Shown piece by piece: positions 1 to 31,223 of a DNA stretch of 31,223 bases; position 1 is the first letter of the stretch, and each line of letters starts with the position of its first letter. Source of the stretch: a virus; the IMG/VR virus record IMGVR_UViG_3300025030_000324, positions 1 through 31,223 of that record. One strand, written 5' to 3'. The notes below the pieces were generated by a model. That model saw nothing but the letters and a program-made list of their open reading frames with translations. It was not told the origin of the DNA and did no database searches. Made by a program: the position numbers and the translations under genes.

Positions 1-7
1 CTTTGGC

Positions 8-100
8 TGCCAGGCACAATGCAGTGATACGGGGCGCGGTTTATGACCATTATGGTCGCGTTGCTATGTGGGAAAACATTTTACTGCATAGTGCCTGGCA
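8..100. repeat. Long inverted repeat with internal operator-like palindromes
   Basis: Two 18-bp arms at 8-25 and 83-100 are inverted copies with one mismatch, 57 bp apart. Each arm contains the odd-centred palindrome TGCC(A/T)GGCA (8-16 and 92-100). A third perfect palindrome, GACCAT-T-ATGGTC, sits between them at 45-57. One arm fills the spacer of a leftward promoter and the other lies about 55-65 bp downstream of the expected start, so a paired operator read at DNA level is the simplest explanation. The binding protein is unknown. Confidence 0.6.
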
Positions 101-107
101 ATGTCAA
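78..107 (-). promoter_or_regulatory. Leftward sigma70-like promoter
   Basis: On the minus strand there is a TTGACA -35 box (102-107) and a TAAAAT -10 box (78-83) with an 18-bp spacer. The spacer is occupied almost exactly by one arm of the inverted repeat at 83-100. The promoter points out of the left edge, so its target genes are not in this window. Confidence 0.6.
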
Positions 108-158
108 GGTATCAAAAATCAAAGAGCAATGCAACCCTTTAATGAAGATGCTGACCTG

Positions 159-278
159 TTAGTCCTCATCTATTTTGTGCCGCTTCCACTTCCTGCGCTC
201 GTCGTGGTTCTCTAGCTGATCATCGGATTCGGAGGGAACTGCCCCTTGTGAGCTGGTATCCTTCGACTTCTCCCCCAT
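159..278 (-). CDS. Charged 39-aa protein overlapping the Gp157-like gene
   Basis: This is a very short gene that I do not recognise. It starts at an ATG (276-278) preceded by an almost perfect ribosome site, AAAGGAGGTG, with about 7 bases of spacing. That site lies inside the 3' end of the Gp157-like gene, and the two coding regions overlap out of frame for 59 bases. The product is strongly charged: an acidic middle followed by a basic RRKWKRHK stretch and an acidic end. It has no membrane segment or Cys pair. The quality of the ribosome site is the main reason to call it. It is the last gene of the leftward early operon within the window. Confidence 0.55.
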   Translation of the reverse strand: MGEKSKDTSSQGAVPSESDDQLENHDERRKWKRHKIDED

Positions 279-699
279 TTTTTAGCACCTCCTTTATCCG
301 CGCCGTGTCCGCCTCCTCCCGCTGTGGGATGATTACCTTGTACTCGGCAGGGGTCAATGATGCGTCAATCACGTCAAGCGCGGGCGGGTTCGCCTGGATG
401 GATACTTTGAACGTGCCAGCGGTCAGCTTGGCGATGCCAGCGGATTCCAGCGCGGAAAGCATGTACTCCTTCACCCGCTTCTGCTTGTTCTCCATCGCCT
501 TCCGTGCCGCCGCCAGCCGTGCCTCCTCGGTCTTGAACTTCTCGATGTCTCCGGCGAGGTCGCGCAGAAACCAGCAGTAGTTCTCAGCCTTTTCTTCGAT
601 CTGTCCTGCGGTGATGTCGGCAAGCGCAGCGGCTATCTCTTCGTCCGTCCCCGCGTTCATGTATGCGGCAAAATCTGCGGTCATTTCCCGTAAATTCAC
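220..699 (-). CDS. Gp157-like phage protein
   Basis: The 159-aa product matches the siphovirus Gp157 family (PF05565-like), known from phages of many hosts and often encoded next to recombination or single-strand-binding genes. The family is linked to phage-derived resistance in Streptococcus thermophilus, but its molecular role is not established. An N-terminal acidic region leads into a long helical, probably coiled-coil segment (about residues 33-75), then a beta-rich tail with PPALDV and a conserved YKV-IPQ stretch. The start is GTG at 697-699 with GGAGG placed well; an in-frame ATG at 682-684 has no such site. The stop of the preceding gene overlaps this start as GTGA, so translation is probably coupled. 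Recombination genes may follow left of the window. Confidence 0.8.
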   Translation of the reverse strand: MNLREMTADFAAYMNAGTDEEIAAALADITAGQIEEKAENYCWFLRDLAGDIEKFKTEEARLAAARKAMENKQKRVKEYMLSALESAGIAKLTAGTFKVSIQANPPALDVIDASLTPAEYKVIIPQREEADTARIKEVLKNGGEVEGYQLTRGSSLRIR

Positions 700-830
700 T
701 TCCCCTCCAATAGTTGCCTAACCTCTGCCAGTTCCACGAATCGTCCAATCCCTGCGGCGCGGTCGTATAGCCAGAGGCGGCGGTTGATGGTTGATATCTC
801 GATGGTGCCGATGGTGATGGTGTTAGGCAT
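696..830 (-). CDS. Hypothetical 44-aa protein
   Basis: This is a small unrecognised protein beginning MPNTITIG and rich in Ile and Arg, with no Cys pair or membrane segment. The ATG at 828-830 overlaps the stop of the upstream zinc-ribbon gene, and its own stop overlaps the GTG of the Gp157-like gene. This back-to-back packing supports it as a real link in a translationally coupled chain. A longer reading back to 899 is possible but would overlap the upstream gene more and lacks a better ribosome site. Confidence 0.55.
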   Translation of the reverse strand: MPNTITIGTIEISTINRRLWLYDRAAGIGRFVELAEVRQLLEGK

Positions 831-966
831 CTTTGGCCCCGCAGAACGGACAGCTTGGCAAGATGTCCTTGAATGGCGGCGAATAGGTGACTGTGACAAT
901 CACTTCAGCCCCGCACCTATCGCAAGAAACCTGGTAGCTCTTGCACTCCTTCACAACTCGTGGCAT
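823..966 (-). CDS. Small zinc-ribbon protein (47 aa)
   Basis: The product has two Cys pairs, CDRC near residue 15 and CPFC near residue 40, separated by a beta-rich stretch, as expected for a single zinc ribbon. Such mini-proteins usually bind nucleic acid or protein partners, but no specific role can be assigned. The start is the ATG at 964-966, preceded by AGGGGA at good spacing. A longer in-frame reading to 1089 has basic, low-complexity sequence and no clear ribosome site. Confidence 0.65.
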   Translation of the reverse strand: MPRVVKECKSYQVSCDRCGAEVIVTVTYSPPFKDILPSCPFCGAKDA

Positions 967-1015
967 ACTTTCCCCTGTCTGCTGTTTTGGGCCTCTGTTT
1001 GCGGCAGAGGCTTTT

Positions 1016-1222
1016 CTATTCGACCGTTTCGAGATCCGCGTCACGAAGCCGCTGATTCGCCAGACCCAAATTCTCTTTGGACTCTTCAAGTCGGCCCTTT
1101 AACGCCTCGATCTCGTCATCCTGCTCGCCCATTTGTGCCAGTAGCTTGCATGCGGGGCATTCGGCCTTCCACCCGGAATCGTCAAAAACTATCTCTTCGT
1201 GTCCGTCGCCACAAACTTTCAT
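1016..1222 (-). CDS. Small Cys-pair and coiled-coil protein (68 aa)
   Basis: The N-terminal half has a lone Cys near residue 4, a His, and the pair CPAC near residues 22-25, which could form a zinc site. The C-terminal half is a charged helix (residues about 33-66) likely to be a coiled coil. A consensus AAAGGAGGA precedes the ATG, and this ATG overlaps the TGA of the upstream gene (ATGA). The family is not recognised. Confidence 0.65.
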   Translation of the reverse strand: MKVCGDGHEEIVFDDSGWKAECPACKLLAQMGEQDDEIEALKGRLEESKENLGLANQRLRDADLETVE

Positions 1223-1512
1223 ACTTCCTCCTTTCGTCTCGCGTTATCCGCAATCATCGCCGCAAACACGCTCAAATCTGCGGCCTCCTCCTCCACCCTC
1301 TGCGCGGTCCCTTTGCCGCACTCAAGCTCCCAACAGGCCGTGTACAGTTCCGCGTACTCCTTCCGCGCCAACTCCAACATCTCCCGCGCGTCCTTTCCCT
1401 GCCAATCACCCTTGGCCTCGTTCTTTGGCAACGTCAGCGCCCGCCACATTGCGCGGGCATGGCGGATGACGAGGATGGCGCGGTTAATCCGGTTCTTCAG
1501 TTTCGTCAGCAT
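1219..1512 (-). CDS. Hypothetical 97-aa protein
   Basis: This is a mostly helical, basic protein with several Trp residues and an acidic C-terminal half; the family is not recognised. The ATG at 1510-1512 is preferred because GGAGG sits 6 bases before it; an upstream in-frame ATG at 1525-1527 has no such site. Its 5' end overlaps the 52-aa Cys-rich gene by 29 bases, and its stop overlaps the start of the 68-aa gene. Confidence 0.65.
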   Translation of the reverse strand: MLTKLKNRINRAILVIRHARAMWRALTLPKNEAKGDWQGKDAREMLELARKEYAELYTACWELECGKGTAQRVEEEAADLSVFAAMIADNARRKEEV

Positions 1513-1642
1513 CTGGAACCTCCACATGTTCGCATCCGTCGCAGGAATCCACCCAGCAGTAATCGCATGGCCCGCTGTCCCAATATTCGGGCGGCTCCAT
1601 TGCGTCGTATGCTGCCTGTGCCCTTTTAAAACTGTCCATCAT
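1484..1642 (-). CDS. Cys-rich acidic mini-protein (52 aa)
   Basis: The coding region reads from an ATGATG pair (1637-1642) to TAA at 1484-1486. The product contains CDYC near residues 26-29 and CDGC near 34-37, followed by a His, and ends in a very acidic tail. Two Cys pairs this close suggest a compact metal-binding knuckle. GGAGG precedes the second ATG (1637-1639) by 4 bases, so that codon may be the true start. The family is not recognised. It is one of many Cys-pair mini-proteins in this operon. Confidence 0.6.
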   Translation of the reverse strand: MMDSFKRAQAAYDAMEPPEYWDSGPCDYCWVDSCDGCEHVEVPDADETEEPD

Positions 1643-1739
1643 CCCTCCGAAACGTCGCCAGGAACTCCGCGCGGATGTCGGTCAACTCCTGCAGGAATCC
1701 GTGCCAGTGGTCGAGGGCGAGGTTCTTTAACCAGTTCAC
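1626..1739 (-). CDS. Hypothetical 37-aa protein
   Basis: A short GTG-start reading frame is coupled to the upstream gene by a GTGA overlap (1736-1739) and preceded by GGGAGG. The product is a single amphipathic helix-like sequence with several Trp/Phe/Leu residues and a basic end. It overlaps the start of the 52-aa Cys-rich gene by 17 bases. No function can be given; tight coupling and the ribosome site are the support. Confidence 0.45.
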   Translation of the reverse strand: MNWLKNLALDHWHGFLQELTDIRAEFLATFRRDDGQF

Positions 1740-2080
1740 TCCGCCCTCCCTGCCAGTTCCGCGTTGATTAATTCCTCCCAACGGGCGATGCGGACTAGGC
1801 GGTCGGGGATGGGCGATCCGTCAAACGCGACGTTTTCACACTCGTGACCTTCTATCCATACCCAAGGGCAAAAGCATTCTTCGGTGGTGGTTTCAACAGA
1901 CCTGTATCCTCCCGCTATGCAATGGAATCTGCACAACGGACACCTGTACCCCGCGTATAGAGCGACAAGGCCAGCCTTGTACGCCGTCACCATCTCATCC
2001 CCGCGATACTTGCGCCCCAGATCCGCGATAGCCAGCAGCGACTCCCGCAGGATGTGGGTTAGCACTTCTTTGATGGTCAT
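1736..2080 (-). CDS. Cys-rich 114-aa protein
   Basis: The N-terminal half is helical; the middle carries CPLC-RFHC and then CFC within about 25 residues, which could hold a zinc ion. The C-terminal part is conserved-looking but not recognised. The ATG at 2078-2080 overlaps the stop of the upstream gene (ATGA) and is preceded by AAGGGGG. The in-frame extension to 2122 is very basic and would overlap the upstream gene further, so it was not used. Confidence 0.65.
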   Translation of the reverse strand: MTIKEVLTHILRESLLAIADLGRKYRGDEMVTAYKAGLVALYAGYRCPLCRFHCIAGGYRSVETTTEECFCPWVWIEGHECENVAFDGSPIPDRLVRIARWEELINAELAGRAE

Positions 2081-2412
2081 TTCGGCCCCCTTGCTTCCAT
2101 CATGGCGTCGGCGTATCCGCACGCTTGGTTCACGATATAGCTTGTGGGCGTTGCTTCACCCGTTTTGATGATGAGTCCCTGGAGCGCCATCCCTGCGAAG
2201 TGGTCCCACGGTGTCAGTGCGAGGGGTGCCGCTGCCGGTTTCTCCTCTGCCGCCCGACCTTCCGCTATCCGGCAGGCTTCGGCGTAGGTTGTGCTGGTCG
2301 GACATCTCAGGTTTGAGGGCTTGCAGCAGTTAAGCCCGGCCTGTTTATTGAACGGGCAATCGTCACAGTACGCCCATCCCATCTCATCAAACCTCGGATA
2401 CTCCACCTTCAT
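2077..2412 (-). CDS. Cys-rich 111-aa protein
   Basis: Residues about 15-37 carry CDDC, CC and a further Cys, a spacing consistent with a metal site or an iron-sulfur-type knuckle. An Ala/Glu-rich linker and a helical C-terminal domain follow. GAGGAGG precedes the ATG, and both ends overlap neighbours by four bases (ATGA). The family is not recognised. Confidence 0.65.
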   Translation of the reverse strand: MKVEYPRFDEMGWAYCDDCPFNKQAGLNCCKPSNLRCPTSTTYAEACRIAEGRAAEEKPAAAPLALTPWDHFAGMALQGLIIKTGEATPTSYIVNQACGYADAMMEARGPK

Positions 2413-2603
2413 TCCGCCCTCCTCGCAGCTTCCCGCTGCGCCGCCGCCGCGTCATACTCCCGCGTACTCGGTGCAGTCGGTGAGCAGCTGTGTATGGTGC
2501 TCTGAATCAGCAGCACCAGTGTAATGATCACGAACGCCGACCAGAACCTGATCCGCGCCACTCTCTCCTCCCTGATTTGCCGCTGCGGCTTCCACTCCTC
2601 CAT
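2409..2603 (-). CDS. Small single-pass membrane protein (64 aa)
   Basis: A positively charged N-terminus (residues 1-18) is followed by one clear hydrophobic segment (about 20-38) and an Ala/Arg-rich tail. The segment ends in STIHSC, which loosely resembles a lipobox but lacks the usual Leu-Ala/Gly context, so an inner-membrane anchor is more likely. GGAGG precedes the ATG. An in-frame stop lies just upstream, so this is the only good start. A different frame remains open across most of this gene (2452-2718). Confidence 0.6.
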   Translation of the reverse strand: MEEWKPQRQIREERVARIRFWSAFVIITLVLLIQSTIHSCSPTAPSTREYDAAAAQREAARRAE

Positions 2604-2718
2604 GCTGCCTCCTCTCCTGATAAAATTTCAGGTCCTCTTGTGATACCTTTTTGCCGACCTTGACGCGCTCGGCTATGGCTTCGTAGCGCGTGGGCTCTCT
2701 GAGATAGTACGGCCTCAA
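2452..2718 (-). CDS. Candidate TTG-start protein overlapping the membrane gene (88 aa)
   Basis: The stretch 2604-2715 has no gene unless this frame is used. It starts at TTG (2716-2718), overlapping the TGA of the upstream gene, with GGGAGG at good spacing. The first 40 residues look like a genuine helical protein. The last 50 lie out of frame over the membrane gene and are of lower complexity. It may be a true overlapping gene, or the C-terminal part may be an extension allowed by chance. The family is not recognised. Confidence 0.4.
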   Translation of the reverse strand: MRPYYLREPTRYEAIAERVKVGKKVSQEDLKFYQERRQHGGVEAAAANQGGESGADQVLVGVRDHYTGAADSEHHTQLLTDCTEYAGV

Positions 2719-2876
2719 TAGCTCCCTCCCGCCGCGTGGCTGTGCTCCGTCCAGTACTGATGCTTGCGCCGCATGTCGATGTACGGCGGGTGTTTGAGGT
2801 AGTTGCGGCAAGGGATGCAGTAAAACTTCTCGCTGGTCCACTCCTGACATCGCGGGCATTTGTGGGGAGTGTTCAT
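2715..2876 (-). CDS. Small zinc-ribbon protein (53 aa)
   Basis: CPRC (residues about 7-10) and CIPC (about 20-23) form a classic two-pair zinc knuckle, followed by a basic, aromatic tail. The ATG at 2874-2876 overlaps the stop of the 159-aa gene (ATGA). A longer in-frame reading to 2996 is basic and lies over the upstream gene, so it was rejected. This is probably a nucleic-acid or protein adaptor; no specific role is known. Confidence 0.65.
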   Translation of the reverse strand: MNTPHKCPRCQEWTSEKFYCIPCRNYLKHPPYIDMRRKHQYWTEHSHAAGGSY

Positions 2877-3352
2877 GTGCTCACCTCTGCCGCCTGAATC
2901 TCGGTGTGGCACGATCGGCAAATGTCGGCGTCCTCGTACAATGGTGCATTGTTGCCCAGACGCCCGCCGCAACTGTCGCAAACTTCCCCATCCCATTCCC
3001 GCACTCCCATCCGCGTCAGCTCCCCGCGCAGGTAGTCAACGCGCTTGACGTTCTTGCCGTGCGCCACGTCCTCAATTGTCCGCCGCGCCGTCTCCCTGTG
3101 CATCATCGCCTGCAACTCAGGGCTGAGCGGACGCGGGCAGCCTGCGGGCTCCAGGTAGGCGTCCGTCATCACCTTTCCGCTCTCGCCGCAGATTTCTTTT
3201 GTCGCCAGCTCCCCCTTGATCAACTCCACCATGTGCTGCGCGTAGGCAAGAGAGTTGTTGGGGGAGAGGATCTTGACGGTGCGCTTGCCGAACTCTGCGC
3301 GGTAGACTCCGATTACGTTGAACGGTCCCTGTTCCTCGACATAAGTTTGCAT
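2873..3352 (-). CDS. Zinc-ribbon-tailed protein (159 aa)
   Basis: An N-terminal alpha/beta region precedes a helical middle and a C-terminal zinc ribbon with CDSCGG and CRSCH. The C-terminal motif resembles DksA/TraR-type or short phage Cys4 ribbons, but the N-terminal part is not that of DksA. The ATG at 3350-3352 is chosen because AGGAGG sits 6 bases upstream; the TTG at 3358 would overlap that site. It is the largest of the Cys-pair proteins in the early operon. Function unknown. Confidence 0.65.
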   Translation of the reverse strand: MQTYVEEQGPFNVIGVYRAEFGKRTVKILSPNNSLAYAQHMVELIKGELATKEICGESGKVMTDAYLEPAGCPRPLSPELQAMMHRETARRTIEDVAHGKNVKRVDYLRGELTRMGVREWDGEVCDSCGGRLGNNAPLYEDADICRSCHTEIQAAEVST

Positions 3353-3362
3353 GTGCAACCTC

Positions 3363-3536
3363 CTATTCGATGTCGTCCGGCAACAGTGCTTCCAGAATTA
3401 AAAATATCGGCCATATGAGGACGGCACACCACACCTTGCAGGCGGGGTGTGCCGCCTTTCGGAAAAGTTCCTTCGCGCCCCATCCAAGCAACAGATAAGC
3501 GGCTGTGATTGCTACTGGGATTAGATGTTCCGCCAT
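3363..3536 (-). CDS. Two-pass small membrane protein (57 aa)
   Basis: The frame runs from ATG (3534-3536), with AGGAGG four bases before it, to TAG (3363-3365). The product has two hydrophobic segments, about residues 5-20 and 34-52, separated by a short basic, Cys-containing loop. It is likely an inner-membrane protein. Its early-operon position argues against a lysis holin and for a host-membrane or superinfection role, which is inference only. Confidence 0.6.
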   Translation of the reverse strand: MAEHLIPVAITAAYLLLGWGAKELFRKAAHPACKVWCAVLIWPIFLILEALLPDDIE

Positions 3537-3566
3537 GCAACCTCCTGTGAGCTGATGGTTAAACCG

Positions 3567-3887
3567 TCATACTCCTACTTTTTCGCCTGTTCCGTACCAA
3601 GTGAACTCCCCATCAGCACCGACAGGGAAATGAGCGCCACAGCGGGCACAGAACGTCCCACTGTAAAAGCCGGGATCCCGTGCGTAGGTTTCAGCTAAGG
3701 CTTGCCCCATGGTAGTAGCGCCCCCGCACTTGCCGTGCGTGTAGGTGCGACGGACTGGACGAACAAAGCCTTTTGCCCGCTCTTCAACAGAAAGCACGAC
3801 ATAGCCTTTCTGCATCCCCGTTGCAGGGTCGATTTCGCGATGGTCCGGTGTGACAGGTGATCCGTCAGTGAGTGTAGTTTTGTCCAT
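3567..3887 (-). CDS. Conserved phage protein with Cys-rich centre (106 aa)
   Basis: The central and C-terminal sequence (HGKCGG, TMGQALAETYARDPGFY, CARCG) looks like a widespread small protein of phages and prophages whose function is unknown. The Cys residues around 54 and 80-83, with nearby His, suggest one zinc site. The gene begins with ATG after AAAGGGG and overlaps the upstream 74-aa gene by 23 bases. Confidence 0.7.
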   Translation of the reverse strand: MDKTTLTDGSPVTPDHREIDPATGMQKGYVVLSVEERAKGFVRPVRRTYTHGKCGGATTMGQALAETYARDPGFYSGTFCARCGAHFPVGADGEFTWYGTGEKVGV

Positions 3888-4089
3888 TGTGGATCCCCTT
3901 TCTTGTGGCTGCTTCCACGTTGGCGGCTCTTACCACCTTTTCCAAAGCCGCTGCATCATCGGTTACGACGGTGAGCAACAGCGTGTCATCTGTTACCCCC
4001 GGCCCTCGCTCGAAAACGTACCCAGCCACAGACAGATGGCGGTCGAAAATCGGCAGTTTCCAGTCATCTATTGCAATTGCTGCTTTCAT
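3865..4089 (-). CDS. Hypothetical 74-aa protein
   Basis: A compact alpha/beta sequence starts MKAAIAIDDWKLPIF and contains a beta-rich VTDDTLLLTVV stretch. This resembles small phage proteins described only as hypothetical. GGAGAGG precedes the ATG at 4087-4089; a longer in-frame start at 4110 lacks a ribosome site. No catalytic motif is visible. Confidence 0.6.
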   Translation of the reverse strand: MKAAIAIDDWKLPIFDRHLSVAGYVFERGPGVTDDTLLLTVVTDDAAALEKVVRAANVEAATRKGIHNGQNYTH

Positions 4090-4177
4090 CGTCCCTCTCC
4101 AAAATAGCACTCCGTCGCCACTTCCTTACACCTCCCCTCCCGCCCAGCGCGGCAGGGTCCAGCGGGTGATACGCATG

Positions 4178-4360
4178 TTAAACCGACTCGCTGTCCAGAA
4201 TTTCCCACCCTACGATAAAGCGGGAATCCCCGGCTACGGAGGCCAATCTCCCCCGGTATAAAAAATGATGCCAGGCAGAGTTGATTCGGTAGTTTTCCAT
4301 TTGTTCGGATATGATGTAGTTTTCGAGGTACCAGTCACAGCCACCGTAGTAGCCGCTCAT
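4178..4360 (-). CDS. Hypothetical 60-aa aromatic-rich protein
   Basis: The product is rich in Tyr and Trp and has no membrane segment or Cys pair. The ATG overlaps the stop of the 167-aa gene (ATGA), but the ribosome site is weak, so it probably depends on coupling. The family is not recognised. Confidence 0.5.
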   Translation of the reverse strand: MSGYYGGCDWYLENYIISEQMENYRINSAWHHFLYRGRLASVAGDSRFIVGWEILDSESV

Positions 4361-4860
4361 GGCCGCACCGCCACCATTGGCTTGCCGTCCTTGTCCAGCC
4401 GAGGGTGCATCCCGCCAAACAGCCCACCCTTGACGTACTGGACCCCGGTCAGGTGGTCCGTGTACAGGGTGAGACCGGAACGTTTGCCGAAGAACTCCCC
4501 CGGTTTTCTGTTGTCTGTGTCGTCATACCCCCACCGGAAACGATTTGCTACCAGAGCCACGACAACAATTACAGCAATGAAGATAATCAGTTTCACTTCG
4601 CCCTCCCACGGTTTAACCAAGCGGCTCGACCCGCCGAGCCGGTAAAAGTTGAGTGCAGCCGTTAAAAGTGACTGCGGTTCAGCCGCAAAACCCGTTCTAA
4701 CCGCCTCCAGGGTGACGACTGCGCCCTGTTTGCGGCATTCTGTTGCTAGGTCGCTCGCGGCTTCGATACTGAGCGGCCGCGGGTTGATGACCGTGCGCGC
4801 CGTGCCGAATCCGCTAGGTTGCGGGAAAATGCTAGTCACTATCACGTTGTAGCGTTCCAT
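4357..4860 (-). CDS. Membrane protein with DUF6440-like C-terminus (167 aa)
   Basis: Residues 1-85 form a soluble part starting MERYNVIVTS. A single membrane segment follows at about 89-106, and the C-terminal part (TDHLTGVQYV, LDKDGKPMV) resembles DUF6440, a small beta domain common in phages. A GTG at 4594-4596 sits exactly before the membrane segment and has GGGAGG five bases upstream. A 79-aa membrane-anchored DUF6440-like protein could therefore be made separately. The gene may be a fusion or an in-frame nested pair. The main ATG has GGGAGG at five bases. Confidence 0.6.
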   Translation of the reverse strand: MERYNVIVTSIFPQPSGFGTARTVINPRPLSIEAASDLATECRKQGAVVTLEAVRTGFAAEPQSLLTAALNFYRLGGSSRLVKPWEGEVKLIIFIAVIVVVALVANRFRWGYDDTDNRKPGEFFGKRSGLTLYTDHLTGVQYVKGGLFGGMHPRLDKDGKPMVAVRP

Positions 4861-4884
4861 GACTGCCTCCCTGTGAGGGGTTAG

Positions 4885-5166
4885 CTACGCCGTTACGGGT
4901 TCCCCGGTGTCTGCATTGACCACGCGCCCCATCTCTGACGCAGTAGATAACCTTATCCATCTGTCGGGTTGCGAGAACATCAGGATTGGATCGCTCCACT
5001 CATCCGGAAATTCGCCGTGAGGTGTCTCACGCTGAAGCTTCCGGTTAAAATTGTCGTTTTTAACTATGGATGGAATTAGCTCCGCTACTTTCTCGCCACA
5101 GCCTAAAATATCTGTCGCCTGTGCGGGCTGCCTGGCTTTCTTGCTCATCAGTACAAGGACTTTCAT
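4885..5166 (-). CDS. Hypothetical 93-aa protein
   Basis: This is a soluble unrecognised protein with a hydrophobic first eight residues, then a basic stretch and a mixed alpha/beta body. AAAAGGAG precedes the first ATG. An in-frame ATG at codon 8 is a weaker alternative. It belongs to the leftward early operon; no motif gives a function. Confidence 0.6.
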   Translation of the reverse strand: MKVLVLMSKKARQPAQATDILGCGEKVAELIPSIVKNDNFNRKLQRETPHGEFPDEWSDPILMFSQPDRWIRLSTASEMGRVVNADTGEPVTA

Positions 5167-5242
5167 GACATCTCCTTTTGCTGCTGTTAAACTGCCGCTG
5201 TCGCCCTCTCCTCTTCCGCCCGCCTGATCCGCTCTTTGGTCA

Positions 5243-5425
5243 TCACGCTTTCACATCCTGCTCATCTTTCGGGATCGTCGCGTACAGCGTGAGTCTCACG
5301 AAGTTACTGAGGTCGAGGCCCATTTTTTTGGCGACGGCCTGCAATTCCACCCTCTTGCTGTTCGGAATCACTACGGTCATCCGGTAGTCTCCAGTTGGTT
5401 GCGGAGTTACTCTATCCTGCTTCAT
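5243..5425 (-). CDS. Ribbon-helix-helix DNA-binding protein (60 aa)
   Basis: The sequence YRMTVVIPNS (beta strand, about residues 14-23) followed by two helices (25-34 and 40-50, with LSNFVRLTLY) is the ribbon-helix-helix plan of Arc/CopG repressors. It would act as a dimeric DNA-binding regulator, perhaps on the promoters just upstream. A consensus AAAGGAGGTGA precedes the ATG. It is the second gene of the leftward early operon, 16 bases after the first. Confidence 0.7.
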   Translation of the reverse strand: MKQDRVTPQPTGDYRMTVVIPNSKRVELQAVAKKMGLDLSNFVRLTLYATIPKDEQDVKA

Positions 5426-5441
5426 TCAAATCACCTCCTTT

Positions 5442-5588
5442 TTATTTAGAGTTTCCGTTTACCACAAAGCGGTGCAATGCATTCCGGTACGTGCCTCTTG
5501 GGTTCTCCTGCAACCACTTCATTGCATCGGCTTCGGTTTCTGCAAAATGGATGGTACCGTCCAGCACGCATTCATAAATTGTTTCCAC
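5442..5588 (-). CDS. Hypothetical 48-aa protein, first gene of the early operon
   Basis: The GTG at 5586-5588 is chosen because GAGGAGGGG lies about five bases upstream. A longer in-frame reading to 5669 would run through the promoter and operators and has no ribosome site. The short product (VETIYECVLDG to the end) has the look of a small alpha/beta phage protein, with a Glu/Ala helix followed by a conserved-looking RNALHRF stretch. No function is assigned. Confidence 0.6.
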   Translation of the reverse strand: METIYECVLDGTIHFAETEADAMKWLQENPRGTYRNALHRFVVNGNSK

Positions 5589-5629
5589 GTATCCCCTCCT
5601 CGTTATTTCCTTCACATCATCTTCGTTGC

Positions 5630-5656
5630 GTAACCTTGTAACCTTTTTGTGGTTAC
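5630..5656. promoter_or_regulatory. Candidate operator: repeated GTAACC half-sites
   Basis: GTAACC occurs at 5630-5635 and 5638-5643 and in inverted form (GGTTAC) at 5651-5656, so 5638-5656 is a dyad with a 7-bp gap. The sites cover the leftward promoter from its -10 box through its spacer. Further GGTTAC copies are at 5713-5718, overlapping the rightward -10 box, and at 5776-5781 inside the repressor gene. Binding by the adjacent XRE repressor is inferred, not shown. Confidence 0.5.
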
Positions 5657-5663
5657 CTGTCAA
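5635..5663 (-). promoter_or_regulatory. Leftward early promoter
   Basis: On the minus strand: TTGACA (5658-5663), a 17-bp spacer, then TACAAG (5635-5640). It would start transcription near 5628 and serve the early operon beginning at 5588. It is covered by GTAACC/GGTTAC half-sites, so repression is likely. Confidence 0.7.
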
Positions 5664-5693
5664 CAACATTTTATCATCTGTTGCGAATTTTCT

Positions 5694-5721
5694 TTGACAA
5701 TGGTTGGACGCTGGTTACAAT
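5694..5721 (+). promoter_or_regulatory. Rightward repressor promoter
   Basis: TTGACA (5694-5699), a 16-bp spacer and TACAAT (5716-5721) make a strong sigma70-like promoter for the XRE gene at 5762. A GGTTAC half-site overlaps the -10 box, consistent with autoregulation. Confidence 0.75.
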
Positions 5722-5761
5722 GTGCTTATAAGACAGTCACTTTCAGCGTGTGGAGGATCAC

Positions 5762-6076
5762 ATGGAAATTAATAAGGTTACTGGCGAAAACTTACGGCGG
5801 ATGAGAATTGAGGCGGGGCTCACTCAAGAGGAGCTGGCGCATTACCTGGGCGTGGTCAAGCAAAACATCTCCGCAATGGAACACGGCAGGCGCGGCTTAA
5901 GCGGATCCACCCTCACCCGCCTCTGCGAAGTGTTCGCCTGCGCTCCCTCCGAATTTTTCCAACTCCCCGCCGATCAGCAGGAGGGGATAGATAAGCTATT
6001 GTCAGAGGAGGTCGGGAAAATGGACCGGGCGGGAAAGGCTCGGCTATACGCGGCGGCAGTGGCGATGAATAGCTGA
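5762..6076 (+). CDS. XRE-family (Cro/CI-type) repressor, 104 aa
   Basis: Residues about 8-63 form a helix-turn-helix of the XRE family. LTQEELAHYLG and VKQNISAMEHGRR are the two helices of the DNA-binding motif. A short C-terminal helical region follows. There is no S24 self-cleavage domain, so induction by RecA-type cleavage is not expected from this protein alone. The ATG at 5762 has GGAGG five bases upstream; a GTG at 5750 overlaps that site and is less likely. It sits between divergent promoters beside repeated half-sites, the classic place for an immunity repressor or Cro. Which of the two it is cannot be decided here. Confidence 0.85.
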   Translation: MEINKVTGENLRRMRIEAGLTQEELAHYLGVVKQNISAMEHGRRGLSGSTLTRLCEVFACAPSEFFQLPADQQEGIDKLLSEEVGKMDRAGKARLYAAAVAMNS

Positions 6077-6116
6077 AGTCACATTAACTCTTGACGCGGC
6101 TAATTGAAGTAAAAGA

Positions 6117-6145
6117 TTGACATGACGTAACTCATTTAGTATTGT
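6117..6145 (+). promoter_or_regulatory. Rightward promoter before the ribbon-helix-helix gene
   Basis: TTGACA (6117-6122), a 17-bp spacer and TATTGT (6140-6145) lie 28 bp before the next start codon. The TTGACATGACGTAACTCA stretch within it is partly symmetric and may be an operator. Confidence 0.6.
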
Positions 6146-6172
6146 GCCCCTACCAATTCAAGGAGGTAGCAC

Positions 6173-6373
6173 ATGAGTAAGAAAGACACGGTAGTCATCA
6201 ACCTTCGCACCGTTCCCGTAGAAATTCACACGCACCTGAAACAGCAGGCGGTGAAGGAGAGAATGTCCCTTGAGAACTACATCACCACGCTGTTGACGTT
6301 ATCCATGCTGGAGGACACGGTTGACGCGCTTTCCGTCACCATCAAGGAGTATTTCGCCAAGGCCAAACAATAA
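6173..6373 (+). CDS. Ribbon-helix-helix-like protein (66 aa)
   Basis: An N-terminal strand (TVVINLRTVP, about 6-15) is followed by two helices (HTHLKQQAVKERM and LENYITTLLTLSM), the usual pattern of small ribbon-helix-helix DNA-binding proteins. A C-terminal helix extends it. AAGGAGG precedes the ATG. Having its own promoter suggests an independent regulatory role in the rightward operon. Confidence 0.65.
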   Translation: MSKKDTVVINLRTVPVEIHTHLKQQAVKERMSLENYITTLLTLSMLEDTVDALSVTIKEYFAKAKQ

Positions 6374-6414
6374 CATTCCTGCCGCTGGCAGAGAAAAAAA
6401 AGGGGGGGGGTAGG

Positions 6415-6693
6415 ATGAAGGGGATAAAGATAGAGAAGGGGATAAAGATAGAGAAGGGTGTACCCGTACCGCAGAAACGGTCTGAATTGCCTTTTGCTGA
6501 AATGGAAATAGGTGACAGCTTCTTTGTGCCTACATCTGCAAAGAATATCACTGGTTCTATTTCTTGGGCGAAAAAAACTCTAGGCTTTAAGTTCACGTGC
6601 CGCACGGTAATTGAAAACGGGATAGAGGGGGCTAGGGTATGGAGGTGCGGCAACGGAAGTGAATCATCTAAACTCTCAAGAGGGGAAGGATGA
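6415..6693 (+). CDS. DUF7303-like phage protein with duplicated N-terminus (92 aa)
   Basis: The segment LPFAEMEIGDSFFVP and the later arginine/Trp stretch (RVWRCG) match a common small phage protein annotated as DUF7303; its function is not known. The first 18 bases after the ATG are repeated exactly (6418-6435 and 6436-6453), giving KGIKIE twice before KGVPVP. The start lies just after a run of eight A and nine G (6394-6410), an unusual ribosome site in which G-run length could change expression. The gene ends in an ATGA junction with an unused short frame. Confidence 0.7.
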   Translation: MKGIKIEKGIKIEKGVPVPQKRSELPFAEMEIGDSFFVPTSAKNITGSISWAKKTLGFKFTCRTVIENGIEGARVWRCGNGSESSKLSRGEG

Positions 6694-6696
6694 GCA

Positions 6697-6852
6697 TTGG
6701 ACGCTAAGATACAAGCCGCTATCGCAGAGCGGGACGCCACGCGGGATGAGCTCGTGACACTGCGATCCATTATCAACGGAAAGCGCGGCGAGCGAACCAT
6801 TACACCGGAGCAGCAGGCGGCGATGCAGGCGGCGAGGAAAAAGAAGAGCTGA
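6697..6852 (+). CDS. Hypothetical 51-aa helical protein
   Basis: The frame runs from TTG (6697-6699), preceded by GGGAAGGA, to TGA at 6850-6852. The product is a charged helix (AIAERDATRDELVTLRS) followed by a basic Lys-rich end. An overlapping ATG frame six bases earlier stops after five codons. The family is not recognised; the call rests on start context and the absence of any other gene here. Confidence 0.5.
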   Translation: MDAKIQAAIAERDATRDELVTLRSIINGKRGERTITPEQQAAMQAARKKKS

Positions 6853-6883
6853 AAAAATATTTCACTTTCTTTTGATTATTGAC

Positions 6884-6912
6884 TGGACAAAGCAAAGGGG
6901 CGGGTGTATAGT
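6884..6912 (+). promoter_or_regulatory. Candidate rightward promoter
   Basis: TGGACA (6884-6889), a 17-bp spacer and TATAGT (6907-6912) lie in an AT-rich gap, 43 bp before the next start codon. It would drive the last four genes of the rightward operon. Confidence 0.45.
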
Positions 6913-6955
6913 TGTTTCAAGAGTGAGGGACAATCAAGGCAATAGGGGGGATGAC

Positions 6956-7159
6956 ATGGGTAGCGACGCATGGATCATAAAACACAAAACCGACAATTCT
7001 TTTTTTGGCGGATTTGAGCGCGGACCTGAATTTAACGTGATATGGGTGAGTCACGCAGATGCGTTGCGTTACAGCAATAAAACCCACGCCAAATCGCAAG
7101 CACAACTCCTGCGCAGATTTGGAAACAGTATTCAGCTAAAACCTTTAAGGGAGATATGA
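6956..7159 (+). CDS. Hypothetical 67-aa protein
   Basis: A short alpha/beta protein starts MGSDAWIIKHK and ends in a basic helix (AQLLRRFGNS). The ATG at 6956 follows a GGGGGGA tract at good spacing; an in-frame start at 6872 would run over the promoter. Its stop overlaps the next start (ATGA). The family is not recognised. Confidence 0.55.
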   Translation: MGSDAWIIKHKTDNSFFGGFERGPEFNVIWVSHADALRYSNKTHAKSQAQLLRRFGNSIQLKPLREI

Positions 7160-7416
7160 ATATGTACATTTGTACTAAATGCGGCAAGCCATTTACCCCC
7201 GTCATGACAAGGCCTTGGCGGGGAATGCTTTTTCTGTTCTGTCCTGACTGCGATAAACCAGTCAACACATGTAATCCCACGCCCAACACCAGAGGGCATT
7301 CTTTCGGCAGTGGGCGCGTCGATGGCTACGCTGTTTGCGACAACTGCGGGTTGCATGAAAATCAGGAAGGAATTCAACACCGGTGTAGTCGTCGAGAGGG
7401 TCACAATGGGCGGTAA
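7156..7416 (+). CDS. Double zinc-ribbon protein (86 aa)
   Basis: Two Cys4-like modules are visible. The first has CTKC (about 6-9) and CPDC (about 29-32); the second has CDNCGLH (about 61-67) with a following His and Cys. The spacing suggests two zinc sites and a nucleic-acid or protein-binding adaptor. It begins at an ATGA overlap with the preceding gene, and its end overlaps the next gene by 11 bases. Confidence 0.6.
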   Translation: MNMYICTKCGKPFTPVMTRPWRGMLFLFCPDCDKPVNTCNPTPNTRGHSFGSGRVDGYAVCDNCGLHENQEGIQHRCSRREGHNGR

Positions 7417-7588
7417 AGGTTCAGGCGGCAAGCGCGACGGTGCAGGCCGTCCCAAGGAGATCCCCACGCATAAAATGACCATCCGCGTGACGGAGCATGA
7501 GCATGAGACGCTGCGGCAGAGGGCGAAAGCGGCAGGGGTGACGGTGACGGAGTTTATTAAGGTGCGGGCGATAGGGGGAGAGGGATAG
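7406..7588 (+). CDS. Ribbon-helix-helix protein with glycine-rich N-terminus (60 aa)
   Basis: A Gly/Lys/Arg-rich start including GAGRPK, which resembles an AT-hook, is followed by a strand (KMTIRVT) and two helices (EHETLRQRAKAAG, VTEFIKVRAI) of ribbon-helix-helix type. GAGAGGG precedes the ATG at 7406; an in-frame start at 7310 would overlap the zinc-ribbon gene heavily. It is probably a DNA-binding regulator. Its stop overlaps the next start codon. Confidence 0.65.
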   Translation: MGGKGSGGKRDGAGRPKEIPTHKMTIRVTEHEHETLRQRAKAAGVTVTEFIKVRAIGGEG

Positions 7589-7761
7589 TGGAGCGACTGA
7601 TTGCCGCAGGAGTCAACGCAGACAGCCACGACATCACAGCCGAATTCAGGTCATGGGCTGGGCGTAAGAATTTCATGGTGTCAGATGCCAACTATTACGA
7701 CCTGTGGGCGGAATTCATCAACGAAGAATACAACGAACAGAGAAAAAACAGCGGGCGCTAG
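7588..7761 (+). CDS. Hypothetical 57-aa protein at the operon end
   Basis: A GTG start (7588-7590) shares its first base with the previous TAG and follows GGGGAGAGGG. The product is a mixed helical protein with WAGRKNFMV and an acidic aromatic middle. The last codons and stop form the left arm of the terminator at 7750-7779, so coding and terminator overlap. The family is not recognised. Confidence 0.55.
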   Translation: MERLIAAGVNADSHDITAEFRSWAGRKNFMVSDANYYDLWAEFINEEYNEQRKNSGR

Positions 7762-7779
7762 GAGGGGTTAGCGCCCGCT
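7750..7779. terminator. Terminator between convergent operons
   Basis: A perfect 11-bp stem (7750-7760 with 7769-7779) encloses an 8-base loop. Read leftward, the stem is followed by G and six T, making a good intrinsic terminator for late transcripts. Read rightward it has only three T, so it ends the rightward operon more weakly. It separates the late leftward and rightward units. Confidence 0.8.
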
Positions 7780-7806
7780 TTGCCAAATGGCGAGGGGAAG
7801 GGGGGG

Positions 7807-7989
7807 CTACTGTGCGGCCTGATTCTTGCCAGTGAACCATCCGATGACGGCTATCGCTATCGCTGTGATGAGTTGGAAGTAATCGTTCTGGTGAAGCGAT
7901 CCGCCGCCCGCCGCATGAAGTACCGGCTGTGCTGCGGTCGCCGCCGCTCCGACTGCTCCGACAATGTTGGTTATCACGTTTGCTTTCAT
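7807..7989 (-). CDS. Small membrane protein, candidate holin (60 aa)
   Basis: An Ala/Val/Gly-rich N-terminal segment (about 4-25) and a clear C-terminal hydrophobic helix (about 40-54, LITAIAIAVIGWF) are separated by a polar Gly-rich linker. A short charged tail follows. Size, hydrophobic pattern and position directly after the endolysin gene suggest a holin or pinholin. This is inference; no holin signature is certain. AGGAG precedes the ATG at 7987-7989. It is the last late gene before the terminator. Confidence 0.55.
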   Translation of the reverse strand: MKANVITNIVGAVGAAATAAQPVLHAAGGGSLHQNDYFQLITAIAIAVIGWFTGKNQAAQ

Positions 7990-8052
7990 GGTTATCTCCT
8001 GTGTCGGCATAGTATGGCGCGGTGCCTGCCGCGAGTCTGCCGCGCCGTCAGG

Positions 8053-8487
8053 TTATACAGGGCTCCGGTATCCAAGAACATCGGCAACGGGGAAGCGGGA
8101 GACTTTTACGGCGTCTCCCTGGTTGCCGCCGATCACTCGGACAATCCCGTTAGAGATGTCCTCATGGTCGCAGAACGCCACATGACCAGAGGGAGGCGCA
8201 CCCCGCTTGAGGACCACCACACAGCCTAGAACGGGCTTGTCGATCGGTACTCCCCATTTAAGCCAGGATCTAGCGTTTGCGAGTCCGGTACCCTTGAATC
8301 CGGACGTGTCGGTGACGAAGTTTGCGAAGCTTGAGCACCACGGTACCTCGTCGCTCGTAGCCCGCAGCGTCGTGTGTTTCGCGTACTCCACGATACGAGG
8401 CGTCGCCGCTGCGCCAGGAGTTTCTTTCACACCCAATTCAGTCCGTGCGGTTTCGTGGAGCTTCTTGCAGGCTTCTTCTTTGGTCAT
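8053..8487 (-). CDS. Endolysin-type peptidoglycan hydrolase (TIGR02594-like, 144 aa)
   Basis: The sequence fits the TIGR02594/NlpC-P60-like phage hydrolase family. VPWCSSF puts the candidate catalytic Cys at residue 51, GHVAF gives the His at about 102, and the GGNQ and VLGYR stretches are typical. It should cleave the peptide part of peptidoglycan at lysis. The protein lacks a signal peptide, so release through a holin is expected. The ATG at 8485-8487 is preferred over an upstream start at 8544 that would extend into the tailspike gene. A run of eight G lies about 8 bases before the ATG. Confidence 0.8.
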   Translation of the reverse strand: MTKEEACKKLHETARTELGVKETPGAAATPRIVEYAKHTTLRATSDEVPWCSSFANFVTDTSGFKGTGLANARSWLKWGVPIDKPVLGCVVVLKRGAPPSGHVAFCDHEDISNGIVRVIGGNQGDAVKVSRFPVADVLGYRSPV

Positions 8488-8503
8488 ATCTGGATCCCCC
8501 CCC

Positions 8504-10861
8504 TTAGAACGTGACGAACGTAGGCGCGAACCATGCCAGCGCAAGGCCGGTGCCGGTCGTGCCGGTATATGCGCCTGACAGATAAACAGTGGTCCCGTTT
8601 ATTGCTAGTATCTGTTTTTTGACAGCATCCCCCGCGATAGTGATGTACTGCCCACCCCGCAGCGAGTCGTTAGGGTCTGCCACGTTGAGCAGCGTCGCAG
8701 ACCCATTAGTGGCATCGCCAGACGCGCCGGACAGCGTGCCAAATGTGCCAGCGACAGAGCATACCGTACCGACACTGCCGGCGGACGGACCTGTAAAATA
8801 CAGCTTGTCTCCTACCGCCCATGTGCCGGAAGTGGGCGCCGCAGCGATCTGCTGTTCTCTGAAAATAGCCAGAACACCACCACCAAACTTAGGTACACCG
8901 TGGTTCATTATGTTGTCGCGCTCGATGCAGCTGCTGTTGATGAAACTGTTGTCGTTGGAGGCATTGATTCCGCCTGTGCTCCCGATGAAAGAAGAGGTAG
9001 CAACCGCGCCGGTGTGGCGCATCTGGTTGTTAACTGTGTTGCTGACGATGTTAATATTTTTGAGGTATCGCTGTGTTCCCGCCTCAGCCGGAGATAGGAA
9101 TTTGATGACGATGCCGGTAATTTCCTCGAAGACGTTTCGGCTGATTATCAGGCTGTTTGCGCCGTAAAGTGCTATCAGTCCGAACTGGGGGCGCAATCCG
9201 ATAAACTTGTTGTCGCTTATCAGGGTGTCATATGCTGTGCTGTTGATGCCATCGTACAGTTGTCCCAGTTTGATTGCTCCCCTGTAGGAGCTGGACGCGA
9301 TAGGATCGAGTCTGAAAGTATTGCCGATAATGCTGAATCCCTTAAACCCAAGGTTGACGATATCAAAGGTCATAGAGTTGATGAAGGTGCAGCTTTTTAT
9401 CGAAATGTTGTCGTCAAATCCATCGGGAAGTTTGCGGCGAGCGCTCCCGCTGAAACCAGCATAGCAGCGAAGGAATGTGCATTGCTCAATCTTCCAGTTG
9501 TGCATGTTAAGCCCGGTCTGGTGAGGGTTATACACGCTCACTGCGGCGGTGTTGGTTGTCGATATGTCCTCGAAAGTGCAGTTGAATATCAGCGCATTCC
9601 GGTTGATGTTGTGATCTGCATTTGGCTCGAAATTCACACCGCCGACACTTTGCGCCAGGTCGTCGTTCCCGATGCGCCTGAACAGGGAATCTTTGACCGT
9701 GAGCCCGTCGCAGTCAATAACCGATATGCCGCTGCGGTTGCCGTTGTCGCAACCATCGAAAACACAGTCGACCACTTTAATGTTGGTGTTGTGCCGCTCG
9801 TAAGCAGAGCTATTGCCGCTCCCGACGTAAAGGCCATCTCCGATAAAGTCGTAGAAAGTGACCCGCTCTATGGTCAGGTTGCTGGTAGACTGGATGGACA
9901 TATCGTGATAGCTCGAAGCGTCAGGAACGAAGTCGCGGCTCCTGCCGTCCAGATACAAATCGTGAACGTAAATGTCTTTTTTGTTGTCGGCAATATCTGA
10001 CGTACCCTCACTGCCGTAATATGTTGCCAGCAAAACGATGTACTCCAGATACGGCTGTACCGCCTGTCCAGCCTCATCTACCCCCTCTGCTCTACGCAGG
10101 ATGCTCGATTTGCCCGCCCCGAAAAATTCGCTGTCGCTTTTGAGTTTGATGACGCCCACTCGATATGCCCCAGGCGGGACATACACCCTGTTGCAAGAGG
10201 CCACTGCCGCCCGGAAGGCCGCGCTATCGTTGGTCGAGTCGTCGCCCTTCGCGCCCCACCACTGCGGGACGGCAGTTGCAAGAGGCGATAGCGTCACTAG
10301 CCCAGTACCGCTAAATATCTGAGCCATCGGCCAACGTGCCGTGCTGCCCGCATAGTCGATGGTGTATGCGCCGTGGTTGATGACTGCGCCGTTAAACGGC
10401 ATCAGTTCCAATGTGGACGGTATCACGATATTAGCCGCTAATGTTAAGTCTTCGCCGTATTGCAGCGTTGCCGGGGTATTGCCGATAGTGACAACGGCGT
10501 CGGACAAGGTATCGCAACCCGCCGTGTGACCGACGATGTATGAGATAGTGATGGACGATATAGCATCATTTACCGCGCTTGACGTGTCCTCTATGTTGAT
10601 GTTGTCCCGGTCATAGACGGTGACGCCCGCGCTAGTTTTGATGACGAGGCGGTACAGACCGTCACCATAAAGCTGCGCCGTCCCGTTGGCGTCGAGCGTG
10701 TAGGGGTTCGCCGCCTGGATGGTCTTCGCCCTGTCGAGCCAGATGGTTTTCAGTTCGTCGGTTCCGGCTGCGTAGGCGTAGACTGATCCGCCAGTCAAAG
10801 CGCCCGCAGAGGTCCGCACCTGGGAGAGCAGGAAGTCAATGAATTGTGCGTATGTGCTCAT
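8504..10861 (-). CDS. Tailspike with pectate-lyase-type beta-helix (785 aa)
   Basis: Residues 1-95 form a head-binding-type domain (GGSVYAYAAGTDELKTIW, NPYTLDANG, DGLYRLVI), a pattern common at the N-terminus of podovirus spikes. From about 205 the WWGAKGDDSTNDSAAF stretch opens a Pectate_lyase_3-like right-handed beta-helix that continues with many Asn-rich coils to about 640. A C-terminal beta domain follows, probably for trimerisation or receptor binding. The protein should recognise or degrade a surface polysaccharide. The ATG at 10859-10861 overlaps the upstream stop (ATGA). It is transcribed from a unit separate from the main virion genes. Confidence 0.85.
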   Translation of the reverse strand: MSTYAQFIDFLLSQVRTSAGALTGGSVYAYAAGTDELKTIWLDRAKTIQAANPYTLDANGTAQLYGDGLYRLVIKTSAGVTVYDRDNINIEDTSSAVNDAISSITISYIVGHTAGCDTLSDAVVTIGNTPATLQYGEDLTLAANIVIPSTLELMPFNGAVINHGAYTIDYAGSTARWPMAQIFSGTGLVTLSPLATAVPQWWGAKGDDSTNDSAAFRAAVASCNRVYVPPGAYRVGVIKLKSDSEFFGAGKSSILRRAEGVDEAGQAVQPYLEYIVLLATYYGSEGTSDIADNKKDIYVHDLYLDGRSRDFVPDASSYHDMSIQSTSNLTIERVTFYDFIGDGLYVGSGNSSAYERHNTNIKVVDCVFDGCDNGNRSGISVIDCDGLTVKDSLFRRIGNDDLAQSVGGVNFEPNADHNINRNALIFNCTFEDISTTNTAAVSVYNPHQTGLNMHNWKIEQCTFLRCYAGFSGSARRKLPDGFDDNISIKSCTFINSMTFDIVNLGFKGFSIIGNTFRLDPIASSSYRGAIKLGQLYDGINSTAYDTLISDNKFIGLRPQFGLIALYGANSLIISRNVFEEITGIVIKFLSPAEAGTQRYLKNINIVSNTVNNQMRHTGAVATSSFIGSTGGINASNDNSFINSSCIERDNIMNHGVPKFGGGVLAIFREQQIAAAPTSGTWAVGDKLYFTGPSAGSVGTVCSVAGTFGTLSGASGDATNGSATLLNVADPNDSLRGGQYITIAGDAVKKQILAINGTTVYLSGAYTGTTGTGLALAWFAPTFVTF

Positions 10862-11088
10862 GTTGTGCGCTCCTTGTGGCGTTCTTCGCACCGTGCGATG
10901 TGTTCCGCCAGGGTTTTCTCAGTGACGGCTTCCTTGGTCTGCAGCGTGTCGAGCAGGTTGATAACTCGGTCAAATCCGGCTTTGGCGAGATAGGTCAGCG
11001 CTCCCACCATCAGCGTGATGAGCGAGAGCAATCCGGCTATGGCCCCTGTCATTACCCACCATGCAAGCTCTGGTGTCGTAGTAGGCAT
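10858..11088 (-). CDS. Membrane-anchored coiled-coil protein, possible lysis accessory (76 aa)
   Basis: One strong hydrophobic segment (about 10-33) is followed by a charged helix with heptad character (about 37-73). The plan is like small XhlA- or holin-accessory proteins but reversed from the usual XhlA order, so the family is uncertain. It lies immediately before the tailspike and in the same unit as the endolysin. AGGAG precedes the ATG by five bases. Confidence 0.55.
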   Translation of the reverse strand: MPTTTPELAWWVMTGAIAGLLSLITLMVGALTYLAKAGFDRVINLLDTLQTKEAVTEKTLAEHIARCEERHKERTT

Positions 11089-11111
11089 TGCGGCTCCTTG
11101 CGGGGGACTGC

Positions 11112-11127
11112 AGGGGCCGGAGCCCCT
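11112..11127 (-). other. Stable UNCG-type intercistronic hairpin
   Basis: In the leftward RNA, AGGGGC and GCCCCU pair around the loop UCCG, a member of the very stable UNCG tetraloops. It lies between the stop of the 32-aa gene and the ribosome site of the membrane protein. No U run follows, so it is not a terminator; an RNA-stability or processing role is possible. Confidence 0.4.
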
Positions 11128-11131
11128 ACAG

Positions 11132-11230
11132 TTAGGCTTTCTTCGTGCCGGGTTTCTTGGGCGGCTTCGGGGGCCTCGGCGCCATGGCCGTTTTCATTCC
11201 TTTACCCATACTGCAGCTTTTACCTTTCAT
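11132..11230 (-). CDS. Basic proline-rich 32-aa micro-protein
   Basis: ATG at 11228-11230 follows AAAGGAG at good spacing; the stop TAA is at 11132-11134. The product is rich in Lys, Met, Pro and Gly (APRPPKPPKKPGTKKA), with a Cys near residue 6. It has no membrane segment and no known family. It is the first gene after the regulatory gap, so it should be strongly made with the tailspike and lysis genes. Confidence 0.5.
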   Translation of the reverse strand: MKGKSCSMGKGMKTAMAPRPPKPPKKPGTKKA

Positions 11231-11257
11231 TTGTGGCTCCTTTCTGGTTGAGGTGTG

Positions 11258-11334
11258 GAATAGTCTACACTACTAGCTTTAATGTGTAGAATAGTGCTCA
11301 ACTTGACATAATACTGTAGACTATTCTTGTCAAG
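11258..11334. promoter_or_regulatory. Operator-like array in the gap before the tailspike unit
   Basis: Within the AT-rich gap 11231-11538, GAATAGTCTACA (11258-11269) and its exact inverse (11315-11326) flank a related copy (11285-11296). A 7-bp dyad, CTTGACA at 11302-11308 and TGTCAAG at 11328-11334, encloses the last copy. On the minus strand TTGACA (11328-11333) is a -35 candidate, but the -10 (TATTAT at 14 bp or TATGTC at 17 bp) is poor, so activation by a bound protein is possible. The rest of the gap shows no gene. Confidence 0.5.
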
Positions 11335-11483
11335 CACTAAATTAGCTTATTGCCTCAATGATTCTCATGGGTTACGAAATTCACTCATTAAAACGGAGAT
11401 TTCCGTGATATTATATATTTGCGACGCTCGGAGAGTGTCTCTAGTCTTCAACTGCTTCCCTCCGCTGATAATGCGAAAAGCGC

Positions 11484-11502
11484 GGGGAAGCCTCTCTTCC
11501 CC
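11484..11502 (-). terminator. Leftward terminator after the ejection genes
   Basis: GGGGAAG (11484-11490) pairs with CTTCCCC (11496-11502) around a 5-base loop. In the leftward RNA the stem can be lengthened by GUG/CGC pairing and is followed within a few bases by four U. It lies 37 bp after the stop of the 546-aa gene. Confidence 0.55.
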
Positions 11503-11538
11503 ACACCCCTTCACTCAGTTTTGTTGCCGAAAACCCAT

Positions 11539-13179
11539 TCACTCGGCCATAGTTGCTGCTGTTACAGCCAAGGGTTTGATTGCCTGCTTGCTTGCAACTG
11601 CGCCTTTCATCCCCTTGCCCCACATGCGCAAAAATTCGCCCTGGACACGCGGTGACGATGCAGCCATTAGTGCGCCGAATGACGGGTCAACCATCCTTGT
11701 GACTGCCGCACTGCCAATTATCGCGGGTCCGGTACCGGCAAGCCCGACCGGCATCACGGAATTGTGTGCGTAACCGGCAATTGCTTGTCCCAACTCCTCC
11801 CCGCCGTCTTTGCCGAGAATGTCCACCAGTTCCCGCCGCAGTGCAAAGTTGTCCTTCATGGCAGACATGAGCCGCCTCAAGGTCTGGTCGGCTACAATGC
11901 GTCCCGACATTCCCTGCTTTCGCAGCATAAGCCCCGCTTCCACGTCCTTGATGATCTTGGTCGCCTCAGTGTATCCCTTGGTCATTTCGTCGTATTGCGG
12001 GACATTGGCAACGATGGTGTCTTTTACCTTGTTGCGAAGTTGCGTCACAAACTGCCGCGCCTGTGAGGAGTCGGAGTAAAAGTCGTCAAGTTGCCGCTTC
12101 AGCGTGTCAAGCCCGAGCGCGGTGTTGTCGCCCTGCTTCGTTCCCCATGCCGAAACTGTTTCGATGATTTCTTGTATGTCGTTGCGTCCCGTCTTACCCA
12201 TCGCAATTCGGGAAGTATCAAGCGCACCGGTCGCAGGGTCGATCTTGACGTTGTACTTCTGCATTAGGCTTACCACTTCGCCCTTGACCGGTCTGAGGTC
12301 GATAGGTGCGGAGTTCTGCGCGATTTCCTGTAAATGCCCTTGGTATGTGGACGTTCTGGCATCCTTGAGGCGGGTCAGTGCGGTGCGGGCGGATTCAACT
12401 ATATCCTCACCCGAAATCTTGCCGCGCAATGCTTTGTCGTAGGTCGTTGTGCTCTTGAGCGGGTTGATGCTGTTGGTCGGCTGCATCCCGCTTGCAATTG
12501 CCTCCTCTACGGCCCCTGTGCCGGTACCGGACAGACGCCCAAGGAGCGGCTTGGCAGCCTTGCCTAGAAACTTCGCAGTACCGCCGACAGCGGGCGGGAT
12601 TACCTTTGCCGCTACCTGCCCGCCCATCTCAAATGCCGCTCCGGTCCCGATATCCTTGAGCGTCCGCGCTGTCATCTGCCCCGCCGTGCCACCTGCGGTC
12701 CCTTCGATGTTGTCGGCAATGTTCTTTCCCATTGCATATCCAAGTCCTGCGCCGGTCACGCCGCCCACCGTTGCGCCTGGAATTGAGCCGATGCCGAGTC
12801 CTGCCAGTGCGCCCCCTGCCGCGCCGACAATGCCGCCGCCCACCGCGCCCCCTGCCTCAAGGGTCGGGCGGGCGATATTGGCGAGAGTTTGGCGAGAGGG
12901 GAGAGCTTCTTTTGCGCGGGTGAGGAGTGTCCCTTCATCGGCTACGAACTTGCGGCGCATTTGCTCAGTTTCAGCTGGAGAGTACTCTGTTGGCTGCCCC
13001 TTCCCTCCCTGCCACCAATCCTGCCCCTTCATGTCAACGAGCATCCGCGATTGGGCGGACTCAGGCAGCTTGCCGAATCCATCAGCATCGGCCTCGCGGA
13101 GTATGGCCTTACGCTCCCCGAAAGGTCGACGCTGAAAGTCGGGGTCGCGAACTAGCGAATCAATGTCGTATCCGGCCAT
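11539..13179 (-). CDS. Ejection-type virion protein (546 aa)
   Basis: Residues about 108-165 form long Gly/Ala-rich hydrophobic stretches (GGGIVGAAGGALAGLGIGS, then GGVTGAGLGYAMG) able to enter membranes, and the rest is helical. This is the look of podovirus internal or DNA-ejection proteins such as P22 gp16/gp20, although direct homology cannot be claimed from reading. It is the last of four genes of similar character and ends a transcription unit. It likely leaves the virion with the DNA to help form a channel. Confidence 0.6.
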   Translation of the reverse strand: MAGYDIDSLVRDPDFQRRPFGERKAILREADADGFGKLPESAQSRMLVDMKGQDWWQGGKGQPTEYSPAETEQMRRKFVADEGTLLTRAKEALPSRQTLANIARPTLEAGGAVGGGIVGAAGGALAGLGIGSIPGATVGGVTGAGLGYAMGKNIADNIEGTAGGTAGQMTARTLKDIGTGAAFEMGGQVAAKVIPPAVGGTAKFLGKAAKPLLGRLSGTGTGAVEEAIASGMQPTNSINPLKSTTTYDKALRGKISGEDIVESARTALTRLKDARTSTYQGHLQEIAQNSAPIDLRPVKGEVVSLMQKYNVKIDPATGALDTSRIAMGKTGRNDIQEIIETVSAWGTKQGDNTALGLDTLKRQLDDFYSDSSQARQFVTQLRNKVKDTIVANVPQYDEMTKGYTEATKIIKDVEAGLMLRKQGMSGRIVADQTLRRLMSAMKDNFALRRELVDILGKDGGEELGQAIAGYAHNSVMPVGLAGTGPAIIGSAAVTRMVDPSFGALMAASSPRVQGEFLRMWGKGMKGAVASKQAIKPLAVTAATMAE

Positions 13180-13181
13180 GT

Positions 13182-14639
13182 TTACCTCTTGTGCTTGTTG
13201 AGGAGGTCCGCGTAACTGCCGCCCTTCTCGGTCTGCCCCTGTTCCGGCTGTGCGTTGGCCTTAACTTTGCCGTTGCCTCGGTTGATCGCTTCAGCCGACC
13301 GCCCGACATTGAACTTGGCGCGGGTTCCCTCTGCGAAGATTTCGAGCGCCCTGAACTTTTCCGCTATCATGTCCTTGGTATCGCCCACCTGTGGAGCGTA
13401 CATTTCCGTGTAGCTCGCAACTTCGGAGTCAGGAGCGGCCGCGCCTGTGGCAATACGCAGCGCCTGTTCAACCGTGCGCTTGACGGCTTGCCGGATCTCG
13501 CGCCCCTTGGTACCCCATGTGCCAATCTGCGAGTTTGCTATGTCGAGTTTGCTGATTATGTTCCCGTTTCCGTCCAGCACCATGTCGCGTATCTTGGGAA
13601 TGTTGGTCGCGATGGTTTCAAGCTGCTGCGCCCTTGTTGCTTGTTCCGGCGACATTGCCCCCGGCTTCGGTGCCACGCCGCCTTCCACGTTGGCAACACG
13701 GTAACTTCCAGTTGTCTTGTCGAAAACAAGCGGCTTCCCAGACTCAGGGTCAACGAATGTGGTCTGTGCAACGGGTTCGCTGCCCCCCGCCCCTGCCGGC
13801 TTATACCTTGGTCCCTCACTTACCTTTTTCCACGTCTTGCCGCTGTCCTGTGACTCTTCTGCTATGGTCCTCCCGCCGTCTGTGCGCTCACGGAACTTGT
13901 ATTCAAGCTTGTCCTCTTTTGGCACAGGTACCGTATATCCGCCCTTACCGTCAGGGATGCCGACGCCGGGGGCGAAAGTCTGGACGGGTTGCGGCTTTTT
14001 ATCTATGACGGTTATTTTTCCTTTCCTGTCAGCGACAGAAAAATATCTATCCGACGGCGTACCGTCTGCGTTTTTCATTGGACGGAGAACGCCTTCGGGT
14101 GTCACCTGTATGTTTTCAGGGTCGCCAAGAAGTGAACCCCATTTAGGATTCTCCTTGTGCCACTGCTTTAAACCCTCTGCCCCGTAGGTTTCAAGCACGC
14201 TATCGGCAAGTTTCGCCGCTTTCCCTGTGAATTCGAGTTGATGGTCAAGGATCTTCTGCGCCTCATCTTCTCTGCCTTGGCTCATGTGGTAGTTGTAAAC
14301 CTGCTCGTATTTCTGTGCCAGAGTCAGCGGCTTTTCCTCAGTCTTCTGCATGGGGTTGATATTTAGCCCTAAACTCGACAGTGTGCGGCCCTGCGCGTTC
14401 GGGTCCATACTCGCCATCTGAGGACCGGCAACGGGGTTGAACGGCTGCCCTTGCGGTGCCATGCTTCCGAGTGTCGAGGTGGCTGTGGTAGTGTTCGGCA
14501 TGGCGGCGAGGTCTGCGCGAGACTGCTCCTTGTACTTCGCCTCGTCCATGAGCGTTTTAAGCTGGAGCTGTCTCAACTCCCGTTCGGGCCTGTCAAGCTC
14601 CTGCTGCGCCAGCATCTGAAATACGTTATTCTGCGCCAT
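13182..14639 (-). CDS. Ejection-type virion protein (485 aa)
   Basis: The N-terminus is a charged helix (QELDRPERELRQLQLKTLM). A long Pro/Gln/Gly-rich middle with short beta repeats and a helical C-terminal third follow. There is no catalytic motif. Position between two Ala/Gly-rich ejection-type proteins and size suggest a DNA-injection protein. GGGAGGGG precedes the ATG, which overlaps the upstream gene by 14 bases. Function is inferred from position. Confidence 0.55.
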   Translation of the reverse strand: MAQNNVFQMLAQQELDRPERELRQLQLKTLMDEAKYKEQSRADLAAMPNTTTATSTLGSMAPQGQPFNPVAGPQMASMDPNAQGRTLSSLGLNINPMQKTEEKPLTLAQKYEQVYNYHMSQGREDEAQKILDHQLEFTGKAAKLADSVLETYGAEGLKQWHKENPKWGSLLGDPENIQVTPEGVLRPMKNADGTPSDRYFSVADRKGKITVIDKKPQPVQTFAPGVGIPDGKGGYTVPVPKEDKLEYKFRERTDGGRTIAEESQDSGKTWKKVSEGPRYKPAGAGGSEPVAQTTFVDPESGKPLVFDKTTGSYRVANVEGGVAPKPGAMSPEQATRAQQLETIATNIPKIRDMVLDGNGNIISKLDIANSQIGTWGTKGREIRQAVKRTVEQALRIATGAAAPDSEVASYTEMYAPQVGDTKDMIAEKFRALEIFAEGTRAKFNVGRSAEAINRGNGKVKANAQPEQGQTEKGGSYADLLNKHKR

Positions 14640-15252
14640 TTACCCCTCCCGAGTTCAGCCGTTTATAGTTGAGGTACAGCGGCGCAAAACTCGCCCCGTT
14701 CGCTGTGTCGTCTGTTGCCTGTTGCCGCCCAAGCCCCCTGAGAGTCTGCGCGTTTGCCTGAATGTTCCCGATCCGCTGCCCGATGTCGGCAATGGAGGTG
14801 CCGGTGGTCATGAGCGATTGCCCCGCCGTCCCTGCCTGCCCGTAGCCTATCTTGAGCATATCCAGACGGCGATTCAAGAGCCGCGCCTGTTCCGAGTTGT
14901 TGAAGTTGGCGTCAAGCTCCGATTGTGGCGCAAGGTTCCGCCCCATTCGCGATAGGCTCGACAGCCTCATCTGGTTTGCCCCTTGGCTGTACTTGTCGCC
15001 GTATGCAGGGTCAGACGCGGAGAAATCGGGATTCTTGCTCATGGCGAGAATGGACGGTATCTGCTGTATCCCTTGGTCGTAATATGGCTTATTTCGGGCT
15101 GTCAGATCGTCTTGGATGGCGCGGCGCTTGTCGATTGCCTGCTGATTTATCTTCGTCTGAGCCCTTGCCCCTTCCTTGGTTGCAGACTGTGCGGCGGACG
15201 TGCCGGCAGAGCTGGAAAGCATGGAAGCGCCCGCTAAAATGAGAGGTAGCAT
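14626..15252 (-). CDS. Ejection-type virion protein, gp7-like position (208 aa)
   Basis: A short hydrophobic N-terminus (MLPLILAGASMLSSSAG) is followed by a helical, Gln/Ala-rich body with repeated Arg/Leu pairs. This resembles small internal proteins of P22-like phages. It shares a general pattern, including KPYYDQGIQQI against YKPLEDAGRQGL, with the next upstream gene product, so the two may be distant paralogues. A role in DNA ejection is inferred. Confidence 0.55.
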   Translation of the reverse strand: MLPLILAGASMLSSSAGTSAAQSATKEGARAQTKINQQAIDKRRAIQDDLTARNKPYYDQGIQQIPSILAMSKNPDFSASDPAYGDKYSQGANQMRLSSLSRMGRNLAPQSELDANFNNSEQARLLNRRLDMLKIGYGQAGTAGQSLMTTGTSIADIGQRIGNIQANAQTLRGLGRQQATDDTANGASFAPLYLNYKRLNSGGVNGAE

Positions 15253-15260
15253 GTCGGCTC

Positions 15261-15890
15261 CTAAGTGTTGTAGTACTGCGCCATGGAGCTGAGCGTGTTG
15301 GCCGCATTGTTCATGCTGCTCTGCCGCTGCGCTCCGTAGTTCTGTGCGGCGTTAAACATGCCCTGCCCGAGATTCGCCAGCGTCTTATCCGTCGCCCCAC
15401 CAAAGGTGGTACCCGCACCGGTTATGGCATTGACCGCCCCGCTGCCGGTCTGGATCAGCGAGAGGGTAGGCGCATACTGCCGGTCGGCCTCTTCTTGGGC
15501 GCTCTTTTGGTAAAACTCCCCCATTTGCCGTGAGCCGAAAGTGGACCTGTAGCGGCCCATTGCCCTAAGTTTGCGGCCTAGGTCGCGCTCCCCTATTGCG
15601 AGGCTGTTTTTGTAGGTAGCGGACGGTGTGAATCCTTGACTGTTGAGCTGTTTGAGTCCCTGCCGTCCTGCATCCTCAAGCGGCTTGTACAGTTCCTTGA
15701 TCTTGTCGTAACTGTCCTGCAGCTCCTTCATGGAAGCATCGGCGGCGGCCTGCTGTGATCCCATGATGCTGTCCTGCGTCCGGTCTGCGCGGTTGCCGGA
15801 AAGGTCCATAGGGTCCGCAATGGTGCTGATGAGCGAGTTGCTGCTGTGGGTCTGGTCCCAAGGTACGAAGAAACTACCAAAAAAGCTCAT
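15261..15890 (-). CDS. Ejection-type virion protein (209 aa)
   Basis: A helical Gln/Ala-rich protein begins MSFFGSFFVPWD; it has a coiled-coil-like stretch at about 48-75 and an aromatic/Arg segment (RAMGRYRSTFGSRQMGEF). The C-terminal part is Gly/Asn/Ala-rich. A perfect AAGGAGG precedes the ATG. It is likely one of the internal ejection proteins, by character and by position among them. Confidence 0.55.
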   Translation of the reverse strand: MSFFGSFFVPWDQTHSSNSLISTIADPMDLSGNRADRTQDSIMGSQQAAADASMKELQDSYDKIKELYKPLEDAGRQGLKQLNSQGFTPSATYKNSLAIGERDLGRKLRAMGRYRSTFGSRQMGEFYQKSAQEEADRQYAPTLSLIQTGSGAVNAITGAGTTFGGATDKTLANLGQGMFNAAQNYGAQRQSSMNNAANTLSSMAQYYNT

Positions 15891-15899
15891 AAATCCTCC

Positions 15900-16834
15900 T
15901 TAGTTCCAGTGCAGCACTACCTTTGCCAGCACATCCGTTCCCGCTGCCTTGCTCTCGATGCAATGCCCGATTTCCTTGAAATGATCCGCCGTAGAAAGCG
16001 CCCCGATGCCACTCGGCGGGATTGTTGACTCTGCGCGTCCGTCCGTGTCGGCACATTTCGTCCACGCGCCATGGGTTGCCGCCGTGCCGTCTTTCAGTAG
16101 CACTTCCGCGATGCCCGATACCACTACCCACGATTCCGCCCCGTCCGCTATGCCGCTTTCGTATGCCACCGCCACGCCGTCATATTCGGCTGTCTGTAGG
16201 GCAAAAGCGTCATCGTAGGCGGTAGACATGGTGAGGACGCTTCCCTTGACCGTTGTCGCCCCTGTGCGGTTCGTGAGCTTGATCGCTACGCCACCTTCGG
16301 GGGTAAATGCCACCTTGCCGCCGCAAGAGAATAGAATGGAGGAGTCGGCCCCTGCTGTCGTCGCCTGATCGAGCGTCGTCGCGTGCGGGTTGTCAGTGGC
16401 TTCCGTATGATCCTGCCACACCTTAGCCTGCGCGTCCGACAAGTGCCGGTCCTTGGTCGCGTCCGTGCTGGTCGGGTCGAGCTCGGCTATCCCATCCAAC
16501 ATGTCATGGTCGGTGCCGTGCGGGTTGCCGTCCGTCTCGTCAACGTGGTCCTGCCACACCTTCCCGTTGGCGTTGGAGATGTGCCGCACTTGGGCGTTGT
16601 CGGCGTCGTTGACCCATCCGAGAACGCCCTGCAACATGGCATGAGTGCGGGTTTCGATATCCGATAGCTTCGATCCTGACTTGTTGATGATGCCCCACGC
16701 AATGCCGCCCGCAAACGAAAGGACGCGCTGAACCTGTTGCAACCAGCGGGTCCACTGTGCCGACATCTGGCCGCTGCGGTCGATTATCGGCTCCCTTGGA
16801 ACAGGGGGGAGGGTTGTTTGCGGGTTTTCGGACA

Positions 16835-16835
<1 letters not shown>
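15900..16835 (-). CDS. Fiber-like virion protein (311 aa)
   Basis: The N-terminus (PPVPREPIIDRSGQMSAQWTRWLQQ) is a pattern frequent in podovirus proteins encoded beside the tail hub. Residues about 85-155 contain two copies of a H(I/L)S-A--KVWQDH--(A/E)TD-NPH module of the kind seen in phage fiber shafts. The C-terminal part is a beta-rich domain. It may be a short tail fiber, an adaptor or a decoration protein. The ATG overlaps the exonuclease stop (TAATG). Confidence 0.6.
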
Positions 16836-18776
<1,941 letters not shown>

Positions 18777-18777
<1 letters not shown>

Positions 18778-19133
18778 CAGTAGTACTCCGCCGTAACCGT
18801 CTCTGTCGGCTGCCCACTGGCAATCTGTTTCCGTATCTGCCGCGTTGCCATCTCCTTGGTTGCCAGCCACCCTTCAGCGGGGGGCGAAACGCTGTAGAAG
18901 TCGGCGATCTCGGCGGCGATGAGGGGGATAAGCGAGAGGCTAAAACGGTCGGGAATGTCGGCTTCGTCGCTTGCGGAGTAGGCCCATGAGACCAGCCCGT
19001 CATCGGCAAGGACGGAGTACACGGCGGCGTAGGCGTCAGCGACGTTTTCGAGGTCTTCCGCCGCTACTCCGCTGCTGCGGTCGAACACCCCCAACTTCTG
19101 CATCACCTTCTCTGCCAGTTTCGCTATTACCAT
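18777..19133 (-). CDS. gp4-like tail accessory factor (118 aa)
   Basis: A helical protein starts MVIAKLAEKVMQKLGVF and continues with repeated helix pairs. This is the pattern of the P22 gp4/head-closure family that binds the portal and starts tail assembly. It is somewhat shorter than P22 gp4 (166 aa). GAGG precedes the ATG at 19131-19133. Order gp4-like then gp10-like matches P22. Confidence 0.65.
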
Positions 19134-19269
19134 CGACCACCTCAAAAGTGGGGTTGCTGCTGAGTTTGCGGAAAGCGTGAGGGTCGGTGACTGCCGCCGC
19201 TACGCCCTGCATGAATTCTTGCCCGAAAGTGACCACCGATGCCGATGGTCCGATGTACTTGACGACCAT
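19036..19269 (-). CDS. Small virion-cluster protein (77 aa)
   Basis: The start VVKYIGPSASVV and the later NPTFEVV look like a small phage protein often found between capsid and head-completion genes. The C-terminal 27 residues are basic and lie out of frame over the gp4-like gene (98-base overlap). No start codon lies nearer the strong upstream ribosome site. The ATG is reached only across a hairpin (see 19267-19301). Role unknown. Confidence 0.6.
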   Translation of the reverse strand: MVVKYIGPSASVVTFGQEFMQGVAAAVTDPHAFRKLSSNPTFEVVDGNSETGREGDAEVGGVRPQQRSSGGRPRKRR

Positions 19270-19301
19270 AGAGTTAAGGGGCGTTGCCGCCCCTCCTCCT
19301 T
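19267..19301 (-). promoter_or_regulatory. Hairpin-bridged (split) ribosome binding site
   Basis: In the leftward RNA, AAGGAGG (19295-19301) starts inside the stop codon of the upstream gene but lies 25 bases from the ATG (19267-19269). Between them GGGGCG and CGCCCC pair around GCAA, a GNRA tetraloop, with one extra A-U pair. Folding removes 18 bases and leaves seven between GGAGG and ATG, the usual spacing. No better site precedes this ATG. Confidence 0.6.
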
Positions 19302-19725
19302 ACGCTGATGTGGTGTAGATGGGGGTGATATTGACAGTACCGGCAGCGGCGGTTGCCGCTGCAGTGGTCGCTTTCAGATAAACGATGGTGTCGGCGGTTA
19401 CGGTGACGTGTCCCGCCGCGCCTACCACCCACGTTCCGGCCTTAGCGGTATCGTTGGCAATGCCGGATGCAAACAGGGTCGAACCGACATAGATCGACCA
19501 GACAAGCGCGACGCTGCCGTCAGTGTCAAGATCGTCGGTCTGGAGGATGAAAGCGAGCACGGTCGCACCAAGCGGCACGCGTGCAACGCCGGTGATGTCG
19601 TTGGTTGCCATGTCGGTGGTGCGAAGCTCGACAGAGAAAGGTTGCGCTACCACCGCACCCACGCTTTTGGATGTTAGGAGCGGTGCAGTGTATGTTACGA
19701 GGTCGGTAGTTGTCTCCCCGGCCAT
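19300..19725 (-). CDS. Candidate head decoration protein (141 aa)
   Basis: An Ala/Thr/Val-rich, all-beta sequence with repeated short strands (TVLAFILQTDD, ALVWSIYVGSTLF) and no Cys. It lies just downstream of the major capsid gene, where head decoration or minor capsid proteins are common. AGGAGG precedes the ATG. The assignment rests on composition and position only. Confidence 0.5.
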   Translation of the reverse strand: MAGETTTDLVTYTAPLLTSKSVGAVVAQPFSVELRTTDMATNDITGVARVPLGATVLAFILQTDDLDTDGSVALVWSIYVGSTLFASGIANDTAKAGTWVVGAAGHVTVTADTIVYLKATTAAATAAAGTVNITPIYTTSA

Positions 19726-19816
19726 AGAAACCTCCTATTATCAAGTCGCGGCTAGGGCTTCACCGTCCCTAATTTAATCCACTGTTATGCCAGTAGAACC
19801 GCTTCTTAGGTTAGAG

Positions 19817-20935
19817 TTACGCCGAGGTGAGTGCCGGGCAGGCAAAGAAGCCGGTAAAGATGCCGTGGTCCTTTTTGGTGGTGGTGTCCACGGTGGTATC
19901 AGTGCCGAACATGAGCTTCTGAATCCCGCGGATCTCCTGCACGGCACAGCCTGCCTTATCGCCATAGTCGAAGTCGTCGGTAATGGTCTTGGTGCGCTGG
20001 GCCACCAGCCATCCTAGAGCCTGCGCTCCGCAGAGGAAAACGGGGGAGACGTCGGCAGAGGTCGCGCCGGAAATGGCAAGGTCGCCGATTTCGGGGATTT
20101 CGCGGATTATCATCCCGTTTGCAATCAGCGAGTCGCCGGTGAACAGGGGATTATCCATGCCGCGCACGCGAGCATCCTTGTTGAAGCCGATGATGGTCGA
20201 GTCTTCGGAGAACCGCTTGAACGCCTTGGATCCGCAGAAGACGGTGTACCACTCCTCGTCACCGTTGACCATCGTCGGGCGGATGGCCGGACTTGCGAGC
20301 TTGGCCAGGGACTTCATAAGGTTCAGGCGGGCGTAAGTCGGGAGGTCGCCGGAATCGTCCACGTTGCCAACTGCAGTCGCGAAGGTCGCGGAGTAGTTGG
20401 CAGTGGATGCCCCGAAAAGAACGCGGTCGGAGTTGGCGGCGCACCATGCGTCCTGCGCGGCGGTGACGGCGGTCGAAGCAGCCTGAAAGATGGTATACAT
20501 TCCCGATTGGTAGTCGCCGCCGACCTGTCCGAGTGCGTTGATGATATCGGTCTTGGTGACGGTGAGAATCCAGTTTTTCAGCAAGACCTTTGCTGCGTTA
20601 CGGAGAGAGATGGCGCTGTATTGCTCGTCGATTTCCGGCACGACAACGCCGTTCCTGACCTTATCGACCGTGACCGCGCAGGAGCGGGAGGTCATCATTT
20701 CCTCTGCGCCGACGAGTGTGGCGGAGCCTCTCTTACCTGCACCGGTAAGCCCGTTTACCAGCGCAAAGGTGTCCGTCTTGCCGGGTTTGAGCGAAAGGGC
20801 TTCTTTCATCTGGATAATGGAGTTTTCATCCTTGCCCATGTACCGCTTGAAGCGGTTGGCGCGGACGTACTCGGTAAAGAACTTGTCATCCCACTGCTGG
20901 ACAGTGAGCCCTGCGGCTACGGCGGTGTTTGCCAT
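19817..20935 (-). CDS. Major capsid protein (N4-gp56/PF13252-like, 372 aa)
   Basis: The sequence matches the N4-gp56 family (Phage_capsid_3/DUF4043), an HK97-fold coat protein. Typical parts are VQQWDDKFFTEYVRANRFKR near the start, then a Gly-rich E-loop-like stretch and the later FCGSKAFKRF and GWLVAQR segments. It forms the icosahedral head around the scaffold encoded just upstream. P22's own coat protein is of another lineage, so this head module is a mosaic with a P22-like portal and tail. AGGAG precedes the ATG. Confidence 0.85.
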   Translation of the reverse strand: MANTAVAAGLTVQQWDDKFFTEYVRANRFKRYMGKDENSIIQMKEALSLKPGKTDTFALVNGLTGAGKRGSATLVGAEEMMTSRSCAVTVDKVRNGVVVPEIDEQYSAISLRNAAKVLLKNWILTVTKTDIINALGQVGGDYQSGMYTIFQAASTAVTAAQDAWCAANSDRVLFGASTANYSATFATAVGNVDDSGDLPTYARLNLMKSLAKLASPAIRPTMVNGDEEWYTVFCGSKAFKRFSEDSTIIGFNKDARVRGMDNPLFTGDSLIANGMIIREIPEIGDLAISGATSADVSPVFLCGAQALGWLVAQRTKTITDDFDYGDKAGCAVQEIRGIQKLMFGTDTTVDTTTKKDHGIFTGFFACPALTSA

Positions 20936-20990
20936 GGTGGTATCTCCTGACGGGTGTTCTCCCGCAAAGGTTGTGCTGCCTTAGCAGCGG

Positions 20991-21647
20991 TTATTTGAGT
21001 AAGTCGTCAAGCGAGGTAGGCCCGCTCCACGTTTGCGCCGTTGCGCCCCCTGCGCCAGATACCGTCGCCAGTGTGCCCGGGAGTTCTGCGCGCTTCTGAT
21101 GCTCTGCTGCACCCTTGGCCGAGTACTTCGCCTCAAGCTCTGCGGTGATCTTCTCCCGCAGTTTCTGCTCATACGCGGTCGGGTCGCCCATCTCCTGCAG
21201 CTTCTGCTGGTTCGTCGCCGTCTTGTAGGCGAATTCGGCGGGGTTCGCCTGTGCTCTCATTTGCGGGTATAGCGCGGGGTTTTCCTGGACCATCGCCTCG
21301 AAAATGACGAGCTTGTCATCGAAGTCGGCGTACTTGTCGCGGGCAAAGGCTTCGGACATGTCGAGCCTCTGGTTGATTATTTCCTCTCGGAGCTCTCGCC
21401 TGATTTCTTCTTTGTACGGGTCCTCTTCCTGTTTTTGCAACTGCTGTAGCTGCTGCTCGATTTCCTGCCGCTTTCTGCGTTCTGCGAGGAGTGCAGCCTT
21501 AATGCCCTCCATGTCAGGTGCGGGCTTTTCTGCAGGTTGTGCGGGGATCTCAGCGGCGTCCTGAGTTACTTCTGCGCCCGTTTCCTCCACCGTCTCCTGC
21601 GCGGCCACTTCCGGTTCTTCAATTACGGCATCTTCGAGCCAATCCAT
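20991..21647 (-). CDS. Capsid scaffold protein (218 aa)
   Basis: An acidic N-terminal region (about 1-48) precedes a long Gln/Glu/Arg-rich coiled coil (about 50-100) and a helical C-terminal half. The tail is short and ends SLDDLLK. This is the general build of phage scaffolds, and the gene lies just before the coat gene. The ATG at 21645-21647 has GAAGGAG upstream; the in-frame extension to 21731 is Pro-rich and lacks a ribosome site. Confidence 0.75.
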   Translation of the reverse strand: MDWLEDAVIEEPEVAAQETVEETGAEVTQDAAEIPAQPAEKPAPDMEGIKAALLAERRKRQEIEQQLQQLQKQEEDPYKEEIRRELREEIINQRLDMSEAFARDKYADFDDKLVIFEAMVQENPALYPQMRAQANPAEFAYKTATNQQKLQEMGDPTAYEQKLREKITAELEAKYSAKGAAEHQKRAELPGTLATVSGAGGATAQTWSGPTSLDDLLK

Positions 21648-21741
21648 TTGTATCTCCTTCGCGCCCTTTGTGGATGGCGGCTCCCAAGTTATCGCCCGTT
21701 GATTACCCGGCGGCGGTTTTGTGTTACTCAACTATGTTGTT

Positions 21742-21770
21742 TCCCTACTCTGTTTCGGGTGCTAAGTCAA
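21742..21770 (-). promoter_or_regulatory. Weak candidate promoter before the scaffold gene
   Basis: On the minus strand TTGACT (21765-21770), a 17-bp spacer and TAGGGA (21742-21747) lie in the 135-bp gap between the 124-aa gene and the scaffold gene. A booster promoter for scaffold and coat would make sense, but the -10 box is poor. Confidence 0.3.
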
Positions 21771-21782
21771 GAGAATTATTAC

Positions 21783-22157
21783 TTACACCGGGTCCGTGAT
21801 GCCGAAAGCAAACGCAGGCGAATCCCACGTCTGCGCGGTCGTGACCGCTTGGCTAGTCACGCTGGTACCTGCAAGAAGGGTCGTACCGTCGTCCACGCAG
21901 GCATAGATGATAGTCCCGTTGGCTGATGGCGTCATGCCCGTCTGCGCTCCCACTGTCACCTTGCGCCCGCTCACAGGGCCGTCTGCGATGGTGTAATCAC
22001 CGTTGCCGTCACCCGCCGTCACGGTTACATCTGCCAGTTTCACCGCTGCAATCCCAGCGTAGTTGGCCGGTTCTGCGCTGCAAAAGGTAAGCTTGGTCCC
22101 AGTGGCGATCTTTGCTAGCGCTGCGTCAAATACTGCGTCTGCGAATTTCTTAGCCAT
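21783..22157 (-). CDS. Conserved phage structural protein (124 aa)
   Basis: The start MAKKFADAVFDAALAKI and the beta-rich rest (LADVTV, GRKVTVGA, IYACVDDGTTLLAG) match a small protein common in phage structural clusters and usually called hypothetical. It is probably a head or neck component. AAGGAG precedes the ATG. A homologue search would be needed to place it. Confidence 0.6.
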   Translation of the reverse strand: MAKKFADAVFDAALAKIATGTKLTFCSAEPANYAGIAAVKLADVTVTAGDGNGDYTIADGPVSGRKVTVGAQTGMTPSANGTIIYACVDDGTTLLAGTSVTSQAVTTAQTWDSPAFAFGITDPV

Positions 22158-22169
22158 GTAATTTCTCCT

Positions 22170-23759
22170 TTATTGCCATGTTCCCGCGACGAATCGCCGC
22201 AGGGTTTTGTTGAGGGTTCGAGCGTCTCCGGTGATCGACCTGATCGGCCATGCGACGCTGTCTGATTGCGAGATGGTTAAATTATCGGCATAGCTGGTAC
22301 TGTAGGTATCAGCTATTACAAGAGCACCATGAGACAGCGTGAGGGTGATGTTGTCGGCGGATGACGCGCTGTAGGCATCGGTGATGGTTAATGATGTGGC
22401 TGGCAGATCCCATGTGTAAGAGGCGTCAGCGGCAAACTCTATCCAGACGCCTTGTAACTTAGTCTGTGCGTTCCAATCTGCCTGTTTTGCTGTAGCTGTT
22501 TTGGCAAGGTACGTTGTGGGGTCTATTCCTGTGCAACTTCCCTCAACCTCCAGATAGATGGCCGTGCCTGCGGGGATGCTCAAATCGACATACTGCATCT
22601 CATAAAGCGACAGACCATCAACGTAGTAATCTGCGTTCACTAGCCCGTTGCTGTTATCCGGCACATGAGAGTCGGACAGCAGATCGCCAGCGGCATAGCC
22701 GTTTGCGGCATTGGCTGATCGGACGAACACCTTCACGTAATCGCTTGTTGCGGCCCTAACCCTGCGCATCAGCCTTATCCTGCTGTGCCTGTACCCGTCT
22801 TGAGGGAATACCTGCGGCCCCGTTGCCCTGAATGTGTTGGTGGGAGGTACGCCGATATAAGCGATGTCTCCCGGCGACATCGTAATTGATTCCAACCAGC
22901 TAGTGCGGCCCTTGCCGTCATCGTCTGCGGGGAAGTCTTCGGGGAGCCAGTCAACATTGTGCACAGCGCGGCGGGTCAGCCCCCCAAGATCCACCGGCCC
23001 CGACTCGTATCCTGCAACTCGCGCGCATTGCTGCGTGCCGTCTACGTCTGTGGCGTATTCCCAGTCAGACCAGCAGTAACTGTCTCCGCTGCCCCAAAGC
23101 GGCGTGCCTGTGATGTAACATGCACCACCACGAAGAAGCTCGGCACCCGTAGTGCTGAACATATGGAAGACTGGGGTGAATGGGGCGAGAAAGCGGGGGA
23201 TGGTGTAGCTGTTCCCGTTCTGGCTGTATGCCTTATTCCCGTTGATCCTCGCCCACGAGCCGCCGTCCTTGCGGTACCGGAAATAGGTGGTGCCGGTCGG
23301 GTCATGTTCGACCTCAAACTCGTAGACTACGTTATTGGATATGGCCCCGATGGCCGAGGGGTTTTCGATGCTGACATAGCCGCTGGTTTGCCCTGGGCTG
23401 ATGGTGTTAATGTATCCGTCTTGCCGTATCTGATAGTAGTTGGTTTCCCCACACTGCAAGCCGCAAAAGCTGTTAAATTCAGGGGTGCCGGTCCTGCGGT
23501 ATTTGACCCGCCACGTAAAAGGCTGCGTGTTATCGAACCAAACCTTGGACTTGGCAACCATCCCATTAGCTACGCCGTTCGGGTCCAGCTTTACACAGCT
23601 CCCGCCAAGCCCTGAATCAGAGTCCAGGGAGACTGATCCGGAATACCAGTTGACGTCTGTCGTGTCCCATTTGTCCAGGCTGTTCCACGACTCGACGAGT
23701 GTGTACCCGTCAACATTCGGCACACATTGAATCTGTATGTAGTTGGTTGGCACTGTCAC
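22170..23759 (-). CDS. Large beta-rich virion protein with two DAYS-ADN repeats (529 aa)
   Basis: Most of the protein is beta-rich, with a carbohydrate-binding-like jelly-roll appearance (SWNSLDKWDTTDVNWYSGSV, YEFEVEHDPTGTTYFRYR). Residues 456-500 carry two copies of an L-I-DAYS-S-ADN-TL repeat also present five times in the upstream gene. The last 30 residues are basic and may anchor the protein. It lies between portal and scaffold genes, so a head fiber or decoration role is plausible. Its first codon overlaps the upstream stop. Confidence 0.6.
   Translation of the reverse strand: MTVPTNYIQIQCVPNVDGYTLVESWNSLDKWDTTDVNWYSGSVSLDSDSGLGGSCVKLDPNGVANGMVAKSKVWFDNTQPFTWRVKYRRTGTPEFNSFCGLQCGETNYYQIRQDGYINTISPGQTSGYVSIENPSAIGAISNNVVYEFEVEHDPTGTTYFRYRKDGGSWARINGNKAYSQNGNSYTIPRFLAPFTPVFHMFSTTGAELLRGGACYITGTPLWGSGDSYCWSDWEYATDVDGTQQCARVAGYESGPVDLGGLTRRAVHNVDWLPEDFPADDDGKGRTSWLESITMSPGDIAYIGVPPTNTFRATGPQVFPQDGYRHSRIRLMRRVRAATSDYVKVFVRSANAANGYAAGDLLSDSHVPDNSNGLVNADYYVDGLSLYEMQYVDLSIPAGTAIYLEVEGSCTGIDPTTYLAKTATAKQADWNAQTKLQGVWIEFAADASYTWDLPATSLTITDAYSASSADNITLTLSHGALVIADTYSTSYADNLTISQSDSVAWPIRSITGDARTLNKTLRRFVAGTWQ
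22260..22394 (-). repeat. Two 23-residue DAYS-ADN repeats
   Basis: This stretch encodes two tandem copies of the module, ITDAYSASSADNITLTLSHG and IADTYSTSYADNLTISQ. They are close relatives of the five copies at 24425-24772 in the neighbouring gene. Confidence 0.7.
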
Positions 23760-25111
23760 AGGTCACCACCCGTCCAGTTGTCTATCGCGCCGCCCGAGCC
23801 TTCCGCAGCTAGGCCCAACTTGCCGCTGGCTATGCTCGAATCCGTGACGGTGGCCCATGTAGTCCACGCGTCACCCACATTGACCTTGTATTTAGCCGTG
23901 ATAGTGGTGCCGTTGGCTTCAATCCTGACAAAGTTGCCAAGCTTCGCCCCTTCCTCTGCTAGTGCCGTGTATGTGCCGTTAACCCACTTGGCAAATTCAA
24001 AAGTGTTGTTGCTGTAATGCCCGAATACATAAGCGGTGTTTTGTGCATCGGATTGGCGGACTTTGACATACGCACCGTCTCCACTACTGGTAACAATCTC
24101 GGCCTCACTGTACTGGTTGGCCGATACCGCAGCCACATGGTACAGGCGACCGAGAACGAGACGGTTACTTGACAGGTAATTGGCCTGTACCGTGTCTCCC
24201 CCTGTAGCACCCCGCCAGTACGGGCTGTTGGTGTTGTACTCATGGACCGTATGCCCTGATTCCCACCACTCAGCACTAGATGATGGCGTATGATTGAGGT
24301 TAGATCCTTGCAACGACTTGTAGTATACGCCGACGCTAAGGACCACCTCGTCAGCGTTATACGTAACTACCGTGGAAAAGTTCCTCGCCCCGACGCGGTT
24401 GAAATCGTCGGTTACGGTAAGGGGGCCGGATGCCTCCGACATCATCACATTGTCAGCCGATGACGCCGAATAAGCATCGGCAATGGTCAGTGTCCCACCT
24501 GCAAGCGCCAGCGTAACGACGTCGGCAAAGCTTGCGCTGTATGCATCAGCAATGGCAAGCACACCATGAGACTGAGCCAGTGTAACCGCATCGGCAAAAC
24601 TGCCGCTGTAGGCGTCGTCAATCGCCAGTATCAGCAGTTCAGGGTTGGAGATAGTTACATTGTCAGCAAAGCTCCCCGAATAGGCATCAGCGATAACTAG
24701 CACGCCATGAGATTGGACGAGAACCACGTTATCCGCCGATGATGCGGAGTAGGCATTGGCAATAGTGAACGTTCCCGCCGATGCCGCAGCCGCGCCCAAA
24801 TCGAGAAAGGCAACGTAATCGCTTGTCACGCCGGTCGCGGCCATGAAAGCGTCAATTGCCGCCGAAGTTGCCGTGTCAGGCTGCCCATTGGTCGAGTTGC
24901 CGGATATAAGCCATGTGAGACGGGGGAAAGCGGCTTGCAGGGCTTGGATGATCTGCGCGGCGGGCATGTTGCCGCCCGCCGTAACTACCACATTGCCGTC
25001 ATTATCCGGCTCCACTCCGTTGACCGTCAGCACATTCCGCCGCTCGCCGCTCGGATTCGTCGGCGATTCGCTCCCCGGCCACGTATCAGGCGTTTCGAGC
25101 GTTATGGTCAT
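23756..25111 (-). CDS. Repeat-bearing virion protein with LamG-like C-terminus (451 aa)
   Basis: Residues 1-110 are a soluble start region (LTVNGVEPDNDGNVVVTAG). Residues about 114-229 are five tandem 23-24-residue repeats (ADAYS-S-ADNV-L). The C-terminal part (about 232-451) ends GKLGLAAEGSGGAIDNWTGG, the typical end of a concanavalin/laminin-G-type jelly roll. Such a build suits a fiber or decoration protein that binds a surface. It begins with an ATGA overlap with the portal stop. Confidence 0.6.
   Translation of the reverse strand: MTITLETPDTWPGSESPTNPSGERRNVLTVNGVEPDNDGNVVVTAGGNMPAAQIIQALQAAFPRLTWLISGNSTNGQPDTATSAAIDAFMAATGVTSDYVAFLDLGAAAASAGTFTIANAYSASSADNVVLVQSHGVLVIADAYSGSFADNVTISNPELLILAIDDAYSGSFADAVTLAQSHGVLAIADAYSASFADVVTLALAGGTLTIADAYSASSADNVMMSEASGPLTVTDDFNRVGARNFSTVVTYNADEVVLSVGVYYKSLQGSNLNHTPSSSAEWWESGHTVHEYNTNSPYWRGATGGDTVQANYLSSNRLVLGRLYHVAAVSANQYSEAEIVTSSGDGAYVKVRQSDAQNTAYVFGHYSNNTFEFAKWVNGTYTALAEEGAKLGNFVRIEANGTTITAKYKVNVGDAWTTWATVTDSSIASGKLGLAAEGSGGAIDNWTGGDL
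24425..24772 (-). repeat. Five tandem 69-72-bp coding repeats
   Basis: The stretch encodes five copies of a 23-24-residue unit, with the core AYS at residues 120, 143, 167, 190 and 213 of the 451-aa protein. Copies differ mostly at the residue after S and in the SHG loop. The same unit occurs twice at 22260-22394. Confidence 0.75.
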
Positions 25112-27012
25112 TGCTGCGCCCCTTGTGCCGGTTGTGACTGCGGGTTATTCACCCTTTCGAAGTCCTGCACGATGGCACCGTACTCGGCCAGATCCTGCCC
25201 TATTTCCGCCGCTTCCGCGTTGGCAAGGTCGAGCACTCCAGATGTCTCGATCTTGGCTATTTTGGCAACCTTCTCTGCGATTTCGAGCCGCATCATGATC
25301 TGCTGCATCTGCGCTTGCATCTCGGCCATGGGATCAGGTTTTTGATCCTCCTCCCCTTTGCCCTGCAACTTATCGATGAACCGTTGCTTGTTGCGCAGCG
25401 TTGACGCCTGGATGAGCATTTCTAGCGTCAAAGGCTTGAGCTGTTCGGGAACGGTCGGGAATAGCTGCGTCAGGCTCTCAAACTGCTCCTGTTGAATCGT
25501 CACCGTATCCGGCACGTCCTCCAGGATGATGTCAACGTCCAGTTCAGCCACGTTGTTTGTCACCACCGGCTGTTGTGCCGCTGGGTCCGCCATGATCTGC
25601 TGTATCATCTCCTCGTCCAGCTGCTGGCCCGCCTTCTGCTGCTGCTTGATGAACTCCTCGCCCGCAGTTGAAGGAGTGTTGAGCCCGACATACTTCGGCG
25701 CGTTCTCGTCATCGGTGACGCGGAACCACTTTTCAGCGGTCCAGTACTTCTTGACGCAGTACCACATGAGGCGATAAACGCGATGCTCCCAATCTCTGAG
25801 TCCGTCTGTCTGTATCGCCGTTTCAATGTTGCTGCCGCCCTGGAGTGCCTGTATCGCCCTGCCGGAAAGGTCGCGCTTCTCGCCGCCCACGAGTGCCGCG
25901 TTTGGCCCCTGTGCGTCAATCTCAGCCTTTGCCTCCTGCAGCATCTGGAAGTTACCGGCGCTCATATCGTTGGTGTTGATGACGTCAAACGCCATGCCTG
26001 GCACTATCTCAACATGTCCATCCGGCTTAGCCAGTTCGCGTTTCATGGCGTTGACGTCAGCCACCGCGCCTTTTTCACCCTTGGTCTGTCGCGAGTTGAT
26101 GAGATGGATTCCCTTCGACCGCCGCTTGTTAATCTCGTCCTGCATGTCGATGTACTGCCGGATTTGGCCGTACCTGTTGCCGTCGCGGTCCACGAAGAGC
26201 GACTGGAACTCAAGCGAGGGAATGGATTCGCCGTCATCGTTGACAAAGGGCATCTTGGCCGGTTCGCGCAGGAATCCGCCCTTAGTGAGATAGCAGAAAT
26301 ACCACTCTCCGCCCTTCCGGTACTCCATGTAGACGACGCGCACCCTGTCACGACCCTTGTCGGCCCACCTGTTCTGCGGCTTGTCATCGTAGGTCTGCCC
26401 GGCTGTGACACTGGCCATGGTGTTGGCGAGGATGCTTTCTTTGCCGGGGAACATTTCAAGAGCGTCCTCCCTGTCCTGCCAGATTACAACGCCCTTGTAC
26501 TTGGCATCGCTGAAATCCTTGGCGCGGCTGTGCGAGTCGTAAAAGATCCGATCCCACGGCACATGAACGAAGTCGATCCTGAAGTCATTGCCCTTGGGAG
26601 TGACGACAATCTGCCCGCCGTAGCTGCCATACTTGAGCCCATCCTCATAGCAGAGTGACCGAACACGCTCAAACTTGGTCGCGTCGCAGATGTACCGCAG
26701 CGCGTCCGTTGCGGCGTTAGCTGCGTCCTCATCTACGTTGGGATTTCGGGGGAAGGCTTTGGGGTCTGTGCGGGTTTTCAGCTCCGCGCCAAGCATAAAG
26801 TCGATCTTGGGCTTGATGCGGTTATTGACAACGGGGGGCTGTCTGCGGGTCTTGAGGGTGCGGTACTCTTCCGGCGTGAGCTGCTTACCGTCATAGTAAT
26901 CAGCGTCCCTCTCTGCCAGCTTGCGGGCGTCCTGCGTGGAGTCTTCGCTGTCCTCAAACCACTGGACGAGCGTTGAATGCAGGTCGGGCGGGGTCTTGCT
27001 CGGGTCTGTCAT
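25108..27012 (-). CDS. P22-type portal protein (634 aa)
   Basis: The N-terminal region (DADYYDGKQLTPEEYRTLK, RQPPVVNNRIKPKIDF, GAELKTRTD) is typical of P22-type portals, and VPWDRIFYDSHSR belongs to the wing region. It is somewhat shorter than P22 gp1 (725 aa). A Gln/Glu-rich helical C-terminal part (about 545-634) matches the helical barrel of this family in position. It forms the dodecameric DNA gate and binds terminase and the gp4-like factor. AGGAG precedes the ATG. Confidence 0.9.
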   Translation of the reverse strand: MTDPSKTPPDLHSTLVQWFEDSEDSTQDARKLAERDADYYDGKQLTPEEYRTLKTRRQPPVVNNRIKPKIDFMLGAELKTRTDPKAFPRNPNVDEDAANAATDALRYICDATKFERVRSLCYEDGLKYGSYGGQIVVTPKGNDFRIDFVHVPWDRIFYDSHSRAKDFSDAKYKGVVIWQDREDALEMFPGKESILANTMASVTAGQTYDDKPQNRWADKGRDRVRVVYMEYRKGGEWYFCYLTKGGFLREPAKMPFVNDDGESIPSLEFQSLFVDRDGNRYGQIRQYIDMQDEINKRRSKGIHLINSRQTKGEKGAVADVNAMKRELAKPDGHVEIVPGMAFDVINTNDMSAGNFQMLQEAKAEIDAQGPNAALVGGEKRDLSGRAIQALQGGSNIETAIQTDGLRDWEHRVYRLMWYCVKKYWTAEKWFRVTDDENAPKYVGLNTPSTAGEEFIKQQQKAGQQLDEEMIQQIMADPAAQQPVVTNNVAELDVDIILEDVPDTVTIQQEQFESLTQLFPTVPEQLKPLTLEMLIQASTLRNKQRFIDKLQGKGEEDQKPDPMAEMQAQMQQIMMRLEIAEKVAKIAKIETSGVLDLANAEAAEIGQDLAEYGAIVQDFERVNNPQSQPAQGAQQ

Positions 27013-27052
27013 GTTGTCTCCTGGCCGCTGTTCGGCGGCAAAGGGTGCGCAG

Positions 27053-27154
27053 TTACTTTATTTTCTGGTACAGCACGTAAATGTCTTCATTCCAAACACC
27101 TATGCTTTTCAACCAATCAGCTTCCTTCTGACTCACAACGAACTTGTACGGCAT
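27053..27154 (-). CDS. 33-aa protein between terminase and portal
   Basis: ATG at 27152-27154 follows TTAGGAGGGGG at close spacing; the stop TAA is at 27053-27055. The product (MPYKFVVSQKEADWLKSIG and an aromatic, basic end) is well formed for its size and fills the otherwise empty gap between the two large genes. No family is recognised. Confidence 0.55.
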   Translation of the reverse strand: MPYKFVVSQKEADWLKSIGVWNEDIYVLYQKIK

Positions 27155-27162
27155 ACCCCCTC

Positions 27163-28632
27163 CTAATTCACCTTCCAATCATCCTCATCACCGTCACCGT
27201 CGAAACGCTTATCCCATGCGTCCTTCTTCGGCTTCGTGTCATCTACCGGCAGAGTTGCGCCGTGGATCTCGTCAAGTGCGCGGCCTATGAGTGAGCAAAC
27301 GTCCACCGCGTCATCTTTAGAGCCAGCGGGAAAGCGGGTCAACTGAGCTAGCAACCTATCCGCCCAAGGCACGTTCTTTGGCAGATACACTTTCCGCATC
27401 GCCCACCGCGCCTGAAACGCTCTCGCCCTAGTCGGTTTGTCATGGATCGAATTCAGCCATTCAAAGCGGGCATAGACTCTGCGCTCTCGGCTGCGCTTGA
27501 CAAGGAAAGGCTCGATTGCTCTCCTGATTACTCCGCCTTCTCCGACCCAGAACAGTGGCTTATGCGAGTTGACCAGATCGAGCAGGGATTCAATCCACTT
27601 GTCCGCGGTCGTCTGGTCATACCACCAATCCAATATGTAAAGGTCATCATTTGGATCAACGCCAAACACGCCATGCTCGGTAAAGTCGCCCTCTCCGTCA
27701 AGTACCGCGTAATCCGATGCACCGTAGATGTGCAGATGCTTTGGCGGCGTCTCGTACCATTGGCAGTCAGCAGCCTTGAAGAAGTCGCCCTCGTCTGGTA
27801 TCGGGTTCTGCTGATAGAGAGCATTGAAAGAGTTTGGCCCCAGGATGCTACGTATCTCAGCTAATGCCGCTTCATCATACCGATCCGGCCAAAGAGCGTC
27901 ACCGACTGCGCGGCCCAACAGGTCGTTGTGGGTTGCCAGCGCGGGAAGGGTGATAACTTCCCAATTCGGCCCGTCATCGCTTGCCAGTATCCGCCCCGCT
28001 AGGTCGTCGTCATGCCAGCGGGTCATCGTCAACACTATGGCACCGCCTGGTTCTAATCGGGTGTAGAGGTCGTCCGTATACCAGTCCCAACATTTGTCCC
28101 TATATCTAGGACTGTTGGCTTCCTCTCTGGATTTAACCGGGTCGTCAATGAGGATTAAGTTACCGCCCATCCCGGTAATACCGCCGCCAACCCCTACAGC
28201 CCGAAGCCCACCGCCCGCAACCGTTTCCCAATCGTCTACGGCTGTGCGATCATTACTGAGTTTTGCTCTTGTGAGTTTACGCGCTTTCCTGCTGAACTTT
28301 TCAGATAACGTCGCATTGTAAGCCCCGATGATAACCCTGCGCTCCGGCCACCTCTCGAGGTACCATGCTGGCAGGCTGATAGTGTTCTGCTGGCTCTTTC
28401 CGTGCCGAGGTGGGGTGAAAATCATCAGCTTTTTGACTCGCCCCTCAACCACGTCCATCAGCTTCTCACGGATAAGCTCAAGGTGCGGCGCGTCCCAGGT
28501 GAGCAGCGGCTGTGTTTTTGTGAGCCAATCGGTAAAGGAAAGCGGAGTCCGTAAACCCCGCCTCCTTATCTCTAGCTCAATCTGCGCTTTCTGCGAGGGC
28601 GATAAGTTCCTCATCTGTGAGCGCTGTAACAT
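27163..28632 (-). CDS. terL: Terminase large subunit (489 aa)
   Basis: The N-terminal ATPase has the Walker A motif PPRHGKS (residues about 74-80) and Walker B LILIDD (about 159-164). The C-terminal nuclease has Asp307 in GASDYAV, Glu365, and Asp441/Asp444 in KDDAVD, as in Terminase_6/6C proteins. It powers DNA translocation into the head and cuts concatemers. The ATG at 28630-28632 has GGGAG five bases upstream and overlaps the small-subunit gene by 56 bases. Length and motifs are complete. Confidence 0.95.
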   Translation of the reverse strand: MLQRSQMRNLSPSQKAQIELEIRRRGLRTPLSFTDWLTKTQPLLTWDAPHLELIREKLMDVVEGRVKKLMIFTPPRHGKSQQNTISLPAWYLERWPERRVIIGAYNATLSEKFSRKARKLTRAKLSNDRTAVDDWETVAGGGLRAVGVGGGITGMGGNLILIDDPVKSREEANSPRYRDKCWDWYTDDLYTRLEPGGAIVLTMTRWHDDDLAGRILASDDGPNWEVITLPALATHNDLLGRAVGDALWPDRYDEAALAEIRSILGPNSFNALYQQNPIPDEGDFFKAADCQWYETPPKHLHIYGASDYAVLDGEGDFTEHGVFGVDPNDDLYILDWWYDQTTADKWIESLLDLVNSHKPLFWVGEGGVIRRAIEPFLVKRSRERRVYARFEWLNSIHDKPTRARAFQARWAMRKVYLPKNVPWADRLLAQLTRFPAGSKDDAVDVCSLIGRALDEIHGATLPVDDTKPKKDAWDKRFDGDGDEDDWKVN

Positions 28633-28978
28633 TCAAACTCCCGCTGTGTTCCTGAAAGATCCTGTCGCCGTACTTCTTCGGAGCCGTCTTGGACGCATGC
28701 CATTTGCGGGCATCAATGCGGATTCTGGCAACTTGCGGATCGGGTTCAGTGTCAGCAATAACTATCGTCTCGTCTGCGAAGAAATCGGCCTGAACTCGCC
28801 GCGCGTGCGCGTACTTATCGCGGAAATACTCATGTGCATCTAACCATCGGCATACCGTGCTGTAGTGCGGGAATTCCTCCAATGCGCAGATATGCACAAG
28901 CGTTTTCCCTTCTGCGATCAGCTCGCATATCAGGTCCGCCTTTTCTGTGCTGTAATCGCTCGGTCTTCCCGCTGCCAT
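28577..28978 (-). CDS. terS: Terminase small subunit, Sf6 type (133 aa)
   Basis: The start GRPSDYSTEKADLICELIAEGKTL and the helix-turn-helix-like STVCRWLDAHEYFRDKY are characteristic of Sf6-like small terminases, as is the ARIRIDARKWHASKTAPKKYGD end. It recognises the packaging site and feeds DNA to the large subunit. Its ATG overlaps the upstream TAA (TAATG). A pac site is often in or near this gene, but none can be identified by eye. Confidence 0.9.
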   Translation of the reverse strand: MAAGRPSDYSTEKADLICELIAEGKTLVHICALEEFPHYSTVCRWLDAHEYFRDKYAHARRVQADFFADETIVIADTEPDPQVARIRIDARKWHASKTAPKKYGDRIFQEHSGSLNVTALTDEELIALAESAD

Positions 28979-29124
28979 TATCCCATCACCTCTTCGGGGT
29001 CTAAACTCAATATCGCTGCCACCATCTTGGATTGAGCCATGAACACCCTTATCCGCTCAGGAGCAATAACCCACTTGGGAACAACGCTGATTTCCATATA
29101 GTCCATCTCTTCGCCAGATTCCAT
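28978..29124 (-). CDS. Hypothetical 48-aa protein before the terminase
   Basis: The frame from ATG (29122-29124) to TAA (28978-28980) overlaps both neighbours as TAATG. The product has acidic ends and a helical, Met/Ile-rich middle (PERIRVFMAQSKMVAAIL). The ribosome site is GGGGATTACGA, shared with the end of the upstream gene. The family is not recognised, but coupling and frame length support it. Confidence 0.55.
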   Translation of the reverse strand: MESGEEMDYMEISVVPKWVIAPERIRVFMAQSKMVAAILSLDPEEVMG

Positions 29125-29339
29125 TATTCGTAATCCCCTGCCAAGTTCCCGTTGTCCACATAAAGCACCCTTCCATCCGTTGTGCCTGCAACGTATATGG
29201 CTATGCCCTTGTTAACTCCAACAGACGTGACATCTGCGCCTGTGTATCTCTTGATGTGCGCCCGGACACTTTCTGACTCTAGCTCTGGCACCGCATCGAT
29301 AGAATACTCCTGCGCATATTCGAGCTGTTCAAATGTCAT
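29124..29339 (-). CDS. Hypothetical 71-aa protein
   Basis: A small alpha/beta protein begins with an acidic helix (TFEQLEYAQEYSIDAVPELES) and ends with a beta-rich domain. Its C-terminus AGDYE is the same as that of the upstream gene product, because the DNA there also acts as ribosome site for the next gene. The family is not recognised. Both ends overlap neighbours. Confidence 0.6.
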   Translation of the reverse strand: MTFEQLEYAQEYSIDAVPELESESVRAHIKRYTGADVTSVGVNKGIAIYVAGTTDGRVLYVDNGNLAGDYE

Positions 29340-29662
29340 TCGTAATCCCCCGCTATCTCCACATCCGCCGGTAGCACCTGCAGCCGGATCACGCGCTCAT
29401 GCGTCTCCCCATTCGCCGTGGTTATCACGTTGGCTAGCTTGTACCTCCCCTGGCTTGCTCTTACCGTTACAGCCGCATGAGAGTCCGTGAAAGCCCCGGT
29501 TGACATAGCTTGCCCCTGTACCGTCCACTCGCTGGTTTCGATGGTGTCAGCACCCAACACAGCGGACCAGTTCACGGTGTAGGTGAGGGATTCGCGCTCC
29601 TGCTGCTGGTAGCTCCACGTCTTCCCCTGTATCGCGTTGACGGTCCTATCGTTAACATTCAT
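29336..29662 (-). CDS. Fiber-tail adaptor-like protein (108 aa)
   Basis: The pattern LTYTVNWSAVLGADTIETSEWTV, then FTDSHAAVTV and a final YKLANVITTANGETHERVIRLQV, matches a small immunoglobulin-like family annotated as phage fiber-tail adaptor. It should join a fiber to the tail or head. The ATG at 29660-29662 is chosen because GAGGAT lies about six bases upstream; two upstream in-frame starts are poorly placed. It is the first late gene after a promoter candidate. Confidence 0.7.
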   Translation of the reverse strand: MNVNDRTVNAIQGKTWSYQQQERESLTYTVNWSAVLGADTIETSEWTVQGQAMSTGAFTDSHAAVTVRASQGRYKLANVITTANGETHERVIRLQVLPADVEIAGDYE

Positions 29663-29686
29663 GTGCATATCCTCTGTTTGCGTGTA

Positions 29687-29715
29687 GCCGTACAACATCA
29701 TTGAGGAAATGTCAA
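29687..29715 (-). promoter_or_regulatory. Candidate late promoter
   Basis: On the minus strand TTGACA (29710-29715), a 17-bp spacer and a weak TACGGC (29687-29692) stand before the late genes. The poor -10 box suggests that an activator may be needed. Confidence 0.4.
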
Positions 29716-29730
29716 CCTTATTGTGAAACC

Positions 29731-29752
29731 GGCCCCACTCAAGGGGCCTTTT
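29731..29752. terminator. Hairpin terminator between operons
   Basis: GGCCCC (29731-29736) pairs with GGGGCC (29743-29748) around ACTCAA, and four T follow on the plus strand. On the minus strand the stem is followed by GG and three T, so leftward termination is weaker. It lies just upstream of the late promoter candidate. Confidence 0.5.
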
Positions 29753-29801
29753 CCCTTAATCCTCCCATGTGAATGTGAGGGTGCCGGTTTTGTCAAAAGT
29801 T

Positions 29802-30227
29802 TCAGGGCGAGCGCAAAAAAAGTACCCCGTCAACATCGCCGATAAGATTGATCCGCGCCGCCACACTCACACTCCTCTCCACCTTCTGCGCCACTTGCAC
29901 GCGGCGGGTGCCGGTGAGTTTGGTAAAGGTCCACTTTTGGGGGTCGTTTCCCGTCATGTGACAGAGGCACAAATCGTTGCAGGTGTCCGTCTGCCGCACT
30001 CTTCCACATACATCGCACTCCCACCGCTCCACCGTCACATCTTCGAAGACGGGCGGCGGGTTGAGAATGGCGTCGGCCTGTTTGATTTTCTCGTTGGCGT
30101 ACTCCACGATGGTTTCCCGACTCGCAATCTGCGACGTTGCTATCTGGTCCAACGCCTCCCTCGCCACCCTCACCGCTTCCTTGTACCGCTCCAGTTCCTC
30201 CACATACGCCTGCTTTTTCTTGTTCAC
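29802..30227 (-). CDS. Coiled-coil/zinc-site protein, end likely altered by a frameshift
   Basis: The start is GTG (30225-30227) after AGGGGGG. Residues about 1-45 are a charged coiled coil. CDVC (about 70) and a following Cys/His group (DTCNDLCLCH) form a metal-site candidate. The reading stops at 29802, but a run of seven T in the coding strand (29815-29821) precedes the stop. Removing one T gives a further well-formed end, VLFCARPETFDKTGTLTF and then TWED, with a stop at 29756. Indel, assembly error or programmed shift are all possible. The family is not recognised. Confidence 0.6.
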   Translation of the reverse strand: MNKKKQAYVEELERYKEAVRVAREALDQIATSQIASRETIVEYANEKIKQADAILNPPPVFEDVTVERWECDVCGRVRQTDTCNDLCLCHMTGNDPQKWTFTKLTGTRRVQVAQKVERSVSVAARINLIGDVDGVLFLRSP

Positions 30228-30243
30228 GATTCCCCCCTTTTTT

Positions 30244-30411
30244 TCAGTGATATTCCACAAAGTCTACGCGCTCAATGAATGCCCGCGCCCTCTCGACTGT
30301 GGTATGCGTGTTACACCCCACCTGAAACCAACAGAGTGGGAAACGCCAGATTTTGCGCTGCACCTCATATCCCGCGTAGTCGTCTGCTACGATCCGGTAT
30401 CTCGTTTTCAT
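30244..30411 (-). CDS. Small 55-aa phage protein
   Basis: ATG at 30409-30411 overlaps the upstream TAA (TAATG), with GGAGG nearby; the stop TGA is at 30244-30246. The product (MKTRYRIVADDYAGYEVQRK, then TVERARAFIE) resembles short phage proteins of unknown function with a mixed strand-helix plan. It is reported because it fills 168 bp with a convincing frame. Confidence 0.65.
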   Translation of the reverse strand: MKTRYRIVADDYAGYEVQRKIWRFPLCWFQVGCNTHTTVERARAFIERVDFVEYH

Positions 30412-30725
30412 TACTTATCCTCCCCTTTTCCCTGTTCCACCAATTTGATAACCCCCGCGATGTACCCATACACGCTTTCCATTTTTCTTTCCACTGCGCA
30501 GTTTTGACAACTACTGTGATTCGTGGCATCCCTGATAAGATCTAAGACGATTCCTAGAGTCTCGGCCAGTAATTTCTTTCCCTCTGATTCACCCACCAAC
30601 CGTCCGCTAGCAAAGAAATGTCGCTCCCTGGCTTCCATACAAGTCTCCCTAGCGAAAAACATTGACATGGTTGGTGCATCCTGTGATGCATCGACAAACT
30701 CTTCCATGTTTTCCACCTCTAACAT
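30411..30725 (-). CDS. Hypothetical 104-aa protein
   Basis: A helical protein with several Cys (FARETCMEARERHF and SSCQNCAVERK). The CQNC pair could bind metal, but no full site is evident. GGAGG precedes the ATG at 30723-30725; an in-frame extension to 30806 is basic and lacks a ribosome site. The gene is coupled to the next by TAATG. Confidence 0.6.
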   Translation of the reverse strand: MLEVENMEEFVDASQDAPTMSMFFARETCMEARERHFFASGRLVGESEGKKLLAETLGIVLDLIRDATNHSSCQNCAVERKMESVYGYIAGVIKLVEQGKGEDK

Positions 30726-30824
30726 AAAACCTCCAAATTTGCGTTTTAAACGGCCTCTTTTCTCCGCCCCCTTCCCGTTGCCTACACTCGCCCCCCGTTC
30801 GCCCAAATTTGACGGGGTAGCGGC

Positions 30825-31100
30825 TCAGAAAAGCTCGTTTGCTGTTTCAATTACATCCGCGCCGTGCAACTTCTGCCCTAGATCAAAGAACATTGCCGCC
30901 GTCCGCGTGTCTCCCTTCTTTCCTTCCGCCGCCCATGCCTCTCGGTACCGCTCCATCATGGCGGCGGTCGCGCAGTAGTAGACGCGATCTTCGTCCGACA
31001 CTGCTACGGCTTCCTTGCCGTCATTCGCCCAAAGCCACTGGATCACGTTGTCGGGATATTCGCGATGCCATTTGCCGCCTCCCCTCGTCATAAACCGCAT
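30825..31100 (-). CDS. Hypothetical 91-aa protein after the CHC2 gene
   Basis: An unrecognised alpha/beta protein with WHREYPDNVIQWLWANDGKE and a helical C-terminus (MMERYREAW and AAMFFDLGQKL). ATG at 31098-31100 is preferred because GAGG lies five bases before it; an alternative ATG at 31089-31091 overlaps the CHC2 stop as ATGA. It has no TOPRIM motif, so it is not the missing catalytic half of a primase. Confidence 0.55.
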   Translation of the reverse strand: MRFMTRGGGKWHREYPDNVIQWLWANDGKEAVAVSDEDRVYYCATAAMMERYREAWAAEGKKGDTRTAAMFFDLGQKLHGADVIETANELF

Positions 31101-31223
31101 AACCACCTCACGCTGTCGAGAAAACTCAAGCCGTCCCGCTTCATTACAATGTCTACCGCGTCACCGCCTTTGCCGCAGGCAAAACACTTCACACGATTGC
31201 TCGCTATGTGGTGGTGCAAGCTC
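31088..31223 (-). CDS. CHC2 zinc-finger protein, 3' end (primase-type), cut by window edge
   Basis: The visible 44 residues read HHHIASNRVKCFACGKGGDA, then VDIVMKRDGLSFLDSVRWL. This is the second half of a CHC2 zinc-binding domain of DnaG-type primases (the CFACGKGGD motif). A stop follows four residues after this, so the protein ends with the zinc domain or shortly beyond it. It would be a stand-alone CHC2 protein that needs a separate catalytic partner. The start and first Cys/His lie beyond the window. Confidence 0.75.
   Translation of the reverse strand, partial: SLHHHIASNRVKCFACGKGGDAVDIVMKRDGLSFLDSVRWLCGL

Follow-up and report, generated by a model that had tools for sequence, protein, structure and literature searches.

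Split ribosome-binding sites, in which a folded hairpin separates the Shine-Dalgarno sequence (SD) from its start codon, have been described in phage and bacterial genes. The phage examples cited in a review of the subject (PMC3014915) are T4 genes 25 and 38. In gene 38, a spacing of 22 nt between SD and AUG is cut to 5 nt by a hairpin (PMC3014915), while in gene 25 a hairpin at an intercistronic junction brings the spacing from 27 to 11 nt (Nivinskas 1999; Malys and Nivinskas 2009, via PMC3014915). The gene 25 site, which was tested by lacZ fusions and DMS probing, is present only in a sub-clade of relatives and is hence derived (PMC3014915). In Escherichia coli thrS, the ribosome binds a split site and the folded hairpin is left in place (PMC3936740); this site comprises several large structured modules and an essential 24-nt single-stranded region (PMC3936740).

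The site described here lies in a viral DNA of 31,223 nt (IMG/VR record IMGVR_UViG_3300025030_000324, hereafter the window, that is, the whole stretch that was analysed). The minus strand of the window carries a late operon in the order major capsid protein, 141-aa protein, 77-aa protein and 118-122-aa protein. The capsid gene (19817..20935, minus strand) matches the major head protein phrog_334 with an E value of 1e-56. Directly after it comes the 141-aa gene (19300..19725, minus strand), in the position of the cement gene of Pam1 and Pam5; its product shows a weak match to a virion structural protein (phrog_8455, E 0.0015) and is a probable capsid-accessory protein of the decoration or cement type. 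The 77-aa gene (19036..19269, minus strand) encodes a small protein and precedes the head-adaptor gene, the 118-122-aa protein occupying the place of the Pam5 adaptor. No Pfam or PHROG match was found for the 77-aa protein, nor any homolog of it or of the 141-aa protein in the phages collection, nor of the 141-aa protein in genome_contigs. The family profile of the 77-aa protein shows that homologs in about 40 distinct junctions start at the same residue (M-K-x-K-Y-I-G type), and for this reason the ATG at 19267-19269 is most probably the true start; the in-frame codon that could replace it at normal spacing is a non-standard ACG. At its other end the 77-aa ORF overlaps the next gene (ATG at 19133) out of frame by 98 nt (19036-19133, minus strand), and in several relatives the tail of the protein ends in a GRPRKR-type sequence. 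Further upstream, an ORF at 20991-21731 on the minus strand stands between a 124-aa gene and the capsid gene, the scaffold position, with a listed TTG start and a weak SD.

The junction between the 141-aa and 77-aa genes reads, on the minus strand, T-AAGGAGG-A-GGGGCG-GCAA-CGCCCC-TTAACTCT-ATG, or in longer form TAAGGAGGA-GGGGCG-GCAA-CGCCCC-TTAACTCT-ATG. The stop codon TAA of the 141-aa gene (19302-19300) overlaps the SD AAGGAGG (19295..19301). Between the SD and the start codon lies the hairpin (19278..19293, or 19277-19294 with an A-U closing pair), made of the stem strands GGGGCG (19293-19288) and CGCCCC (19283-19278) and the loop GCAA (19287-19284). The linker TTAACTCT (19270..19277), whose CUCU could pair weakly with the GGAG of the SD, leads from the hairpin to the ATG (19269-19267). 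An earlier note on this DNA had proposed that the only strong ribosome site lies 25 bases from the ATG and that the hairpin brings it to seven. Both figures held: the spacing from AAGGAGG to ATG is 25 nt, with no SD-like site in the last 18 nt before the ATG, and 7 nt are left once the hairpin and its A-U closing pair are subtracted. The predicted anti-SD pairing of the 77-aa gene is the strongest of the 27 ORFs checked (-12.6 kcal/mol), with a site starting at -30, the other structural genes in the window that have an SD carrying it mostly at about -11 to -16. Most structural genes among the checked ORFs carry a normally spaced SD; the 77-aa gene is alone among the late genes checked in having a strong SD some 30 nt before its start codon and no SD at the usual distance. 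The isolated hairpin is predicted to fold with -12.6 kcal/mol and a pair probability of about 1.0, and a second AGGAGG at the junction overlaps the stem.

We propose, with a probability of roughly 0.65, that translation of the 77-aa gene begins at a split (accommodated) ribosome-binding site. In this model the 30S subunit would pair with AAGGAGG, at the upstream stop codon, while the GC-rich hairpin stays folded, its two ends side by side, so that the AUG would come to lie about 7-8 nt from the SD. The features of a split site found here are a strong SD at extended distance with none at normal spacing, a stable hairpin in the spacer, and compensatory changes in the stem among relatives; from these we infer that ribosomes use the site by bridging. 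The predicted cost of opening the SD, 0.8-3.0 kcal/mol, is below the predicted anti-SD pairing energy. Terminating ribosomes might help to load the site. The same note had placed the beginning of the site inside the upstream stop codon, which is true of the window, although the exact overlap is not conserved; the stop lies within a few nt of the SD throughout. Since it always adjoins the SD, control of the 77-aa gene by upstream termination is plausible.

Taken by itself, the sequence of the window does not distinguish the hairpin from chance, and we set its statistics aside as support: perfect 6-bp stems with a 4-nt loop number six in the window, fewer than the nine or so of simulated sequence, and the fold of the junction is only mildly better than those of shuffled sequences (z -1.9). 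Rfam covariance models returned no hit up to E 1. It is the relatives that carry the case, and they make it very improbable that a purine-rich stretch and a GC hairpin of a common type have merely come together by accident, as the stem count and the shuffle score would allow, because diverged relatives retain the stem with swapped pairs and replaced loops.

Relatives were collected from IMG/VR by searches with the 77-aa, 141-aa and capsid proteins, plus one DNA pattern. The window and eight contigs (L004, L005, L006, L007, L002, L018, L003 and L038) form a clade in which the SD is 5' of the stem, and not 3' of it, in every member. The junctions of L004-L007 are the same as that of the window, L006 and L007 being alike here; as they are nearly identical to the window at the junction, they were counted with it as one, leaving about five independent sequences in the clade. 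The other junctions are AAGGAGA-GGGGGC-CACGC-GCCCCC-CTTAACTCT-ATG in L002, AAGGAGA-GGGGGC-TTCG-GCCCCC-TTAACTCT-ATG in L018, AAAGGATA-GGGGGGC-TTTAAACG-GCCCCCC-GCATATCACC-ATG in L003 and AAAGGATA-GGGGGGC-TTCGCG-GCCCCCC-GCATATCATT-ATG in L038. Between the window and L002 or L018 two inner pairs of the stem are flipped in orientation and the loops differ, and in L003 and L038 the stem is longer, so that GGGGCG/CGCCCC, GGGGGC/GCCCCC and GGGGGGC/GCCCCCC are found in these few independent sequences. The linker TTAACTCT is identical in the window, L002 and L018 and is replaced in L003 and L038. In the capsid and accessory genes, identity with the window at four-fold sites amounts to only 31-54%, close to saturation, and the retention of stem and SD therefore reflects more than recent ancestry. 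Across the clade, then, the hairpin and the start codon are conserved and the SD is kept on the 5' side. The earlier note had asked for a conserved stem with a variable loop, which is what the comparison gave, stem pairs being swapped and loops changed while the SD stays in place; its GNRA loop did not prove essential, as the loops of the clade include UUCG and others.

The minimum free energy fold of the window also pairs GGAG of the SD with the CUCU that precedes the AUG, leaving the SD unpaired with a probability of 0.35; the earlier note had not taken this pairing into account. This raises a second reading, which we consider unlikely, in which the extended hairpin masks the SD and keeps the gene off until a ribosome terminating upstream opens it, that is, a switch by translational coupling. 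The identity of the linker in three of the sequences agrees with it, as do the constant nearness of the stop codon and the diverged SD of L003, GGAUA, which could pair with UAUC. However, the lower pairing is both weak, opening at a cost of 0.8-3.0 kcal/mol across the clade, and uneven, and the SD does not lie in a stable conserved structure, its probability of being unpaired varying from 0.35 to 0.61, while the upper hairpin forms with a probability near 1.0 in all clade members except L002 (0.65). Besides, masking alone leaves the absence of a normally spaced SD unexplained. We read the modelled GGAG-CUCU pairing as weak tuning and not as a lock, although a coupling device is also conceivable; partial sequestration of the SD, translational coupling and attenuation are each possible.

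More distant homologs of the 77-aa gene bear on the origin of the split site. A further 19 homolog junctions with a hairpin (among them L094, L074, L076, L113, L102, L090 and L042) have the hairpin after the stop of the upstream gene and the SD on its 3' side, at normal spacing; L008 and L087 have a normal SD without a hairpin. The two positions of the SD thus behave as exclusive alternatives. The earlier note had regarded relatives with normal spacing as evidence against bridging; such homologs exist, but only outside the clade, and they therefore date the arrangement and do not refute it. Judging from these comparisons, the split site is a derived trait restricted to a single clade, and the ancestral layout was likely a terminator-like hairpin after the capsid genes, followed on its 3' side by a normally spaced SD. 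An SD would have formed on the 5' side of this hairpin and the one on the 3' side would have been lost, and such a takeover of an older terminator-like hairpin is, in our own analysis, the most likely origin.

The same homologs suggest a third reading, which we hold to be improbable, less so than chance but more than masking: the hairpin would be retained as a 3'-end or attenuator element downstream of the highly expressed capsid genes, with an SD that is incidental and a 77-aa gene translated by reinitiation alone. In L094, L114 and L112, outgroups to the clade, terminator-like hairpins with T-rich tails stand at the same place, and L126 has hairpin and gene without any SD. In the window clade, however, the T-tract is gone (2-3 T in 9), the GC stem being followed by TTAACTCT or GCATATCACC instead of the T-rich tract of an intrinsic terminator, and a terminator scan did not report the hairpin; all clade members, moreover, retain the SD despite near-saturated synonymous change. 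L126 (2880-3000) and L071 (4556-4630) are close relatives with a hairpin before the 77-aa homolog in both and an SD beside it in L071 only. L071 was consequently not counted as an independent split site, and L126, which keeps hairpin and gene, indicates that such a gene may be translated without an SD. L014 was likewise rejected as a further case: on its reverse strand a hairpin followed by CCCCCTTAACTCTATG precedes a different phage gene (ATG at 5693), and this sequence after the hairpin is shared, but a normal SD and ATG stand just downstream.

The layout of SD, hairpin and ATG was also sought elsewhere in IMG/VR with the pattern AAGGAGNGGGGSN{3,8}SCCCCN{6,10}ATG, which itself demands the SD, the stem and the ATG; at least 120 stretches fit it. 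A match was taken as a gene junction if the ATG opened an ORF of at least 45 aa and had no SD nearby, and if the SD of the pattern adjoined the end of an upstream ORF of at least 60 codons. Among the matches listed, 65 of 119 had this arrangement, amounting to at least 47 distinct gene junctions of roughly 20 families by our own grouping, which include tail tubular protein A (phrog_394), a Cas4-domain exonuclease (phrog_1990), DNA polymerase (phrog_17) and a gene after a major head protein (phrog_1328). The sequences L127-L245 show the layout at many unrelated phage gene junctions, with a group before tail tubular protein A. At the same loci, 2.9% of random ATGs had the surroundings of a junction, and AAGGAG placed 20 to 30 nt before an ATG without the hairpin gave 5 junctions in 80, against the 65 in 119 among the matches listed (Fisher p 1.5e-13). 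The commonest loop at the junctions listed was UUCG (11 of 47), with GNRA frequent, and UUCG was absent from those listed for 38 non-junction sequences. The base immediately flanking the fixed G run on its outer side can pair with the one opposite in 25 of 33 junction cases among the matches listed (12.8 expected), but the non-junction matches listed show a similar excess (13 of 20, 6.8 expected), so that outer pairing is not specific to junctions. Hairpins are a general mark of gene ends, and some of the enrichment seen here could thus be due to terminators. Homologs of tail tubular protein A, of the Cas4-type exonuclease and of the phrog_3982 protein in named phages, read independently of the pattern, gave no clean split site; most of them either lack a hairpin or combine one with a normal SD. 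A search with AAGGAGNGGGGCTTCGGCCCC returned a single bacterial match, followed by a T run and then ATG, and chromosomes therefore add little. Tentatively, and at somewhat less than even odds, these patterns suggest that split sites of this form may be common and repeatedly evolved in phage operons, the SD passing from the 3' to the 5' side of a hairpin already present at a gene end, often with a UUCG or GNRA loop, and one hairpin serving both the end of a gene and the start of the next.

This apparent recurrence is the most interesting part of the analysis and deserves a controlled survey. Should this layout prove common among phages, gene finders and models of expression that seek an SD only at 5-10 nt would misjudge such genes, and the many natural variants would allow a direct test of the size of folded insert that the ribosome tolerates between SD and AUG. 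A natural before-and-after comparison is provided by the homologs, in which the SD stands on one side or the other of the same hairpin.

By its sequence, the site of the 77-aa gene is of the same kind as those of T4 genes 25 and 38. As in gene 25, an extended distance between SD and AUG would be closed by a hairpin at a gene junction, in a sub-clade only and as a derived trait; unlike gene 25, the site belongs to an unrelated phage and gene, is predicted from sequence, and has a hairpin that appears to descend from a terminator-like hairpin after the capsid genes. As in gene 38, the hairpin would shorten the spacing between SD and start, again in an unrelated phage and gene. With E. coli thrS the bridging model shares a folded hairpin that is left in place, but where thrS has several large structured modules, the site described here would consist of an SD-hairpin-AUG spacer within a phage operon.
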